Part shown: positions 1 through 64,000 of the stretch, piece after piece | Layout: each line of letters begins with the position of its first letter | Numbering within the stretch: position 1 is the stretch's first letter | Source of the DNA: Salibacter halophilus | GTDB lineage: Bacteria; Bacteroidota; Bacteroidia; Flavobacteriales_G; Salibacteraceae | Reading direction: 5' to 3' | DNA length: 64,000 nucleotides | Assembly (NCBI RefSeq): GCF_008806325.1 | Contig: NZ_WACR01000005.1 | Location: forward strand, 62,001-126,000 | Translations under genes and position numbers: made by a program | Notes under the pieces: model-generated | Told to the model about the DNA's origin: nothing | The model's database searches: none | What the model saw: only the letters and a program-made list of their open reading frames with translations

Positions 1-506
1 TCAATCTGCACGCTGGAGCTGTGTACACTTCACAAAAATCGAAACGTGAATATTTTCAAGCAGGATTAGCCGTTCACAACGCTCTTGAACCAGAAAACTC
101 ATGGTTTGGTCAAACCGCCCAGGTCAACATGCGCTACAGCGTACATGGAAATGCAGCCATTCGATTTTCGCAGGGATTCAATGTAAATCCCGGTATTCGC
201 TATATGAGGCAGGGACCACACCAGGAAATTATGGGCGGAGCTAATCTCGCATTCCACTTCAACGATTCTCCGTTTAAAAATAAAAGCATTGAAGTTGGCC
301 CGTGGTATCGCCATAACGATGCCGCAATCCTCTATGCCGGAGCGCATATTGAAAGATGGAAAATAGGGTTATCGTACGACATCAACATTTCATCGCTGGA
401 AAGAGCAAGTAACAACCGTGGTGCGTGGGAAGTTGCGCTGCTGTACACGATTGAATACATTAAACCGGATCGCAAGAAATTCAAAAATTGTCCAACCTTT
501 TTGTAA
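1..506 (+). CDS. PorP/SprF family T9SS-type membrane protein (3' part)
   Basis: This is the C-terminal part of an outer-membrane beta-barrel protein. The reading frame is open from base 3, so the start lies upstream of the window. The protein alternates polar and aromatic residues as barrel strands do (GLAVHNALEPENSWFGQ, NVNPGIRYMRQGPHQEI, WKIGLSYDINISSL) and ends in the CPTF tail common in PorP/SprF proteins. Family members act with the type IX secretion and gliding machinery or anchor surface proteins. The stop overlaps the start of the next gene by one base (TAATG), so the two are translationally coupled. A PorP followed by an OmpA-type protein is a recurrent Bacteroidota pair. Family call is from motif and context; the exact paralog cannot be named. 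Confidence 0.8.
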   Translation, partial: NLHAGAVYTSQKSKREYFQAGLAVHNALEPENSWFGQTAQVNMRYSVHGNAAIRFSQGFNVNPGIRYMRQGPHQEIMGGANLAFHFNDSPFKNKSIEVGPWYRHNDAAILYAGAHIERWKIGLSYDINISSLERASNNRGAWEVALLYTIEYIKPDRKKFKNCPTFL

Positions 507-2716
507 TGAAAATAAAGTCGCTCATAGGGTTTATCTTTTTGTTGATGCTGCGTAGCAACAGTTTTGGTCAGAGCCCTGATCAATTCCGCGAGCTGGCCGA
601 TGACGCAATCCGTGAGGGCGATCACTACGGTGCTGCGGTGTATTATCAAAAAGCCTTTTTACTAGACAGTCAGAACCTGAGATTCGCTTACAATGCGGGT
701 AAAGCTTTCCGTGAGACAAACGACTACGAAAAGGCAAACGAGCTCTTTTCTCATGTAGTTCAAAAGGACGACATGGATGAATATCCGCTCGCGTTATACT
801 ACCAGGCCGAGATGGAAAAATACAGAGGCAATTACCTGCAGGCCCGCGAATTATTTGAGCAGTACGGAAAGATTTACCGCTACAAATCTGCCTGGCACAC
901 CAAAAAAGCTAAAAAAGAACTGGAGTCCTGTGAATGGGCTTACGAACACCAATTTGACAGCAACAAAGTTGAATTCTACCGCTACGAACACCCTATCAAC
1001 ACGATTTACTCAGAGTTGAGTCCGTGGTTGAGCTACGACTCAACATTCTACTTTGCTGCTCTGCGCTACGACACCGGCTATTCGTGGAGAATTCCGAACG
1101 CTGACAAGAGCTACTTCACTGAGGTTCTGACCGTGGAAAAAGATACCAACGAAGTTTATTCCATTGATGAAGTTGACAACATCAACGAGAGCTTTGTCCA
1201 CACGGCTAATTATTTCTTCGATTCAACATTTGCGGTTGTGACACGCTGCGATGAAAACTGTCATATTTACGCTGCAAAAAAGGAAAATGGCGAATGGACA
1301 TCCTTCGAATACGTGGAGCAACTCAACCGCAGCGGATACGAATCTACCCAGGCATTTCCTGTCATGATCGATGGAAAACGGTATGTGTTTTTCTCGAGCG
1401 ATTTCAGGCGCGGTGAGGGCAAAATGGATATCTGGTACAGCTCGATGATGCCTAATGACAAGTTTTCTCAACCGCAAAACCTCTCGGCTATCAACACGCC
1501 CGGAAATGAAATCACACCTTATTACGACACAGCTCATAAGGCCCTCTATTTCTCCTCAGACTGGCACAATGGGTTTGGCGGACAGGATGTTTTTCGTGTG
1601 ACAGGATTCCCAAATGATCTGTCAGAACCGGAAAACCTCCTCCATCCTATCAACACATCTGTTAATGATTTATACTTCAATAGAAACGATCTTTACGAGA
1701 TGGGCTTTTTGGTATCGAACCGCGAAGGCGGCATGGCGATCAAGAGCAAAACTTGCTGCAACGAGATTTACGGCTTTGAAGAGATCGAAGCTCCTGAAGT
1801 TGAAGAAGAGCCTGTCAAACCCGATACGGTTGAAGAGCCAGATACTAACTTGATTGTGGAGGAAGTACGCAATGAAATCACCCAAAAGCTGATCGACTTA
1901 AAGCTTTTGCCCCTCGAAATGTATTTCCCCAACGACCAGCCCGATAAAAACACCTACGCTACGACAACTGAACAAACCTACTTTGATGTCATAGAAACCT
2001 ACCGAAAAGAACTTTCAACTTATACAGAAAATAACTCGAGTTTTAAGTCTGAATTTTACGACTACTACGTTGTTGACCGCGATGAAATTCTCACCGCTTT
2101 AATGGATACCATTAGCTCGCTGATCGGGAACGGCAAGCGCATTCAGCTAGGTGTACAGGGATACGCCTCTCCTATCGCTTCAAGCAAATACAACCTCAAC
2201 CTGGCCAAAAGGCGAATTCACAGTTTAGTCAACACTATGACCACCGATTCGGTTCTGAACGAAGCCTACAACCGCGGAGATCTACTATTTTATGAAATTC
2301 CGTTTGGCGAGTTTTTCAGCACGGATGAAGTGAGCGATTCTGATAGCAACCAAATAAACTCCGTTTACAGCAACAATGCTGCTCTCGCGCGTAAAGTTTC
2401 CATCAACTGGATCGAGATGAAAGATCAAAGAGTTCAGCTACCCACCTTCCGTTTCAGTGATCCGGTTATCGAAACGTTACCGGTTGATCAAATCACCACA
2501 CAAATCACGAATACCGGTAATGAAACGCTAAAATTCTCTATCGGTCAGAGCCCTGCTAGCATCCGTTTTACCCAGCAGAGCTGGTCGATTCCAGTAAACG
2601 AAACAGCAGAATTGAAAATCGATATCTCTAACCTCAAACCCGGAGTGCACAAAGTGGTATTTAACTCCAACAGCTACTCTGAGAAGCACGAGTTGTTTAT
2701 TAAGGTTTTGGAGTAG
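506..2716 (+). CDS. TPR / PD40 beta-propeller / OmpA-type envelope protein
   Basis: A 736-residue envelope protein, start chosen at the ATG that overlaps the upstream stop. Residues 1-22 form a signal peptide ending SNSFGQS. Residues about 25-140 are TPR-like (NAGKAFRETNDYEKANELF). Residues about 170-420 carry PD40/WD40-like propeller blades (YVFFSSDFRRGEGKMDIWY, ALYFSSDWHNGFGGQDVF). A glutamate/valine-rich linker follows, then an OmpA-like region (GYASPIASSKYNLNLAKRRI) and a C-terminal DUF1573-like Ig fold. This architecture resembles the PorE-like partners of PorP that tie outer-membrane complexes to peptidoglycan, which fits the coupled gene before it. The last 103 bases are repeated at 3940-4042. 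The gene holds three copies of the dispersed GGTCAGADCC motif. Confidence 0.8.
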   Translation: MKIKSLIGFIFLLMLRSNSFGQSPDQFRELADDAIREGDHYGAAVYYQKAFLLDSQNLRFAYNAGKAFRETNDYEKANELFSHVVQKDDMDEYPLALYYQAEMEKYRGNYLQARELFEQYGKIYRYKSAWHTKKAKKELESCEWAYEHQFDSNKVEFYRYEHPINTIYSELSPWLSYDSTFYFAALRYDTGYSWRIPNADKSYFTEVLTVEKDTNEVYSIDEVDNINESFVHTANYFFDSTFAVVTRCDENCHIYAAKKENGEWTSFEYVEQLNRSGYESTQAFPVMIDGKRYVFFSSDFRRGEGKMDIWYSSMMPNDKFSQPQNLSAINTPGNEITPYYDTAHKALYFSSDWHNGFGGQDVFRVTGFPNDLSEPENLLHPINTSVNDLYFNRNDLYEMGFLVSNREGGMAIKSKTCCNEIYGFEEIEAPEVEEEPVKPDTVEEPDTNLIVEEVRNEITQKLIDLKLLPLEMYFPNDQPDKNTYATTTEQTYFDVIETYRKELSTYTENNSSFKSEFYDYYVVDRDEILTALMDTISSLIGNGKRIQLGVQGYASPIASSKYNLNLAKRRIHSLVNTMTTDSVLNEAYNRGDLLFYEIPFGEFFSTDEVSDSDSNQINSVYSNNAALARKVSINWIEMKDQRVQLPTFRFSDPVIETLPVDQITTQITNTGNETLKFSIGQSPASIRFTQQSWSIPVNETAELKIDISNLKPGVHKVVFNSNSYSEKHELFIKVLE

Positions 2717-2717
2717 G
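2615..2717 (+). repeat. Direct repeat, copy 1 (3' end of the OmpA-type gene)
   Basis: These 103 bases, covering the last 34 codons and the stop, recur at 3940-4042 at a constant offset of 1325 bases. I count three differences, and all three are synonymous third positions (GAG/GAA, CAC/CAT, GAG/GAA). Confidence 0.95.
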
Positions 2718-2958
2718 ATCTTAATTTATTCTTTATCTCATATCTCACTAAATCAAAATCACAAAAAGCTCAATAACTCGATATTCTTCTAATTAAAATA
2801 TATAGGATTAATTGTTAAAAAGATAAATGTTGGGTATAATTGTAGCTGTAGAATAGAATATTTTAAAAAATAGTTCAGCTTAAATATTCTATTTAACGAA
2901 CACAAAAACTGAAATTACCCCTATAACTCATTATTTCGATAAGTAAAACCCTATTTCT

Positions 2959-3738
2959 ATGAAAACAACAAAAAGATTTTTCCTGTCCATAGCTATTATA
3001 GTATTGTCGATTCCAACATTCAATAGTTGCAAAAAAGGAGATGGAGATCCATTTATTTCTCTTAGATCGAGAAAGGCAAGAGTTGCCGGAGAATGGACTG
3101 TTGATAGTTGGAATAAACAAACTACTTTTTCAGGTTCTGACATATATGATGGCGAAACTTATACAAGTAACGGTAACTCAAAAACACAAATTAATGGATC
3201 TAGTATTACAATATCTGAGTCAGGCACTGAGTCAGGTCCTACTTCATCAGATAGCTACTCAACTAATGCTACTGGATATATAACAGCTGAAATAACCTTT
3301 AAGAAGGATGGTTCTTTTACAAGAACGTATGATTATAAAAATATGACCTCTACTTATACAACTGGTGGCAACTCAACAACAACAACTTACAATCAGACAA
3401 TCAAAGAAACCGGAACCTGGAATTTTCTTGGAGGAGTTGAAGACGAGTTTAAAAATAAAGAAAGAATCATATTGAATATTATTGAAGTTAATTCAACATA
3501 TAATTACACTGATACTGATGGCTATACTGGCGATGGATACGACACGGAATCATTTGCCAATGGTGAATCTACTGAAGTTTGGCAACTAACTACTTTAAGA
3601 CATAAAGAAATGGAGTTAGAAGCTGAAATTGGAAATTCCACCTCCTACAATTCAACTGATAAATGGGGAGGAAATGTATATACGAATACTGGATCATCAT
3701 CAGAAAACGGTATAATTGAAGGGACTCTCAAGCAATAA
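2959..3738 (+). CDS. Predicted lipoprotein of unknown function
   Basis: A 259-residue protein with a lipoprotein signal peptide (hydrophobic residues 8-21, lipobox FNSC with Cys 24 followed by KKG). The mature part starts GEWTVDSWNKQ, a pattern seen in lipocalin-like Bacteroidota lipoproteins, and is very rich in Ser, Thr, Asn, Gly and Tyr, with many short T/S/N runs. No catalytic motif is visible. It stands alone between the two 103-base direct repeats in an AT-rich stretch unlike the flanking genes, so I infer it was inserted there as cargo. About 240 bases upstream are AT-rich and hold no recognisable gene. Confidence 0.7.
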   Translation: MKTTKRFFLSIAIIVLSIPTFNSCKKGDGDPFISLRSRKARVAGEWTVDSWNKQTTFSGSDIYDGETYTSNGNSKTQINGSSITISESGTESGPTSSDSYSTNATGYITAEITFKKDGSFTRTYDYKNMTSTYTTGGNSTTTTYNQTIKETGTWNFLGGVEDEFKNKERIILNIIEVNSTYNYTDTDGYTGDGYDTESFANGESTEVWQLTTLRHKEMELEAEIGNSTSYNSTDKWGGNVYTNTGSSSENGIIEGTLKQ

Positions 3739-4186
3739 TTGTTTGTATACTTTGCTGTGAAAATTTTAGTTATTTCTAGCATCTTATAATTATTTCCAGT
3801 TCTATTGGAAATGATTAAACCTCAAAAGCACCAAATCGAAATTTAGTTTCGATTTGATGTTATTTATGTACTCTATAGCCATAATAGCAATTTACAAAAT
3901 CCGATTTCTATTTTTTTAAGTTGAAGCTTTACATGATGTAAAATCGATATCTCTAACCTCAAACCCGGAGTGCACAAAGTGGTATTTAACTCCAACAGCT
4001 ACTCTGAAAAGCATGAATTGTTTATTAAGGTTTTGGAGTAGGTATAGTAGTTTAGTTGTTAAAATTAACTATATTAGTTAAAGACTAAACAATTAGATAT
4101 TAGAATACTTCATTAAACTTCCCGTATTAAGATTATGTTCCTTTAGCCCCATTAGAAATAGCTAAGGCCTTAATAAAGTAGGTTTC
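3739..4186. other. AT-rich gap with a gene-end remnant
   Basis: No gene start is supported here. The stretch contains the second copy of the 103-base repeat (3940-4042), a displaced 3' end of the OmpA-type gene with no start and no upstream coding sequence. The rest is AT-rich and I see no other feature. Confidence 0.6.
3940..4042 (+). pseudogene. Direct repeat, copy 2: displaced gene 3' end
   Basis: Copy of 2615-2717 with three synonymous differences, still in frame to the same TAG stop. The sequence before it (3901-3939) is unrelated to the OmpA-type gene, so it cannot be expressed as part of that protein. The synonymous pattern means this tail diverged while under coding selection, before or outside its present place. 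Confidence 0.85.
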
Positions 4187-4753
4187 ATGAATTACGATCC
4201 CAATAAACATCACCGAAGATCCATCCGATTAAAAGGATACGATTACAGCAAGAAAGGGCTATATTTCATTACCCTCTGCTGCCAGGATAGGAGCTCTTTT
4301 TTTGGGGAGATTGACAATGGTGAAAATAGATTGAACAAAGCTGGAGAAATCGTGAAAGAAGAATGGGAGAAAACACCTCTAATTCGAGAAAACACAGCTC
4401 TTCATGAATACATCATAATGCCCAATCATTTTCACGCCATTATTGAAATCTTATTTTCAAAAAATCACGAAGAAAACATAGGTGAATTCAAATCACCATC
4501 TCAAACAATCGGGGCGATAATTCGCGGATTTAAAGGAGCAAGCACGAAAAGGATTAAGGAATTATATTTTTCTGAAAATCAAAGTACGTGCGAATCGCAA
4601 TTCGCCCCAAAGCATTTCTCCCCAACGGATAAAATCTGGCAGCGCAATTACTACGAGAGCATTATTCGAAACGAAAAATCATATTATAACATCAGCAGAT
4701 ATATCAGAAATAATCCAGCCAATTGGGAAAAGGATAAATTTAATCATCGATAA
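4187..4753 (+). CDS. REP-associated tyrosine transposase (RAYT, Y1_Tnp family)
   Basis: A 188-residue single-strand transposase of the IS200/IS605-like Y1 family. The N-terminal block (RRSIRLKGYDYSKKGLYFIT, then LCCQD) and the HUH motif in MPNHFHAII are diagnostic, and the WQRNYYESIIR block supplies the likely catalytic Tyr. RAYT proteins are usually single-copy domesticated enzymes that bind and move short REP palindromes. Here the REP hairpins lie directly downstream (4760-4780 and 4835-4855), and a REP-like hairpin lies inside the coding sequence at 4590-4605. Length and motifs are complete, so it may be active. The last 14 codons belong to a 75-base tandem repeat. Confidence 0.92.
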   Translation: MNYDPNKHHRRSIRLKGYDYSKKGLYFITLCCQDRSSFFGEIDNGENRLNKAGEIVKEEWEKTPLIRENTALHEYIIMPNHFHAIIEILFSKNHEENIGEFKSPSQTIGAIIRGFKGASTKRIKELYFSENQSTCESQFAPKHFSPTDKIWQRNYYESIIRNEKSYYNISRYIRNNPANWEKDKFNHR

Positions 4754-4759
4754 TAGAAC

Positions 4760-4780
4760 GGGCGAATTGCCATTCGCCCC
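4760..4780 (+). repeat. REP hairpin 1
   Basis: Perfect 8-bp stem GGGCGAAT / ATTCGCCC with a TGCC loop, 6 bases after the RAYT stop. Confidence 0.85.
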
Positions 4781-4834
4781 ATCTATAATCCAGCTGATTG
4801 AGGAAAAATATATTTAATCATCCATAATCGCCAA

Positions 4835-4855
4835 GGGCGAATCGCTATTCGCCCC
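4835..4855 (+). repeat. REP hairpin 2
   Basis: Same perfect 8-bp stem GGGCGAAT / ATTCGCCC, here with a CGCT loop. The stem is kept exactly while the loop and flanks differ from hairpin 1. Confidence 0.85.
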
Positions 4856-4872
4856 ATCTAATTAAATAATTT

Positions 4873-4888
4873 ATCGTAATATTGCGAT
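4873..4888. promoter_or_regulatory. Predicted ArsR operator
   Basis: ATCGTAATATTGCGAT is a 16-bp palindrome broken at a single base pair, ending 14 bases before the arsR ATG. ArsR-family repressors bind imperfect dyads over their own promoter and release them on binding arsenite, so this site probably controls the operon 4903-8845. Confidence 0.7.
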
Positions 4889-4902
4889 TAAACAATATAA
4901 CG

Positions 4903-5226
4903 ATGGGAGTAACACGTACTGATCTCTTCACTGAAGAACAAAACGAATTGGCCAAAATTGCCAGGATATTAGGACATCCCGCTCGGATTGCGATTGTTCA
5001 GCATCTGGCAAGAATCAATGCCTGTATCAACAGTGACCTGGTGCAGGAATTAGGATTGGCTCAGGCTACAATTAGTCAGCACCTGAAGGAACTCAAGAAT
5101 GTGGGAATCATTCAGGGAACTGTAGAAGGATCTTCTATGAGCTACTGCATCAACCCAACGAAATGGAACGAATGTAAAGACCTACTCACAGGTCTGTTTG
5201 ATGAATACAAAAATGAATGTTGTTAA
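4903..5226 (+). CDS. arsR: ArsR family transcriptional repressor
   Basis: A 107-residue winged-helix regulator. I chose the ATG at 4903 over the in-frame TTG at 4882, because the TTG lies inside the predicted operator and has no family support. The helix-turn-helix is LGLAQATISQHLKELKNVGI, preceded by the typical ILGHPARIAIVQHL. Cysteines in NACIN, SYCIN, NECKD and the terminal NECC could bind As(III) or Sb(III); which ones do cannot be told by eye. First gene of the arsenic cluster; arsM starts 11 bases after its stop. Confidence 0.9.
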   Translation: MGVTRTDLFTEEQNELAKIARILGHPARIAIVQHLARINACINSDLVQELGLAQATISQHLKELKNVGIIQGTVEGSSMSYCINPTKWNECKDLLTGLFDEYKNECC

Positions 5227-5237
5227 AATAAAATAAC

Positions 5238-6125
5238 ATGAATAAATCAGAGGAATTAAAAGAGACAGTCCGCAAAAAATACAGCGAAATAGCTGAACAG
5301 GATAAAGCTGAAAATCAATCTTCCTGCTGCGGAGCGGACGGAACTTCTCAAAAAGTGTACAACATCATGACAGATGACTACACAAAAATAGACGGCTATA
5401 ATGAAGAAGCTGATCTCGGACTGGGATGCGGACTCCCAACTCAGTTTGCCCAAATCAAAGAAGGTGACACGGTCATCGATTTGGGTTCAGGTGCCGGAAA
5501 TGACTGTTTTGTGGCTCGCCACGAAACGGGTGATAAAGGAAAAGTCATCGGAATTGATTTCACTGATGCGATGATCACTAAAGCACGTGCAAATGCTGAA
5601 AAGCTGGGCTACAACAATGTGGAGTTCAGGCAGGGTGATATCGAAGATATGCCGGTCAATGATAACGTTGCTGATGTTATCGTGAGCAACTGTGTGCTCA
5701 ACCTAGTTCCCGATAAGCAAAAAGTGATTCAGGAAATTCACCGTACGCTCAAGCCGGGCGGACACTTCAGCATATCGGATATCGTGCTCGTTGGCGAACT
5801 CCCTGAAGAGCTGCGCAATGATGCTGAAATGTATGCCGGTTGTATTGGCGGTGCAATTCAAAAGGACGACTACCTCGGCCATATCAAAGAAGCCGGATTT
5901 GAAAATATCACGATCCAAAAAGAAAAGACCATCACCATTCCCGATGATATTCTTTCAAAATACCTCAGCAACGAGAAAATGGAAGAATTCAAAAATGGTG
6001 ACATCGGAATTTTCAGCATTACTGTTTTTGCTCAAAAAGCCGGAGCTGAAAAGAAAAAAGTAAATATGGCCACGGCCGGTGATGCTGCACAATCAGAATG
6101 CACTCCGGGTGGTGGTTGCTGCTAG
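5238..6125 (+). CDS. arsM: Arsenite S-adenosylmethionine methyltransferase
   Basis: A 295-residue cytoplasmic enzyme that methylates As(III) with S-adenosylmethionine. The SAM-binding motif I is VIDLGSGAGNDC. Cysteines in LGCGLPT (about residue 63), SNCVLNL (about 152) and AGCIGGA (about 202) match the three arsenic-binding Cys of characterised ArsM enzymes. More Cys pairs occur near the N terminus (SSCCGADG) and at the C terminus (GGGCC). It sits second in the operon after arsR and before the phosphatase-like gene, so the cell appears both to methylate and to export arsenic. Confidence 0.92.
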   Translation: MNKSEELKETVRKKYSEIAEQDKAENQSSCCGADGTSQKVYNIMTDDYTKIDGYNEEADLGLGCGLPTQFAQIKEGDTVIDLGSGAGNDCFVARHETGDKGKVIGIDFTDAMITKARANAEKLGYNNVEFRQGDIEDMPVNDNVADVIVSNCVLNLVPDKQKVIQEIHRTLKPGGHFSISDIVLVGELPEELRNDAEMYAGCIGGAIQKDDYLGHIKEAGFENITIQKEKTITIPDDILSKYLSNEKMEEFKNGDIGIFSITVFAQKAGAEKKKVNMATAGDAAQSECTPGGGCC

Positions 6126-6133
6126 TTGATTTT

Positions 6134-6763
6134 ATGTCACAGTCAGATCCAAATCATAAACTGAAGTTATTTACAGAATCACTCAACGATTCTGAAATCA
6201 AATCATCTCGAATTGAGCGGCTCAACTCTATAGCTGAGTCGCTCAGTTCTGTTTACAGGCAAGATGATACACTGAACCTGAATTTCATCTGCACCCACAA
6301 CTCAAGGCGTAGTCAGCTCGCTCAGGTTTGGATGCACAATTTCAGTCGGTTATTCCATCTCAACATCCACTCCTACTCAAGCGGAACTGAGATCACACAG
6401 GTTCATCCTAACATACTGAGTGTTCTTGAGGAATCAGGGTTTGAAGTTGAAAAGAGCCGGGAGACAAATAATAATCCACGTTACAAACTGAACTTTTCTG
6501 AAACCAAAGGTTCTATTCTGCTGTTTTCAAAGTCGATCGATGATCAATCACTTCCCAAAAAGTTTGTTGCTATCTCTACTTGTTCTCAGGCAGATGAAAA
6601 TTGCCCGTTTATCCCACAAGCCAGTATGCGATTTTCGCTCACTTATGATGATCCCGGAAAGTACGATGGCTCTGACCGTGAAATTGAAGCTTACAGACTA
6701 ACCAATAAACAGATAGCTACAGAATTAAAATACTTAACACATAAACTAATTAGTGATGAGTGA
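6134..6763 (+). CDS. Low-molecular-weight phosphatase fold, probable arsenate reductase
   Basis: A 209-residue protein with the phosphatase/arsenate reductase loop FICTHNSRRS, a CX5R motif, near residue 55, and a later Asp-Pro pair in YDDPGKYDG that matches the general-acid loop of the low-molecular-weight phosphatase family. Start chosen at ATG 6134, because the longer frame from 6098 would run into the end of arsM. Within an ars operon the likely role is reduction of arsenate to arsenite for ACR3. The alternative is a true protein tyrosine phosphatase. Its stop overlaps the ACR3 start by 8 bases, a sign of coupled translation. Confidence 0.8.
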   Translation: MSQSDPNHKLKLFTESLNDSEIKSSRIERLNSIAESLSSVYRQDDTLNLNFICTHNSRRSQLAQVWMHNFSRLFHLNIHSYSSGTEITQVHPNILSVLEESGFEVEKSRETNNNPRYKLNFSETKGSILLFSKSIDDQSLPKKFVAISTCSQADENCPFIPQASMRFSLTYDDPGKYDGSDREIEAYRLTNKQIATELKYLTHKLISDE

Positions 6764-7790
6764 CGAAAAAAGCGGTATTGGCTTTTTTGAAAAATACCTA
6801 ACCGTTTGGGTCTTGATTTGTATTGTGATTGGCGTAGCAATAGGATCGCTATTTGAAGAGAAAATAGCTGTTATTTCTTCCTGGAACATTGCACATGTCA
6901 ATATCCCTGTTGCCATTTTAGTTTGGATGATGATTTTCCCTATGATGGTTCAAATCGATTTTTCATCCCTCAAAAAATCAGGTAGGAACATCAAAGGTCT
7001 TAGCCTCACCGTTATTGTGAACTGGTTGATAAAACCATTTACTATGGCCTTTTTCGCCTGGCTCTTTTTCGATAATCTCTTCAATGCATTTATAACTCCT
7101 CAACAGGCTGATGAATACATAGCCGGAGCAATCATATTGGGAGCTGCTCCCTGTACAGCAATGGTGTTTGTATGGTCTTATTTATCGGGAGGAGACCCAA
7201 ACTACACGCTCGTTCAGGTTTCAATCAACGACCTTATTTTACTCGTTGCTTTTATACCTATTGTTCAATTTCTACTTGGAATTACCGATTTTCAAATTCC
7301 GTTCGATGTACTCACTACTTCTGTAATCGTATTTGTTGTGATCCCCTTAATAGCTGGATACCTAACAAACAAGTATCTCATCAGGCGAAAAGGAAGAAAA
7401 TGGTTCAATGAAAGGTTTTTGCCAGCTTTAAAGCCCGTTTCCATAATAGCTGTACTAACTACTCTTCTCCTTCTTTTTTCCTTTCAGGGAGAAACAATTC
7501 TCAATAAGCCGGGACACATTTTACTTATTGCAATACCTTTAACCATTCAAACCTATTTTATCTTTTTTCTTACCTGGTTTGCAGGAAAGTTTTGGAAATT
7601 ACCTTACCGTATTTGTGCACCAGCTTCAATGATCGGATCCAGTAATTTCTTTGAGTTGGCAGTGGCTGTATCTATCGCTATTTTCGGACTCAATTCAGGT
7701 GCAGCCCTGACCACAGTTGTAGGAGTTTTAATTGAGGTTCCTATAATGTTGTCATTGGTTCAAATTGCCAAGCACTGGAAATACGAGTAG
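6756..7790 (+). CDS. ACR3 family arsenite efflux transporter
   Basis: A 344-residue inner-membrane protein with about ten hydrophobic segments. The ACR3 signature GAAPCTAMVFVWSYL contains the conserved transport Cys, followed by the second block SINDLILL; near the end, MIGSSNFFELAVAVSIAIFG is the other conserved half. It exports arsenite using the proton motive force. ATG 6756 was preferred to the GTG one codon earlier. Fourth gene of the ars operon, 5 bases before the flavoprotein. Confidence 0.93.
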   Translation: MSDEKSGIGFFEKYLTVWVLICIVIGVAIGSLFEEKIAVISSWNIAHVNIPVAILVWMMIFPMMVQIDFSSLKKSGRNIKGLSLTVIVNWLIKPFTMAFFAWLFFDNLFNAFITPQQADEYIAGAIILGAAPCTAMVFVWSYLSGGDPNYTLVQVSINDLILLVAFIPIVQFLLGITDFQIPFDVLTTSVIVFVVIPLIAGYLTNKYLIRRKGRKWFNERFLPALKPVSIIAVLTTLLLLFSFQGETILNKPGHILLIAIPLTIQTYFIFFLTWFAGKFWKLPYRICAPASMIGSSNFFELAVAVSIAIFGLNSGAALTTVVGVLIEVPIMLSLVQIAKHWKYE

Positions 7791-7795
7791 AAATC

Positions 7796-8845
7796 ATGAA
7801 TAAAGACCTCATCATAATTGGCGCGGGACAGAGTGCTCTCGCCTGTGCTTACTATTTGCGCAGGACTGATATCGATTACACGATTCTCGATGCATCGCAA
7901 CAATGTGGCGGTTCCTGGAACAAGTACTGGGATTCATTGACGCTCTTTTCACCTGCAAAGCACAGCTCCCTTCCGGGTTGGTTCATGCCGCCATCAAAGG
8001 ATCGTTATCCCACACGCGAGGAGGTTATCGATTACCTGTGCAAGTACGAAAAGAAGTACAACGTGCCGGTGGAGCGCCCTGTGAAAGTTGAGAGTCTGCA
8101 CAAAGAGAACGGTATTTTCACTTTAAAAACGTCTACAGGTAACGTTCAGAGCCGGACAGTCATCTCGGCTACAGGCACATTGCGAAATCCTCACATTCCG
8201 AATGTCCCGGGAAAAGAAAAATTCAACGGAAAGCAAATACATTCGGCTTATTATCAGAACCCTAATAGCCTTGCAGGCAAAAAGGTTCTGATCGTGGGAG
8301 AAGGAAATAGCGGAGCGCAGATTTTAGCTGAAGTCTCAAAGATTGCCGAGACATACTGGGCAACCAAAAACTCACCTGACTTCCTCCCCGATGATGTGGA
8401 CGGACACGTCCTCTTCGATGTGGCTTCAGCAAAATACTACGCCAAACAAAAGGGTGAACATTTTGATTCGAGCCAGTACAACCTGGGAAACATCGTTATG
8501 GTTCCGAGTGTGAAAGAAGCTCATGAGCGTGGTGTTTACGAAAACCCAAAACAACTGAAAAGCATCTCAGAGAATGGATTTTTTTGGACTGATGGAAGTT
8601 TCCAGGAAATTGATGTCATTATTTGGTGTACCGGATTTGGTTACGCTACTCAACACCTCAAACCATTAGTAAAACCGGACCAGAAGGGAAAAGTTGAGAC
8701 AGAAAAGACACGTGCAATCAATCATCCCGGTTTGTGGCTCGTTGGATATGGAGGTTTTACAGGTTTTGCATCTGCGACATTAATCGGAGTTGGAAGAACA
8801 GCAAAACAAACGGTTAAAGAGGTTGAAGAATACCTCGATTCCTAA
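7796..8845 (+). CDS. ArsO-like NAD(P)/FAD-dependent monooxygenase
   Basis: A 349-residue flavoprotein with an FAD-binding GxGxxA fold at the N terminus (IIGAGQSALACAYYL) and a second dinucleotide fold for NAD(P)H (VLIVGEGNSGAQIL, about residue 165). The GGSWNKYWDSL block is typical of flavin monooxygenases. Genes of this type inside ars operons are called ArsO and are thought to oxidise an arsenic species or a thiol; the substrate is not shown by sequence. Last gene of the operon, meeting the convergent ZIP-like gene with one base between stops. Confidence 0.8.
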   Translation: MNKDLIIIGAGQSALACAYYLRRTDIDYTILDASQQCGGSWNKYWDSLTLFSPAKHSSLPGWFMPPSKDRYPTREEVIDYLCKYEKKYNVPVERPVKVESLHKENGIFTLKTSTGNVQSRTVISATGTLRNPHIPNVPGKEKFNGKQIHSAYYQNPNSLAGKKVLIVGEGNSGAQILAEVSKIAETYWATKNSPDFLPDDVDGHVLFDVASAKYYAKQKGEHFDSSQYNLGNIVMVPSVKEAHERGVYENPKQLKSISENGFFWTDGSFQEIDVIIWCTGFGYATQHLKPLVKPDQKGKVETEKTRAINHPGLWLVGYGGFTGFASATLIGVGRTAKQTVKEVEEYLDS

Positions 8846-8846
8846 A

Positions 8847-9557
8847 TTACCCGATCAGCTTCTCTCCTATTATTCCCACAGCAAACCCTAGTGTTGCCGG
8901 CAATGAAGTGATATAAGTGTTTTCGAGTTTGCTCTCCGGAACAACGTCCTGAAAGAGCAAATACAGAATTCCGCCACTGGCAAAAATCATCAGGTGACCT
9001 GTGACAGTTGGTAAATCGCTGAGAAAGTAAAATCCGAGCAGTGCTCCTGCAATTCCGAAAAAACTCAGGAAAAAGAAAATGAATAGAACTGTTCTTTCCT
9101 TAAATCCGCTCAGAACCAAATCTCTGTAAGCATTAAATGCTTCAGGTAGGTTTTGTAGCCCGATAAATATGGCGAGGAGAGTTGCAGTTTTCATATCCCC
9201 TGCAAATACAGCCCCCAAAGCAATTGACTCAGGAACAAAATCCATGAGCATAGCTAACAAAGTCGCTACCTTCCCTCCTTTTTGAGCGATTGCCTTATCC
9301 ACAAAATAAAAGACAACTGCTCCGGTAAAAAACGAGATCAACAATTCAGTAAGTGAAAGAGCCTCCATCGACTTTGGGACAAGCACCAGGGCTAAAGCAG
9401 ACAAAATAATACCACCTCCAAAAGCAATTAAACCGTGACTCGTTTCATCTTTTACCGGACTATCCTCGATGCGGTGATTAAAAAAACGAGCTAGTAAACC
9501 ACCTAGAAAAACAGTAGCTCCGGCAAAACCACTGTAGAGAATTATTTTATCGAGCAT
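8847..9557 (-). CDS. ZIP family metal transporter, unusual ligand residues
   Basis: A 236-residue membrane protein with about eight hydrophobic segments and glycine-rich helices (HGLIAFGGGIILSALAL). The two ZIP signature helices are recognisable as DFVPESIALGAVFAG and GLQNLPEAFNAYR, but the metal-binding His of the usual HNxPEG motifs is replaced by Asp/Val or Gln/Asn. Substrate could still be a divalent metal, but specificity may differ or transport may be altered. Its start overlaps the stop of the upstream secreted-protein gene by 11 bases, so it belongs to the same minus-strand operon as rimK. Confidence 0.7.
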   Translation of the reverse strand: MLDKIILYSGFAGATVFLGGLLARFFNHRIEDSPVKDETSHGLIAFGGGIILSALALVLVPKSMEALSLTELLISFFTGAVVFYFVDKAIAQKGGKVATLLAMLMDFVPESIALGAVFAGDMKTATLLAIFIGLQNLPEAFNAYRDLVLSGFKERTVLFIFFFLSFFGIAGALLGFYFLSDLPTVTGHLMIFASGGILYLLFQDVVPESKLENTYITSLPATLGFAVGIIGEKLIG

Positions 9558-10212
9558 TCTCTATATCTTTTGGTTTGACCGGGTATTTCTCGTTGTATTT
9601 CCTCACATAAATATACATAGCTACATTGCGCTCTCTCCGCTTGAGATCCATAAATTGTCGGTAGAGCTGCTCATCATCTTTGATGAATTCAGCCACATTT
9701 TGTGGTGTCATTTCCTTGATCTCTCCACTTTGGAATTCAAAAATAAAAGATCGCATTTCATTTGAATAGCCTCCGACCGGAATTGAAACTCCAGCTGCTG
9801 TTCCAAAGCTTCCGGCAGCAAATCCAACCTGTGGCTTGAATCCGCTTTGCACATCGTTGATGAGAAAATAAGACAACTTCCCGATGACAATTATTTTATA
9901 AAATCCGCCACCGGCTTGTACATACGGATTTCCGTTTGCGCACAACCCAAAAACTTCATCAGTAAAAACATTGACGAGTTCACCGTTTTCGTTTTCATAT
10001 CTGAAACTCGTAAGCTCAAATAGTTTCGTAAAAAAATCGGGATCGTTTTTATCAAGTGGTGTGTAAACTTCCTGTGGAGAGAGAGGATCGTTGAATTGAA
10101 AATCTTCATATTTCAAATAGATACCATCATTGAAATCAATTTCAGTAAAGTTTCGCTGAGCAATCGTCAACGATGGAATAACAACTAACAGAAATATGAA
10201 AAACCTCCGCAT
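9547..10212 (-). CDS. Secreted protein of unknown function
   Basis: A 221-residue protein with a clear signal peptide (RRFFIFLLVVIPSLTIAQ). The mature part has an Asp/Glu-rich start, a glycine-rich core (AAGSFGTAAGVSIPVGGY) and a basic C terminus (RRERNVAMYIYVRKYNEKY). I do not recognise the family. It overlaps rimK by one base upstream and the ZIP-like gene by 11 bases downstream, so it is co-transcribed with both. Confidence 0.65.
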   Translation of the reverse strand: MRRFFIFLLVVIPSLTIAQRNFTEIDFNDGIYLKYEDFQFNDPLSPQEVYTPLDKNDPDFFTKLFELTSFRYENENGELVNVFTDEVFGLCANGNPYVQAGGGFYKIIVIGKLSYFLINDVQSGFKPQVGFAAGSFGTAAGVSIPVGGYSNEMRSFIFEFQSGEIKEMTPQNVAEFIKDDEQLYRQFMDLKRRERNVAMYIYVRKYNEKYPVKPKDIENAR

Positions 10213-11117
10213 TACGCTCCCACTTTATCGACCTTGATTCGCTTCTCAGTTCCTTTTTCCACGAATTGAATAATTCGTGTGGCGATATCCTTTTTGAGTG
10301 CTGTTTCAATTCCCTCAAGTCCCGGAGATGAATTTACCTCAAGGATTAGTGGTCCGCGAGAACTCTGTAATAGATCTACTCCGGCAACAGAAAGCCCCAT
10401 CGCTTTGGCTGCTGCAACAGCTGCTTTGCGTTCTGCTGATGACAACTTAACTGCTGAAGAAGTTCCTCCACGGTGAAGATTGCTTCTAAACTCACCTTCA
10501 GCACCCTGTCTTTTCATTGCTCCAACAACTTTACCGTTGACAACAAAAGCGCGAATATCAGCTCCGTCAGCCTCTTTGATAAATTCCTGAACCAGGATAT
10601 CGGCTTTGAGTCCGTGAAACGCCTCCACTACACTCTTTGCCGCTTTGCGCGTCTCGGCAAGCACTACTCCAATTCCCTGAGTTCCTTCTAATAGCTTTAT
10701 CACAACTGGCGGACCATCAATCAATGAAATAAGGTTGTTGATGTCCTTAGCATGATTGGCAAAAACAGTCTTGGGAATACCGATGTGATGACGCGATAAA
10801 ATTTGAATACTACGCAGCTTATCCCGTGCTCTGACTATTGCCAGTGATGAGTTTGCAGAAAAAACTTTTTGCATTTCAAACTGGCGGACAATCGCTGTAC
10901 CGTACATTGTAACGGAGTTACCTATACGCGGAATAATGGCATTGATGTCTTTGACTTCTTTACCATTGTAAAATATTTGAGGATTCCCGATTTCTGATGT
11001 CACTGAACATTTCAAGTGATCGAGTACGATGGCCTCATGACCTCGTTGTTCAGCAGCCTCTACCAGTCTTCTTGTCGAATATAATTTCGAATTACGAGAT
11101 AATATTGCTATTCGCAT
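10212..11117 (-). CDS. rimK: RimK-type ATP-grasp ligase
   Basis: A 301-residue ATP-grasp enzyme. RimK adds glutamates to the C terminus of ribosomal protein S6 in other bacteria. The N-terminal [20 protein letters not shown], the central ATP-binding [20 protein letters not shown] and the Mg-binding [15 protein letters not shown] are all present, and the length matches the family. The start overlaps the end of the upstream RimB-like gene by 26 bases, a pairing seen in RimK systems. The acceptor here is inferred only from the family. Confidence 0.88.
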
Positions 11118-11544
11118 CTTTGTTTATCTTCTTTTGATCGTATGATAAATTCTTTTTACTCACATCCACAACATAACGATTGCGCAGTAATCTACGCCCC
11201 AGTAGCACAGGATAGCGCATTTCTTTTCTGCGAGCCAAAGTAAAATCAGTAAGAGTTTTGTGACCAAATATCTCCACCCTTAATTTTACAACAAATCGCT
11301 TTTGTGTTTGCCCATTACTACTTTTCACTTCTCTCGTCCAGTACTGGTCAAAGTAGTATGTCTTTTTTCGGTTTCCCAGCAGGCAAAAACGCAAAATCTT
11401 TTTGCCTTCTTTTTCGGTCTCTTTAATGTAGCTGGCTCTAATCGATGAGCTTTTTGCTCCGGAGTCGATTCTGGCTTCAACATTTTCGAGCTCTAATTCA
11501 GGAAAGTCGATACGGTCAGAACCGCCAATAATTCTTTTCATCAT
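11092..11544 (-). CDS. RimB-like retropepsin-fold protease (PF05618)
   Basis: A 150-residue protein with the diagnostic [15 protein letters not shown] block, an aspartic-protease-like DSGA motif, and the closing [19 protein letters not shown]. Once annotated as ATP-dependent zinc proteases, these proteins are now linked to removal of the glutamates that RimK adds to S6. Start taken at ATG 11544 rather than the TTG at 11556; a second ATG follows immediately. It overlaps rimK by 26 bases, consistent with a modifier/eraser pair. Confidence 0.82.
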
Positions 11545-11666
11545 AATTACAGCCAATAAGATTAGCGATAATCCAACACATTTGCAAATTACAAGTAAAC
11601 AATAAACTTAGCGAAAACTTCTTTTAATACAAGAAATTCGTACATTAGAAACGAAATTGTAAAAGT

Positions 11667-13835
11667 ATGCTAAAGCAGTTTATAACAGTTGCAATCTTTG
11701 GTATTTGTGGCGTTAGTTTATCTTTTGGTCAACAAGACCATCAGCCTAAAAAGTTCACAGCTAAAAAGATCAATCAATACACGCCAAGCAAAAAAACACC
11801 TGATTTTGATGCGCGGATAAAAAATATTGAAGCCCCTACTCCCGGAGGCGATTCCTATAAATCTTTTTTATTGCGTCAAAAAATTAAAGGTTCACGCTTA
11901 CACAAAAAAGGAGCTTTCAAAACGACTAATTCAATAAATACAAATGCTCCAGCTCCCACAATCAACTGGGAGATGGCACTTTACCGTTATTTAGCTCCAC
12001 TGGATACAAACTTTCTGCTCTCAGGAGGTGTGCCGCTCGACAATACTATAGCGGTCAATAATGACAACATTCTTTTAGCCTCGGTCAACTCTTACCTGTG
12101 GGGTTACGATCTAGAAGCTGATACCATTTTATTCAAAGATCAGGCTGGATCTACTAAAACAATTTCATTCAAAGAGTTTGCCGGAGATTCAATCAGCCCG
12201 TCAAATGAAAACACTTTTCCATTTGACCCCAAACTACTTTACGATCCTAACCACGACCGGTTCATCTTTGCTTTTTTAGATGGCCGCGGACCTGATGACA
12301 GCCAAATTGTTGTCGGTTTTTCAAACTCGTCAGATCCAAGAGAAGGATGGTCGGTTTACGCGATTACCGGTAATCCGCGCGATGTAAACGAGTGGACAGA
12401 TTACCCGGCTCTGACCATTACTGAAGATGAACTCTTTGTGACGATCAACCTCATTGAAAACAATGTGAGCTGGCAGGAGGGTTTTCGCGGATCTGTAATT
12501 TGGCAAATGGATTTGGAGGGCGCTTATGCCGGTGACTCTGAAGTTGATTTGCAGGTTTGGGACGATATCAAATATCAAGGACGCTATTTGAGGAATCTCA
12601 ATCCGGTTGAAGGCCCTGACGGCCCATTAGGCCCAAATGCTTATTTCCTCAGCAACCGCAATTTTGACGTGCAAAACGACTCGATTTTCATCGTGGAAGT
12701 CACCAATACTATGGCGAGTGGAGAAGCTGCGCTCAACATCGAGATGGGCAAACTCGATCAACCTTATGGAGTTCCACCAAATGGAAAACAGGGCGACACT
12801 CCTCCCGGAAGTGCCGACTCGCTGGGCTTACAAACAAATGATGCCCGCTGGTTAGGTGCTATATTGTTTGAAGACGAAATTCATTTTGTGGGAAACACTC
12901 GTGACTTTGAAACGAACAATGCTGCTGTTTACCACGGAGTAATTGATTCGTTGAATGGAAACAGAACTTTTACCGGAAATATCATTGCAAGTGATACGCT
13001 CGACTACGGATATCCAAAAATTGCCTACACAGGAATGAGTGATTGCGACAACACCTATATGATCGGGTTTAATCACACATCTCCTACTTTTCACCCGGGA
13101 GTTTCAGCAATTTACTACAACCATAACACTCGTGAGTATTCACCAAGAGTGACGCTCAAGCGCGGTGAAGGCGTAGTGGATAAACAACAGGGAGCTACAG
13201 AAAGATGGGGCGATTATTTTGGCATTCAGCGTGTTTACAACAATCCAGGAACTGTGTACACAGGCGGTTTTTACGGCAAAGGTGGAAATCAAAGTAATAC
13301 CTGGTTGAGCAAGCTCACAATATCACCTCAGGAAACCAGTGATCCTCAATTGACTGTGGACACAACATTTTCATCGGCAAATCGCTGTGAAGTAAAGCTT
13401 TCTGCTGATGTTAGTGGCGGTAAAGCACCCTATACTTTTTTATGGAATGGTGAACAATCTGACAGTTCCTACACTTTCAACGGCTGTAATGGTCCGTTTG
13501 AATTAAAAGTAATTGATGACTGGAACTGTGAAGTTTCGATGAGTGGAAATATCGCTGAAGAAAATCAATTCAGCGTTGGAAAGTCACGCATTTTTCCGAA
13601 CCCTGTTATCAATGACCTAACGATTGATTTCTCCATGAATCAGCAACAGGAAGTCGATGTTTACATTATAGATGCAACCGGCAAAATCGTTAAAAAACTG
13701 ATGAGCACAAGTGTTCAGGAAGGAAACAATCAACTCATATTCAATACCGCTCCACTCCAGCAAGGCGTTTACCGCGTTGTCATTCAATCGGGCGATAATC
13801 AACTTTTAGAAGAACCTTTTGTTAAACTCCGCTAG
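11667..13835 (+). CDS. Secreted protein with T9SS type A sorting domain
   Basis: A 722-residue exported protein. It has a signal peptide (LKQFITVAIFGICGVSLSFG), a large beta-rich central region with repeated Asp-rich turns (FDPKLLYDPNHDRFIFAFLD, WGDYFGIQRVYNNPGTVY), an Ig-like segment (SCEVKL-type, SGGKAPYTFLWNG) and a C-terminal sorting domain (IFPNPVINDLTIDF, then QGVYRVVIQSG). The sorting domain directs passage through the type IX system and surface anchoring or release. No catalytic motif is visible. It is followed after 5 bases by the choice-of-anchor-L/OmpA gene, so the two may be co-transcribed. Confidence 0.85.
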   Translation: MLKQFITVAIFGICGVSLSFGQQDHQPKKFTAKKINQYTPSKKTPDFDARIKNIEAPTPGGDSYKSFLLRQKIKGSRLHKKGAFKTTNSINTNAPAPTINWEMALYRYLAPLDTNFLLSGGVPLDNTIAVNNDNILLASVNSYLWGYDLEADTILFKDQAGSTKTISFKEFAGDSISPSNENTFPFDPKLLYDPNHDRFIFAFLDGRGPDDSQIVVGFSNSSDPREGWSVYAITGNPRDVNEWTDYPALTITEDELFVTINLIENNVSWQEGFRGSVIWQMDLEGAYAGDSEVDLQVWDDIKYQGRYLRNLNPVEGPDGPLGPNAYFLSNRNFDVQNDSIFIVEVTNTMASGEAALNIEMGKLDQPYGVPPNGKQGDTPPGSADSLGLQTNDARWLGAILFEDEIHFVGNTRDFETNNAAVYHGVIDSLNGNRTFTGNIIASDTLDYGYPKIAYTGMSDCDNTYMIGFNHTSPTFHPGVSAIYYNHNTREYSPRVTLKRGEGVVDKQQGATERWGDYFGIQRVYNNPGTVYTGGFYGKGGNQSNTWLSKLTISPQETSDPQLTVDTTFSSANRCEVKLSADVSGGKAPYTFLWNGEQSDSSYTFNGCNGPFELKVIDDWNCEVSMSGNIAEENQFSVGKSRIFPNPVINDLTIDFSMNQQQEVDVYIIDATGKIVKKLMSTSVQEGNNQLIFNTAPLQQGVYRVVIQSGDNQLLEEPFVKLR

Positions 13836-13840
13836 TCTTT

Positions 13841-15151
13841 ATGTCTAAGAAATTCATAATTGCAGTATTTCTGCTATCTGCTTTTACGGTCAGAGCCCAA
13901 CTACTGATCGATGAAATCAAAACACTCGACCACGTAATCAATGACGTTCTCATTAAAGGTGACCTTGAAACGCGCAATCTTGATTACACACGCGGAGCAC
14001 GTGGTAGCTTCAAGCTCTTTGAAAACGAAAACTCGATACTGCCTATCAAAAGAGGTGTGGTTTTGAGTACTGGTAGTGCAGGCATTATCCCGATGCAAAA
14101 CGTTGAAACCGGTGCAAGTGGATCTATGGGAGTTCCGGGAGACCCAGACTTAGACAGAGTTGCAAAAGGAGTCACTTTTGATGCTACCGTTCTCACCTTT
14201 GATTTTGTTCCTGAGCAAAACACCATTTCTTTCCGCTATGTATTTGGATCTGAAGAGTACCCTGAATATGTGAATCGTGGATTCAATGATGTCTTTGTTT
14301 TTTATTTGATCGATCTCAAAACTCAGGAAAGACGAAACCTGGCTGTTATCCCCAACACTGATGAACCAATCTCGATCGACAATATCAACAGTGAACGATA
14401 CAGTCAGTTCTACATCGACAACACGAATTTCAAACCGATGTCTGTAGCGCAAAAAACGATTGAGTTTGACGGTATCACGAGACCTCTCATCGCATATGCT
14501 AAAGTTGAACCTGGACGAGCGTACCGAATAAAAATTGCAATAGCTGATGCGGGAGATTCACGCTACGACTCTGCTGTTTTCCTCGAAGGTGGTTCGTTCC
14601 AGAGTCAGGATGAAGATACTTTTGTGATGGAGAACAGACGCTATTTTGAGCAATTTGAAAAGGAGCGACTAAAAATTGAAGGTGAAGAACCTCTCACCCA
14701 GTCAGAGATCGAAAAGCAAGAAATTAAGGTGCTGGAGCCTGAAAGTAAGGATCTGACCGAAACCAAAAACGAGGAAGTTAAAACGGTTGAAAAAGCTGAA
14801 AAAACTCAGGAAAAAAAGAATTTCGAGTATGCTATTTACTTTGGATTTGATAAAAATATTCCAAATGAAAATCAAATTGCCCGCTTTGCGGAATGGCTCG
14901 ATAAAGTACCTGATGACTTAAATGTAAAAGAGGTTAAAATTGAAGGACACACCGATAATAAAGGAACTAAAAACTACAATCAAAAACTGAGCTATCAGCG
15001 AGCTATGTGGGTACAAAACTATTTGCTCGATAATGATGTTGAATGGGAAATGGCGCCTAAAGCATTTGATTTTTCTAAACCGGCTTCTAATAATGACTCT
15101 GAAGAAGGAAGAGCTAAAAACCGAAGAGTCAGGATTATTTTTGTTCAATAA
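13841..15151 (+). CDS. Choice-of-anchor-L domain fused to OmpA domain
   Basis: A 436-residue envelope protein with a signal peptide ending TVRAQ. Residues about 30-255 match the choice-of-anchor-L domain (GVVLSTGSAG, GVPGDPDLDRVA, FRYVFGSEEYPEYVNRGFND). A charged Glu/Lys linker (about 265-325) leads to an OmpA peptidoglycan-binding domain (YFGFDKNIPNENQI, VEGHTDN-type VKIEGHTDNKGTKNYNQ, RAKNRRVRIIF). Choice-of-anchor-L domains are usually on secreted surface proteins, so here the module seems to be tethered to the cell wall. Follows the T9SS protein by 5 bases. Confidence 0.85.
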   Translation: MSKKFIIAVFLLSAFTVRAQLLIDEIKTLDHVINDVLIKGDLETRNLDYTRGARGSFKLFENENSILPIKRGVVLSTGSAGIIPMQNVETGASGSMGVPGDPDLDRVAKGVTFDATVLTFDFVPEQNTISFRYVFGSEEYPEYVNRGFNDVFVFYLIDLKTQERRNLAVIPNTDEPISIDNINSERYSQFYIDNTNFKPMSVAQKTIEFDGITRPLIAYAKVEPGRAYRIKIAIADAGDSRYDSAVFLEGGSFQSQDEDTFVMENRRYFEQFEKERLKIEGEEPLTQSEIEKQEIKVLEPESKDLTETKNEEVKTVEKAEKTQEKKNFEYAIYFGFDKNIPNENQIARFAEWLDKVPDDLNVKEVKIEGHTDNKGTKNYNQKLSYQRAMWVQNYLLDNDVEWEMAPKAFDFSKPASNNDSEEGRAKNRRVRIIFVQ

Positions 15152-15221
15152 ATGTTCAATAATTTGATTTAACAAATAACTATTCTATTTTCGAAACGAT
15201 TCTTGAATTAAACCTAGATTA

Positions 15222-16067
15222 ATGAGCACACAAGACACAAACAAAATTGCAGTTTGCACTGATTTTACCTCAATAGCCCAACATGCGTTTGAAGAGTCAA
15301 TTGCTTTGGCTAAAAAGCTAAACGCAGAAATTCACCTTGTACATGTACTTCTAGAAAATTCTGAAACTGAAGTAACTGCTGACAAGAAAATGGCTAAAAT
15401 GGTTGATCAGGTAAAAGATCAATTAGGTGATATCGTAGTTAAATTCAATGTTGTTGACGGTGGCGGTGATATTGTGGAAGAACTCAATAAGGAAGTGACA
15501 AAATTGGCTCCTGCCTACTTTGTTGTTGGTTATGAAGTCAAAAAAGGACTCGACCGTTTCTTTGGTCCCAACATCATGAAGATTGTTCGCGGCACTAAGC
15601 TACCCGTTTTAGCGATTAAGGAAGACGAAACGCTTAAAGATCTCAAGGATATTGTTTTCCCGTTGAATTTGTGGGATTATGCCAGGCAAAAAACATTTGC
15701 TACAATCAGGTTGGCTCAACGTTTAGGAGCAACGATTCACCTTATCGGATTGGATGTTGACATGACTGACGGAGACCGCAGAGATCTCAAAATATTCATG
15801 AATCAACTGAAAAAACAATTTGAGGAGTACGGTGTGAGATACACTGAAGCCATTTTGCAAGGTGATGACGAAGTTAGTGTTGTTGTAAACTTTGCCAATA
15901 AAATTGATGCAGACTTAGTTGCTAAAGTATTCCACCACGATCCCGGTTTGATTAGCAGACTGAGGGGAAATCAGGATGAAGAAACACTAGTAAAATCTAA
16001 TATGCCTCTGTTTGTTGTAAAATCAACTGACTATATGCAGGGCAACTGGAGTGCAATGAGAGGTTAA
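15222..16067 (+). CDS. Universal stress protein, two tandem UspA domains
   Basis: A 281-residue cytoplasmic protein. The first UspA domain is residues about 5-135 (IAVCTDFTSIAQHAFEESIALAKKL, LPVLAIKED), the second about 145-275 (IVFPLNLWDYARQKTFATIRLA, NMPLFVVKSTD). The ATP-binding glycine motif GxxGx9GS is not obvious, so it may belong to the non-ATP-binding type. Its last four bases overlap the end of the convergent kinase-like gene. Confidence 0.88.
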   Translation: MSTQDTNKIAVCTDFTSIAQHAFEESIALAKKLNAEIHLVHVLLENSETEVTADKKMAKMVDQVKDQLGDIVVKFNVVDGGGDIVEELNKEVTKLAPAYFVVGYEVKKGLDRFFGPNIMKIVRGTKLPVLAIKEDETLKDLKDIVFPLNLWDYARQKTFATIRLAQRLGATIHLIGLDVDMTDGDRRDLKIFMNQLKKQFEEYGVRYTEAILQGDDEVSVVVNFANKIDADLVAKVFHHDPGLISRLRGNQDEETLVKSNMPLFVVKSTDYMQGNWSAMRG

Positions 16068-17266
16068 TCAACCTGCTTGCGTTGCGTATATTCTAAATCA
16101 TTGATGAGTCGCTTTGTTAATTCATCGAGCTCATCACCACTCTCTTGCAAAAGCTGCGCATAATGCGTGGCTTTTTCTTTATCCTCAATGTTTTCAAAGA
16201 GTAAAGTCGTAAGACCCAAAATATTGGAAATAGGTTTGCGCAATTCGTGAGAAGCTGAAAATGCATAATTCTCAATCTGTTTGATATAAGCCTCTCTCTC
16301 CTTCTTGTAGTTAATTTGATCTGTAATATCAATGGTGATTCCACGGAAAGTAGGGTTTCCATTAATCATACTCTTCCAAACCTTGTTTGACACCCATTTA
16401 ATGTTACCTATTTCATCCTTGATTCTGTAAACGATTTCTTTTTGGTAAGTTGTGTGTTTTTGAAACTCATCAAGGGCTTTATCCATCTTGTGCTTATCTT
16501 CATCAACAATATACTTGTACCAGTACATTGGATCATTTTCAAGAATCTCAATATCCTGAGCATATAAATCTTCAGCAGCCTGGCTTACATAGAAAAATCC
16601 ATCATCAGCGCTCGAATCCCACCAAATAGCATAATCGATTCCATCGAGAACCTGCTGTAAACGTTCCTGGCTTTTTTGCAATTTTCTTTGACTTCTTATT
16701 TTTTCGGTCAGATCCTCAACCATGATCAATCGTTCAACATTATCAGAATCGTGTGTAACCGAGTGCGAAACGATTGAGACTTCTGCAGTTTCACCATTTA
16801 ATTTGTGAATCCTCCACCCTAATGATCTGTATTTCGATTTCGTCCTTGCAATGTTCACCACTTCATTGAAACGATCATATTGTTTGTGATCGAGAAATTC
16901 ATTAATCCCAATGCCTATCACTTCTTCTTTGGTTCCTTGTAAAAATGATAAGCTAGCTCTATTTGCATTTACAATTTCAAGCGTATTCGTGTTGTAGATC
17001 ACAATAGGGTTAGGATGGTTCTGAAAGAAATAGCGGTATTGTTTATTGGAATGCTCAATGCGACCAGTAAAATTTCTTATTAAAATCAATAGTAGTAATG
17101 CCGTGGTAATGACAAAAAATAAGCCTTTAATCGTTTGAAAAAGACCGTAGCCATGTAGCTGGGGAAATAGCAACTCACCTACATAGTCTGAGAGAAGTAT
17201 GTAAACGCAACCAATAGCAGCATAGGTTACGACAATACTAAAGCTGTTTTTATCTGGACTCCACAT
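16064..17266 (-). CDS. PAS/HisKA sensor protein lacking the ATPase domain
   Basis: A 400-residue membrane protein. Two transmembrane helices occupy residues about 10-62, PAS domains about 75-190 and 205-320, and a HisKA dimerisation helix with the phosphoacceptor box SASHELRKPISNILGL near 340. The reading frame stops about 45 residues after that box (QRKQVD), with no N, G1, F or G2 box of a HATPase domain and none in the following sequence. It cannot autophosphorylate in cis as a normal kinase does. It may form heterodimers, receive phosphate from a partner, or be a truncated gene. The stop overlaps the convergent universal stress gene by four bases. Confidence 0.85.
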   Translation of the reverse strand: MWSPDKNSFSIVVTYAAIGCVYILLSDYVGELLFPQLHGYGLFQTIKGLFFVITTALLLLILIRNFTGRIEHSNKQYRYFFQNHPNPIVIYNTNTLEIVNANRASLSFLQGTKEEVIGIGINEFLDHKQYDRFNEVVNIARTKSKYRSLGWRIHKLNGETAEVSIVSHSVTHDSDNVERLIMVEDLTEKIRSQRKLQKSQERLQQVLDGIDYAIWWDSSADDGFFYVSQAAEDLYAQDIEILENDPMYWYKYIVDEDKHKMDKALDEFQKHTTYQKEIVYRIKDEIGNIKWVSNKVWKSMINGNPTFRGITIDITDQINYKKEREAYIKQIENYAFSASHELRKPISNILGLTTLLFENIEDKEKATHYAQLLQESGDELDELTKRLINDLEYTQRKQVD

Positions 17267-17376
17267 TAATAGTGTACAATTTAAAAAAATTGTTTAGTCC
17301 AACAATATGTTTGAGTTAGGCTAAATTTACTCGCTTTTCAACTCAAACTATTATATTGCGCAAAAATATTTTGGAA

Positions 17377-19560
17377 ATGAATATAAAGGCTATAACGACT
17401 GCTGTTCTTGCAACAGTATTATCTACGATCGCATTTTCACAGGACAAAGCAATCAAAAACAGTGACATCTGGCTAAAAGGAATGTTCAGGCAAGATTACG
17501 TGTGGGGTTTAAAGTCTATGAATGACGGAATTCACTACACTACGCTTGACAGAAGCAAAGATGGATTGCACATCGTAAAATACGCTTACAAGAATGGTGA
17601 GGTAGTTGATACCCTCTTCTCCACCTCTGATCTTGAAAAAGAGGATTTTCTTTTCAGTGGATACAGCTTTTCAAACGATGAAGCTCAATTATTACTCAAA
17701 ACTGAAGTTGAACAAATTTACCGCCACTCTACTAAAGAATACAACTATATATATGACCTTGAATCCGGTGACCTCACAAAGCTACCCAGTGATGCAAAGC
17801 AGAAGTTTGCTACATTCTCACCACAAGGAGATAAAATAGCATATGTAGCTGAAAATGATCTATACATTTACGATATTGAGTCAGGTGAAACAACTCAGGC
17901 TACTGAGGACGGTGAAAAGAACAAAATAATCAACGGTGGAACTGATTGGGTTTACGAAGAGGAATTCGCATTCGACAAAGCATTCTTTTGGTCGCCCGAT
18001 GGTAAGCACATTGCCTATTACCGTTTCGATGAAGAACATGTGAGAGAATTCTCAATGGCAATGTATCAGGGTAACCTCTATCCTGAGGATTACAAATTCA
18101 AATATCCAAAAGCCGGTGAACGAAACAGTAATGTTCAAATCAAGCTCTACAATCTCAAAAATGGTGATTCAAAGAAAATCGCTGAGACCAATAAACCATA
18201 TACGGAGTACTTCCCACGTGTCAAGTGGACAAAAGATCCCAATCTGGTTGCTATTCAGAGCCTCAACCGACACCAAAATCAACTCAAAATCAAAACTATA
18301 AGTACAAAAGACGGTAAAGAGAAGATGATATATGAAGAGGAAAGCGACACTTACATTTCAATAACTGACGACTGGACATTCCTCAAAGACGGAAAGTCTT
18401 TTATCATGAGTTCTGAAAAGAGCGGTTTCAATCATTTGTATGAAGTGAGCTTGAAAGACGGTGAGGCAAAAGCTATTACACAAGGAAACTGGGTAGTGAC
18501 AGATTTTTATGGAATCGATGAAGAAAGCGGTTACCTCTACTACCGCTCTGCTGAGCAAAGTCCGATGAAGCGCGATGTATACCGCATCAAACTCAATGGT
18601 AAACGCAAACAAAAAATAAGCAGTCAGGATGGTTGGAATGCTCCTTCGTTTAGCGAGGGAATGAAATATTTCATCAATACTTACAGCACTGCCAACTCTC
18701 CAAACTACATTACGCTCAACAACGCAAATGGCGATGAAATCAGGGTTCTGAAAGACAGTGAGAACCTCAAAAACAGACTGAAAGAGTACGCTTTATCCAA
18801 CAAAGAGTTTTTCAGTTTTAAAACAGAAAAAGGGCACGAACTCAATGCCTCTATCATCAAACCGATAGATTTTGATTCAACGAAAGAATACCCGGTTCTG
18901 ATCAATATTTACGGAGGTCCGGGATCACAAACTGTTACTGACGAATGGGGTGGCGGAAATTACATGTGGCACCAAATGCTCGCTCAAAAAGGCTACATCG
19001 TAATCTCTGTAGATAACCGCGGAACAGGTGCACGTGGAGTTGATTTCAAAAAATCGACATACAAGCAACTCGGTAAACTCGAGCTTGAAGATTACATCGA
19101 AACCGTAAAGTACCTCGAAAAACAAGATTTTGTTGACGATGAACGCATCGGGATTTGGGGTTGGAGCTTTGGCGGTTACATGAGCTCACTCGCCATCACA
19201 AAAGGAAGCAAGTATTTTGACGCTGCAATTGCCGTTGCTCCGGTAACAACATGGAGATATTACGACAGCATTTACACTGAGCGATACATGCAAACACCCG
19301 AGGAAAACGAAGATGGATACGATAACAACTCCCCCATCAACTTTACAGGTGAGCTCGAAGGAAACTATTTACTCGTTCACGGAACAGCCGATGACAATGT
19401 TCATTTTCAAAACTCTGCAGAGATGATCAACGCACTGGTCAGATCCAATAAACAGTTCGATCTCTACGTCTACCCCGATCGCAATCACGGCATTTACGGT
19501 GGAAATACACGCAACCACCTGTACGACAAGTTTACGAACTGGTTAGAAGAAAATCTTTAA
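17377..19560 (+). CDS. Dipeptidyl peptidase IV-type S9 peptidase
   Basis: A 727-residue exported serine peptidase that removes N-terminal dipeptides, typically after Pro or Ala. Start at ATG 17377 gives a clean signal peptide (ITTAVLATVLSTIAFS); the TTG at 17356 was rejected. An eight-bladed propeller domain (about 40-490), including the EEFAFDKAFFWSPDGKHIAYY region with the Glu pair that binds the substrate N terminus, precedes the alpha/beta hydrolase. Catalytic residues are Ser in GWSFGG (about 596), Asp in GTADDNVH (about 672) and His in RNHGIYGG (about 705). Two peptide transporters follow, so released dipeptides are probably taken up directly. Confidence 0.93.
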   Translation: MNIKAITTAVLATVLSTIAFSQDKAIKNSDIWLKGMFRQDYVWGLKSMNDGIHYTTLDRSKDGLHIVKYAYKNGEVVDTLFSTSDLEKEDFLFSGYSFSNDEAQLLLKTEVEQIYRHSTKEYNYIYDLESGDLTKLPSDAKQKFATFSPQGDKIAYVAENDLYIYDIESGETTQATEDGEKNKIINGGTDWVYEEEFAFDKAFFWSPDGKHIAYYRFDEEHVREFSMAMYQGNLYPEDYKFKYPKAGERNSNVQIKLYNLKNGDSKKIAETNKPYTEYFPRVKWTKDPNLVAIQSLNRHQNQLKIKTISTKDGKEKMIYEEESDTYISITDDWTFLKDGKSFIMSSEKSGFNHLYEVSLKDGEAKAITQGNWVVTDFYGIDEESGYLYYRSAEQSPMKRDVYRIKLNGKRKQKISSQDGWNAPSFSEGMKYFINTYSTANSPNYITLNNANGDEIRVLKDSENLKNRLKEYALSNKEFFSFKTEKGHELNASIIKPIDFDSTKEYPVLINIYGGPGSQTVTDEWGGGNYMWHQMLAQKGYIVISVDNRGTGARGVDFKKSTYKQLGKLELEDYIETVKYLEKQDFVDDERIGIWGWSFGGYMSSLAITKGSKYFDAAIAVAPVTTWRYYDSIYTERYMQTPEENEDGYDNNSPINFTGELEGNYLLVHGTADDNVHFQNSAEMINALVRSNKQFDLYVYPDRNHGIYGGNTRNHLYDKFTNWLEENL

Positions 19561-19623
19561 GAATACCTATATTCGGCCCGTCATTTTTGAAACAATTCAC
19601 AAACCAAGGTAATAACAATTCTA

Positions 19624-21540
19624 ATGAACGAAGGAGCACACAAGATAGAACGCAAAGAGCTTTTTGGCCATCCAATGGGACTTTACATTCTCTTTTTCAC
19701 AGAGTTGTGGGAAAGATTCTCCTACTACGGGATGCGTGCCATTTTGGTACTTTACATTTATACTTCTGCAACTGATCAAAACCCAGGTTTAGGTTGGGAA
19801 AAAGCAGATGCACTTGCTCTTTACGGTTGGTACACCATGTTGGTTTATGTAATGTCCATTCCGGGTGGTATTATCGCTGATAAGTGGATCGGACAAAAGA
19901 AAACAGTGCTCTACGGTGGACTCCTACTCTGTGCCGGTCACGGAATTTTGGCTGTTGAACAAATGTGGGCGTTCTATACGGGCCTCATCCTCATTATACT
20001 TGGTGTTGGCGGATTAAAACCAAATATCTCTACCATGGTTGGCGGACTCTACGGCCAGGGTGACGAGCGAAGAGACAAAGGTTTTACTATTTTCTACATC
20101 GGGATTAACATAGGAGCGCTCGCTTCATCACTTCTCGTTGGTTACATCGGTGAAACAATTGGCTGGCACTACGGCTTTGGATTAGCCGGAATCGGTATGG
20201 CACTGGGACAAATTGTATTCATGGCAGGGCAAAAATACCTCGAAGGAATTGGTGAAAAACCGGAATCTGTTATCAAAACCAATGAAGCCGGAGAAGAAGA
20301 AAAGCCGAGCAATATGCTCAAGCAAATCTTTGAACATCCACTATCTCGTTACGTAACTCTCGCTATTATCGGTTTGGGTGTTTACCTGATTGCTGTTGAA
20401 GGTGTTATAGGATACGGAATCCTGACTATCGCATTGAGTTTTGGTATTGGTGTTATCATGGTTATTTACCAGGATATCAATCAGATTGAACGTGACCGAA
20501 TGACGGTTATACTCATCTCCTTCCTCATCGTAATTGTCTTTTGGGGAGCATTTGAGCAGGCCGGTGGTCTCATGAACATTTACACAAAAGAAAAGATCAA
20601 CCGTGTAGTTCTCGGATATGAAATTCCGGCATCGGCATTTCAGGCTGTGAACGCTGCGTTTATTATCCTATTCGGAACCGCGGTAGCAAACTTTTGGGTT
20701 TGGTGGAAACACAAAGGCAAAGAGTCCTCATCTATTCTCAAAATGTCGATGGGTACGATCATCATGGGGATCGGCTTTATTTTCATGGCAATTGCTTCAC
20801 AACAAGCCGGAACTGAAGTTGGCGCTAAGGGAATGTTGATTTTCCTTATCCTCGCCTACCTTTTCCACACACTTGGTGAACTTTCTGCCTCTCCAGTAGC
20901 ACTATCGTTTATCACGAAATTGGCTCCCGCAAAATACGTGTCCATTATGATGGGCTTCTACTTCGCTGCAACCGGGCTAGGAAACAAGCTGGCCGGAGCT
21001 ATTGGAGAATCTGCTCAGGCTGAACCGATCAAAGTTGAGGTGAAAGCTGAAAAAGATCAACTCACTCAGTTTGTGGCTGACACAATGATCGAGAAAGGTC
21101 ATAACTTCGAACTTCACGGGGATCTGACCATTGTTAATCAAAACCAAATTCAGGTCAACAAAGACGGTCAGAACCTGAGCGAATTTATCGTTCTCGATGA
21201 GGAAAACATCGAAACAATTAGGACTCGCGTCAATGAATCTGATGAAAAGGATCTGACTGCCATTATCAAATTCGAGCAGGACGAAGACAAGAAAGAAGAA
21301 GTTGACGAACCGATTAAAGCTTACAAGGCTGAAGTCCAAATATTCGAACTCGAGAACAAGAGAGAATTCAAAACCTTCCTGATGATATTTGTCTTCACAG
21401 CAGGATTTGGCATTCTATTGATTATGTTCCTCAAGAAACTCAAGAAACTCACTCACGGAGCTGAAGAGACTCGTAAAGGCTCAGCTCACGAAGAGCAGGA
21501 AGGCTTTGAGGTTGCTGATAAGGAAGATGACGACAAATAA
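19624..21540 (+). CDS. POT family peptide transporter with a long insertion
   Basis: A 638-residue proton-coupled oligopeptide transporter. The family motif ExxER appears in FFTELWERFSYYGMRAIL, with further conserved blocks TIFYIGINIGALASSLL and the FHTLGELSASPVALSFITKL segment. Between the last two membrane helices lies a hydrophilic stretch of about 130 residues (about 463-590), rich in Glu, Lys and Asp, where the sister gene has only about 25 residues. By POT topology this loop would face the periplasm. Follows the DPP-IV gene by 63 bases and precedes a second POT gene by 12. Confidence 0.9.
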   Translation: MNEGAHKIERKELFGHPMGLYILFFTELWERFSYYGMRAILVLYIYTSATDQNPGLGWEKADALALYGWYTMLVYVMSIPGGIIADKWIGQKKTVLYGGLLLCAGHGILAVEQMWAFYTGLILIILGVGGLKPNISTMVGGLYGQGDERRDKGFTIFYIGINIGALASSLLVGYIGETIGWHYGFGLAGIGMALGQIVFMAGQKYLEGIGEKPESVIKTNEAGEEEKPSNMLKQIFEHPLSRYVTLAIIGLGVYLIAVEGVIGYGILTIALSFGIGVIMVIYQDINQIERDRMTVILISFLIVIVFWGAFEQAGGLMNIYTKEKINRVVLGYEIPASAFQAVNAAFIILFGTAVANFWVWWKHKGKESSSILKMSMGTIIMGIGFIFMAIASQQAGTEVGAKGMLIFLILAYLFHTLGELSASPVALSFITKLAPAKYVSIMMGFYFAATGLGNKLAGAIGESAQAEPIKVEVKAEKDQLTQFVADTMIEKGHNFELHGDLTIVNQNQIQVNKDGQNLSEFIVLDEENIETIRTRVNESDEKDLTAIIKFEQDEDKKEEVDEPIKAYKAEVQIFELENKREFKTFLMIFVFTAGFGILLIMFLKKLKKLTHGAEETRKGSAHEEQEGFEVADKEDDDK

Positions 21541-21552
21541 AAATCAGATCGT

Positions 21553-23178
21553 ATGGATTTGACTTATTGGATCATGATATTTGGCTGGGTATTCGTTTTA
21601 ATATGGATACCCGCCATTATTTATTCCAATAAGAACACACATCCAAAAGCACTGTTCATCCTCTTTTTTGCCGAGATGTGGGAACGTTTTTCCTACTACG
21701 GCATGCGCGCCCTGCTCACGCTCTACATGGTGCAGGTGTTGTTCGCTGAATTGTCACAGTCTGCAGCTGATACAAAAGCGCTGGGAATTTACGGCTCTTA
21801 CACCGCTATGGTGTACCTGTTTCCCGTAATTGGAGGTATTGTTGCCGATAAGATCTACGGCTTTCGAAAAGCGATTATTCTGGGCGGAATACTCATGATC
21901 TTTGGTCACTTTTCGCTCGCTCTTGAAGGCATGTTCTTCGAGGGAAACATGATGCTCTTCTTTCTTTCGCTCGCTTTGATCATCGTGGGTAACGGACTCT
22001 TCAAACCCAATGTATCTTCCTTTTTAGGGAAATTCTACACAGCAAATGATTCGCGCAAAGATGGGGGGTTTACGATCTTTTACATGGGAGTAAACATCGG
22101 GGCGTTTTTATCGATTTTAACCTGTGGATATGTCGGTCAAACGATAAGCTGGCATTACGGATTCGGACTTGCGGGAATAGGCATGTTCCTGGGTTTACTC
22201 GTTTTTGTGATTTTTGGTCAGAACGCCTTTGGCAATAAGGGAATCCTCCCGAGCACGATAAGCAACGCAGATGATGAGGACGAGGGCTCTGAAAGTGAAA
22301 CTTCTCCTACTCCAACAACACTTCCTCAAAAAATCAAGACACAGCAAATGCTCACTACAATTGCGACAATAGCTGTTGTGCCAATTTGTGCGTTTATGCT
22401 GGGCTACAGCGAAGCCATGACTTATATTTTGATCTTTTTGAGTCTGGGGATTTTAGGTGTTCTCATTGTGCAGTCATTTGCAATGGAGAGCAAAGTTGCC
22501 GGGCAAAGACTTTTGGTTGTCGTGGTACTTTTCGTTTTTCACGCAATGTTTTGGGCACTTTTTGAGCAGGCTGGCGGATCGATCACATTGTTCACTGAGC
22601 GGAATGTTGACCGAGTGGTTTTTGGATCTGAAATACCTGCTTCGATTTTCCAATTTTTCAACTCTCTTTTCATTATTCTACTCGCTCCGGTTTTTAGCTG
22701 GATGTGGGGAAAAATGAGTAAAAAAGGAGCCGAACCATCAACACCAATGAAATTTGTTTTGGGATTGAGTCAGCTCGCTTTGGGATTCGCAGTACTTGTC
22801 CTGGGAGCCAAATTCTTTGCCGATGATGGCCTCATGCCAGTTTTATTTTTGGTAATCATGTACCTTTTCCACACAACCGGAGAATTGAGTATTTCGCCCG
22901 TTGGCTTGTCGATGATCACTAAATTGTCTCCGGCTAAAGCAGTAGGGTTTGTAATGGGCGCCTGGTTCCTTTCGATGGCGCTGGCCAATAAAATGGCCGG
23001 ACTCATTGGAGAGCTGACAGCAAGTGAAGATACTGATAAGGAAATGAGCATAATGGAAAGCCTGGCTGTTTACACAGACACTTATTTGATTTGGGGTGTT
23101 TTTGTAGTGGCAGCCTCTGCTATTTTACTCGTCTTGTTAGTGCCTCAGCTTAGAAAATGGATGAACGGAATCCACTAA
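21553..23178 (+). CDS. POT family peptide transporter
   Basis: A 541-residue proton-coupled di/tripeptide importer with ExxER in FFAEMWERFSYYGMRALL, the second block TIFYMGVNIGAFLSILTCGY and the C-terminal FHTTGELSISPVGLSMITKL. About fourteen hydrophobic helices. It is a clear paralog of the gene before it but lacks the long periplasmic loop, so the two may differ in regulation or substrate. Third gene of the peptidase/transport cluster. A hairpin with an 8-bp stem lies just after its stop. Confidence 0.92.
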   Translation: MDLTYWIMIFGWVFVLIWIPAIIYSNKNTHPKALFILFFAEMWERFSYYGMRALLTLYMVQVLFAELSQSAADTKALGIYGSYTAMVYLFPVIGGIVADKIYGFRKAIILGGILMIFGHFSLALEGMFFEGNMMLFFLSLALIIVGNGLFKPNVSSFLGKFYTANDSRKDGGFTIFYMGVNIGAFLSILTCGYVGQTISWHYGFGLAGIGMFLGLLVFVIFGQNAFGNKGILPSTISNADDEDEGSESETSPTPTTLPQKIKTQQMLTTIATIAVVPICAFMLGYSEAMTYILIFLSLGILGVLIVQSFAMESKVAGQRLLVVVVLFVFHAMFWALFEQAGGSITLFTERNVDRVVFGSEIPASIFQFFNSLFIILLAPVFSWMWGKMSKKGAEPSTPMKFVLGLSQLALGFAVLVLGAKFFADDGLMPVLFLVIMYLFHTTGELSISPVGLSMITKLSPAKAVGFVMGAWFLSMALANKMAGLIGELTASEDTDKEMSIMESLAVYTDTYLIWGVFVVAASAILLVLLVPQLRKWMNGIH

Positions 23179-23183
23179 AAGCG

Positions 23184-23216
23184 CTGTTAATTTGGAGTTA
23201 ATCGAAGTATTAACAG
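23184..23216. terminator. Weak intergenic hairpin
   Basis: Perfect 8-bp inverted repeat CTGTTAAT / ATTAACAG with a 17-base loop, 5 bases after the second POT gene. There is no clear T run, so a terminator role is only possible. Confidence 0.35.
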
Positions 23217-23340
23217 GCAATCATCCTTTATTTCTCCGTTGTTAATCATAAATTTGAGGTTATGAAACGAGTCATTTTCATTTCAAGGAATGATCAAACA
23301 TGACGAGTTCCACATGACCCTGAAAACAAAACATGAACAC

Positions 23341-23874
23341 ATGAAAGCAAAAATATTTTCACTTCTATTCGTTTTAGCGAGCTCTGTTTCAATGGCACAG
23401 GTAAATTGGATGTCATTTGAAGAAGTCAAAAAAGCCATGAAAGAAGAGCCCCGTAAAGTTATTGTAGATGTTTACACCAAATGGTGTGGACCATGTAAAA
23501 TGATGGAAGCTCGCACTTTTAGCAACCCGCAAATTGCTTCTTACATCAATAAAAACTTTTATGCTGTCAAGTTCAATGCTGAAGGTCCTGAACCAGTAAA
23601 TATCCTCGGTAAGACATTTGAAAATCCCAATTACGATCCCAACAAACGCGGCAGAAATGGTACTCATCAACTCACCAGAGCAATTGCCAATGTAAACGGC
23701 AGAATTGCATATCCTACTGTTGTGTATATGGATAAGGATTTTAACATAATTACACCCGTTCAGGGTTTTATGCGTCCAAAGCAAATAGAGCCTATTTTGC
23801 ACTTTGTCGTAGATGAAGCATATAAAGACCAAAAATGGGAAGCTTATCAGGAATCATTTGAATCTAAACTGTAA
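23341..23874 (+). CDS. Periplasmic thioredoxin-fold protein
   Basis: A 177-residue exported thioredoxin-like protein. Start placed at ATG 23341, which opens a signal peptide (KAKIFSLLFVLASSVSMAQ); the longer frame would put a polar stretch before it. The active site is TKWCGPCKMM, a classic CGPC, and the C-terminal cis-Pro region is YPTVVYMDKD. Likely a periplasmic reductase or oxidase of protein thiols. Its stop overlaps the start of a paralog (TAATGA). Confidence 0.88.
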   Translation: MKAKIFSLLFVLASSVSMAQVNWMSFEEVKKAMKEEPRKVIVDVYTKWCGPCKMMEARTFSNPQIASYINKNFYAVKFNAEGPEPVNILGKTFENPNYDPNKRGRNGTHQLTRAIANVNGRIAYPTVVYMDKDFNIITPVQGFMRPKQIEPILHFVVDEAYKDQKWEAYQESFESKL

Positions 23875-24449
23875 TGAATAAAGCACTTACTACACTCACA
23901 ACTCTATTGTTTTTTACCGTTTTCGGTTTCGGTCAGAGCCAAATAAACTGGCTAACCTGGGAGGAAGCCTCTAAAAAGATGGAGGAAGAGCCCAAAAAGA
24001 TCTTCATCGACCTCTACACCGATTGGTGCGGATGGTGTAAAAAAATGGATCAAACCACTTTTAAAGATCCTGAGATCATCAAAGCGATGAACGAAAACTT
24101 TTACGCAGTTAAGTTCGATGCCGAACGAAAAGATACTGTCATTTTTGACGGATACACTTTCGTGAACCCAAAGCCGAACGGAAAGCGGAGTACGCATATG
24201 TTTGCCGCTTCATTGCTCAACAACCAACTCTCCTACCCTTCTTTTGTCGTCTTAGACAAGAACTTCAACAGATTACACATCATAAAAGGCTACAAGCGTG
24301 TAGATCCGATGAAAGGCTTGCTCTACTTTTTTGGAACCGATCAACACAGATCTTACCAGAACTACGTAGTGCAACAAATACAACAACGCCAACAACAAGC
24401 TCAACAGCAGGCACAGCAAGAACAAAAAGGTGAAACGGAAGCTGAGTAA
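23874..24449 (+). CDS. Periplasmic thioredoxin-fold protein, Gln-rich tail
   Basis: A 191-residue paralog of the gene before it. It has a signal peptide ending FGFGQS, active site TDWCGWCKKM (CGWC rather than CGPC) and cis-Pro region YPSFVVLDKN. The C-terminal 25 residues are almost pure Gln with Ala (QQIQQRQQQAQQQAQQ). The different CxxC dipeptide suggests a different redox potential from its partner. Translationally coupled to the upstream gene and abutting the DUF1801 gene. Confidence 0.87.
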   Translation: MNKALTTLTTLLFFTVFGFGQSQINWLTWEEASKKMEEEPKKIFIDLYTDWCGWCKKMDQTTFKDPEIIKAMNENFYAVKFDAERKDTVIFDGYTFVNPKPNGKRSTHMFAASLLNNQLSYPSFVVLDKNFNRLHIIKGYKRVDPMKGLLYFFGTDQHRSYQNYVVQQIQQRQQQAQQQAQQEQKGETEAE

Positions 24450-24881
24450 ATGAAAGCTCTTTCTATAACCACTAGCCCAAAAGTTGACACAGTCTTTTCT
24501 AACTATCCCGATTCTGTTCGTGACAAAATGTTATTTCTGAGAAAGCTGATTATAGACACAGCATCAGAAAACGAAGATATTGACGAGATCGAAGAAACAC
24601 TCAAATGGGGCGAACCCAGCTTTGTGACAAAGCATGGTAGCACCTTACGAATGGACTGGAAACAAAAATCACCTGAACAATATGCCCTCTACTTTCAATG
24701 TACGACCAGACTCGTAGAAACATTCAAAATGGTTTTTGGGAAAAATTTCCAATACGATGGCAAACGAGCTATTATCTTTCAACTCGAAGATGAACTTCCT
24801 GTAGAAGAATTAAAACAATGCATCAACGCGACACTCACTTACCATAAAGTGAAGTGTTTGCCTGCTCTGGGAATAAGATAA
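24450..24881 (+). CDS. DUF1801 domain protein
   Basis: A 143-residue cytoplasmic protein of the DUF1801 (YdhG-like) fold, recognised from DEIEETLKWGEPSFVTKHG and the closing ALTYHKVKCLP-type segment. The molecular function of the family is unknown. It starts on the base after the thioredoxin gene stop, so is co-transcribed with the thioredoxins. A second DUF1801 protein is at 57422-57847. Confidence 0.8.
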   Translation: MKALSITTSPKVDTVFSNYPDSVRDKMLFLRKLIIDTASENEDIDEIEETLKWGEPSFVTKHGSTLRMDWKQKSPEQYALYFQCTTRLVETFKMVFGKNFQYDGKRAIIFQLEDELPVEELKQCINATLTYHKVKCLPALGIR

Positions 24882-24905
24882 GAAGTGTTATATATTGTGT
24901 AGATC

Positions 24906-25421
24906 ATGAAGGATATTCATCTAATTCTACCTATTAAAAGGACTCCTCTCAGAACCTTATTCATTTTACTGGTTATGATCCTGCAATGTATATATCCTTA
25001 TTATTTCATAACAGATGTTTATTCAAGAGCTTCAAATCATCCAATAATAATTCAAGTATTGTCCTTTATTTTTGCTTTAGCTTTTTTCTTAATGGCTATA
25101 TACGTTTTCATACTTCTTCTCTATTATTTTTTTGGGAAAGAAGAAATATACTTTTCTAAAGAGCAATCATTTATCAAAAGGACACTCTTTAATCTTGGTG
25201 TAACAAAACAGTTAGGAAACCTTGAATTGATCACTCTTGACCTAAATGACTGGAGATCGGATACCTCACATTCATTAGTGCAGTATACAGTTATGTTAGG
25301 TAAATTTAAGGTTGGTACTAAAACGAATAAGTATTATATTGGCGGTGTATTGAGTGAATATGAGGCTAAGAAATTGATAGAAAAGTTTAATCAAATTAAA
25401 AAATCTGCCTCATATTTTTAA
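24906..25421 (+). CDS. Two-helix membrane protein, PH-like domain possible
   Basis: A 171-residue protein with hydrophobic helices at about 17-37 and 46-74, then a soluble C-terminal domain of about 95 residues beginning FGKEEIYFSKEQSFIKRTLF. Two helices followed by a beta-rich domain is the layout of small bacterial PH-domain membrane proteins, but I cannot confirm this. First of three small membrane proteins in an AT-rich stretch; none is recognised. Confidence 0.55.
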   Translation: MKDIHLILPIKRTPLRTLFILLVMILQCIYPYYFITDVYSRASNHPIIIQVLSFIFALAFFLMAIYVFILLLYYFFGKEEIYFSKEQSFIKRTLFNLGVTKQLGNLELITLDLNDWRSDTSHSLVQYTVMLGKFKVGTKTNKYYIGGVLSEYEAKKLIEKFNQIKKSASYF

Positions 25422-25471
25422 ATATTATTAGCACATTCCTGACTTAACGATTTAACATTTGCATTAAATTT

Positions 25472-25888
25472 ATGGGGAACCTTGAAAAGCATATTCGTTC
25501 AAGCTCAAAAGAGGTTCACTATCGCTTTGATTATAGAAAAGCTAAAGATCAGTTTGACTTATCTTCGATTAGGTTTCACAAAACTAACTACTCAAGTAAT
25601 GGCTTCACGAATACCAGTTTAGCTGACATCCCTTACAAATTCAAACATTCCAGCTTGCCTAAGCTTCACACGTTTGAAGTAAACGGATATAAAAAAAAAC
25701 TGCTATACAAGTTAGCTCAGGAACAGGAAGTAGAAAAAATTAATATTAGTGATATTTCGCAGGGAAACACTTTTTCAGAAAAAGTAATAAATATTCAATC
25801 GGAACAGGAGAATAAGATTTATCTCATAGTTTTATTACTGATTATTCTTGGATTAATATTCCTTGTCACACTTAACTTCCTGATTTAA
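25472..25888 (+). CDS. Small protein with C-terminal membrane anchor
   Basis: A 138-residue protein with a polar, basic N-terminal 110 residues (SSKEVHYRFDYRKAKDQF) and one very hydrophobic C-terminal helix (IYLIVLLLIILGLIFLVTL), the layout of a tail-anchored protein. No signal peptide and no recognised family. It lies 50 bases after the upstream membrane protein and 10 bases before the next. Confidence 0.5.
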   Translation: MGNLEKHIRSSSKEVHYRFDYRKAKDQFDLSSIRFHKTNYSSNGFTNTSLADIPYKFKHSSLPKLHTFEVNGYKKKLLYKLAQEQEVEKINISDISQGNTFSEKVINIQSEQENKIYLIVLLLIILGLIFLVTLNFLI

Positions 25889-25898
25889 TAATGTCAAT

Positions 25899-26279
25899 AT
25901 GAACAAAGTCAGTATTCAAAGAAAAGCAATTACACTTCTTTTAAATGCAGCTACAATAATCACTCTCATCTACCTTCAAAATCAACGATATGCAAATATC
26001 GCAAATTTAAAATTCGATGGGCCTCATGATGATGTTCTAAAGCAAGTTGGATTTATGCAGGCTGGCGGTAATGATATTAATTGGATAATCTGCACTGCTC
26101 TCATCCTGTTAGTCTTCAACATGATAATCTATAGAAAATGGATAAAAGCAAAACATTGGATATTTGAGCCTTTTATTATTTTGATAATTACATTAATAAT
26201 GTCAGTTGCTTATCACTCTAATCGAATGTCAGAAATCAGTAAAGACTTAAAGGAAAATCATAATTCGGTCAATTATTGA
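25899..26279 (+). CDS. Small three-helix membrane protein
   Basis: A 126-residue protein with hydrophobic segments at about 9-25, 55-76 and 85-107 (WIICTALILLVFNMIIY, FEPFIILIITLIMSVAY). No motif recognised. The gene ends 4 bases before the end of the convergent MORN-repeat gene. Confidence 0.5.
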   Translation: MNKVSIQRKAITLLLNAATIITLIYLQNQRYANIANLKFDGPHDDVLKQVGFMQAGGNDINWIICTALILLVFNMIIYRKWIKAKHWIFEPFIILIITLIMSVAYHSNRMSEISKDLKENHNSVNY

Positions 26280-26283
26280 ATAA

Positions 26284-26916
26284 TTAGTCTAAACTCTTAT
26301 TCAGGCCTGCTTTATCAATCAACAAAAACTCAAATTCCTGTCCGTCTTTGAATTTCCCGCGTTTAAAGACTCCAATTTGTGTGGTTGAATCAGCTAAATT
26401 CTGTCTGATGCCGTATCCATGTAATTCTTTGTCACGAAATGATCCGGCTTCGTAGAGCTGATTCTGTAAGAAGTGAACGCCACTTACAAATTCGTCTTCT
26501 ACAAACTTCCCGCGGTAATACTCAGATTGTTTGGCATTTGTTCTTACGCCCTCCCCGTGAAAGTTTCCGGCTTTCATTTCGCCTTTGTAAACGTCTCCGC
26601 TAGCGAGGTGATACTCACCAACTCCATCTGGTTGACTGAAAGCAAAGTCGCCTCGATACCAACTGCTATCGGCAAAAGTGATTTTCCCCTTTCCGTGGGC
26701 CATGTCATTTTTGAAATCGCCCTCGTAAACGAGGTTTTCTTTGATCATTTTTCCGCTCACCTTTTCGCCATCCTTGAATTGTCCTTCAAAAATGTACCCG
26801 CATTCGCATTTCAATTTGCCGTAGCCGTTTTCACAGTTTCCGCTAAGACACTCGTCCTGTGCGGTGACATGGATCTGACCGAAAAACAAGAGCAACAGAA
26901 GAATTTGCCATTTCAT
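26284..26916 (-). CDS. Exported MORN-repeat protein
   Basis: A 210-residue protein with signal peptide KWQILLLLLFFGQIHVTAQ. The mature region is built from MORN-like repeats of about 23 residues (YEGDFKNDMAHGKGKITF, YRGDFAFSQPDGVGEYHL, YKGEMKAGNFHGEGV). A Cys-rich start (CLSGNCENGYGKLKCECGY) precedes them. MORN repeats bind lipids or proteins; the role here is unknown. Start at ATG 26916 rather than the TTG two codons upstream. Confidence 0.75.
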   Translation of the reverse strand: MKWQILLLLLFFGQIHVTAQDECLSGNCENGYGKLKCECGYIFEGQFKDGEKVSGKMIKENLVYEGDFKNDMAHGKGKITFADSSWYRGDFAFSQPDGVGEYHLASGDVYKGEMKAGNFHGEGVRTNAKQSEYYRGKFVEDEFVSGVHFLQNQLYEAGSFRDKELHGYGIRQNLADSTTQIGVFKRGKFKDGQEFEFLLIDKAGLNKSLD

Positions 26917-26963
26917 GGGCAAAAGTTAAGAATAACATCCCAAAATTTGCATTACTTTGAACC

Positions 26964-27737
26964 ATGGATGTAAGGCAAATACTTTTGGATACTGAATCCA
27001 CGCTGCGTGATTTTGTTTCCATGATTATGGAACAACAGCACGGTGAGGACTGGATCCACAACAGCGGTTTATCGAGTGAACGCATCAGGTTGTTGGAGGA
27101 AGAAAAAGATGCGAATGATGAGCGAAAAATCTCTATCCAGGATGAAAACAGGCTCATCAATAATACCAATATCATTGATCTTAAAACGATTATTTCAAAA
27201 AACTGGAAGGGTGATTTTGAAGTGGCGTTTGGCGATTGGGATACGCTCAGCATTTATCTCTCTACCCTTTATCGCTACTACGACACTGATAGTCATCAAC
27301 GAGCCTTACTCACTCATCAAAAGCACTTGATCCTGGGAATCTCCGGTTTTATCAGAAACCGCATTGTGGTGTACCGCAGCTGGAAAGACGGAAACAAAAA
27401 AGGCTTTCCTAAGATTGAAAGTGTGCGCGACAACCTGGGCAATATTTGGGTACCGGGCAAACCGAAAAAAATCAAAACCGGACTCACGTTACATCCTGGA
27501 GATACGCTCGAATTTGTCATCACAGGAAAAGACCCAAAAGACCAGGATTTGAGTTATCGCATTTACCCGTCAAAATGGAGTACCAACAATGTGCAGCTCA
27601 TTGAATTAACTGAAAAGCACATTGGGTCGCAAACAGTTTTTCATATAGGTATTCGCGGTCCGCAAAAACATCACGCCTATCCTCTGGGGCACGATGATCG
27701 TGTAACTTTTGAATACGAAGTGTTACCCAACGACTAA
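26964..27737 (+). CDS. Unknown protein, HEPN-like N-terminal half
   Basis: A 257-residue cytoplasmic protein. The helical N-terminal part (about 1-135) opens TESTLRDFVSMIMEQQHGED and closes LGISGFIRNRIVVY, which by layout resembles Swt1-type HEPN domains, where the end would be RNxxxH; here the His is replaced by Tyr or absent. The C-terminal half is beta-rich (GLTLHPGDTLEFVITG). HEPN domains are often RNases or inactive partners in toxin and defence modules, but no partner gene is nearby. The HEPN reading is inference and could be wrong. Confidence 0.5.
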   Translation: MDVRQILLDTESTLRDFVSMIMEQQHGEDWIHNSGLSSERIRLLEEEKDANDERKISIQDENRLINNTNIIDLKTIISKNWKGDFEVAFGDWDTLSIYLSTLYRYYDTDSHQRALLTHQKHLILGISGFIRNRIVVYRSWKDGNKKGFPKIESVRDNLGNIWVPGKPKKIKTGLTLHPGDTLEFVITGKDPKDQDLSYRIYPSKWSTNNVQLIELTEKHIGSQTVFHIGIRGPQKHHAYPLGHDDRVTFEYEVLPND

Positions 27738-27774
27738 AAATGTCGTAAATTTGATTGTTACGCCTTCTTGAAAG

Positions 27775-28728
27775 ATGATGGAATTTGAAGATTTTTCGAC
27801 CCGTGACATAGAGTTAAAAGACGATTACGAGGGCCACGCAAAAGCCGTGTTGGTCCATTATACGCCATCGTCAAGTCACGAAAAAGCGGTCCTCTACGTA
27901 CACGGCTTTGCCGATTACTATTTCCAAAAACACCTCGCCCATTTTTACCACGATGAGGGATATGCGTTTTATGCACTCGATTTGCGCAAACACGGCAGGT
28001 CCATTATGGATCACCAACGCCCCAACTTTGCACGTTCAGTTACAGAATATTACGAGGAACTTGGAAAAGCTGTAGAAATTATTCGGTCAGAGCACAATTT
28101 CCTCCTGCTCAACGGTCACTCCACTGGCGGACTCATTACTCCGCTGTTTGTGGCAGAGGATCCGAAAGGGAAACTGGTTGATGCACTTTTCCTGAACAGC
28201 CCATTCTTCGCTTTCCCATATCCCAACTGGATGAAGCGCTTGTTGCTTCCCGCCATTACTAACACCGGAAAGTTTTTCCCATACAAGCAATTGCCTGCTA
28301 AGTTCTCAAAATGTTATGGTCAGAGTATCAACAAAGCGCATCATGGCGAATGGGAGTACGACACCAGCCTAAAACCGATTGAAGGATTCAATGTGTATTT
28401 CGGCTGGGTTTACGCAGTTTATCGAGCACAAAAAAGATTGAGACGCGGCTTGCATCTCGAAATGCCGGCTTTGGTTATCCACAGCGATCACAGTATTTTC
28501 AAAATTTCAGGTTGGAGTAAAGATCTCCAGCAAGCAGATGCTGTATTGAATGTGAACGATATACGCAAGTATAGCGAGAGATTGGGAGAAAATGTAAAAC
28601 GCGTTGAAATTGAAAACGCAATGCACGATGTATTTTTGAGTCCGCCCGATGTACGCCAAAAAGCCTTTGAAGAACTTCACCACTGGCTGCATGATTTAGA
28701 GGTTGACAGGGAGTGGAATGATGGTTGA
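27775..28728 (+). CDS. Alpha/beta hydrolase, serine aminopeptidase S33-like
   Basis: A 317-residue hydrolase without a signal peptide. Oxyanion/strand block VLYVHGFADYYFQKHLAHFY is followed by the DLRKHGRS turn common to monoglyceride-lipase-like enzymes. The nucleophile is Ser in NGHSTGG (about 121), the acid probably Asp in VIHSDHS (about 240), and the His in NAMHDVFLS (about 284). The substrate is likely a lipid ester or lysophospholipid, but this is family inference. ATG 27775 is followed directly by another ATG, and either could be used. Confidence 0.85.
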   Translation: MMEFEDFSTRDIELKDDYEGHAKAVLVHYTPSSSHEKAVLYVHGFADYYFQKHLAHFYHDEGYAFYALDLRKHGRSIMDHQRPNFARSVTEYYEELGKAVEIIRSEHNFLLLNGHSTGGLITPLFVAEDPKGKLVDALFLNSPFFAFPYPNWMKRLLLPAITNTGKFFPYKQLPAKFSKCYGQSINKAHHGEWEYDTSLKPIEGFNVYFGWVYAVYRAQKRLRRGLHLEMPALVIHSDHSIFKISGWSKDLQQADAVLNVNDIRKYSERLGENVKRVEIENAMHDVFLSPPDVRQKAFEELHHWLHDLEVDREWNDG

Positions 28729-28761
28729 AACAGCTCAGAAATAAATAAGATTATCAAATGG

Positions 28762-29352
28762 ATGATTAAATCAGCTTTCTTTATTCTGCTCACATTGAGT
28801 CTATTTTCTTGTTCATCTAAAACTAATAGCACTCATCTTAAACCTGAAATAAAAGTATTATCAGACAGTACCATACTTTTCAATAAGAATCTTATCAAGC
28901 TCAACAGATTCGAGGAAAAGCTCAGTACATATGCTCGCATAAACGGAGATGTTAATCATGTCATAATAGAAGCTAAAAGAAATCAGGATATGAGTATCAT
29001 TGAAGAAATGCAAAGGCTATTGGCTGCTGATTCTGTAAATACGATAACTTATGTACTCGAAGGAGACTCTTCAACTGTTTCATTAATAGATGCTTCTAAT
29101 TTTACTACCATTAAACTTCACAAAGATGGTATCGTATCAGTTGATGGTCAAAAAGCGAAAAGAATTACCACAATCCAGAATTTGATTCAGCAAAGTATCA
29201 ACAATAATAAAGATCAGGTTATTGAGCTATCAATTGATACCGGAGTTGGTTATGATATGTACATAGCAAAAAAGCACGAGCTTCAAACAGTAGTGAGTAG
29301 AATAGATTCTTCATTATATATTGAAGAAGAGTCTTTTCAATATTATAGATAG
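28762..29352 (+). CDS. Lipoprotein, possible ExbD/TolR-like repeats
   Basis: A 196-residue lipoprotein (lipobox FSCSS, Cys 17). Two segments, around VIIEAKRNQDMSIIEEMQRL and a later one around ITTIQNLIQQ, have the beta-alpha pattern of the ExbD/TolR periplasmic domain, but similarity is weak and I am not sure. The gene stands in an AT-rich stretch with no TonB-system partner. Confidence 0.5.
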   Translation: MIKSAFFILLTLSLFSCSSKTNSTHLKPEIKVLSDSTILFNKNLIKLNRFEEKLSTYARINGDVNHVIIEAKRNQDMSIIEEMQRLLAADSVNTITYVLEGDSSTVSLIDASNFTTIKLHKDGIVSVDGQKAKRITTIQNLIQQSINNNKDQVIELSIDTGVGYDMYIAKKHELQTVVSRIDSSLYIEEESFQYYR

Positions 29353-29450
29353 TCTATTATTTTAAGTTCAAGAAAAATCATGATTTTTAGATGGTAATTT
29401 GAATTGTGTAATAAACTTGTTAAGTTTATAATCAATTAACTAAAAAAGAC

Positions 29451-29729
29451 ATTAAGCCATCATTCTTCTTGATTCTGGGAATTTGCTTTCTTTTTTGCTT
29501 ATATGGGTGTGAGAAAGAAAGTAAATCTGAGAATAACCTATCTTCTGGCATTAAAAACCTCAAGCTTTCTGGTTCTGACTGTGAAAGCTTTGTAAGGTTA
29601 ATCAGTGGACCTCATTTTGAAGAATTCAATGATATCATTCAAACTAATGATGGAGGTTATGCTCTTTGTGGCTATACCAATACAGAGGCAGAAAGCGAAA
29701 AGGATATTCTCATAGTAAAAACTGATTAA
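29451..29729 (+). pseudogene. Truncated lipoprotein gene fragment
   Basis: The frame encodes a lipoprotein signal (ICFLFCLYGCEKE) and the first turn of a beta-propeller-type repeat (FNDIIQTNDGGYALCGYTNT, then DILIVKTD), where related proteins continue with many more repeats. It stops right there. No ATG or GTG opens the frame upstream; only a TTG at 29469 or an ATT at 29451 is available. I read it as the 5' remnant of a longer surface protein gene. Confidence 0.6.
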
Positions 29730-29730
29730 T

Positions 29731-30180
29731 ATGGAAATTAAATGTCATCTTCAGAACCAAGTAAAAATTAAGCATCTAGTATTCTTGTTATCCTTTTTGA
29801 TTTATTTGACTTCTTGTCAAAAAGATGAGAAAAAACCTAAAGCCATTGAAACTGTTGATTACAGAGATAAAATTGTAGGTGACTATGAGGGCATATACGT
29901 TTATAGTTCCTATGATGACAATAATGACACATTAAGTCATGATACAAATGATGTGGTAGTTACGCTAAAAAAGGAAGAACATGACTCGTTAGTTGTTGCA
30001 AAATTTGACCCCACACTTACTGGTTCTAAAAAGTCTTTTGAACTTACTTATAGAAATGGAAAGTTGATTTCAGATATAGAATACCATCCTCCGTCTTTTA
30101 GGTTTTCGGGTGATAGTTTGTATTTCTATTATCATCCCGTATCAGGTCCCATATTTCACAGGTGCTATACTATAAAATAG
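29731..30180 (+). CDS. Small lipoprotein of unknown function
   Basis: A 149-residue protein with a long charged lead and a hydrophobic helix ending in the lipobox LTSCQ (Cys at about 31). The mature part contains KIVGDYEGIYVYSSYDDNND and a beta-rich pattern like small lipocalin-type lipoproteins. No motif shows a function. It begins on the base after the truncated fragment's TAA, separated by a single base. Confidence 0.6.
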   Translation: MEIKCHLQNQVKIKHLVFLLSFLIYLTSCQKDEKKPKAIETVDYRDKIVGDYEGIYVYSSYDDNNDTLSHDTNDVVVTLKKEEHDSLVVAKFDPTLTGSKKSFELTYRNGKLISDIEYHPPSFRFSGDSLYFYYHPVSGPIFHRCYTIK

Positions 30181-30214
30181 TACTTTAGCTCTGATTACGA
30201 ACTTTACCAATCAG

Positions 30215-31522
30215 ATGAAAACTAAAACTATACAAGTCTTATTGGCACTATTATTGGCTTCCCAATATATTTACGCACAAACTTACTTCCCTCCAGCTAA
30301 TTCAAATGAATGGGAAACAACTGATCCATCTAGTTTAAATTGGTGTCAAAATGAAATCGATAGTCTGTACGCTTTTTTGAACATCAATAACACCAAAGCA
30401 TTCATTTTACTTAAAGATGGCAAAATCGTACTGGAACATTATGCCAATGGACATTCTGCCACATCGAACTGGTATTGGGCTTCTGCAGGTAAAACGATTA
30501 CAGCATTTATGATCGGTATTGCCCAACAAGAAGGTTACTTATCAATTTCTGATACTACCTCAACACATCTGGGACAGGGATGGACAAGTTGCACACCTCA
30601 ACAGGAAGAGAAGATTACAATTTGGAATCAGCTAACGATGACAACTGGATTAGATGATAATGTATCAGATCCATTTTGTACAGAAGATAGTTGTTTACAA
30701 TATCTATCAGAACCGGGAACCAGATGGGCTTACCATAATGCTCCATACACACTCTTAGCAGATGTATTAGAAAGTGCAACCGGTACTGGATTTAATATTT
30801 ATATCAACCAAAAACTTAAAAACCCTATTGGCATGGATGGTCTATTTATCAATCAGGGTTACAACAAGGTTTATATAAGTACTGCAAGAAGTATGGCAAG
30901 GTTTGGTTTACTAGCATTAAACAATGGAAATTGGAACGGAAACCAAATCATGACTGACTCAAACTACTTCAACTCCATGGTAAACACTACTCAAAACCTG
31001 AATAAATCATACGGATACTTGTGGTGGCTTAATGGCAAAGAATCTTTCATGATACCTCAGTCTAAACAGGTTTTTCAAGGTAGTAAAAACCCTGATGCAC
31101 CTGATGATATGTATTCTGCAATGGGACTTAACGGACAATTCATCAATGTAGTTCCTTCTGAAAATATGGTTTGGATCAGAATGGGTGAAGCACCTGATAA
31201 TTCCCTAGTTCCATTCATTCTCAATAATGACATTTGGAAAAGAATCAATGATCTTGAATGCGAAGCCTTGAGTGTTGATGGAAAAAATCGACAGGAAGAA
31301 TCATGGGAAATTTATCCAAATCCTACAAAGGATCGAATTTACGTCTCTTCAAATACTCAAAACACGAGTTTTAAGTATTCGATCTATGATGCAAAAGGCC
31401 TTCAAGTAAAAAATGGAGTCACAAAAGAAAGCATCAATCTTTCACAATTGAATGATGGACTCTATTTTATAAAACTTCACAACAACCTAAAAAGCAGCAC
31501 TTTTAGAGTCATCAAAGAATAA
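30215..31522 (+). CDS. Secreted serine hydrolase (beta-lactamase fold) with T9SS domain
   Basis: A 435-residue exported protein with a signal peptide (TIQVLLALLLASQYIYAQ). The beta-lactamase/penicillin-binding-protein fold shows SAGK as the SxxK nucleophile motif (about residue 90) and YHN as the YxN motif (WAYHNAPYTLLADV). Such class C-type proteins are usually esterases or D-amino peptidases. A T9SS sorting domain closes the protein (IYPNPTKDRIYV, GLYFIKLHNN), so it is secreted or surface bound. It lies in the AT-rich stretch yet is complete. Confidence 0.85.
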   Translation: MKTKTIQVLLALLLASQYIYAQTYFPPANSNEWETTDPSSLNWCQNEIDSLYAFLNINNTKAFILLKDGKIVLEHYANGHSATSNWYWASAGKTITAFMIGIAQQEGYLSISDTTSTHLGQGWTSCTPQQEEKITIWNQLTMTTGLDDNVSDPFCTEDSCLQYLSEPGTRWAYHNAPYTLLADVLESATGTGFNIYINQKLKNPIGMDGLFINQGYNKVYISTARSMARFGLLALNNGNWNGNQIMTDSNYFNSMVNTTQNLNKSYGYLWWLNGKESFMIPQSKQVFQGSKNPDAPDDMYSAMGLNGQFINVVPSENMVWIRMGEAPDNSLVPFILNNDIWKRINDLECEALSVDGKNRQEESWEIYPNPTKDRIYVSSNTQNTSFKYSIYDAKGLQVKNGVTKESINLSQLNDGLYFIKLHNNLKSSTFRVIKE

Positions 31523-31538
31523 ATTAAGACTAATAAAA

Positions 31539-32615
31539 TCACCCCTTCCCCATTTTCTTCAAGTGAAGAAAGTGGCTCTTAACAGCTGAAGCAAATGAAG
31601 GCTGATGATAATAAGGCAAATCCAACTCTTTGGTTGTTTCCTGAACAATATTAGAGATTGCAGGATAATGAATATGACAAACATTGGGAAATAAATGGTG
31701 CTCTACCTGATAATTGAGTCCGCCAACAAACCATGAAAAAACCGGTGCGTTAATCGCATAATTTGAAGTTGTTCTCAACTGATGCACGTACCAGTTTTCC
31801 TCTACTTCATTTTCGGGTAAATCGTAAAATTCAGCTTCAGGAGTAACATGAGCAGGCTGGAAAATAAGACTCAAAATCGTTCCGGTGGTCACGTGCATAG
31901 CCAGGTACATCAAGATGATGGTTCCGACCGAAACCGGTAAAAAATAAACAGGTAACCCAATGATCAGGGCCAAATACAGCAACTTTTTAATGATAATCGT
32001 TGCAAATACCTTTTGAAATTCAGCTCCTTTATTGATCAATCCTTTTTCGCGATACTGAAATAACTTGACAAAATCCTTGATATAAACCCAAAACACAGTT
32101 GATAGTGAATAAAAAAACATCGCATAAATGTGTTGGTATTTATGAAACCATCTCAATGGTTGGTGCTCAGAAAAACGCAATACAAAACGCGGATCAATAT
32201 CTTCATCTGCCTCTTCAATATTTGTAAAAGAGTGGTGCAATACATTGTGCTGGAGATGCCAAATCAGCGGACTCATACCAATAATAAATGTTGAAAAACC
32301 CATGAGTTTATTCATCCACGAGTTTTTGGAGTAAGAACCGTGAAGAGAGTCGTGCATCACTAACATGCCGATGAACGCTGTTCCTACTCCCATCAAAACC
32401 CACATTGAAAATAAAAACACCAAATCGTAAATTCCGCTCGTGAGCATAACCACAAACGGAACGATATAAAATGACAGGGCAAATACTGACTTAACAGCCA
32501 TATTCGTGTTGCCATTTCTACTGAGTTCGTTTTCTTTAAAATAATTATTGACGCGCTTGCGAAGCGTTTTTGAAAAGTCGCGATTTACCTTCCTCGAGAA
32601 CCTGTAGTTAATCAT
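31539..32615 (-). CDS. Membrane fatty-acid (acyl-CoA/lipid) desaturase
   Basis: A 358-residue integral membrane di-iron enzyme. The three His boxes are HDSLHGSY (HxxxH), HNVLHHSF (HxxHH) and QVEHHLFP (QxxHH), and about four to six hydrophobic helices lie between them. The QVEHH form points to the front-end/linoleoyl-type desaturase group. It introduces double bonds into membrane lipids, useful in cold or fluidity control. Single gene, separated by about 190 bases from the divergent neighbour. Confidence 0.9.
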   Translation of the reverse strand: MINYRFSRKVNRDFSKTLRKRVNNYFKENELSRNGNTNMAVKSVFALSFYIVPFVVMLTSGIYDLVFLFSMWVLMGVGTAFIGMLVMHDSLHGSYSKNSWMNKLMGFSTFIIGMSPLIWHLQHNVLHHSFTNIEEADEDIDPRFVLRFSEHQPLRWFHKYQHIYAMFFYSLSTVFWVYIKDFVKLFQYREKGLINKGAEFQKVFATIIIKKLLYLALIIGLPVYFLPVSVGTIILMYLAMHVTTGTILSLIFQPAHVTPEAEFYDLPENEVEENWYVHQLRTTSNYAINAPVFSWFVGGLNYQVEHHLFPNVCHIHYPAISNIVQETTKELDLPYYHQPSFASAVKSHFLHLKKMGKG

Positions 32616-32809
32616 GTGTTCCTCTGGCTTTCCTTATAATTTTTAATTAAAGGCCTTCTTTCTCCAACTTCAAAACTATACTTATCATTTTTATTGACAA
32701 GTAATTGGAGCTTATTATGCTCAAATAGTTATCATAAACGCTCTGTGGAAAAAGCAAGTTACTAAAAGCATTTAATGGCATTTTAGTACCTTCGTTTAAA
32801 ACAAACGAC

Positions 32810-33427
32810 ATGAAAAATATAGTGTTATCTCTTTTCGCAATTTTTTTTACTGGAGTTGCCATTTCTCAAACTTTTGAAGGTGTTATCGAGTTTAAAATCG
32901 AAGCTCCTGGTGAGAGTGAGTCTGTACAGTCAATGATGCCCAAAAAATCTGTTTCTTACATAAAAGGAAAAATGGTAAGGACCGTGATAACCTCTCCAAT
33001 GGCTGGAGAAATGGTGACAATTGTAGATGGTGAAAAAGGCAAAACTTATCAGCTACTTGACATCATGGGCTCCAAAAAATGTATTGTAGTAAACACTGAA
33101 GAAAACAACCAGGATTATCAAATAAACTACCTTGACGAAACAAAAGAAATTGTGGGTTACGAGTGTAAGAAAGTAGAAATAATTCATGATGAAAATGTTG
33201 CTATTGCCTGGGTAACAGATAAAATTAAAGCAAACACTCAAAATCAACTCGGTAAAAAGCTCAAAGGGTTTCCTCTGTCCTACGAAATGAGTAATCAGGG
33301 AATGGAAATGATTTTAACTGCAGTTAAAGTTGAGAAAAAGAAAATAGATGATGATAACTTTGTAGTTCCATCAGAATATGAGAAAATTTCTATGGAAGAA
33401 GCTCAACAAATGATGCAAGGCCAATAA
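32810..33427 (+). CDS. Exported protein, DUF4412-like
   Basis: A 205-residue protein with signal peptide NIVLSLFAIFFTGVAISQ. The mature part starts FEGVIEFKIEAPGE and includes GYECKKVEIIHDENVAIAWV, resembling DUF4412-type periplasmic proteins that are common in Bacteroidota; role unknown. A possible promoter element TACCTTCG lies at 32787-32794. The endonuclease III gene begins 10 bases later, so they may be co-transcribed. Confidence 0.6.
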   Translation: MKNIVLSLFAIFFTGVAISQTFEGVIEFKIEAPGESESVQSMMPKKSVSYIKGKMVRTVITSPMAGEMVTIVDGEKGKTYQLLDIMGSKKCIVVNTEENNQDYQINYLDETKEIVGYECKKVEIIHDENVAIAWVTDKIKANTQNQLGKKLKGFPLSYEMSNQGMEMILTAVKVEKKKIDDDNFVVPSEYEKISMEEAQQMMQGQ

Positions 33428-33437
33428 AACACTATTT

Positions 33438-34088
33438 GTGACAAAGAAAGAGAAAGCCCAATATATAGCTGAGGAACTGGAGAAGCTCTATCCTGAGACT
33501 CCTGTTCCGCTCCAACACCAAAATCCATATACTTTATTAATCGCTGTTTTATTATCTGCTCAATCGACTGATAAACGCGTAAACCAAACTACTCCTGCTC
33601 TATTCAAGCGGGCTGATAATCCCTTTGATATGGTGAAATTATCTCCTCAGGAAATTGAGGATATCATTCGACCTTGCGGATTAGCACCAGCCAAATCAAA
33701 AAACATTCACAAACTCTCTCAAATTCTGGTTGAGAAGTATAACGGTCAGATCCCCAAAACCCTCAAGGAACTAGAGGAACTTCCTGGAGTTGGTCACAAA
33801 ACAGCATCGGTTGTTGTAGCACAGGCTTTTGGTGAACCGGCTTTTCCGGTCGATACACACATTCACAGGTTGATGTATCGCTGGGGATTATCAACCGGGA
33901 AAAACGTCAAAAAGACTGAGGAAGACGCAAAGCGATTATTTCCAAAAGACATTTGGAACAAGCTTCACTTACAAATCATCTTTTACGGTAGAGAGTATTC
34001 TCCGGCTCGCGGACTCAAACTAGAAAAGGACTTCATAACACGTGAAGTTGGAAGAAAGTCTGTTCTCAAAGAACACGGTTACGCCTGA
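33438..34088 (+). CDS. nth: Endonuclease III lacking the iron-sulfur cluster
   Basis: A 216-residue DNA glycosylase/AP lyase that removes oxidised pyrimidines. The helix-hairpin-helix is LEELPGVGHKTASVVVAQAF, with catalytic Lys in GHKTA and Asp in PVDTHIHR. The usual C-terminal four-Cys [4Fe-4S] motif is absent: the region reads FYGREYSPARGLKLEKDF, with Ser where the first Cys should be and no other Cys after it. The start is a GTG, as no ATG lies nearby in frame. Its end overlaps the convergent lipid kinase gene by 10 bases. Confidence 0.9.
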   Translation: MTKKEKAQYIAEELEKLYPETPVPLQHQNPYTLLIAVLLSAQSTDKRVNQTTPALFKRADNPFDMVKLSPQEIEDIIRPCGLAPAKSKNIHKLSQILVEKYNGQIPKTLKELEELPGVGHKTASVVVAQAFGEPAFPVDTHIHRLMYRWGLSTGKNVKKTEEDAKRLFPKDIWNKLHLQIIFYGREYSPARGLKLEKDFITREVGRKSVLKEHGYA

Positions 34089-35008
34089 TCTTTAAATTCT
34101 TTGCTGCAATAGACCTCAACAACTGAAGGCAAAATACTCACATCAACTTTTGATACTGGTTTCTGCAACTCGCCATCTATCTGGAAAGATTGTGCAGGCT
34201 CTAATTCGATACTCGCCTTTTTGACGGATATAATTTCAACCTGATCAGCATCGTACTCCACATTTCCGGTTATAATTGAACCTGCCGATTTTAAGATCGA
34301 CAATGCTGAAGCCTTTTTAATAACACACAACTCAACTGTTCCGTCACTAACATTTCCCCTGGGATTGATTATAGCTCCCGTACCAAACATACGAGCATTG
34401 GCTATACTCAACATGTAAGCTTCTCCGCTGTAGAGCCGGCCGTCATTGGTTCTGACCGAATAATTAAATGCTTTCCTGCTCGTGTATTTTTGAAAAAACT
34501 GATGAGCATATGTTGCAAAACCACGAGAATCAGACTCGTCAAATCCCCTCACGATTTCGGCATTTAACCCCACATCAGCCAAGTGAATACTGTATTTTCC
34601 ATTGATACGAACCATATCAACTTTCACAGAATGACCATCTTCAATGATCTTCCAGGCCCTTTTAAAAGACTGTTGATCCAGAATGGGAATATTGGGCATC
34701 ATTGAAGGCAAGTCGAGCTCTGCAGCCATTCCGTTTGCAGAGCCAAGAGGAAACAATCCTATTGGAATTTCTTTATTCTTAACTACCTCAGCTGCCATCA
34801 GTAATGTGCCGTCACCACCAGCCACGAGAAGCTTATCGGGCATCACAAAATCGACCTGCTCTTTGAGCTTTTCGTAGTCGTTATTCCCGGTTGTTTCAAA
34901 GATTTCTAAATCAAAACCCTTACTTTGCGCCTGCTCCTGCAAAAAATAAGTGAGCGATTTTTTATTAGAATCCCCAGAAACGGGATTGATGACAACCAAA
35001 TAGATCAT
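34079..35008 (-). CDS. Diacylglycerol/lipid kinase family protein
   Basis: A 309-residue cytoplasmic or membrane-associated kinase of the DAGK catalytic family (YegS-like). The nucleotide-binding LLVAGGDGTLLMAAEVV contains the GGDGT signature, and FPLGSANGMAAEL is the second conserved block. It phosphorylates a lipid such as diacylglycerol or a sphingoid base; which one is unknown. Divergent from the App1-type phosphatase gene, with only about 30 bases between them. Confidence 0.88.
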   Translation of the reverse strand: MIYLVVINPVSGDSNKKSLTYFLQEQAQSKGFDLEIFETTGNNDYEKLKEQVDFVMPDKLLVAGGDGTLLMAAEVVKNKEIPIGLFPLGSANGMAAELDLPSMMPNIPILDQQSFKRAWKIIEDGHSVKVDMVRINGKYSIHLADVGLNAEIVRGFDESDSRGFATYAHQFFQKYTSRKAFNYSVRTNDGRLYSGEAYMLSIANARMFGTGAIINPRGNVSDGTVELCVIKKASALSILKSAGSIITGNVEYDADQVEIISVKKASIELEPAQSFQIDGELQKPVSKVDVSILPSVVEVYCSKEFKDQA

Positions 35009-35038
35009 AGGCCAATATTAAAAACCGAACTTACAACA

Positions 35039-35944
35039 TTGAATACGATTTTACTGCATAGAGGATTTGGATCAAAGAAAAAACTTTTCATCTGCGGTCA
35101 CGCCTTCAAAAAATACCCTGTGCGCAGGCACGACCGCAAACGCAGTAAACTCCGTAATATCATCAACAACATCCGCAGGTTTGCACCCACTATTTTTAAA
35201 AATACTGAAATAACTGTTTCGGTCAGATCCAAAATATTCACGACACAAAGCGATGAATCAGGGTATTTCGAACTCGAAATTCCAATCGAACACGAACGTG
35301 AAGGTTGGCACTCCTATTCGGCTACTTTTTCCGGTTCTGATCGTGAATTTCATGGAGAATATTACATCGCGAAAGATAATGGAGTTGGCGTAATCAGTGA
35401 TATTGACGATTCATTACTCGTTTCACACTCTGCTTACAACCTGAGGAAATTATACACACTGCTCGTCAACAATTCACACTCGCGAAGAGCTGTTTCAAAC
35501 ATCGGTGAGCTGGAAAGAATATGGCAACTGGAAAACAGAGGTAACACACCCAACTTTTTTGTCTATCTCTCAAACAGTGAATGGAATCTTTACGATTTCC
35601 TGATCGACTTTTTTGATGTCAATGAGCTGCCGCGAGGAGTTTACCTCCTCAACTCTATCATTACCCACTTCTCTGAGTTTTTCACCAAGCAGGGAAAGAA
35701 GCTGCACAATAACCATAAAGTAAAATCGATAGAAAGACTTATTAGCTACTTTCCTGAAAAACGCTGGCTCTTAGTTGGCGATACAGCACAACACGATGTC
35801 AATATTTTTGAGAGTGTGATCATAGCACACCCTAATGCTATACAGGCGATTATCGTGAGAGAAATCAAAGAAAAGCACGAACGCAAAACGGCTGATATCA
35901 AAAAACTATCAAACGAAAAGAATATTCGGTTCTACACGTATTAA
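35039..35944 (+). CDS. App1-like phosphatidate phosphatase domain protein
   Basis: A 301-residue protein with the catalytic motif VISDIDDSLLVSH (DxDxT-type, first Asp about residue 122) and the later GDTAQHDVNIFE block of the App1/DUF2183 phosphatase family. There is no Met in the whole open frame after its upstream edge, so the start must be a non-ATG codon. TTG 35039 is the most likely because the region upstream overlaps the divergent gene start. Yeast App1 is a phosphatidate phosphatase; a lipid kinase next to it suggests linked lipid turnover. Confidence 0.78.
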   Translation: MNTILLHRGFGSKKKLFICGHAFKKYPVRRHDRKRSKLRNIINNIRRFAPTIFKNTEITVSVRSKIFTTQSDESGYFELEIPIEHEREGWHSYSATFSGSDREFHGEYYIAKDNGVGVISDIDDSLLVSHSAYNLRKLYTLLVNNSHSRRAVSNIGELERIWQLENRGNTPNFFVYLSNSEWNLYDFLIDFFDVNELPRGVYLLNSIITHFSEFFTKQGKKLHNNHKVKSIERLISYFPEKRWLLVGDTAQHDVNIFESVIIAHPNAIQAIIVREIKEKHERKTADIKKLSNEKNIRFYTY

Positions 35945-35961
35945 TCGTTTTTCTAAGACAT

Positions 35962-35992
35962 TAAAAAAGCCGATTCTCAATAAGAACCGGCT
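35962..35992. terminator. Bidirectional terminator
   Basis: Stem AGCCGATTCT / AGAACCGGCT (one mismatch, loop about 5) preceded by an A run, which reads as a T run on the minus strand. It separates the converging App1-type and sod genes. Confidence 0.75.
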
Positions 35993-36028
35993 CTATCATA
36001 TCAACTATGAAACTTATAACCCGACAAA

Positions 36029-36634
36029 TTATTTATTGTCGTTATAACGTTTGTTCACTTCGTCCCAGTTAATCACATTAAAGAATGCGTTGATGTAATC
36101 TGGACGTTTGTTTTGGTATTTGAGGTAATAAGCGTGCTCCCACACATCAAGACCTAAAATGGGTTCTCCATCACAGCCAGAGTTTGGCATAAGTGGATTA
36201 TCTTGATTTGGTGTTGAGCAAATTTCTAATTTACCACCATTGTGAACACATAACCATGCCCAACCAGATCCAAAACGCGTAGCGGCTGCATTTGAAAACT
36301 CTTCTTTGAATTTGTCAAATGATCCAAATTGTTCGTTGATTGCGTTTGCAATATCTCCTGATGGTTCTCCACCACCGTTTGGAGACATCACTTCCCAAAA
36401 CAATTTGTGATTCCAAAAACCGCCACCGTTGTTGCGAACGGCTGTGTTATCTACATGGTTTGCTAATAAGTCTTCGATACTTTTGTTTGCTAAATCACTA
36501 CCTTCGATTGCTGCATTTAGTTTTTTCGTGTAACCAGCATGGTGCTTTGAATGGTGTATCTCCATTGTTTGAGCATCAATATGTGGTTCTAATGCATTGT
36601 AATCGTAAGGTAATTTTGGAAGTTCAAATGCCAT
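36029..36634 (-). CDS. sodA: Iron/manganese superoxide dismutase
   Basis: A 201-residue cytoplasmic dismutase. Metal ligands fit the family: His 27 (MEIHHSKHH), His in [13 protein letters not shown] (about 81), Asp in [11 protein letters not shown] (about 163) and His four residues on. No signal peptide is present. Mn versus Fe cannot be settled by eye, though the GGGFWNH region is closer to Mn enzymes. A possible -7 promoter box TAAGTTTG lies upstream (36676-36683, minus strand). Confidence 0.92.
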
Positions 36635-36675
36635 AATATTTATATTTTATTGGTTGTTTAATTATTAACTCACCA

Positions 36676-36683
36676 CAAACTTA
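36676..36683 (-). promoter_or_regulatory. Possible -7 box for sodA
   Basis: TAAGTTTG on the minus strand matches the Bacteroidota -7 consensus TAnnTTTG, about 42 bases before the sod start. No clear -33 TTG at the usual spacing, so support is modest. Confidence 0.35.
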
Positions 36684-36800
36684 TATGTTCACAACTTATT
36701 TTAAAAGCGTTTCCCATAAATAAAGGTTATAGTTTGATTAATAAAAACCATTTTAAACGTAAACCCTGTTTTAAACTGCCTGATTCCTGTAACACTACAA

Positions 36801-37053
36801 ACCTGAGTTCGATTATTATTTATAGATTCAAATATTCAAAGAAGCCATTAGACAAGGCTCTTTTGCGAAAATTTAGCGGGCTAAATTGAGCAAAAGAAAC
36901 GCAGTATTAGTGGCTTCTTTGGAAACCCCACATATAAACAGCCATTTTCTTCCTAAAAGCTCGTCAATATAGCCCGCTATACTTTCCTTGCTTTTAGTCG
37001 AAACTCACTATTTATATGTGGTTTGAATCCTAAACTATAAATCGAACTCAGGT
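36801..37053. mobile_element. MITE-like element with 13-bp TIRs and 5-bp target duplication
   Basis: A 253-bp non-coding element bounded by perfect 13-bp terminal inverted repeats, ACCTGAGTTCGAT at 36801-36813 and ATCGAACTCAGGT at 37041-37053. TACAA flanks it on both sides (36796-36800, 37054-37058), the mark of a 5-bp target duplication. Inside are perfect nested palindromes: AATTTAGC/GCTAAATT (36870-36887), CCACATATAAA/TTTATATGTGG (36928-37021), CTAAAAGC/GCTTTTAG and TATAGC/GCTATA (36968-36981). The cores TAGCGGGCTA and TAGCCCGCTA are reverse complements of each other. No transposase is encoded. The remaining bases of the gap 36635-37173 hold nothing else I recognise. Confidence 0.75.
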
Positions 37054-37173
37054 TACAAAACACAGCGATTGAATTCCTAACTAATGAACAGGTTAAAAGT
37101 TTTTTGATTTTCTCTTACTCCAAATGAAAAAATACATAGTAGTTTTACAGCCTTTTTACAGATCTAATAAGCA

Positions 37174-37926
37174 ATGGCATTACAGGAAGAATTCAAATCA
37201 CAGGGAGATTTTCTATTTAAAAACAGAAGTTACATCCCATTGATCGTGCTGCTCGTAGCACTAATACAAATATACTTTCAGGCAAATAAAGGACTCGACT
37301 CGCATTGGCCTTTTAGTTATAACGGGCTAGAAATAACCGGTATCGTAGTAGCATTTATCGGTTTCTTCATTCGTGTGATCACGATTGGTCAGTCAGCAAA
37401 AAACACTTCAGGTCGAAATACTTCTGAAGGTCAGGTTGCAGATCACCTCAATACTTCAGGTATTTACTCAACTGTTCGTCATCCGCTTTACGTTGGTAAC
37501 TTTTTCATGTGGTTAGGTCCGGCCTTAATGACTCAAAACCTCTGGTTTGTCCTGGCATTCATCCTTTTCTACTGGGTTTATTACGAAAGAATCATGTATG
37601 CTGAGGAACAATTCCTGAGAGGAAAATTCAAAGAAGCCTACCTCAACTGGTCAAAGGATGTTCCGGCATTTGTCCCAAAACTATCAGCCTACCGTTCAAG
37701 CGATCTCGACTTCACATGGAAAAAGGTGATCAAAAAAGAGAAAAATGGTTTTGCAGCTATCTTCATCGTATTTGCCGTTTTCAGAGCCGTACACGATTAC
37801 GGAATTTACGGAAAAGCTACTTTTGAAGCGTGGATTTACACTGCTGCTATTGTTGGTGTCATCATTTACCTCATCATCAAATACACGCGTAAATTCACGC
37901 ATTTATTTGATGAAGATGATCGCTAA
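37174..37926 (+). CDS. Isoprenylcysteine/phospholipid-type membrane methyltransferase
   Basis: A 250-residue integral membrane protein with five or more helices. The SAM-binding signature of ICMT/PEMT-like enzymes is clear: STVRHPLYVGNFFMWLG followed by YYERIMYAEEQFLRGKF. The substrate is unknown; bacterial members methylate lipids or small molecules. The two C-terminal helices after about residue 190 extend beyond the core domain. Confidence 0.82.
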   Translation: MALQEEFKSQGDFLFKNRSYIPLIVLLVALIQIYFQANKGLDSHWPFSYNGLEITGIVVAFIGFFIRVITIGQSAKNTSGRNTSEGQVADHLNTSGIYSTVRHPLYVGNFFMWLGPALMTQNLWFVLAFILFYWVYYERIMYAEEQFLRGKFKEAYLNWSKDVPAFVPKLSAYRSSDLDFTWKKVIKKEKNGFAAIFIVFAVFRAVHDYGIYGKATFEAWIYTAAIVGVIIYLIIKYTRKFTHLFDEDDR

Positions 37927-37959
37927 ACCTGTTTCATCAAATATTTTAAATTTGTGATC

Positions 37960-38280
37960 GTGAAAGTATTGGCGATCATATTAAGTGCTTATTTATTACT
38001 CGTTGCATTCATCCCTTGTTCTGACCATGCAATTGGTTTGCAGGATGAGGAAAACGTGGCACATATGAATCCTATTGGCAATCACGATCACCATCTTCCC
38101 CACTCAGTAGATGATTGCTCTCCATTTTGTTATTGTCATTGCTGCCTCATAGATGTCTCAGTTCCTGAAATGAAAACATTTGATGAACCGATCTCTTACA
38201 GAGCTACAAACAGCATAATGCCAATTCAAAACCTCAAATCAGGTTATTTAGATTCCCTTTTTCGGCCTCCTCAGGTTTAG
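37960..38280 (+). CDS. Small His/Cys-rich membrane protein (DUF6660-like)
   Basis: A 106-residue protein directly upstream of the metal efflux genes. An N-terminal hydrophobic helix (KVLAIILSAYLLLVAF) is followed by metal-ligand-rich stretches: PCSDHA, NHDHHLPHSVDDCSPFCYCHCC. This pattern is that of small DUF6660-type proteins beside CusA/CzcA operons and suggests metal sensing or delivery in the periplasm. Start is a GTG (37960, or 37954). First gene of the probable operon 37960-44797. Confidence 0.72.
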   Translation: MKVLAIILSAYLLLVAFIPCSDHAIGLQDEENVAHMNPIGNHDHHLPHSVDDCSPFCYCHCCLIDVSVPEMKTFDEPISYRATNSIMPIQNLKSGYLDSLFRPPQV

Positions 38281-38351
38281 TTCTATCTGAATTGAAATGA
38301 CTGATGAAATGTCATTAGTCTAAATATTTCGTTGAACTAAACTTTAATTTT

Positions 38352-41300
38352 ATGATTAACAGGATTATATCCTTTTCAATAAGGAATAAATTCATTGTTG
38401 GTCTACTGGTAGCTGCTATAGCCGGGCTCGGAATTTACTCCATGGCCACTGTAAAACTAGGCTCAGTACCAGATATTACCAACAACCAGGTCCAGGTAAT
38501 AACCGTATCTGAAAACCTCTCTACAGAGGACATCGAGCAATTTGTCACTTACCCGGTTGAACTTGCAATGGGAAATTTACCCGGAGTTGTGGAAATACGA
38601 TCTATTTCACGCTTTGGACTATCAGTGGTGACTATTGTTTTTGAAGATGACATGGGAACTTATCTCCCGCGTCAACTGGTGCAGGAAAAACTCAGCACAG
38701 TCAAAAAGGAAATACCAGAAAAATTTGGTAGTCCTTTCATGGGGCCAATCGCGACTGGATTGGGAGAAATTTACCAGTACACCATTTCTCAAAAAGAAGA
38801 TGCTGACACGAGTTACACTCCCCAGCAATTGAGAACAATTCAGGATTGGTTGATCAAGCGTCAACTAACGTTGATTGAAGGTGTTGTAGATGTCAATTCT
38901 TTTGGTGGATCGATCAAGCAATACGAGGTCGCCATCAACCCAGATAAACTCAACGCGCACAATGTCACCATCTCGCAGTTGTTTACAGCTCTCAGGGAGA
39001 ATAACGTAAACACAGGAGGTTCTTATATCGCGAAAAACAAAATGGCGAACTTCATTCGCGGTGAGGGGCTTGCTAAATCGATTGAGGACATTGAAAAAAT
39101 CGTTGTCCAAAACGAATCGGGAATTCCGGTTACCGTGGCTGATGTTTCAGACAGCGTTTATTTTGGCAATCAGGTTCGCTACGGAGCTTTTACGCGTGAC
39201 GGTCACGAGTCTGTGGGCGGTATTGTGATGATGCTCAAAGGAGCAAATCCAAACACAGCTATTGAAGCGGTGAAGGAGCGTATGAAAAAGGTGGAAAAAT
39301 CACTCCCTCCGGGTCTGACAATAAAACCATTTCTCGATCGCAGTGAATTGATAGCTCGCACAACGAGTACCGTTAGTCAGAACCTTATTGAAGGGGCACT
39401 GATCGTGATTTTTGCACTCGTTTTGCTGCTGGGTAGTTTCCGTGGCGGACTCATCACAGCCACTACAATTCCGCTCTCTCTGCTTTTTGCCTTTATACTC
39501 ATGAAGCAATTCAACGTTTGGGCAAACCTGATGAGTTTGGGAGCAATCGACTTTGGAATTATCGTAGATGGTGCTGTTATCATCATTGAGGGTACAGTGT
39601 ATGAAATCCAAAAACGATTGAAAAGCGGAAAAACAATTACACGAAAAGATGCTGATGAGCTAGCTTATCAATCGGGAAGTACGATGATGGGATCAGCCTT
39701 TTTTGGTCAGCTCATTATCCTCATTGTGTTCACTCCTATTCTTTTCCTCACCGGTGTAGAAGGAAAAATGTTTAAACCGATGGCTTTCACCTTTGGTTTT
39801 GCCATGATCGGAGCAATTGTGTTGTGCCTCACTTACGTTCCCATGATGAGTGCACTTTTCATGAAACCGATGAACAATCAGAACCACTGGTTCGCGAGGT
39901 TTGAGCGCAAACTCGAAAACCTGAGTAACCGCATCATGGCTTTTTTCCACAGAGCTTACGAGCCGGTTATCAAATTAGCACTGAGGTTCAAAGCAGCTAT
40001 CATTATTTTGGCTGTAGGCATTTTGGGAATTACAACCTTCACTTTTAGTCGCATGGGGGGAGAATTCATTCCCCAATTAGATGAAGGAGATTTGGCCATG
40101 CAGGTTTTGATCAGACCCGGAAGTACGGTTGACGAATCGATTGACCTTTCCATCAAGATCGAAAACATCTTGCTAGAAAACTTTCCAAACGAGATCAAAA
40201 CAGCTGTATCCAGGATTGGTGTCGCTGATATTCCAACTGATCCCATGCCGATGGATATAGCCGATATGGCGATCATACTGGAAAAAGATCTCGATAAATG
40301 GACAGCTGCCGATTCAAAAGAAGAGCTAATTGAAAAAATCCGCCATAAACTCAACGAAGAGCTGGCCGGATTCAAACTGGTTTTTAGTCAGCCCGTTGAG
40401 CTGCGATTCAATGAACTGCTCACCGGAGTTCGCGAGGATATCGCAATTAAGCTGTACGGTGAGGATCTAACCGTTTTATCAAATAAAGCTGAAGAAATTG
40501 GTCAACTCATCACGAATATTGATGGTGTTGGTGACGTAAATACGGAGCGAATCTCAGGATTACCGCAAATAACAGTCGATTTCAACAGAGATAAAATCGC
40601 TCAGTACGGACTCAACATTGCGCGAATCAATGAATACGTGAGTACTGCATTTGCAGGCGGAAAGGCGGGAGTCATTTTTGAAGGTGAAAAGCGATTCAAC
40701 CTTGTACTGAGACTAAGCGAAGAACAGCGAAACAGCATTGAAGATGTAAGGCAATTACTCATCGACTTGCCCAACGGCCATCAGGTTCCGATGGAAGAAG
40801 TAGCAAACATCGAATACCAACCGGGGCCGATGCAAATATCGCGAGATGATACTTATCGCAGGACTTATGTGGGTGTCAATACACGGGGAAGTGATGTGGA
40901 AACTGTTGTTACCAATATCCAGGAAAAACTCGATGCAGATCTCGACTTACCGCCCGGCTACTACATTAACTACGGTGGTGAGTTCGAAAACCTGGAACGA
41001 GCTAAAGGCAGACTCAGCATAGTGGTGCCCATTGCCTTATTCCTGATTTTCATCCTCCTCTACTTCGCGCTAAAATCGTTTAAGCAATCGCTGATGATTT
41101 ATATTGCCATTCCGCTCGCTGCTATTGGAGGCGTTTACGCGCTCTATTTGCGCGGAATGCCTTTCAGTATCTCGGCCGGAGTGGGCTTTATCGTGCTGTT
41201 TGGTGTGGCGGTTTTGAACGGACTCGTTCTCATCAATCGATTCAACGAGTTAAAAGATGAAGGCGTAAATGATATCAAAAAGCGTATTATGCTGGGAACA

Positions 41301-42722
41301 AAAGAGCGTATTCGCCCAATTATGCTCACAGCAACAACCGATATTTTCGGGTTTCTGCCGATGGCTTTTTCAACATCGGCCGGAGCTGAAGTCCAGCGAC
41401 CGTTGGCAACGGTTGTGATTGGCGGAATGTTAACGGCTACACTCCTCACGCTTGTCGTTCTCCCTGTCTTGTACGCACTTTTAGAAAAACGTAAAAAGAT
41501 GAATAATTCAACGAATGTATTAGCAGCTTTAGCCTTGCTTTTTATCAGTCAGTTCGGTTTTGGTCAGAGCCAAACTGAGCTACAACCGATATCAGCACAA
41601 CAGGCAGTCGACAAAGCTGTGAAAAACTATCCGGTTCTAAAAGTTGCTGCACTGGAAGTCGAGCAGCAGGAGAAATTGAAAAAAACTGCTTATGATTTCG
41701 GGAACACACAACTGTACAGGCAACTTGAAGAAGCCGGAAATGGAATTGAAGGAGTTCGCACCAATTTCGCTATTCAACAACAGCAAATCGATGTATTTGC
41801 TATTCCGGCCAAACTGAAAGTACAGCGCAAGCAAATTGCTGCTGCTCGTGCTAAACAGGATCTGACCGAAATACAAATCAAGCGCGATGTACAGTTAGAC
41901 TGGGCGCGTGTTGTGGCTGCGAGAAAACAACTCTCCGTTTTTTCACAACTCGACTCCGCTTTTGCTAAGTTGATGAATGCTGCTGAAATACAGCGCGAGA
42001 CTAAAGACATCTCTGAGCTGCGTTTCCTGGCTACTCAAAACCGCAGACACCAAATCGCGCTACAAAAGGAGCAATCCTATCGCGATTATACGATTGCACT
42101 GCAAAAACTGAATAGCTGGTTTATCGAAGATACGCTCTACACCGCTTCAATTCAACAGTTAGATGATGTTGCCTCACCGATTGTCAATGTAAACGATTCT
42201 GTCAATACACACAGCGAGCTCGATATTCTGCAACGACAAATCGAAGTAGCTGATGCTCAACTGGGGCAGGCTAAAAGTCAATTTCTTCCAAAATTACAGG
42301 GATTGTATGGTGTTCAGGAGATCAACGGACAGGACGGATTTCAAATCTACCAGTTTGGAGTGCAAATTCCGCTATTTTTCTTTTCTGAGCTGGGGACAGC
42401 ACAAAGCGCTGGTTTGCAGAAACAAATTGCTCAGGAAAATTACAATGCTCAAAAGCTCAAATTTTACGCCAGGTATTCGCAAACAAAGGAGAGCTATTTA
42501 AAGTGGCTCAACTCGTGGAAGTACTACAAAACAAAAGCGCTTCCACTTGCACAAAAACAAAGAAAAGGAGCACTCATCGCTTTTGAAGAGGGAGCGATTG
42601 ATTATGTGGCATTCCTTCAAAATATCAACGATGCCATTCAGCTCGAGATCAGCGCATGGAGTGCCTACGAGCAGATGTTGATCAATAAGTTTTCACTCGA
42701 ATATTACACAAACAATAAATAA
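38352..42722 (+). CDS. CusA/CzcA heavy-metal RND pump fused to TolC-type channel
   Basis: A 1456-residue fusion. Residues 1 to about 1045 are an RND inner-membrane pump with twelve helices; the motif DFGIIVDGAVIIIEG in helix 4 is that of the heavy-metal efflux group. Residues about 1070-1456 are an outer-membrane-factor domain (two long coiled repeats such as ALEVEQQEKLKKTAYDFGN). Between them, at residue 1050, sits an in-frame ATG (41499) followed by a typical signal peptide (TNVLAALALLFISQFGFG, then QS). This allows separate translation or cleavage. Metal exported is probably Cu, Zn, Co or Cd. Such fusions are known in Bacteroidota. Confidence 0.92.
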   Translation: MINRIISFSIRNKFIVGLLVAAIAGLGIYSMATVKLGSVPDITNNQVQVITVSENLSTEDIEQFVTYPVELAMGNLPGVVEIRSISRFGLSVVTIVFEDDMGTYLPRQLVQEKLSTVKKEIPEKFGSPFMGPIATGLGEIYQYTISQKEDADTSYTPQQLRTIQDWLIKRQLTLIEGVVDVNSFGGSIKQYEVAINPDKLNAHNVTISQLFTALRENNVNTGGSYIAKNKMANFIRGEGLAKSIEDIEKIVVQNESGIPVTVADVSDSVYFGNQVRYGAFTRDGHESVGGIVMMLKGANPNTAIEAVKERMKKVEKSLPPGLTIKPFLDRSELIARTTSTVSQNLIEGALIVIFALVLLLGSFRGGLITATTIPLSLLFAFILMKQFNVWANLMSLGAIDFGIIVDGAVIIIEGTVYEIQKRLKSGKTITRKDADELAYQSGSTMMGSAFFGQLIILIVFTPILFLTGVEGKMFKPMAFTFGFAMIGAIVLCLTYVPMMSALFMKPMNNQNHWFARFERKLENLSNRIMAFFHRAYEPVIKLALRFKAAIIILAVGILGITTFTFSRMGGEFIPQLDEGDLAMQVLIRPGSTVDESIDLSIKIENILLENFPNEIKTAVSRIGVADIPTDPMPMDIADMAIILEKDLDKWTAADSKEELIEKIRHKLNEELAGFKLVFSQPVELRFNELLTGVREDIAIKLYGEDLTVLSNKAEEIGQLITNIDGVGDVNTERISGLPQITVDFNRDKIAQYGLNIARINEYVSTAFAGGKAGVIFEGEKRFNLVLRLSEEQRNSIEDVRQLLIDLPNGHQVPMEEVANIEYQPGPMQISRDDTYRRTYVGVNTRGSDVETVVTNIQEKLDADLDLPPGYYINYGGEFENLERAKGRLSIVVPIALFLIFILLYFALKSFKQSLMIYIAIPLAAIGGVYALYLRGMPFSISAGVGFIVLFGVAVLNGLVLINRFNELKDEGVNDIKKRIMLGTKERIRPIMLTATTDIFGFLPMAFSTSAGAEVQRPLATVVIGGMLTATLLTLVVLPVLYALLEKRKKMNNSTNVLAALALLFISQFGFGQSQTELQPISAQQAVDKAVKNYPVLKVAALEVEQQEKLKKTAYDFGNTQLYRQLEEAGNGIEGVRTNFAIQQQQIDVFAIPAKLKVQRKQIAAARAKQDLTEIQIKRDVQLDWARVVAARKQLSVFSQLDSAFAKLMNAAEIQRETKDISELRFLATQNRRHQIALQKEQSYRDYTIALQKLNSWFIEDTLYTASIQQLDDVASPIVNVNDSVNTHSELDILQRQIEVADAQLGQAKSQFLPKLQGLYGVQEINGQDGFQIYQFGVQIPLFFFSELGTAQSAGLQKQIAQENYNAQKLKFYARYSQTKESYLKWLNSWKYYKTKALPLAQKQRKGALIAFEEGAIDYVAFLQNINDAIQLEISAWSAYEQMLINKFSLEYYTNNK

Positions 42723-42728
42723 GAAGTT

Positions 42729-43919
42729 ATGAAACCGACATATATATTCTCATTAGTCATTTCACTCAATTTGCTACTTGTTTCCTGTGGCGGAAGCAGC
42801 GGTGGATCTAACCGTGAAGAAAACGCTCAGGAAAAACAAAACGAGAAGGTTGATAATACAATCTCTCTGAATCAAAAACAGGTTAAAAACCTCAATATAT
42901 CCATTGACACACTTCCGCAGCGATTGATGGGGAAATCGATCCAGGTAAATGGAATGTTGCGGGTGCCACCTCAACACGAAGCCAAAGTAACCTCTATCAT
43001 TGGCGCAAATGTGCAATCGATTGCAGTGATTGAAGGTGACAGAGTTGAAAAAGGAGATTTGTTAGCAACTCTCTCCCACCCCGATTTAATCAGGTTGCAA
43101 ACAGACTACATCAAATCGTACAATCAGCTCGAATTTGCTCAAAAGGAGTACGAACGTCAAAAGAAACTCTACGAAGAGGAAGTTGGATCGGGAAAGGCTT
43201 TCCAGCAGATTAAATCTGAATACTTTTCGCTAAAAGGAGAAGTTGCGGGATATGAAGCTCAACTGAAACAGTTGGGAATATCGCCATCAACAATACGGAA
43301 TGGAGACGTGCGTAAAGAAGTACCCGTTGTGAGTCCGTTCGATGGATACGTTGAAAAGGTTAAAATTCAAATTGGTCAGTACGTGACTCCTTCACAACCA
43401 ATGGTGATGATCGTCAATAACGACCACGTACATGCCGATTTCATGGTTTTTGAGAAAGATGCGCACAAAGTGAAAATCGACCAGCCTATTACATTTTCGC
43501 TCTCTTCAATGCCCGAAAGAAAGTTTGAAGCACGTATTTATTCAGTTGGGAAAAAATTTGAGCAAAATCCTAAAGCGATTCACGTTCACGCTGAGATTAA
43601 ATCGCACAGTGACACGCTCATACCCGGAATGTACATCAATGGAACTGTTCACCTCTCAGATGAAAAAAGATACATTTTGCCGGAGGGTGCTTTTGTTGAT
43701 GAAGAAGGGAAAACATTTATCTATCAGGTTGTTGAATCGGGATCTGACCAAAAAGACTGGCATTTTAAACCGGTTGAAGTAAAACGCGGAATCCAACAGG
43801 GAAAGTGGGTTGAAGTAAAGCCACTGTCTGATTTCGATTTTCAGGCTAACTTTGTTCACCAAAATGCCTACTACCTGATTAGCGAAATGAAGAAAAACGA
43901 AAGTGGTCACAGTCATTAA
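42729..43919 (+). CDS. RND efflux periplasmic adaptor (CusB/CzcB type)
   Basis: A 396-residue membrane-fusion protein. It has a lipoprotein signal (LLLVSCGGSSGGS, Cys at about 20), a barrel-sandwich/lipoyl half motif (VTSIIGANVQSIAVIEGDRVEKGDLLATL) with its partner (KEVPVVSPFDGYVEKVKIQ), and an alpha-hairpin between them (YNQLEFAQKEYERQKKLYEE). It bridges the pump to the outer-membrane channel. The gene lies 6 bases after the fusion and overlaps the CDF gene by one base (TAATGG). Confidence 0.92.
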   Translation: MKPTYIFSLVISLNLLLVSCGGSSGGSNREENAQEKQNEKVDNTISLNQKQVKNLNISIDTLPQRLMGKSIQVNGMLRVPPQHEAKVTSIIGANVQSIAVIEGDRVEKGDLLATLSHPDLIRLQTDYIKSYNQLEFAQKEYERQKKLYEEEVGSGKAFQQIKSEYFSLKGEVAGYEAQLKQLGISPSTIRNGDVRKEVPVVSPFDGYVEKVKIQIGQYVTPSQPMVMIVNNDHVHADFMVFEKDAHKVKIDQPITFSLSSMPERKFEARIYSVGKKFEQNPKAIHVHAEIKSHSDTLIPGMYINGTVHLSDEKRYILPEGAFVDEEGKTFIYQVVESGSDQKDWHFKPVEVKRGIQQGKWVEVKPLSDFDFQANFVHQNAYYLISEMKKNESGHSH

Positions 43920-44797
43920 TGGCACATCATCATCATCATCATAACGGTCAGAACCTGAGGACGGCCTTCCTGCTCAACTTGTTCTTTACGATCATTGAGT
44001 TTGTGGGCGGTGTTTTCGTCAACAGCGTTGCTATACTGAGCGATGCCGTTCACGACCTGGGTGATAGCTTATCGTTAGGATTGGCGTGGTACCTCGATAA
44101 AAAATCAAAAAAGAAAGCCTCGAAGAACTTTACGTTTGGCTATTCGAGGCTTTCTTTACTGGGTGCTCTCATCAACTCGGTTGTACTCATAGCAGGATCT
44201 GGATTTGTGATCTACGAAGCAGTAAACCGAATCATGCAACCTGTAAAGCCAAATGCTGACGGAATGATCGCTTTTGCAATTCTGGGTGTTTTGGTAAACG
44301 GATATGCAGCCTGGAAAGTGAGTACAGGTAAATCACTGAATGAAAAAGTAGTTTCCTGGCACTTACTGGAAGATGTGCTCGGCTGGGTAGCGGTATTAGT
44401 TGTTGCGATTATTTTGAAATTCAAATACATCCCGATATTAGATCCGGCACTGTCACTACTCATAGCTGCTGTAATCTTGTGGGGCGTTGTGAAACGACTC
44501 AAAGAAACGATGACTATTTTCCTGCAAGGCTCACCGGATGATGTCAACCTTGAAGAAGTTACTAATTCGATAAAAAGTGTTGAAAACGTGCATTCATTGC
44601 ATCACACTCACGTTTGGTCACTCGATGGAGAACATCATGTTTTTACGACACACATAAAGCTTAAAAACATCAACTCGTTATCTGAAGTACTGAGCGTTAA
44701 AAACGAAGTCAAATCGATCATGAAGAAATACCCCTTCCAGCACTACACCATTGAAACGGAACTTGACAGCGAGACGTGTGGATTGGAAATTGAGTAA
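43919..44797 (+). CDS. Cation diffusion facilitator (CzcD-like) with natural His tract
   Basis: A 292-residue inner-membrane exporter of Zn, Cd or Co, with six helices. Metal-site motifs are SDAVHDLGDSLSLGLAW (HxxxD, helix 2) and WHLLEDVLGWVAV (HxxxD, helix 5), and the C-terminal domain has SLHHTHVWSLDGEHHVF. The N terminus is MAHHHHHHNGQN, six consecutive His encoded by six CAT codons. The start overlaps the adaptor stop by one base. Last gene of the metal efflux operon. Confidence 0.93.
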   Translation: MAHHHHHHNGQNLRTAFLLNLFFTIIEFVGGVFVNSVAILSDAVHDLGDSLSLGLAWYLDKKSKKKASKNFTFGYSRLSLLGALINSVVLIAGSGFVIYEAVNRIMQPVKPNADGMIAFAILGVLVNGYAAWKVSTGKSLNEKVVSWHLLEDVLGWVAVLVVAIILKFKYIPILDPALSLLIAAVILWGVVKRLKETMTIFLQGSPDDVNLEEVTNSIKSVENVHSLHHTHVWSLDGEHHVFTTHIKLKNINSLSEVLSVKNEVKSIMKKYPFQHYTIETELDSETCGLEIE

Positions 44798-44868
44798 AAA
44801 CACTGAAAATTAGCTTTTTCCAACAACTTTCTATATATTCGATAATAAATTGATTAAGCTAGAAACCT

Positions 44869-45411
44869 ATGTTTAAATCTATTTTCAGTTGGATTATTCT
44901 TTTTGCCTCTTTCTTCATCTTGCCTTCAGATGCATTTTCTCAAATTAACTTCAAAGGACAAGTAGGCTTATCAAATGACCGCACAACTAGCAGCTTCAGC
45001 GCTTTTACAAATGTACGGTACAACTTCAAAGATCGTGTTTCATTGGGTGTTGATTTCTCCATACGCAGACCTTTTGACAGGCTTACCAGAGAAGTCATTC
45101 AAAAACCCAACACGCTCATTTACGGAGTTGGTGGAGAATACTACCTCAACAAAAACAAGCTAAAAGGATACCTCGGTTTTTCTTTCAACTTTTTCACCCC
45201 TGGTGAATACTTAAGAGGCGATCAAAGTGGAGAACAAATATGGAATTTTGCCCTAAACCCGAGAGTTGGCCTTCAATATCAATTAAATAAACAGTTTTCT
45301 GTCTTTGCTGAGTCTGGCTATCAAAGAGTTTATTTTGATATGGGGTCAGTACCTGAGCTCAACTCAAACATTTGGGATTTCATAGGAGTTGGTCTGATTT
45401 ATAAAATGTAA
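44869..45411 (+). CDS. Outer-membrane beta-barrel protein
   Basis: A 180-residue protein with signal peptide SIFSWIILFASFFILPSDAFS and alternating-residue strands ending GVGLIYKM with a terminal aromatic/hydrophobic pattern. It resembles small OmpW- or OmpA-like barrels (VRYNFKDRVSLGVDFSIRRP, GVGGEYYLNKNKLKGYLGFS). The function is not shown. It stands alone between the metal operon and sbcD. Confidence 0.65.
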   Translation: MFKSIFSWIILFASFFILPSDAFSQINFKGQVGLSNDRTTSSFSAFTNVRYNFKDRVSLGVDFSIRRPFDRLTREVIQKPNTLIYGVGGEYYLNKNKLKGYLGFSFNFFTPGEYLRGDQSGEQIWNFALNPRVGLQYQLNKQFSVFAESGYQRVYFDMGSVPELNSNIWDFIGVGLIYKM

Positions 45412-45449
45412 TCTGTTTTAGTATTTCCTCTGCTCCGTAAATACATTAC

Positions 45450-45488
45450 GTTACTCGTGTTTACCTTCGTATTCGTAAATCGAGTAAC
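45450..45488 (+). promoter_or_regulatory. Inverted repeat over the sbcD promoter region
   Basis: Perfect 8-bp inverted repeat GTTACTCG (45450-45457) / CGAGTAAC (45481-45488) ending directly at the sbcD ATG. A possible -7 box TACCTTCG (45462-45469) lies between the arms, so the dyad could be an operator or a leader hairpin that hides the start. Confidence 0.4.
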
Positions 45489-46706
45489 ATGAAAATTCTA
45501 CACACTGCAGACTGGCACATCGGGAAGCGACTCTACCAAAAAGAGCTACACGAAGACTTTTCGCTTTTTATCGATTGGTTATGTCAAACGATCAAAGACC
45601 AACAGGTTGATGTATTGCTCGTTTCGGGGGATGTTTTTGATCTCGCCAATCCATCGGCTGAAGCGCGTCAACTCTACTACTCAGCTCTACACAAACTCTC
45701 AAAACTCGACATTCAAATCGTTTTAACTGGCGGGAACCACGACTCGCCTGCTATGTTAAACGCTCCGCGCGAACTGCTCATGGCTCTAAACATTACAGTG
45801 ATTGGCGAACTACCGGCCAACCGGGAAGAACTCATTATTCCACTCGGGTCACGGTCAGAGCCGAAAGCTGTCGTAGCCGCCATTCCGTTTATCCGCGATA
45901 ATGAATTGCGAAAGCTGGCGCCCGGCCAATCTTACGAAGAACGACAGGAAGCCATCACTGACGGAATACGCGAGATTTTCAATGAATCGGCTGAGTTGAT
46001 TCAAACTCATTATCCATCAGCAACTCCATTAGCGATGGGACACCTTTTTGCTCATGGAGCTTCGACTTCTTCAAGCGAACGCGAAATTCAGGTTGGGAAT
46101 TTAGCAGGATTTGAGAGCAATCAATTTCCAAAATCATTTGAATACATCGCTCTCGGACACATACACAAGCCGCAACGAGCAGGATCTGAACATATCCTCT
46201 ACTCCGGTTCGCCAATTCCGCTCTCATTTGACGAAAAAAATCACGATAAACGCGTTATCTTAATCGATCTAAATCAGGAGAAGCCAAATCCTGTTTCAGT
46301 TCCCGTTCCTTCATGGCGAGAGCTGAAAAGAGTGAAGGGAAATTTGACCGAGATCAGGAATGAACTATCAGGCTTTTCGGGATCTGACCAATTGCCCGCT
46401 TTCATTGAGATTGAACTGGTTGAAGAACATCGTAATCCGGCTGAGATAATGGAGTTTGAAACGCTTGTAGAACAATTCAATGAAGCTGATAACAATGCTG
46501 AAATCCTCAAATATTTCATCACGATTACGGGTGAATCGATCACTTCTTCAAGTCTGTTTCAAAATCAAAAAATCGAGGAGTTAAAACCGAGAGAGGTATT
46601 TTCAAAATGGATTGAAAAATCACAAGTGGATGAGGAAACCGGAAATCTCATGAACGAGGCATTTGAAGATATTTTGCAGGAATACCACCAAAACGAGAAC
46701 CAATGA
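45489..46706 (+). CDS. sbcD: SbcCD nuclease subunit SbcD
   Basis: A 405-residue Mn-dependent exo/endonuclease of the Mre11 family. The phosphoesterase motifs are TADWHIGKRL, LVSGDVFDLA, TGGNHDSPAM, and ALGHIHKPQ; the length matches SbcD. With SbcC it cuts DNA hairpins and blocked ends. Its stop overlaps the sbcC start by four bases (ATGA), so the subunits are translationally coupled. Start at ATG 45489, directly after an inverted repeat. Confidence 0.95.
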   Translation: MKILHTADWHIGKRLYQKELHEDFSLFIDWLCQTIKDQQVDVLLVSGDVFDLANPSAEARQLYYSALHKLSKLDIQIVLTGGNHDSPAMLNAPRELLMALNITVIGELPANREELIIPLGSRSEPKAVVAAIPFIRDNELRKLAPGQSYEERQEAITDGIREIFNESAELIQTHYPSATPLAMGHLFAHGASTSSSEREIQVGNLAGFESNQFPKSFEYIALGHIHKPQRAGSEHILYSGSPIPLSFDEKNHDKRVILIDLNQEKPNPVSVPVPSWRELKRVKGNLTEIRNELSGFSGSDQLPAFIEIELVEEHRNPAEIMEFETLVEQFNEADNNAEILKYFITITGESITSSSLFQNQKIEELKPREVFSKWIEKSQVDEETGNLMNEAFEDILQEYHQNENQ

Positions 46707-49700
46707 AGATCAGGGAAGTAACGTTTAAAAATATCAATTCGCTCAAAGGAGAGCACACCATAAATTTCGACCGCGAACCGCTCAAAAATGCTGGTCTGTT
46801 TGCTATTACCGGCCCTACCGGAAGTGGGAAAACCACACTGCTCGATGTCATCTGTTTGGCACTTTACAACCAAACGCCCAGAATGAAAACCGTCTCAAAA
46901 AAGACAATCGGTGAAAGCGGTGCCATTCTCACGCGCAACACTCGAGAAGCAAGAGCCTCAGTTACATACGAATGCAAAGAAGGTGTTTTCACAAGTGAGT
47001 GGTCGATCAGAACCACGCGTAACGACACGTTGAGCGATTACGATATGAGTCTGTTCGATGAAAACGGAACTTCAATCGTTCAAAAGAAGAGCGAAGTTCC
47101 GGCTAAAAACGGAGCACTCATCGGGTTGGAATACGACCAGTTTGTTCGCTCCATCCTACTCGCACAGGGCGATTTTGCACAATTCCTCAAAAGCGGGCCA
47201 AAGGAACGTGCCAATCTGCTCGAGAAAATTACCGGAACATTCATTTATCGCGAGCTCGGAAAAATGGCTTTCCAAAAAGGAAAGGAAATTACAATCAGAA
47301 CCGAAAAGGTTGAAAACGCTATCTCCGACTGGAAGGAAAAAATGATTCCCGATGAAGAGCTCAAAGAACATGAGACTGCTTACAACGACCTCTCAAAAAG
47401 ATTGAAAAACAAGAGAGAAGCGCACGATAAAACAGTGCAACAGCTCAATTTGAAAAAGGAGATTAGCACGATAAAACAAGACATTGGAAAAGCTCAGCAA
47501 TCGATCAAAAAACTCAATGCTGATCTCGATAACTTTTGGAAAAGTGAAGGATTAAAGCTGCAAAAACACAAGCCTTTAAAACCACTTTCTGAACCGCTTT
47601 GGGAATGGAAACGAATTAATGGTCAAATCGCTGAGGACAAAGAGAGAGTTGAAAAATTACAGGCTAGATTAGAGAACCTTACAACCCAACAAAACGATTT
47701 AATCGATCGAATTGGATCTATCACTCAAAAACCTGTCACCCAAGCGACAGCAATCGATGAATTATCTGCTTTTTACCAGCAGTACAGAGATTTAAATACT
47801 AAAAAGGCTGACTTACTCGAAAACTTTGATCGTACTAAAAGTCAGCTCGTGAATTTAGAGGTTTCTTCCAGGGTTAAGAGCAATGTCAATAATCCTAAAG
47901 AGGTACTCAATGAACTTCACAAGATCAAAGAAGATGCAGATTCTTCTATCGAAAAATTCAGCCAGAAAAAACGAGAATACGCTTTAGAAGATTTTTCTGC
48001 TAAACAGTTGAATGAACTCTCGGGAAATGCACGAGAATTGGTGAGTTTAGAAAAGGAGACTAAGACTTTAATAGAAGAAATCTCAGAAAAAGAGAAGTCT
48101 GTACAAAAAATCAAGGCTGAACTCGAGCAAGCTCCTAACAAAATAGAAAAGCAACAAGCTATTTTCGATAAAGTAGATGCCGAGTTAAATGCTCTGCGCT
48201 CTCAGATTGAATTGAAGAAAGTAAAAGCCAGCCTGGAGGATTTACGTAATGAATTGAAAAATGGTGAACCTTGTCCGCTCTGTGGATCTGACCATCACCC
48301 GTGGGCGCATGATGTGCCGAACGAAAACGTGGATGATGAGCAATTGAAGAAAAAGCAATCGGCTTTAGATGCCGAACGAGAATCATTGAGCAAACTCAAA
48401 GCGAAAAAAGAAAATGATGAAAATGAGCTAAAACGAGAAAACCGTGAGCTCTCGGCCAAAAAAGAAAAACTGAAAGAATCACTCAAAAGACAAAAAGTGT
48501 TGCTCGATGGGCTTCCCGAGAAAGTGAAGTCACAAAATGCTACTGAAATCATCAAAGTTGTAGATGAAGTCATCGATATCAACGAAAAACTAGACAAGGC
48601 TGAACGCGAAAAACAAAGTGCAAAAGCGGCTCTACCAATTGTGGAAGATTTACTGAAAATCAAACAAAAAGGAGTCGAGTTATCTGAAAAGCTCAAGCAG
48701 TTGTACAGTGGTGATGAAGAAGAACTGAGCGTGCTCATTGAAAAGCTAGAGAACAACTGGAATGAAACACGCGATGAGAAGAATAAGCTAGAACACGAAA
48801 ACAAACAGACTTCAAAAAGCATTGAAGAGAACAAAAGCAAGGTTGAAAAACTTGAAAAACAGCTAAAACCTCAACTTCAGGATTTGGACTATGACGGAAT
48901 CGATGAGGCCCTCTCTTATTTGCTCCCACACAATGAAGAACAAAGACTATCTGAAATTGAAAACAAACTGAAAAAGGGAATCGAAAAAGCCGAAAACGAC
49001 CTCAATCATTTTTCTGAACTCCTAAAAAAATCTGAAGATCGAGACGTTTCACAAACTGAGGAAGAGCTACAGGAGTTGAAAGTTGAACAGGAAGAAGCTG
49101 TTCAGAACCTTGAGACTGATATAAAGAAGTTGTTTGCTACAATTGAACAGCAAAAGGATATCAGAAAAGTGATTGCTGAAAAGCAGCGAGAAAAAGAAGA
49201 AATTGAAGGAAGCGGAAAGAAATGGGTACTACTCAGCAAACAAATCGGTGATGCGAAAGGGAGCAATTTTAGTCAGTTCGCTCAGCAACTCACGCTGGAG
49301 CAATTGATCACGCTGGCGAATAAAAGGCTCCAGGCTCTAACCGAAAGATACTTACTCAATTCTGGGGAAAATGAAGATGGCGACCTCAGTGTAATCGACC
49401 GCGACATGGGCGATTTGCAGCGGAGTATTAAAACGTTGAGTGGAGGCGAAACATTTCTTATCAGTTTGGCTTTGGCTCTTGCCCTGTCAGACCTGGCCTC
49501 GAAAAACATCACGATTGAGAGTATGTTCATCGATGAAGGTTTTGGAACGCTGGATCCACAAACTCTCGATCAAACCCTCGATGTACTGGAACGACTTCAA
49601 GCTAACGACAATAGAACTATCGGTATAATTTCACACGTTGATGCGCTCAAGGAACGCATTCAAACACAGATTAAGCTTTCGCCTACTGGACAGGGATACA

Positions 49701-49720
49701 GTGAGATGGAGGTGGTTTGA
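46703..49720 (+). CDS. sbcC: SbcCD nuclease subunit SbcC
   Basis: A 1005-residue SMC-like ATPase of the Rad50 family. Walker A is GPTGSGKTTLLDVICLALYN; two long coiled coils (about 190-500 and 560-860) flank the zinc hook CPLC in NGEPCPLCGSDHHPW (about residue 527); the C-terminal signature is TLSGGETFLISLALALALS and Walker B is SMFIDEGFGTLD. It opens and closes around SbcD and DNA. The C terminus lies only seven bases before a perfect 50-bp palindrome, the kind of structure SbcCD itself cuts. Confidence 0.95.
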   Translation: MKIREVTFKNINSLKGEHTINFDREPLKNAGLFAITGPTGSGKTTLLDVICLALYNQTPRMKTVSKKTIGESGAILTRNTREARASVTYECKEGVFTSEWSIRTTRNDTLSDYDMSLFDENGTSIVQKKSEVPAKNGALIGLEYDQFVRSILLAQGDFAQFLKSGPKERANLLEKITGTFIYRELGKMAFQKGKEITIRTEKVENAISDWKEKMIPDEELKEHETAYNDLSKRLKNKREAHDKTVQQLNLKKEISTIKQDIGKAQQSIKKLNADLDNFWKSEGLKLQKHKPLKPLSEPLWEWKRINGQIAEDKERVEKLQARLENLTTQQNDLIDRIGSITQKPVTQATAIDELSAFYQQYRDLNTKKADLLENFDRTKSQLVNLEVSSRVKSNVNNPKEVLNELHKIKEDADSSIEKFSQKKREYALEDFSAKQLNELSGNARELVSLEKETKTLIEEISEKEKSVQKIKAELEQAPNKIEKQQAIFDKVDAELNALRSQIELKKVKASLEDLRNELKNGEPCPLCGSDHHPWAHDVPNENVDDEQLKKKQSALDAERESLSKLKAKKENDENELKRENRELSAKKEKLKESLKRQKVLLDGLPEKVKSQNATEIIKVVDEVIDINEKLDKAEREKQSAKAALPIVEDLLKIKQKGVELSEKLKQLYSGDEEELSVLIEKLENNWNETRDEKNKLEHENKQTSKSIEENKSKVEKLEKQLKPQLQDLDYDGIDEALSYLLPHNEEQRLSEIENKLKKGIEKAENDLNHFSELLKKSEDRDVSQTEEELQELKVEQEEAVQNLETDIKKLFATIEQQKDIRKVIAEKQREKEEIEGSGKKWVLLSKQIGDAKGSNFSQFAQQLTLEQLITLANKRLQALTERYLLNSGENEDGDLSVIDRDMGDLQRSIKTLSGGETFLISLALALALSDLASKNITIESMFIDEGFGTLDPQTLDQTLDVLERLQANDNRTIGIISHVDALKERIQTQIKLSPTGQGYSEMEVV

Positions 49721-49727
49721 TATCCAA

Positions 49728-49777
49728 AATTTCAATTTGTAGGAATGCGATGCATCGCATTCCTACAAATTGAAATT
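49728..49777. repeat. Perfect 50-bp palindrome
   Basis: Two 25-bp arms with no loop and no mismatch, centred on ATGCAT (49750-49755). It could act as a bidirectional terminator or protein site for the converging sbcC and M1 peptidase genes. Palindromes of this length are normally destabilised by SbcCD. Confidence 0.9.
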
Positions 49778-49811
49778 CAATAATATTAACATCTACAATT
49801 TGGAAAGGCTA

Positions 49812-49896
49812 TGAACGGATCGAAATGTTTTTCCGATCCTGCCGTTCTACGGACCGTAAAATATTTCGGTCCTATCGTTCTTCTGCTTCTTGAAAA
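49812..49896. terminator. Hairpin cluster after the palindrome
   Basis: Two more inverted repeats, GGATCG/CGATCC (with outer GAACGG/CCGTTC) at about 49812-49846 and GGACCG/CGGTCC at about 49852-49873, with an A/T-rich loop in each. They lie at the end of the minus-strand M1 peptidase gene and probably act as terminators. Confidence 0.5.
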
Positions 49897-52196
49897 CGCT
49901 GCATGCGGTTTTTAGGTGAACCTCGCTGTTGTTTTTTGAACAACTCAAAACGCGATGGAATATTACGGGCCGGCCAGTAATTGTTATTTCGGTCAACATC
50001 TGCTGTTTCCAGGTTTGGATCAACCTCTACACCTACGAGCTTTTTTTCAAACCAAAATACCTTGCTCACTTTCTCATCACCCATTCTCCAAATCTCTGCC
50101 GGAATATGAATCTTTTCTTTTGATCCATCCAGGAATGAGAATTCAGCAACGATTGGCATCGGCAATTCACCAACGAGCTCAAACTCCATTTCATAGAAGT
50201 TCATATTAGTATCCAACATCGCTTTTTCCTCTTCATTCAGCGAGGCTGTGTATTCTTTAAATCGCTCAACATCCAATGAAGTGTAATCGTACTCATCAGT
50301 TCGGTTATAGAAGTCTGCTGTAGCAGTATCTTTCTCTGTTATTGTCTTCTCAACCGATTTTGCATTGCGCTGGTTCGCGATATATTTTTCATCAGCATCA
50401 TCCATTTTGCGGGCAATCGGGTTGTCGATTCGCGGGTCACCGGTCTCAACTTTGTACCACTTTACATCATTAATTGCAATATCAACATGTGCAGTCGTGT
50501 AAAACCATCCTCTCCAAAACCAATCGAGGTCAACAGCAGATGCGTCTTCCATGGTTCTGAAAAAATCGGCCGGAGTTGGGTGTTTAAAAGCCCATCGCTC
50601 AGCATATGTCTTGAATGCATAATCGAAAAGTTCACGGCCCATAACCGTTTCACGCAAAATATTCAGAGCCGTTGCCGGCTTGCCGTAAGCGTTGTTGCCA
50701 AACTGGAAGATCGACTCGGAGTTGGTCATAATTGGAGTTTGATAAGACTTATCACCTTTCATGTAATTCACAATCTTGTAAGCCGGACCTCTTCTACTCG
50801 GGTAGTTACGCTCCCATTCCTGCTCAGTCAGGTATTGAACAAAACTGTTCAACCCTTCATCCATCCAGGTCCACTGACGCTCATCAGAGTTGATGATCAT
50901 CGGGAAAAAGTTGTGTCCTACTTCGTGCACAATCACTGAGATCATGCCGTATTTTAAGCGTTCTGAATATGTCCCATCTTCCTCAGGTCGGCCGTAATTG
51001 AAGCAAATCATCGGGTATTCCATCCCGATTCTTTTACTGTTTACTGAAATAGCCACAGGATATGGATAATCGATTGTGTATTTAGAATACGTTTTCACTG
51101 TGTGCGCCACAACTTTTGTCGAATAGCGCTCCCACAAAGGGTTTCCCTCTTTTGGGTAATAGCTCATGGCCATAACGCGCTTTCCGCCAATATCAACACC
51201 TTGTGCATCCCAAATGAATTTTCGAGAAGTAGCAAATGCAAAGTCCCGTACATTTTCCGCTTCAAAGTGCCATGTTTTTGTTTTGGAAGTTCCCTCTTTC
51301 TCGTTTTCAATCGCTTCTTCTTCTGTCACGATCAGAACCGGACTGTCTGACTCACGTGCTTCCTCAAAGCGATTGCGTTGCTTTGATGTGAGGACGTCAC
51401 GGTCATTTTGTAAAACTCCGGTAGATCCTACAATGTGATCAGCCGGAACTGTAATTTTCACATCGTAATCTCCGAATGGTAGCGCAAATTCTCCACGCCC
51501 GAGAAACTGCTTGTTTTGCCAGCCTTCAACATCGTTGTAAACAGCCATTCGCGGATAGAACTGCGCAATTGTGTAGAGGTAATTACTGTCTTTTTCAAAA
51601 TATTCATAACCAGAGCGACCACCAATTTCCATGCGGTTGTTGATGTTGTAATTCCACTCGATTTGGAAAGTATAAGAGTGCCCGCTTTCCAGTGTCTCAG
51701 GTAAATCGATACGCATCATGGTGTAATTGATGGTGTGATCGAGCTTTGTTCCGCGGTTTGTTTTCACTGATGAAATCTTGAAACCACCATCAAAGTCGTT
51801 CATCATGCGCTTCATTCCGCCAAATGACATCTTTTCATTCATGCTTCTCTGGCGTATTTTCTTTGATTGCGAGTCACGCGCTCTCACATTTTGATCGAGC
51901 TGAACCCACAGGTAGTTGAGATCATCAGGTGAATTGTTGTAATACGTGATTGTTTCCTTTCCGGTGATCGTTTGATTTTCATCATCGAGTGTTACTTCAA
52001 TTTCATAATCGGCTTGTTGCTGGTAATACTCGTGCCCCGGAGCTCCACTAGCTGTGCGGTAAACATTTGGAGTTGGAAGCTCTTCTTTGAGCTGCTTGAA
52101 CTTGTTATTGTTGTAAGTTTCGTATTGAGCAGTTGCGGTTCTGACCGAAAAAGTCAAAGCCAAAAGTCCTAGCAATGTGTAAAATATATTTCTCAT
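49872..52196 (-). CDS. M1 family zinc metallopeptidase
   Basis: A 774-residue exported aminopeptidase. It has a signal peptide (FYTLLGLLALTFSVRTATAQ), the N-terminal beta domain of M1 enzymes and the zinc site VIVHEVGHNFFP with the downstream Glu in MDEGLNSFVQYL (HExxH-x18-E; here HEVGH). The usual GxMEN exopeptidase loop reads GMEYPMICFN, with Met-Glu-Tyr instead of Met-Glu-Asn. It follows HupE- and DUF6702-type genes in one operon, a conserved Bacteroidota neighbourhood. Confidence 0.9.
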   Translation of the reverse strand: MRNIFYTLLGLLALTFSVRTATAQYETYNNNKFKQLKEELPTPNVYRTASGAPGHEYYQQQADYEIEVTLDDENQTITGKETITYYNNSPDDLNYLWVQLDQNVRARDSQSKKIRQRSMNEKMSFGGMKRMMNDFDGGFKISSVKTNRGTKLDHTINYTMMRIDLPETLESGHSYTFQIEWNYNINNRMEIGGRSGYEYFEKDSNYLYTIAQFYPRMAVYNDVEGWQNKQFLGRGEFALPFGDYDVKITVPADHIVGSTGVLQNDRDVLTSKQRNRFEEARESDSPVLIVTEEEAIENEKEGTSKTKTWHFEAENVRDFAFATSRKFIWDAQGVDIGGKRVMAMSYYPKEGNPLWERYSTKVVAHTVKTYSKYTIDYPYPVAISVNSKRIGMEYPMICFNYGRPEEDGTYSERLKYGMISVIVHEVGHNFFPMIINSDERQWTWMDEGLNSFVQYLTEQEWERNYPSRRGPAYKIVNYMKGDKSYQTPIMTNSESIFQFGNNAYGKPATALNILRETVMGRELFDYAFKTYAERWAFKHPTPADFFRTMEDASAVDLDWFWRGWFYTTAHVDIAINDVKWYKVETGDPRIDNPIARKMDDADEKYIANQRNAKSVEKTITEKDTATADFYNRTDEYDYTSLDVERFKEYTASLNEEEKAMLDTNMNFYEMEFELVGELPMPIVAEFSFLDGSKEKIHIPAEIWRMGDEKVSKVFWFEKKLVGVEVDPNLETADVDRNNNYWPARNIPSRFELFKKQQRGSPKNRMQRFQEAEER

Positions 52197-52199
52197 AAA

Positions 52200-52763
52200 C
52201 TAACCGATTATCATACTGAGGGCGAGAAAAAATACGCCTCCGTTCATAAATAAAATCCAGCTTTCACGCTTTACTGAAAAAATCTTCTCGAAGATAATAT
52301 GGATGATGAGAATAGAAAGCACTACGAGTATTTGTGCCACTTCTATCCCTAAATTAAATGAAAAGAGTGCGAGGATTAAATCCTGGTCTCCGGCTACGAG
52401 TTCACCAAAGTAATTGGAAAAGCCGAGTCCGTGAATGAGTCCAAAAAGCACCATGAGTATGTAAAGTACAATGGTGTGTTGTTCTCTTCCTTTTTTCCAT
52501 AGGTTCACCAGTGATGTCAGTAGTATGGTAATGGGAATTAATGTTTCCACGAGTTCCATATTTACGCTCACAACGTGAAGTGCAGCCAAAACGAGCGTCA
52601 AAGAATGACCGAGTGTAAATGCTGTTACCATTATGAGCAGTTTCTTCCAGTTTGCGATGGAAAATACGCTGGCTATGGCGAGCATGAAAATGAGGTGATC
52701 GAGTCCGTTGATATCGAGAATATGTTCGGTTCCAAGTTTTAGGTACAATTCAAATTTACTCAT
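52200..52763 (-). CDS. HupE/UreJ family membrane protein
   Basis: A 187-residue membrane protein with five to six helices. The conserved His/Asp positions are in LGTEHILDINGLDHLIFMLA, TAFTLGHSLTLVLA and LFGLIHGLGFSNY. Family members are linked to nickel or cobalt movement in hydrogenase and urease operons, but in Bacteroidota they sit next to M1 peptidases as here, so function is open. Overlaps the DUF6702 gene by 8 bases and precedes the peptidase gene by three. Confidence 0.85.
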   Translation of the reverse strand: MSKFELYLKLGTEHILDINGLDHLIFMLAIASVFSIANWKKLLIMVTAFTLGHSLTLVLAALHVVSVNMELVETLIPITILLTSLVNLWKKGREQHTIVLYILMVLFGLIHGLGFSNYFGELVAGDQDLILALFSFNLGIEVAQILVVLSILIIHIIFEKIFSVKRESWILFMNGGVFFLALSMIIG

Positions 52764-53268
52764 TGATCAGTTTTATCGTTTTTTCCCTATCATCCTTGTT
52801 TGTTACAAATGAAGAAGATTCTTCTCCAACATAAAAATGATTGACGTTTGTTTGATCTGGATACACTTCGAGAAAAGTGCTGTTGGTAAACTCAAAAGCT
52901 GCAGAAGCATTGAATTGCAATATTTCAAAATAGCACCATACAGCATCCATGTTGTATTCAGCTCCCACCCATTTCATGGTTAGTTGAGTGTTTTCCTGAT
53001 TCACTCTAACAGTTTGACTCAAATAGTCGTAAATGTAACGATCAGCATTGGGAATTTGGTCATCAGTTGCGAGATTCCATCGTGAGTCTCCATTTCTTGT
53101 AGTGAGTGCTAATTCAAGGTCATCAGTGAATAGTTTGATTGCGCATTCTAGCGAATTACGCTCTGCATTGTAACGCCATTCAGCTACGGAGATATGAATA
53201 GGATGATCGCTTTCGGCTCTGACCGAAAAAGACATTAAAGCGATTAAAATGACCAGTAATATTCTCAT
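52756..53268 (-). CDS. DUF6702-like exported protein
   Basis: A 170-residue protein with signal peptide RILLVILIALMSFSVRAES and mature start HPIHISVAEWRYNAERNSLE, the pattern of DUF6702 proteins. Start at ATG 53268, not the upstream frame edge. Function unknown; first gene of the minus-strand operon with HupE-like and M1 peptidase genes. It diverges from the MerC-like gene with 73 bases between. Confidence 0.7.
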   Translation of the reverse strand: MRILLVILIALMSFSVRAESDHPIHISVAEWRYNAERNSLECAIKLFTDDLELALTTRNGDSRWNLATDDQIPNADRYIYDYLSQTVRVNQENTQLTMKWVGAEYNMDAVWCYFEILQFNASAAFEFTNSTFLEVYPDQTNVNHFYVGEESSSFVTNKDDREKTIKLINE

Positions 53269-53341
53269 TTTTTGCGAAAGTAACAATTCTCACACTTCGT
53301 TTTTGCAACACTGTTTCATTTTATTGTACATTTGCATCGAA

Positions 53342-53713
53342 ATGAGAAACTGGTTGAAAAGTAGCGATTCTGTTGGGATTTTGGCATCAGTAGTTTGTCT
53401 TTTACACTGCCTGATGCTTCCTGTTTTGATTTTGTTTAGAGTTCCAATGAGCCATTGGCTCGAAGAATACTGGCATGCATTTGATTTCGTGTTTTTGGGA
53501 ATTGGTTTTGTCGCGGTACTCTACTCTGCCAGGCGAACTCCTTTCACCTGGATGCGCTATTTCCTGTGGTTCTCTTTTGCTGCACTGGCTGCCAGTATCA
53601 CCCTTAAACATTACGAAACGGTTTTCAACACTATTGCTATCCTGGCGGCTCTCGTCCTGATTATCGCGCATATTATTAACTTGCGCCAATTAACTTGTGC
53701 AGTTAAACATTAA
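53342..53713 (+). CDS. MerC-domain membrane protein
   Basis: A 123-residue membrane protein with four helices. The vicinal-type Cys-His segment SVVCLLHCLMLPVLILF in helix 1 is the metal-binding signature of MerC-like proteins; another Cys lies near the end (QLTCAVKH). Start at ATG 53342. In mercury operons MerC carries Hg(II); in Bacteroidota such solitary genes may move other soft metals. The C1 peptidase starts 12 bases later. Confidence 0.78.
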   Translation: MRNWLKSSDSVGILASVVCLLHCLMLPVLILFRVPMSHWLEEYWHAFDFVFLGIGFVAVLYSARRTPFTWMRYFLWFSFAALAASITLKHYETVFNTIAILAALVLIIAHIINLRQLTCAVKH

Positions 53714-53725
53714 AAGAATTTATTT

Positions 53726-54928
53726 ATGAAATTGAAGAGTTTTTTGGTGGGGGCATTGCTCCTGGCAACCGGAACTACGTTTGCGCAGGATACTGTGCGC
53801 AACAAAGAAGGTGGTAATTATTTATTCACTATTGAACACGACATTGAGGCCACAGATATCAAAAATCAGTATCGCTCAGGTACTTGCTGGTCGTTTTCTA
53901 CACTCTCATTTTTTGAGTCAGAACTCGACAGAATGGGAAAAGGGGATTACGATTTATCTGAAATGTTTGTTGTTCGCAACGTTTACAGTGATAAAGCCGA
54001 AAAGTATGTGAGAATGCACGGCAACCTAAATTTTGGTCCAGGCGGAGCTTTCCACGATGTAACATATGTGATGAAGCATTACGGAATGGTTCCTGAAAGT
54101 GTTTACAGCGGCCTCAACTACGGTACTGAAAAACATATTCACGGAGAACTCGATAAGGTGATGAAAAGCATGGTTGATGCTGTTATCAAAAATCCCAATG
54201 GTGAACTCTCAACTGCATGGCACAATGCTTTTAACAATGCACTGGATAGTTATCTCGGTCAGATCCCTGAGGAATTTGAGTACAATGGCGAAACGTATAC
54301 GCCACAATCGTACATGGATGAATTAGGGCTCAACCCAGATGATTATGTAGAGCTCTCGAGCTATACGCATCATCCGTTTTACGAAAAGTTTGTGCTCGAA
54401 GTACCTGATAACTGGCTTGGCGGAGAAGTATACAACGTCCCGATGGAAGACCTCATCAACGTGATGGACAACTCACTCGAAAACGGGTACGGTGTTGCAT
54501 GGGCTGCTGATGTGAGCGAAAAAGGGTTCTCATTCCGTGATGGGCTGGCAATTGTTCCTGAAAATGAGGATGCGATTCAGAAAAAAGGATCTGACAATGA
54601 AAACTTCAGTGATGCCGGAGCAGAGAAAATCGGGAATCAGTTTATGAGTCCGGGTGACGAAAAAGAAATTACTCAGGAAATGCGTCAAAAGGCATTTGAT
54701 AATTACGAAACAACTGATGATCACGGTATGCACATCACGGGTGTTGCAAATGACCAAAACGGAACTAAATACTACCTCATAAAGAACTCATGGGGAACCG
54801 GATTCACTGAAATGCATGACGGTTATTTTTTCGCATCTGAAGCTTATGTGAAGTACAAAACGATGGACATTATGGTCCACAAAGATGCTATTCCAAAGAA
54901 GCTAAGAAAGAAATTGGGAATTAAGTAA
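53726..54928 (+). CDS. C1 (papain-like) aminopeptidase, BleH family
   Basis: A 400-residue exported cysteine peptidase. The signal peptide is KLKSFLVGALLLATGTTFAQ. Catalytic Cys lies in YRSGTCWSFSTLSFFESE (about residue 54), His in DHGMHITGVA (about 338) and Asn in LIKNSWGTG (about 352). The insertion between Cys and His is typical of the bleomycin-hydrolase (C1B) group, which act as aminopeptidases; here it is periplasmic rather than cytoplasmic. Confidence 0.9.
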   Translation: MKLKSFLVGALLLATGTTFAQDTVRNKEGGNYLFTIEHDIEATDIKNQYRSGTCWSFSTLSFFESELDRMGKGDYDLSEMFVVRNVYSDKAEKYVRMHGNLNFGPGGAFHDVTYVMKHYGMVPESVYSGLNYGTEKHIHGELDKVMKSMVDAVIKNPNGELSTAWHNAFNNALDSYLGQIPEEFEYNGETYTPQSYMDELGLNPDDYVELSSYTHHPFYEKFVLEVPDNWLGGEVYNVPMEDLINVMDNSLENGYGVAWAADVSEKGFSFRDGLAIVPENEDAIQKKGSDNENFSDAGAEKIGNQFMSPGDEKEITQEMRQKAFDNYETTDDHGMHITGVANDQNGTKYYLIKNSWGTGFTEMHDGYFFASEAYVKYKTMDIMVHKDAIPKKLRKKLGIK

Positions 54929-54951
54929 ACACTTATTCCTACAGACATTAC

Positions 54952-54987
54952 AAGCGACATTTCTCTCCAGGAATGTCGCTTTTTTTG
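54952..54987 (+). terminator. Rho-independent terminator
   Basis: Perfect 10-bp stem AAGCGACATT / AATGTCGCTT with a 10-base loop and seven T after it, 24 bases behind the C1 peptidase gene. Confidence 0.88.
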
Positions 54988-55008
54988 TGACCTATCAATA
55001 ACTCAAAT

Positions 55009-57060
55009 TCAATTGAGTGCTGATGTTTGTGAAGAAGCGTAAGTCGAGAGAATTTCGTGGAGTTGTTCGTAAGAAATTGGTTTCACGATGTATGAGTCAA
55101 CTCCGGCTTCATAAGCTTGTTCAATAGTCTCTTTTTTAGCATCGGCTGATAGACCGATAATTGTTCCTTTATAGCCGCCTTTTCGTAATTTTCTAACTGC
55201 ATCAATTCCATCGAGCTCAGGCATAAAGAGATCCATAAAAACCACATCAAAATACTCGTCCTCAATCATTTCCATAGCATCTTTACCATTGCTAACCACT
55301 TTTGGTGTTACATTGAAATGCTTGAGTAAGTTTTTGATTACCGCCACATTAATGGGGTTATCTTCTGCTACAAGAATGCTGGAATTATCAAACGTATGTA
55401 TTGTTTCTGTATCAGCTTTTGATTTTTGTTTTACTATTTCAAACTTGACATCAACAATGAAACTGCTTCCATTTCCCTCTTTACTTTTGGCTTTAATCTG
55501 CCCTCCCATAAGGTTGACAATTTCTCTTGTGATATAGAGCCCGAGACCGCTTCCTTTATGTCTTTTGGTGTTCTCGTTTTCAACCTGTATGAATCTGCCA
55601 AATATATCTTCGAGTTTATCTTCAGGGATTCCCACTCCCGTGTCATTCACTTCAGCATGAATCTTCAATTCATCTTCATTAATTTCAGTTCTGGCTTTGA
55701 TCACTACTCCGCCTTCATCAGTAAATTTGAGAGCATTTCCAATGAGATTCGTGAAAATTTGATTGAACTTTCCTCTATCTCCTTTTACGGTAATATTTTC
55801 ATGACAATCGTTGTCGAGCTTTATGTAAAGACCTTTTTCAGAAAACCCGTGCTCAAATAAAGTCGTGAGATCATTCAGTTCTTTACAAGGTTCAAATATA
55901 TCTTCCCGCAGAGAAGCTTTTCCAGACTCTATCTTATCGATATCGAGAATATCGTTGACCAGCGACATCAAATTCCGGGCAGATAAATCCATCAGCGATA
56001 GATATTTCTTTTCCTCACTTCCCAGGTTTAGTTTTTTGAGAATTTCAGTAAATCCTACAATCGCATTGAGCGGTGTGCGAATTTCATGACTCATATTCGA
56101 TAAAAAGACCGTTTTAAACTCTGAAGCCTGTTCAACTTCTTTCTTGGTCTTCTTAAGATAATCGTTGAGTCGTTCTAATTCTTCATTCGTTTTAGCTCTT
56201 TTTTTCTCAGCTTCTCTAACTGACAAAAACAGCCAAACAAGTAGTGCTAACAATATCGACAAAAGAAAACCGGCTACTAATCCATAATAACCGTCACGCT
56301 GTTCTGATTCGTAATAACTTGCTGATGAAGGTGAGTAATTGAGTTTCCAGGTGATGTCTCTCTTTATTGGTAGTTTAATTTTATAAGTCTGTATGTAATC
56401 GTTATCGATCTCTCCTATTTCACTGTCGTGAATAGCATAAAAAGTACTGTCCCTGTTATCATTAACACGAATAGCAAATTCAGGATAAGCACTAAAAACC
56501 TCATCAAACAACGTATCAAAATCAAAACCACCTGTAATTGTCCCGTAAAAACGATCATCAATAAAAATTGGAACATCGATTAAAAAAGCTCTACCTCCCT
56601 GAATTAACTCTGTCCAGTGTGTGATATTTATAGATGAGTCTTTTTTGATTTGTTGCCAGGAAGCAACACGATATTTCACTTTAGACACATCTAAACCTAT
56701 GACTTCAGCATTACTGTCAACAGGATATGCTCCCTTGATAATCATATTGGAGTCTATCCACTCTACAAATTTTATAGATCTGTGTTTTTCAATGATATCA
56801 TTGGCATCTTTAGGCCAATATTCAAAATATTCACCATTCGTAAATTCCAATCGATGCTTCAGACTATTTAAAGCATCAATGTTGTTTTTTACGACATTTT
56901 CAATTTCACTTTTAGCGTAAAGAGATTGGGCTTTGAGTTCGTTTTTTAAGTGCTTTTCTGTGGTAGAACGGTACATCCAAAACAGGCTCAATACAGCTAA
57001 CATCGCTGCAAAAAAGACAATAATAGATATTGTTATTTTTGGACTTCCCCTTTTAGCCAT
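55009..57060 (-). CDS. Hybrid sensor histidine kinase with CHASE domain
   Basis: A 683-residue membrane sensor. A helix at about 10-30, a periplasmic CHASE domain (about 60-240, e.g. DVPIFIDDRFYGTITGGFDF), a second helix (about 260-282) and a coiled coil lead to HisKA (NMSHEIRTPLNAIVGF, His about 325). ATPase boxes are all present: NLIGNALKFTDEGG, NDTGVGIPEDKL, GSGLGLYITREIV. A receiver domain closes the protein (ILVAEDNPINV, Asp about 610 in FDVVFMDLFMPELDG). No separate response regulator or output gene lies next to it. CHASE ligands are small molecules and unknown here. Confidence 0.93.
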   Translation of the reverse strand: MAKRGSPKITISIIVFFAAMLAVLSLFWMYRSTTEKHLKNELKAQSLYAKSEIENVVKNNIDALNSLKHRLEFTNGEYFEYWPKDANDIIEKHRSIKFVEWIDSNMIIKGAYPVDSNAEVIGLDVSKVKYRVASWQQIKKDSSINITHWTELIQGGRAFLIDVPIFIDDRFYGTITGGFDFDTLFDEVFSAYPEFAIRVNDNRDSTFYAIHDSEIGEIDNDYIQTYKIKLPIKRDITWKLNYSPSSASYYESEQRDGYYGLVAGFLLSILLALLVWLFLSVREAEKKRAKTNEELERLNDYLKKTKKEVEQASEFKTVFLSNMSHEIRTPLNAIVGFTEILKKLNLGSEEKKYLSLMDLSARNLMSLVNDILDIDKIESGKASLREDIFEPCKELNDLTTLFEHGFSEKGLYIKLDNDCHENITVKGDRGKFNQIFTNLIGNALKFTDEGGVVIKARTEINEDELKIHAEVNDTGVGIPEDKLEDIFGRFIQVENENTKRHKGSGLGLYITREIVNLMGGQIKAKSKEGNGSSFIVDVKFEIVKQKSKADTETIHTFDNSSILVAEDNPINVAVIKNLLKHFNVTPKVVSNGKDAMEMIEDEYFDVVFMDLFMPELDGIDAVRKLRKGGYKGTIIGLSADAKKETIEQAYEAGVDSYIVKPISYEQLHEILSTYASSQTSALN

Positions 57061-57245
57061 AAGTTCAGGAATTATAAAGGCAAATATAACTGAAAAATAA
57101 TCTTTTGAATTCCACTAATTTACGAATCTACGGTTTTGCTTTAGTCAATGCCAGTGTTGTCGCTCTTTCCAATTAGTATTAAATCTTTTTAAACTTGAAG
57201 ATCAGTCTCAAATTATTACCTTTAAACCAAAATTAAAGAGAAAGA

Positions 57246-57416
57246 ATGATTCAATCTATACTAGGATTTATACTGGCACAAATACCAACTGACGTAGATG
57301 TAGATACCGGAAATAATGAGGTAGAAATTTGGTCAGATCCGTTGTACGTCACCCTGGCTGTGGCTCTGATCGTGATATTAATTGGTTTTATCATTTTTAA
57401 AAACCGCAAAAAATAG
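57246..57416 (+). CDS. 56-residue single-pass membrane protein
   Basis: A short frame, ATG 57246 to TAG 57416, encodes a polar Asp-rich N-terminal half (IPTDVDVDTGNNEVEIW) and a clear membrane helix (YVTLAVALIVILIGFIIF) followed by KNRKK, the positive-inside tail. It lies 5 bases before the DUF1801 gene, which suggests a joint transcript. It contains a copy of the dispersed motif as WSDP codons. Function unknown. Confidence 0.6.
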   Translation: MIQSILGFILAQIPTDVDVDTGNNEVEIWSDPLYVTLAVALIVILIGFIIFKNRKK

Positions 57417-57421
57417 CGCAC

Positions 57422-57847
57422 ATGGCTGGCATGAAAACCAAACCTGATAAATCTAAAAATGTATCAGATTTTATCGAGCAGGTTGAAAAAGAACAAAAGC
57501 GTAAAGATGCTTTTGAGGTTTTAGAAATGATGAAGGATGTGACAAAGGACGAACCTGTTATGTGGGGTGACAGTATTATTGGTTTTGGCGATTATCACTA
57601 TAAATATGCCAGCGGCCGAGAAGGTGACTGGTTTCAAATTGGCTTTTCTCCTCGCAAACAAAACATTGCGCTCTACATAATGTCTGGATTTAAACAGTAT
57701 TCAGAGTTACTCAAGCATTTGGGTAAACACAAAAAAGGTGTTTCCTGCTTATACATCAACAAACTCGATGATATCGATCGTGATGTTTTGAAAAAGCTGA
57801 TGAAGCAAAGCGTAGATTACATCCGCAAAGCTTACAAAGCAGATTAA
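57422..57847 (+). CDS. DUF1801 domain protein
   Basis: A 141-residue cytoplasmic protein. The DUF1801 pattern is VMWGDSIIGFGDYHYKYASG followed by QIGFSPRKQNIALYIM and CLYINKLDDIDRDVLKKLM. Function unknown. A second, more divergent DUF1801 protein is at 24450-24881. Its end overlaps the convergent ychF gene by four bases. Confidence 0.82.
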   Translation: MAGMKTKPDKSKNVSDFIEQVEKEQKRKDAFEVLEMMKDVTKDEPVMWGDSIIGFGDYHYKYASGREGDWFQIGFSPRKQNIALYIMSGFKQYSELLKHLGKHKKGVSCLYINKLDDIDRDVLKKLMKQSVDYIRKAYKAD

Positions 57848-58944
57848 ACGTTGAATCGGAAGTTCATAATATCACCATCCTGTACAACGTATTCTTTTCC
57901 TTCAATTGATAGTTTCCCTTTATCACGACATGCCGCTTCAGAACCGAGCTCCACAAAATCATCGTATTTGATTACTTCAGCTCTAATGAATCCTTTTTCA
58001 AAGTCTGTGTGAATAACACCAGCAGCTTCAGGAGCTTTGGCACCAATTCTTACCGTCCATGCTCTCACCTCTTTTTCACCTGCTGTGAAATAGGTTTGAA
58101 GTTTCAGTAACTTGTAAGCTGTTTTGATGAGCTTATTCACTCCGGGCTGAGTGAGTCCCATTTCTTCGAGAAACATTTGGCGCTCTTCGTATGTCTCCAG
58201 TTCATTGATATCTGCTTCAATAGCCGCACCCAAAACCATAATTTCAGCACCTTCATCTTTAACTGCTTCGCGAACAGCCTCAACATGATGATTACCATCT
58301 TTTACAGATGCTTCATCTACATTGCACACATAAAGAATTGGTTTGGAAGTGAGAAGCTGGAGTTCTTTGAGCATCTTTTCTTCGTCATCATTAGCCGGCT
58401 CGTAAACGCGAACACTTTTCCCTTCTTCGAGCAGATTGATCAATTTCTCGAAAAGATCAGCTTGTTTGACAGATTCTTTATCTCCAGATTTTGCTTTTTT
58501 CTTCACTTTATCCAATCTCGTTTCAACTGTTTCGAGATCCTTGAGTTGAAGCTCAGCATCGATGACTTCTTTATCGCGAACAGGATCTACTGATCCATCA
58601 ACGTGTGTGATATTGTCATCCTCAAAACAACGCAAAACGTGAAGCACAGCATCTGTTTCTCGAATGTTACCCAAAAACTGGTTTCCCAAACCTTCACCTT
58701 TCGATGCACCTTTTACCAATCCAGCAATGTCCACAATCTCAACTGTTGTAGGCACAACACGCTCAGGGTTCACCAAACTCTCGAGCTTTTCCAGGCGCTC
58801 ATCGGGAACATTGATTGTTCCAACGTTAGGTTCAATCGTACAAAACGGAAAGTTTGCCGACTGTGCTTTCGCATTTGACAAACAATTAAAAAGTGTTGAT
58901 TTACCAACATTTGGTAACCCTACAATACCGCACTTTAATGCCAT
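57844..58944 (-). CDS. ychF: Redox-regulated ATPase YchF
   Basis: A 366-residue OBG-family P-loop protein. G1 is GLPNVGKSTLFNCLS, G3 region DIAGLVKGASKGEGLGNQFL, the ATP-specifying NVDE (CNVDEAS) replaces the GTPase NKxD, and the C-terminal TGS domain is FEKGFIRAEVIKYDDFV. Binds ATP and the ribosome; acts in translation and oxidative stress. Start at ATG 58944; length is standard. Confidence 0.95.
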   Translation of the reverse strand: MALKCGIVGLPNVGKSTLFNCLSNAKAQSANFPFCTIEPNVGTINVPDERLEKLESLVNPERVVPTTVEIVDIAGLVKGASKGEGLGNQFLGNIRETDAVLHVLRCFEDDNITHVDGSVDPVRDKEVIDAELQLKDLETVETRLDKVKKKAKSGDKESVKQADLFEKLINLLEEGKSVRVYEPANDDEEKMLKELQLLTSKPILYVCNVDEASVKDGNHHVEAVREAVKDEGAEIMVLGAAIEADINELETYEERQMFLEEMGLTQPGVNKLIKTAYKLLKLQTYFTAGEKEVRAWTVRIGAKAPEAAGVIHTDFEKGFIRAEVIKYDDFVELGSEAACRDKGKLSIEGKEYVVQDGDIMNFRFNV

Positions 58945-59163
58945 AGATCTTTGTTTTGAGGCCGCAAAAATAGGTAATATTCACAGAGTAAGTCTGCCTG
59001 AAGAAAAGTGATCATCTAAATCCTAAAACTCGGTCAATAAATTCACAAATAAACATCTTTGATTCTCTGGCTTGTTTTACTGACTTACCTGTTAATAAGT
59101 ATTGAAATCAATTTTAGATCTTTGTAGCTGTACACCTATTTTTGATTCAAAATCAACAGAGTC

Positions 59164-59988
59164 TTGGGAACGCTATTCAGAATAAAAACCCTTCAAAGCT
59201 TTTTTGCTTTATTTCTTGTTTCCTACTATGGACAGGCTTTACTGCAACTCACACAGCTCGGTTCTGAATATGTTTTCACTTCTTTTAGCGGCTGGCTCAT
59301 TCTTTTGGGAACGCTTGCAAGTATTCTCTATTTGTTCATCAAAAACACGCTTACACTACCCATTTCAATTTTACTCATCCATATCACTTTATGGTATTTA
59401 ACCGGACATAATATTTATGGTATTTTAGCCATTCCGGTTCTTGCACTTCTAGCACCATATGCCTGGTATTTTTATCGTTACCTCGATTTTTACAGGATGC
59501 TGAGTGCCTTTAAAATAGGATTGCCACTTTTTGGAATTGTCTTTTTCACAAGTTCATTCGTTAAGCTTTTTCATGATCCATTTCAGCTCTACGGTGCAAC
59601 AGTTTTATCGGGAGTTTTCATCACAGCACTGGGATGGCGCAAAACAAGAACATTAAGCATAATACTAAACACAATTCTCAGCTTGTCAATAACAGCGTTC
59701 TTGTTTACGATGGGTAATATTCCGGGAGGAACTTTTGGACTATTCTGCACAGCAGGCTTTTCGTTTCTCTACCAACAACCCGACAGAATCACGCAATCAA
59801 AAGAATCATTTTTGCGCTGCGGCAAGATGAAGTTTGCGTTATTAACAACTTTCATCATCTTCTCACTCTCACTTTTCAATTTGTTAACTTCACGGTCAGA
59901 GCCGGAACAATCCCCCGATTCTACGACAGTTCAATCAGTTGATGAGCGGGGATCTGACCGAGGACTTTTTCGATTATTTGCTCGGTAA
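59164..59988 (+). CDS. Polytopic membrane protein of unknown function
   Basis: A 274-residue protein with about eight hydrophobic helices up to residue about 240 (SGWLILLGTLASILYLFI, GLPLFGIVFFTSSFV, TFIIFSLSLFNLL) and a polar tail of 35 residues. No family recognised. The only start is TTG 59164. The last 68 bases overlap the end of the convergent DnaQ/GIY-YIG gene, and both flanks of that overlap carry dispersed-motif copies in opposite orientation. Confidence 0.55.
   Translation: MGTLFRIKTLQSFFALFLVSYYGQALLQLTQLGSEYVFTSFSGWLILLGTLASILYLFIKNTLTLPISILLIHITLWYLTGHNIYGILAIPVLALLAPYAWYFYRYLDFYRMLSAFKIGLPLFGIVFFTSSFVKLFHDPFQLYGATVLSGVFITALGWRKTRTLSIILNTILSLSITAFLFTMGNIPGGTFGLFCTAGFSFLYQQPDRITQSKESFLRCGKMKFALLTTFIIFSLSLFNLLTSRSEPEQSPDSTTVQSVDERGSDRGLFRLFAR
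59894..59959. repeat. Inverted pair of the dispersed motif
   Basis: GGTCAGAGCC at 59894-59903 faces GGATCTGACC at 59950-59959, 46 bases apart, inside the overlap of two convergent genes. The arms can pair over 10 bases with one mismatch (G-A at the degenerate position). Confidence 0.6.
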
Positions 59989-61255
59989 TAACACTCGATT
60001 TTCTTTTTTGAAGATGCGGCTCAACTTCTTCAATACTGGAGATGGAAACATCTGAATCGATAAAACCAATCCCCCTGTACTCCCCTTTTTCAACAAATAT
60101 GAATCCCTTTTCGCTTTTGCTCCTGCCCTTTTGTGGGATGATAAGAGTGTGACCATCACTTTCCACTTCACGTTGCATCTTTTCAAAATGCTCATTGTGT
60201 AGATAAATATCATCAGTTCCATAAACGGCAAACTCCAAATCGCAGAACTCAGCCTTTAACTCGTACTTTTCAACAGTTTTCAGGAGCCATGAACGAGCAG
60301 CGTGTAAAGTGTGGAAACGCTTTAGTGGCGGATAGTGATTTTTCACTTTATTGATCCCAATACGCCAAAAATCAGATCTATCTCGATAAGCGTAAACTCC
60401 GTAATACACAGGGTTGCGCTTTTGAGCCCTGTTGAAACGCGGCCAAAGATGCCTTATTTCGTGATCCTCCATGAGTGCGGCAATCACATCAGATCCTGAT
60501 TCGCGATGTGAAATATCGCGTACTTCACGTTTTAAATCCTGGTAAAACTTTGATGTAGATGTTGATGTAAAATGGCTTTTTACTCTTTTTTGAATATCAG
60601 CTGCTTTGCCAACATAAATGACTTTTCCTTTTTTATCGTGGAAATAATAAATACCCGGTGTGTTTGGTAATGCATCAACAATCTCACGATCGATGTAATT
60701 TGGAAAACTCGCAACTGAAGAGCGTCTTTTCAATCTGTGAGACAATAAATCTTTTCTATCCAGGTTTTTGACAAAAAGCAATATTTGGGCGGCAGCCTCA
60801 GCATCGCTCAAAGCCCTGTGTGGATTTTCATTTTGAATATTCATCTTCTTGCAAAGCTTTGACAAACTGTAGCCGGGCAAACCGGGTAATACAGCTCGTG
60901 TGTACTGAACAGTGCACAATCGCTTAGTCGCTTCAAACTTAATCCCAACACCTTTAAATGCTTCCTTGATAAAAGCGTAATCGAAATTGACGTTATGAGC
61001 TACAAAAATGCTATCTTCCAAATAGCTGAGTACATCATTTGAAATTTCATCAAAAACAGGAGCATCAGCCACCATCTCAGGTGTGATTCCGGTCAAAGCC
61101 TGAATATTCAATGGGATAGGCTGATTGGGATTTACCAGTGAATGAAATCGATCTATCACCTTATCATCTTCTACAACTGCAATACCAACTTCAGTAATTG
61201 AATTCGCAGCCGGATGGCCTCCTGTTGTTTCTACATCTACTACAGCAAATCGCAT
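59921..61255 (-). CDS. DnaQ-like exonuclease fused to GIY-YIG nuclease domain
   Basis: A 444-residue two-domain protein. The N-terminal half is a DEDD 3'-5' exonuclease (VVDVETTGGHPAANSITEVG, with LVNPNQPIP and HNVNFDYAFIKEAF). From about residue 180 follows a UvrC-type GIY-YIG domain (LPNTPGIYYFHDKKGKVIYV) with YVGKAADIQKRVKSH. Start at ATG 61255 places the Asp of the first motif near the N terminus; the longer upstream frame is not supported. Function is proposed as DNA repair; related fusions are annotated as polymerase III epsilon-like. Confidence 0.88.
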   Translation of the reverse strand: MRFAVVDVETTGGHPAANSITEVGIAVVEDDKVIDRFHSLVNPNQPIPLNIQALTGITPEMVADAPVFDEISNDVLSYLEDSIFVAHNVNFDYAFIKEAFKGVGIKFEATKRLCTVQYTRAVLPGLPGYSLSKLCKKMNIQNENPHRALSDAEAAAQILLFVKNLDRKDLLSHRLKRRSSVASFPNYIDREIVDALPNTPGIYYFHDKKGKVIYVGKAADIQKRVKSHFTSTSTSKFYQDLKREVRDISHRESGSDVIAALMEDHEIRHLWPRFNRAQKRNPVYYGVYAYRDRSDFWRIGINKVKNHYPPLKRFHTLHAARSWLLKTVEKYELKAEFCDLEFAVYGTDDIYLHNEHFEKMQREVESDGHTLIIPQKGRSKSEKGFIFVEKGEYRGIGFIDSDVSISSIEEVEPHLQKRKSSVITEQIIEKVLGQIPAHQLIELS

Positions 61256-61460
61256 TTCACAAATGAAATCTAATACTCCGTAATGTATATACGGTATATA
61301 AATTTTAGTGAACAAAGGTAAAATCACTATTGTAACCAAAAGCTGTTTCCATTCCTTAAACACACTTCAATAACAGGGATTTTACAATTACCTAAAGCAA
61401 GCAAATAGATTGCTTAATACAGGTTTACAAAGAATTAACGGCAATTGCAGCAAACATTAT

Positions 61461-61468
61461 TATATTTG
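61461..61468 (+). promoter_or_regulatory. Possible -7 box for the DUF6089-like gene
   Basis: TATATTTG matches the Bacteroidota TAnnTTTG element, 20 bases before the ATG. A TTG at 61445 is closer than the usual -33 spacing. Confidence 0.35.
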
Positions 61469-61488
61469 CCTTACCTTTTATTCCCTCT

Positions 61489-62394
61489 ATGAGACATGTC
61501 ATACCGATAATTCTGTTTTTTATACCGTTTTTAGGTTTTAGCCAAAAATTCGTTTGGGATGTTGGTGGTCAAGCCGGAATAGCAAACTATTTTGGTGATT
61601 TGGCCTCTCAAACCGGTACGAATAGCTTCAATGTCATTAGGCCTAACACTCGTTACAACATAGGTGGTTTTGTGCGTAAAAGATTGAACTACCGATTCGG
61701 GATGCGGTTTGAGGCAAACTACCTCATGGTAACAGGTGCTGATAGTTTGAACAGTGAATCTCCAAGAGCGAGCAGAAACCTTCATTTTCGGAATAATATT
61801 ATTGAAGCATCAGGTAGATTGGAATATTACCCGTTAATCATCAATGATGTTGGCGGTAAAATGCGTTACAAAGTAGATTTTCACTTGATGGGATTCGTGG
61901 GAATTGGAGTGGCTTATCACAATCCACAAGCCCAGCACAATGGAAGTTGGGTTGATCTGCGTCCGCTCAAAACTGAAAACGTTTCTTATTCACCTGTAGA
62001 GCCGGTAATTCCTATTGGTTTGGGGGGCTTTTTCACTTTTAAAACAAAGTATCAAAGATTCCGCAGGCACAGAATTGGAATTGAAATCAACTACCGCAAG
62101 ATGTTCACTGATTATTTAGATGACGTTAGCACGGTTTACCCCGATCCTGCAAATCTATCTTCTGATCAGGCGAGAGAACTTTCATTTAGAGGCGATGAGG
62201 CGCCCGGAGTAAATGAAGCTGCTTATCCTTCTCAGGGTCGAACTAGAGGTAATCCAGACAGAATGGATGCTTATGGCACAATCATGATTTCTTATTCGTT
62301 TGTATTGAGATCCAACACGAACGGCCGTTTCAGACCAAAGTACAATTACCAGTACGGCAAGAGTCCTGCATCTATCAGGAAAATGAGGTTTTAA
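61489..62394 (+). CDS. DUF6089-like outer-membrane beta-barrel protein
   Basis: A 301-residue protein with signal peptide HVIPIILFFIPFLGFSQ. The opening FVWDVGGQAGIANYFGDLAS and the barrel strands (YNIGGFVRKRLNYRFGMRFE, VGIGVAYHNP) resemble DUF6089 proteins, a family that includes PorG-like T9SS parts. The C-terminal extension is Pro/Asn/Arg-rich. The role in secretion is suggested by family and by T9SS cargo in this window, not proven here. Confidence 0.72.
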   Translation: MRHVIPIILFFIPFLGFSQKFVWDVGGQAGIANYFGDLASQTGTNSFNVIRPNTRYNIGGFVRKRLNYRFGMRFEANYLMVTGADSLNSESPRASRNLHFRNNIIEASGRLEYYPLIINDVGGKMRYKVDFHLMGFVGIGVAYHNPQAQHNGSWVDLRPLKTENVSYSPVEPVIPIGLGGFFTFKTKYQRFRRHRIGIEINYRKMFTDYLDDVSTVYPDPANLSSDQARELSFRGDEAPGVNEAAYPSQGRTRGNPDRMDAYGTIMISYSFVLRSNTNGRFRPKYNYQYGKSPASIRKMRF

Positions 62395-63207
62395 TCAGTT
62401 ATCGAATTGATTCAATTCTCCCTGCTGAATTTCTTCTTCGTGAGAGTTGAGTTTGTACATCCTGTATCGCTTCATATCAACCTGTTCATGTCCTGCTTTG
62501 ATTGCTACTCCTATCAATATAGCTACAAGGACATTGGATAGAATGATGATCAGGTTCTGACTGATTTGAAAAAACAGCATTAAAAAACTGATAATGAAAA
62601 CACCAGTTAGAGCGAAGAAAACCCTTCTTATAAGTTGCTCATTTCTTTTTTCATAAGAGCCATAGAATTTACCGTATTTCTTCTTTTGCCTGTGAACCAA
62701 CTTATTGATGAACGCAAAATACAGTATCCATTGAATAATGAGCAAAGGGTATCCAATGATATAAATGAATATTAGAGCCGTAATCCCATAAAAATCCCGA
62801 CCCTCATCAAACCGATTGTTGAGTACATGAAGAAGCTCTGCTTTACTCACAGTCAAGGCCAGTATCAAGGTTAATACCAGCAAAACTAAAGGCACAATAA
62901 AGTGCTTCATATCTTTCAATGTGAATACATAATTCTCTTGCAAAAGGCTCTGAAAGTATTTGTATAGAAGTGGTGCCACACTAAAAAGCGCAATGATGCT
63001 AAAAAAGTAAGAGACAATTTGCAAGTTGTTGAGTCCGAGGTAACCTATTAAGTCGTCAAGTCCTTTGTAAGAAGTAGCTAGAATAACAAAGCTCATGGCA
63101 TTACGCGAGAATCCACGGTGTCTGTTACTGAGGAGAGAAACAGCACCTAATAGCCCAATTGTGAGAGGCATTAAGTACGATATAATACTTAAAATATTTA
63201 GATTCAC
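62395..63207 (-). CDS. Polytopic membrane protein of unknown function
   Basis: A 270-residue protein with seven hydrophobic helices (YLMPLTIGLLGAVSLL, HFIVPLVLLVLTLILAL, FFALTGVFIISFLMLFF) and a charged cytoplasmic tail. The pattern of seven helices without a signal peptide recalls the sensor part of LytTR-type regulators, but no output domain is present. Function unknown. Convergent with the DUF6089-like gene with no gap. Confidence 0.6.
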   Translation of the reverse strand: MNLNILSIISYLMPLTIGLLGAVSLLSNRHRGFSRNAMSFVILATSYKGLDDLIGYLGLNNLQIVSYFFSIIALFSVAPLLYKYFQSLLQENYVFTLKDMKHFIVPLVLLVLTLILALTVSKAELLHVLNNRFDEGRDFYGITALIFIYIIGYPLLIIQWILYFAFINKLVHRQKKKYGKFYGSYEKRNEQLIRRVFFALTGVFIISFLMLFFQISQNLIIILSNVLVAILIGVAIKAGHEQVDMKRYRMYKLNSHEEEIQQGELNQFDN

Positions 63208-63231
63208 TTAACAAGTATAGCGTATTAAAAG

Positions 63232-63264
63232 AAAAGCCCCAATATTTAAATTGAGGCTTTTTTA
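63232..63264 (-). terminator. Terminator after trxB
   Basis: Stem AAAAGCC-CCAAT / ATTGA-GGCTTTT with a T run on the minus strand (A run on plus), 23 bases beyond the trxB stop. Confidence 0.78.
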
Positions 63265-63286
63265 ACATACAATTACCAGTAACTTT

Positions 63287-64000
63287 CTAAGCCAGGCCTT
63301 TAGCTGCCAGGTAACGCTCGGCATCAAGAGCTGCCATACAACCTGTACCTGCTGCTGTAACAGCCTGGCGATAAACTTTATCAGCCGCATCACCTCCAAC
63401 AAAAACACCATCTACATTTGTTTTTGCTGTTCCCGGCTTTACTTTGATATAGCCTACTTCATCCATATCAATCCAGTCTTTGAATACATCTGTATTGGGT
63501 TTGTGACCAATTGCTACGAAGAAACCGGTAACCGGAATTTCAAATTCTTCATTCGTTTGGTTATTCACAAACTTTGCTCCTTCAACCTGCTCTTCACCTA
63601 ATACTTCAACAGTTTCAGTGTTCCAGTGAATTTCGATATTCTCAGCCTTTTCAACACGTTCCTGCATGATTTTAGAAGCTCTCATTTCATCGCGTCTCAC
63701 AATCATGTGGACTTTTTTACAGAGCTTAGCGAGGTAAGATGCTTCTTCACAAGCTGTATCTCCACCTCCAACTATTGCTACTTCCTGGCCTTTGTAGAAG
63801 AACCCGTCACAAACGGCACAGGCCGATACTCCGCCACCGCTGTTTCTCAATCGTTGTTCAGATTCTAATCCCAGCCATTTTGCTGACGCTCCGGTAGAAA
63901 TGATTACCGTGTGCGCCTCAATCGTCTTTTTCCCATTATCCACTTCAACTTTGTGAACCGGTCCTGAGAAGTCAACCTTTGAAACCCATCCATTGCGGAC
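63287..64000 (-). CDS. trxB: Thioredoxin-disulfide reductase (C-terminal part)
   Basis: The final 238 codons of a flavoprotein that reduces thioredoxin with NADPH; the N-terminal part lies past the window end. The redox pair CAVC is in VSACAVCDGFFYKGQEVAIV, followed by the NADPH-binding VGGGDTACEEASYL. The closing GVFVGGDAADKVYRQAVTAA matches the FAD-binding C-terminal region. A terminator lies just downstream. Confidence 0.93.
   Translation of the reverse strand, partial: VRNGWVSKVDFSGPVHKVEVDNGKKTIEAHTVIISTGASAKWLGLESEQRLRNSGGGVSACAVCDGFFYKGQEVAIVGGGDTACEEASYLAKLCKKVHMIVRRDEMRASKIMQERVEKAENIEIHWNTETVEVLGEEQVEGAKFVNNQTNEEFEIPVTGFFVAIGHKPNTDVFKDWIDMDEVGYIKVKPGTAKTNVDGVFVGGDAADKVYRQAVTAAGTGCMAALDAERYLAAKGLA

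Follow-up and report, generated by a model that had tools for sequence, protein, structure and literature searches.

The 253-bp element at positions 36801–37053 of the window (i.e. the whole 64,000-nucleotide stretch analysed, from contig NZ_WACR01000005.1 of Salibacter halophilus) is non-coding, mobile in appearance and strongly palindromic, and it raises the question of what selects such an interior: the transposase that moves the element, or something else. An earlier note, made from the letters alone, read it as a MITE and named a structured RNA as the alternative that would refute that reading. The MITE reading proves right, and the alternative is partly right too.

A MITE with IS982-type ends

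The element lies between two genes and is flanked on both sides by TACAA (Table 1). Its terminal inverted repeats (TIRs) are perfect, as the earlier note had claimed, over 14 bp and not over the 13 bp it gave. An open reading frame scan finds none of 60 or more amino acids inside the 253 bp, in line with the lack of coding capacity noted before.

Table 1. Features of the element and its neighbours; positions are those of the window.
Feature	Position	Strand	Basis or remark
Fe/Mn superoxide dismutase gene (neighbour, context only)	36029..36634	-	Pfam PF02777/PF00081; element upstream of gene
Left target site duplication TACAA	36796..36800	.	read from sequence
Left terminal inverted repeat ACCTGAGTTCGATT	36801..36814	+	IS982 type, begins with AC; ends shared with the IS982-family IS at G198:C8
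Hairpin module 1	36835..36924	+	outer stem, inner stem, apical hairpin TTTAGCGGGCTAAA at 36872-36885
Module 1 loop	CAAGGC 36853-36858 / AACGCAG 36898-36904	+	window sequence
Hairpin module 2 (same module, inverted)	36930..37018	-	R1 E = 0.015 over 74 kb; R3 E = 1.1e-8
Right terminal inverted repeat AATCGAACTCAGGT	37040..37053	-	inverted-repeat search
Right target site duplication TACAA	37054..37058	.	read from sequence
Phospholipid/isoprenylcysteine methyltransferase-like gene (neighbour, context only)	37174..37926	+	Pfam PF04191/PF04140

Six places in the S. halophilus genome carry the element, three of them in full (the window included) and three in rearranged or partial form. The other full copies are at C6:238060-238322 and C5:274824-275078 (97%), a deletion derivative is at C2:78376-78527 and a left-end fragment is at C4:163481-163528. 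Target site duplications (TSDs) differ among the copies (TACAA in the window, then TATAA, GTATA and TATAA), and the C2 copy shares TTAA. At C9:88905-89071 (L048), the inner hairpin segment of a copy is inverted and arm 2 is partly lost, as template switching within a palindrome would produce. In a check for an empty site, the congeners searched lacked the element, but their intergenic region is not alignable. A search of phages and plasmids with the window element gave no match, and a promoter and terminator scan of the region gave nothing above chance.

Relatives of the element are found at the level of the family (G004), the order (G039) and the class (G168, G198, G351 and G415), with 67–68% identity to the window element over the full length, where measured. 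Most have clear TSDs of their own (e.g. TATTA, TAATA and TAGTA) in other families. A search for the TIRs in ten genomes located two of them separated by 1027 bp in G198. This interval (G198:C8:42751-43777) encodes a frameshifted IS982-family transposase (PF13612; NF033520) between ACCTGAGTTCGATTA ends; the IS lacks a matching TSD, and its left end occurs a second time on a G198 contig end (L109). Members of IS982 mostly begin with AC, and their direct repeats are variable (PMC7335449). The G198 IS and the window element match at their ends alone, the interior of the element being the shared module described below.

The matching-TIR transposase that the earlier note proposed to look for thus exists in a relative, while the 32-contig draft of S. 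halophilus itself yields no IS982 transposase by PF13612 or tblastn. Mobility is therefore either past or dependent on a lost or unassembled IS, and the element in its own genome is either an orphan or one whose IS is missing from the draft. Judging from the matching TIRs, the TSDs and the copies, an IS982-type DDE transposase probably mobilized the element in trans, generating target duplications of 5 bp. Taken together, its size (below the roughly 300–600 bp that bound such elements), TIRs, absence of a transposase reading frame, dispersed copies and differing TSDs identify it as a MITE, and the rearranged and truncated copies, the relatives elsewhere and the IS982-family IS with the same ends bear out the earlier reading.

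Two kinds of short derivative were also seen. In G168 (L100, L102, L104 and L106), a solo 13-bp ACCTGAGTTCGAT with TATTA on both flanks looks like the scar of a deletion that ran from the subterminal TATTA of the element to its right target duplication. Remnants of 28–33 bp such as ACCTGAGTTCGATATAAAATACCATTCAGGT lie between target duplications in G168 (L103 and L307), G198 (L108), G388 (L057) and G415 (L092), and apparently arose when both hairpins were lost through internal deletion at TCAG..CTCAG, an event that has recurred.

One module in two orientations, selected as a single strand

The interior consists of two arms, each with a stem and a central hairpin, as had been noticed before. Nested inverted repeats pair 36800-36832 with 37022-37054, 36837-36850 with 36908-36921 and 36928-36949 with 37000-37021. 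Folding is far stronger than in shuffled sequences, both as DNA (z = -9.5; 0 of 200 shuffles as good) and as RNA (-92.3 kcal/mol, z = -11.0; 0 of 200). The two cores (36867-36889 and 36964-36986) pair with each other and are 87% complementary. The idea that they only make alternative structures was rejected and replaced: their reverse complementarity reflects a single module that is present in both arms, once in each direction. This module is 80–90 nt long and consists of a variable outer stem, a loop with CAAGGC opposite AACGAAG, an inner stem of about seven pairs, a second asymmetric loop and a TAGC-NNN-GCTA tip.

The identity of the two arms was recovered with covariance models. Model R1, for which arm 1 sequences of IS982-type (ACCTGAG) elements alone were used, also detects arm 2 on the other strand, with E = 0.0017 in G004 and the value given in Table 1 in the window. 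Model R3 was trained on a set that holds window arm 1 and one arm 2 sequence from G004 and excludes window arm 2; its E-value for window arm 1, a training sequence itself, is 1.6e-16, and that for window arm 2 is given in Table 1. Module 1 folds as RNA with z = -6.6. The sense strands of the window fold at -39.7 (module 1) and -32.7 kcal/mol (module 2), and their complements at -30.5 and -17.3 kcal/mol, respectively. Each arm is thus more stable as its own sense strand; alternative structures between the two cores may also form.

Covariation among module members is extensive. Across 28 aligned members, standard pairs make up 85% of the pair cells and both partners vary at 27 of 28 pairs; shuffles and slides stay far below this on the main measures. 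In 57 distinct members found by a core pattern, the outer stem, which lies outside that search pattern, changes on both sides at all 14 of its pairs and is 87% paired. Both alignments come from covariance-model fitting and so lean towards the structure; strand polarity was therefore checked by pairing the flanks through plain dynamic programming under a symmetric scoring scheme. On the CAAGGC strand of 90 modules, this gave 156 G-T against 18 A-C oppositions. When each assembly is represented by a single module, 31 assemblies have more G-T than A-C and none has more A-C than G-T. A double-stranded DNA cruciform would be expected to show the two equally, so the excess indicates that one strand folds by itself, either as RNA or as single-stranded DNA, both of which fit the asymmetry. 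The loops are conserved while the stems diverge. These data show that the module is selected as a single folded strand of one polarity.

This also settles how the alternative named in the earlier note should be read. It had envisaged a single copy fixed at this site with compensatory changes in its stems; the first half fails because the element is multi-copy, and the second half holds because the arms of this MITE are a conserved structured module. No Rfam family matches the module: the search returned chance scores below the gathering score only, together with a nearby RNase P gene and a tRNA. A literature search with the core strings of the module found no paper, and a description elsewhere in the literature is possible.

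The module in MITEs with unrelated ends

R1 was scanned against 395 genomes of the class and R3 was searched across the phylum. The R1 scan gave matches in further genomes, mostly in several copies each, and the R3 search added more. Several R1 matches (in G290, G081, G064, G309, G037 and G209) sit in elements with other TIRs. The end types and TSDs are: TACCAAATATATGTATAAAATAGTCC with TTA (G290 and G081, with variants in G371); GGGAACCTCTAATAATTCATT with TAAA (G064, again with two inverted modules); GGGAGGTTCTATAAATACATT with TCAA (G309, grouped with the GGGAACCTCTAATAATTCATT form); GAGCCTGTTTAAATTTTATTT with TAA (G579); GAGGCTGTTAAGGAA with TTA (G209); TAGAGCTAAATTGTGATAAAA (G037); and GAACTCATCTTGACTTTTT with ATT (G345). 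Most strong matches sit in elements of 100–330 bp that are flanked by TIRs and TSDs. As neither of these is part of the model, they validate the module matches independently. In G351, two module matches (L137 and L153) have no clear TIRs or TSDs and are either decayed MITEs or free modules. In G309, a module-bearing MITE (L118:1785-2197) directly adjoins an RNase P RNA gene.

An 858-bp IS in G579 has GAGCCTGTTTAAA ends, the TIR of the MITEs of that genome, and codes for a transposase of the IS5 family (NF033580), so that the module is associated with two IS families or more. The module is not derived from the IS982-family IS, and it is shown to be cargo of MITEs with the ends of other transposases, the IS5 family included.

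The core pattern AGGCNNAAAACRCAGNCATAGC occurs in at least 120 stretches of genome contigs. Among the matches listed are Saprospiraceae, Chitinophagales, Aquimarina and others, as well as assemblies of Proteobacteria, Vandammella animalimorsus and Acidovorax among them, with additional TIRs such as GAGCCTGTTCAAAATCT and AGGCGACGTTGAATAAGTCCTC. The module is thus common in Bacteroidota and is also found in Comamonadaceae and other Burkholderiales. Matches number 23 in V. animalimorsus, 35 in Membranihabitans marinus and 38 in one proteobacterial MAG. Plasmids of Cupriavidus, Mitsuaria and Comamonas match the Vandammella form of the module, with no annotated gene at the match. The 3.1-Mb genome of V. 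animalimorsus strain NML 03-0146 (G756; L168 and others) contains 92 GAGCCTGTTCAAA ends, many of them paired about 160 bp apart, and is thus densely seeded with module MITEs.

Possible roles and comparison with known systems

That the element is a MITE and that its interior is a shared module are the parts of our explanation that we hold with high confidence. What the module does is a more tentative matter. From the sequence evidence, we lean, well short of conviction, towards a role as RNA: in any transcript that crosses the element, the module might be recognized by conserved host machinery and make the insertion cheaper for the host. Candidate ways are protection or processing of the transcript, or counteraction of Rho-dependent polarity. 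An inverted pair would then supply one sense module for either direction of transcription. Module sense relative to flanking genes has no significant bias (24 versus 18 tandem cases, p = 0.44), hence there is no sign of host selection on transcript sense, which counts against this role.

The absence of an orientation bias also fits the main rival, which we consider nearly as likely as the RNA role although doubtful in itself: the module could work as single-stranded DNA, one strand folding during replication or transposition and being recognized by a structure-specific DNA protein, to the benefit of MITE copying. A primosome-type site, a host nuclease or an HUH/Y1 transposase are conceivable recognizers, with the same doubt. 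This rival accounts for the strand asymmetry as well as RNA does, and it agrees with the near-confinement of the module to transposon-like DNA elements and with palindrome-linked rearrangements (e.g. the inverted inner segment of the C9 copy). However, the transposases of IS982 and IS5 differ and use double-stranded ends, and we therefore know of no single-stranded DNA step that the two families share. Less probable again is that the module has no function, i.e. that one old MITE core spread horizontally and swapped its ends by recombination, its pairing being kept by palindrome repair or copying from its own strand. MITEs do spread between genera, perfect palindromes arise by template switching, and deletion and inversion derivatives exist. 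But intrastrand repair would be expected to perfect the palindromes; it would account neither for conserved asymmetric loops nor for a 31:0 bias of G-T over A-C, and it leaves the conservation of loops beside diverging stems unexplained.

Two simpler readings are contradicted by the data. MITEs derived from IS982 have been described (e.g. MITECca01 of Cardinium; PMC9769881), and the element could be what an internal deletion left of an IS982, with hairpins that are palindromic by chance; its interior, however, is not IS-derived, and the same module recurs with other TIRs and in another phylum, which makes this very improbable. Still less credit goes to a free structured RNA gene or cis-regulator fixed at the site: the compensatory changes in the stems would suit it, but it is at odds with the multiple copies with TIRs and TSDs, the absence from the congeners searched and the lack of an Rfam match.

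We judge it an even call whether the module represents a previously undescribed class of strand-specific structured elements, most likely RNA, that is carried by MITEs of unrelated transposases in Bacteroidota and Burkholderiales, acts in cis for MITE persistence and was converged on or exchanged between lineages.

MITEs are usually viewed as defective leftovers of a single transposon family. A conserved, covarying hairpin that recurs in two phyla and in MITEs of the IS982 as well as the IS5 family implies that the selector of the MITE interior is not the transposase, and a hairpin inside unrelated mini-transposons of two phyla suggests that it has a job of its own. The shared module, which has no Rfam entry, is a candidate structured RNA or single-stranded DNA motif and offers a testable handle on the success of some bacterial MITEs.

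Several known systems resemble parts of this picture. REP/BIME elements are mobilized by RAYT (Y1) transposases and consist of short imperfect hairpins, often in inverted pairs. The present modules are likewise imperfect hairpins paired in inverted orientation, but they are 80–90 nt long and lie inside DDE-type TIRs with target duplications of 2–5 bp; these TIRs and TSDs argue against REP/RAYT membership. Correia/NEMIS, ERIC and RUP are non-autonomous repeats that fold when transcribed; to our knowledge, each is tied to a single type of end and a restricted set of hosts, whereas the module spans TIR families and phyla. The put antitermination RNA of phage HK022 (PMC9378689) is alike only as a possible way of working, i.e. 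a nascent RNA that acts without a protein of its own. The closest counterpart of the element as a MITE is the pair ISCca4/MITECca01 of Cardinium (PMC9769881), where TIRs starting with AC are also shared with an IS982-family IS, the size is similar (about 240 bp for MITECca01; about 240–260 bp across the two systems), there is no open reading frame and copies are multiple. As a MITE alone, the window element adds a member to this known type. It differs in that its genome has no detected parental IS and in that its interior is not an IS remnant but two inverted copies of a module common to MITEs of other IS families.
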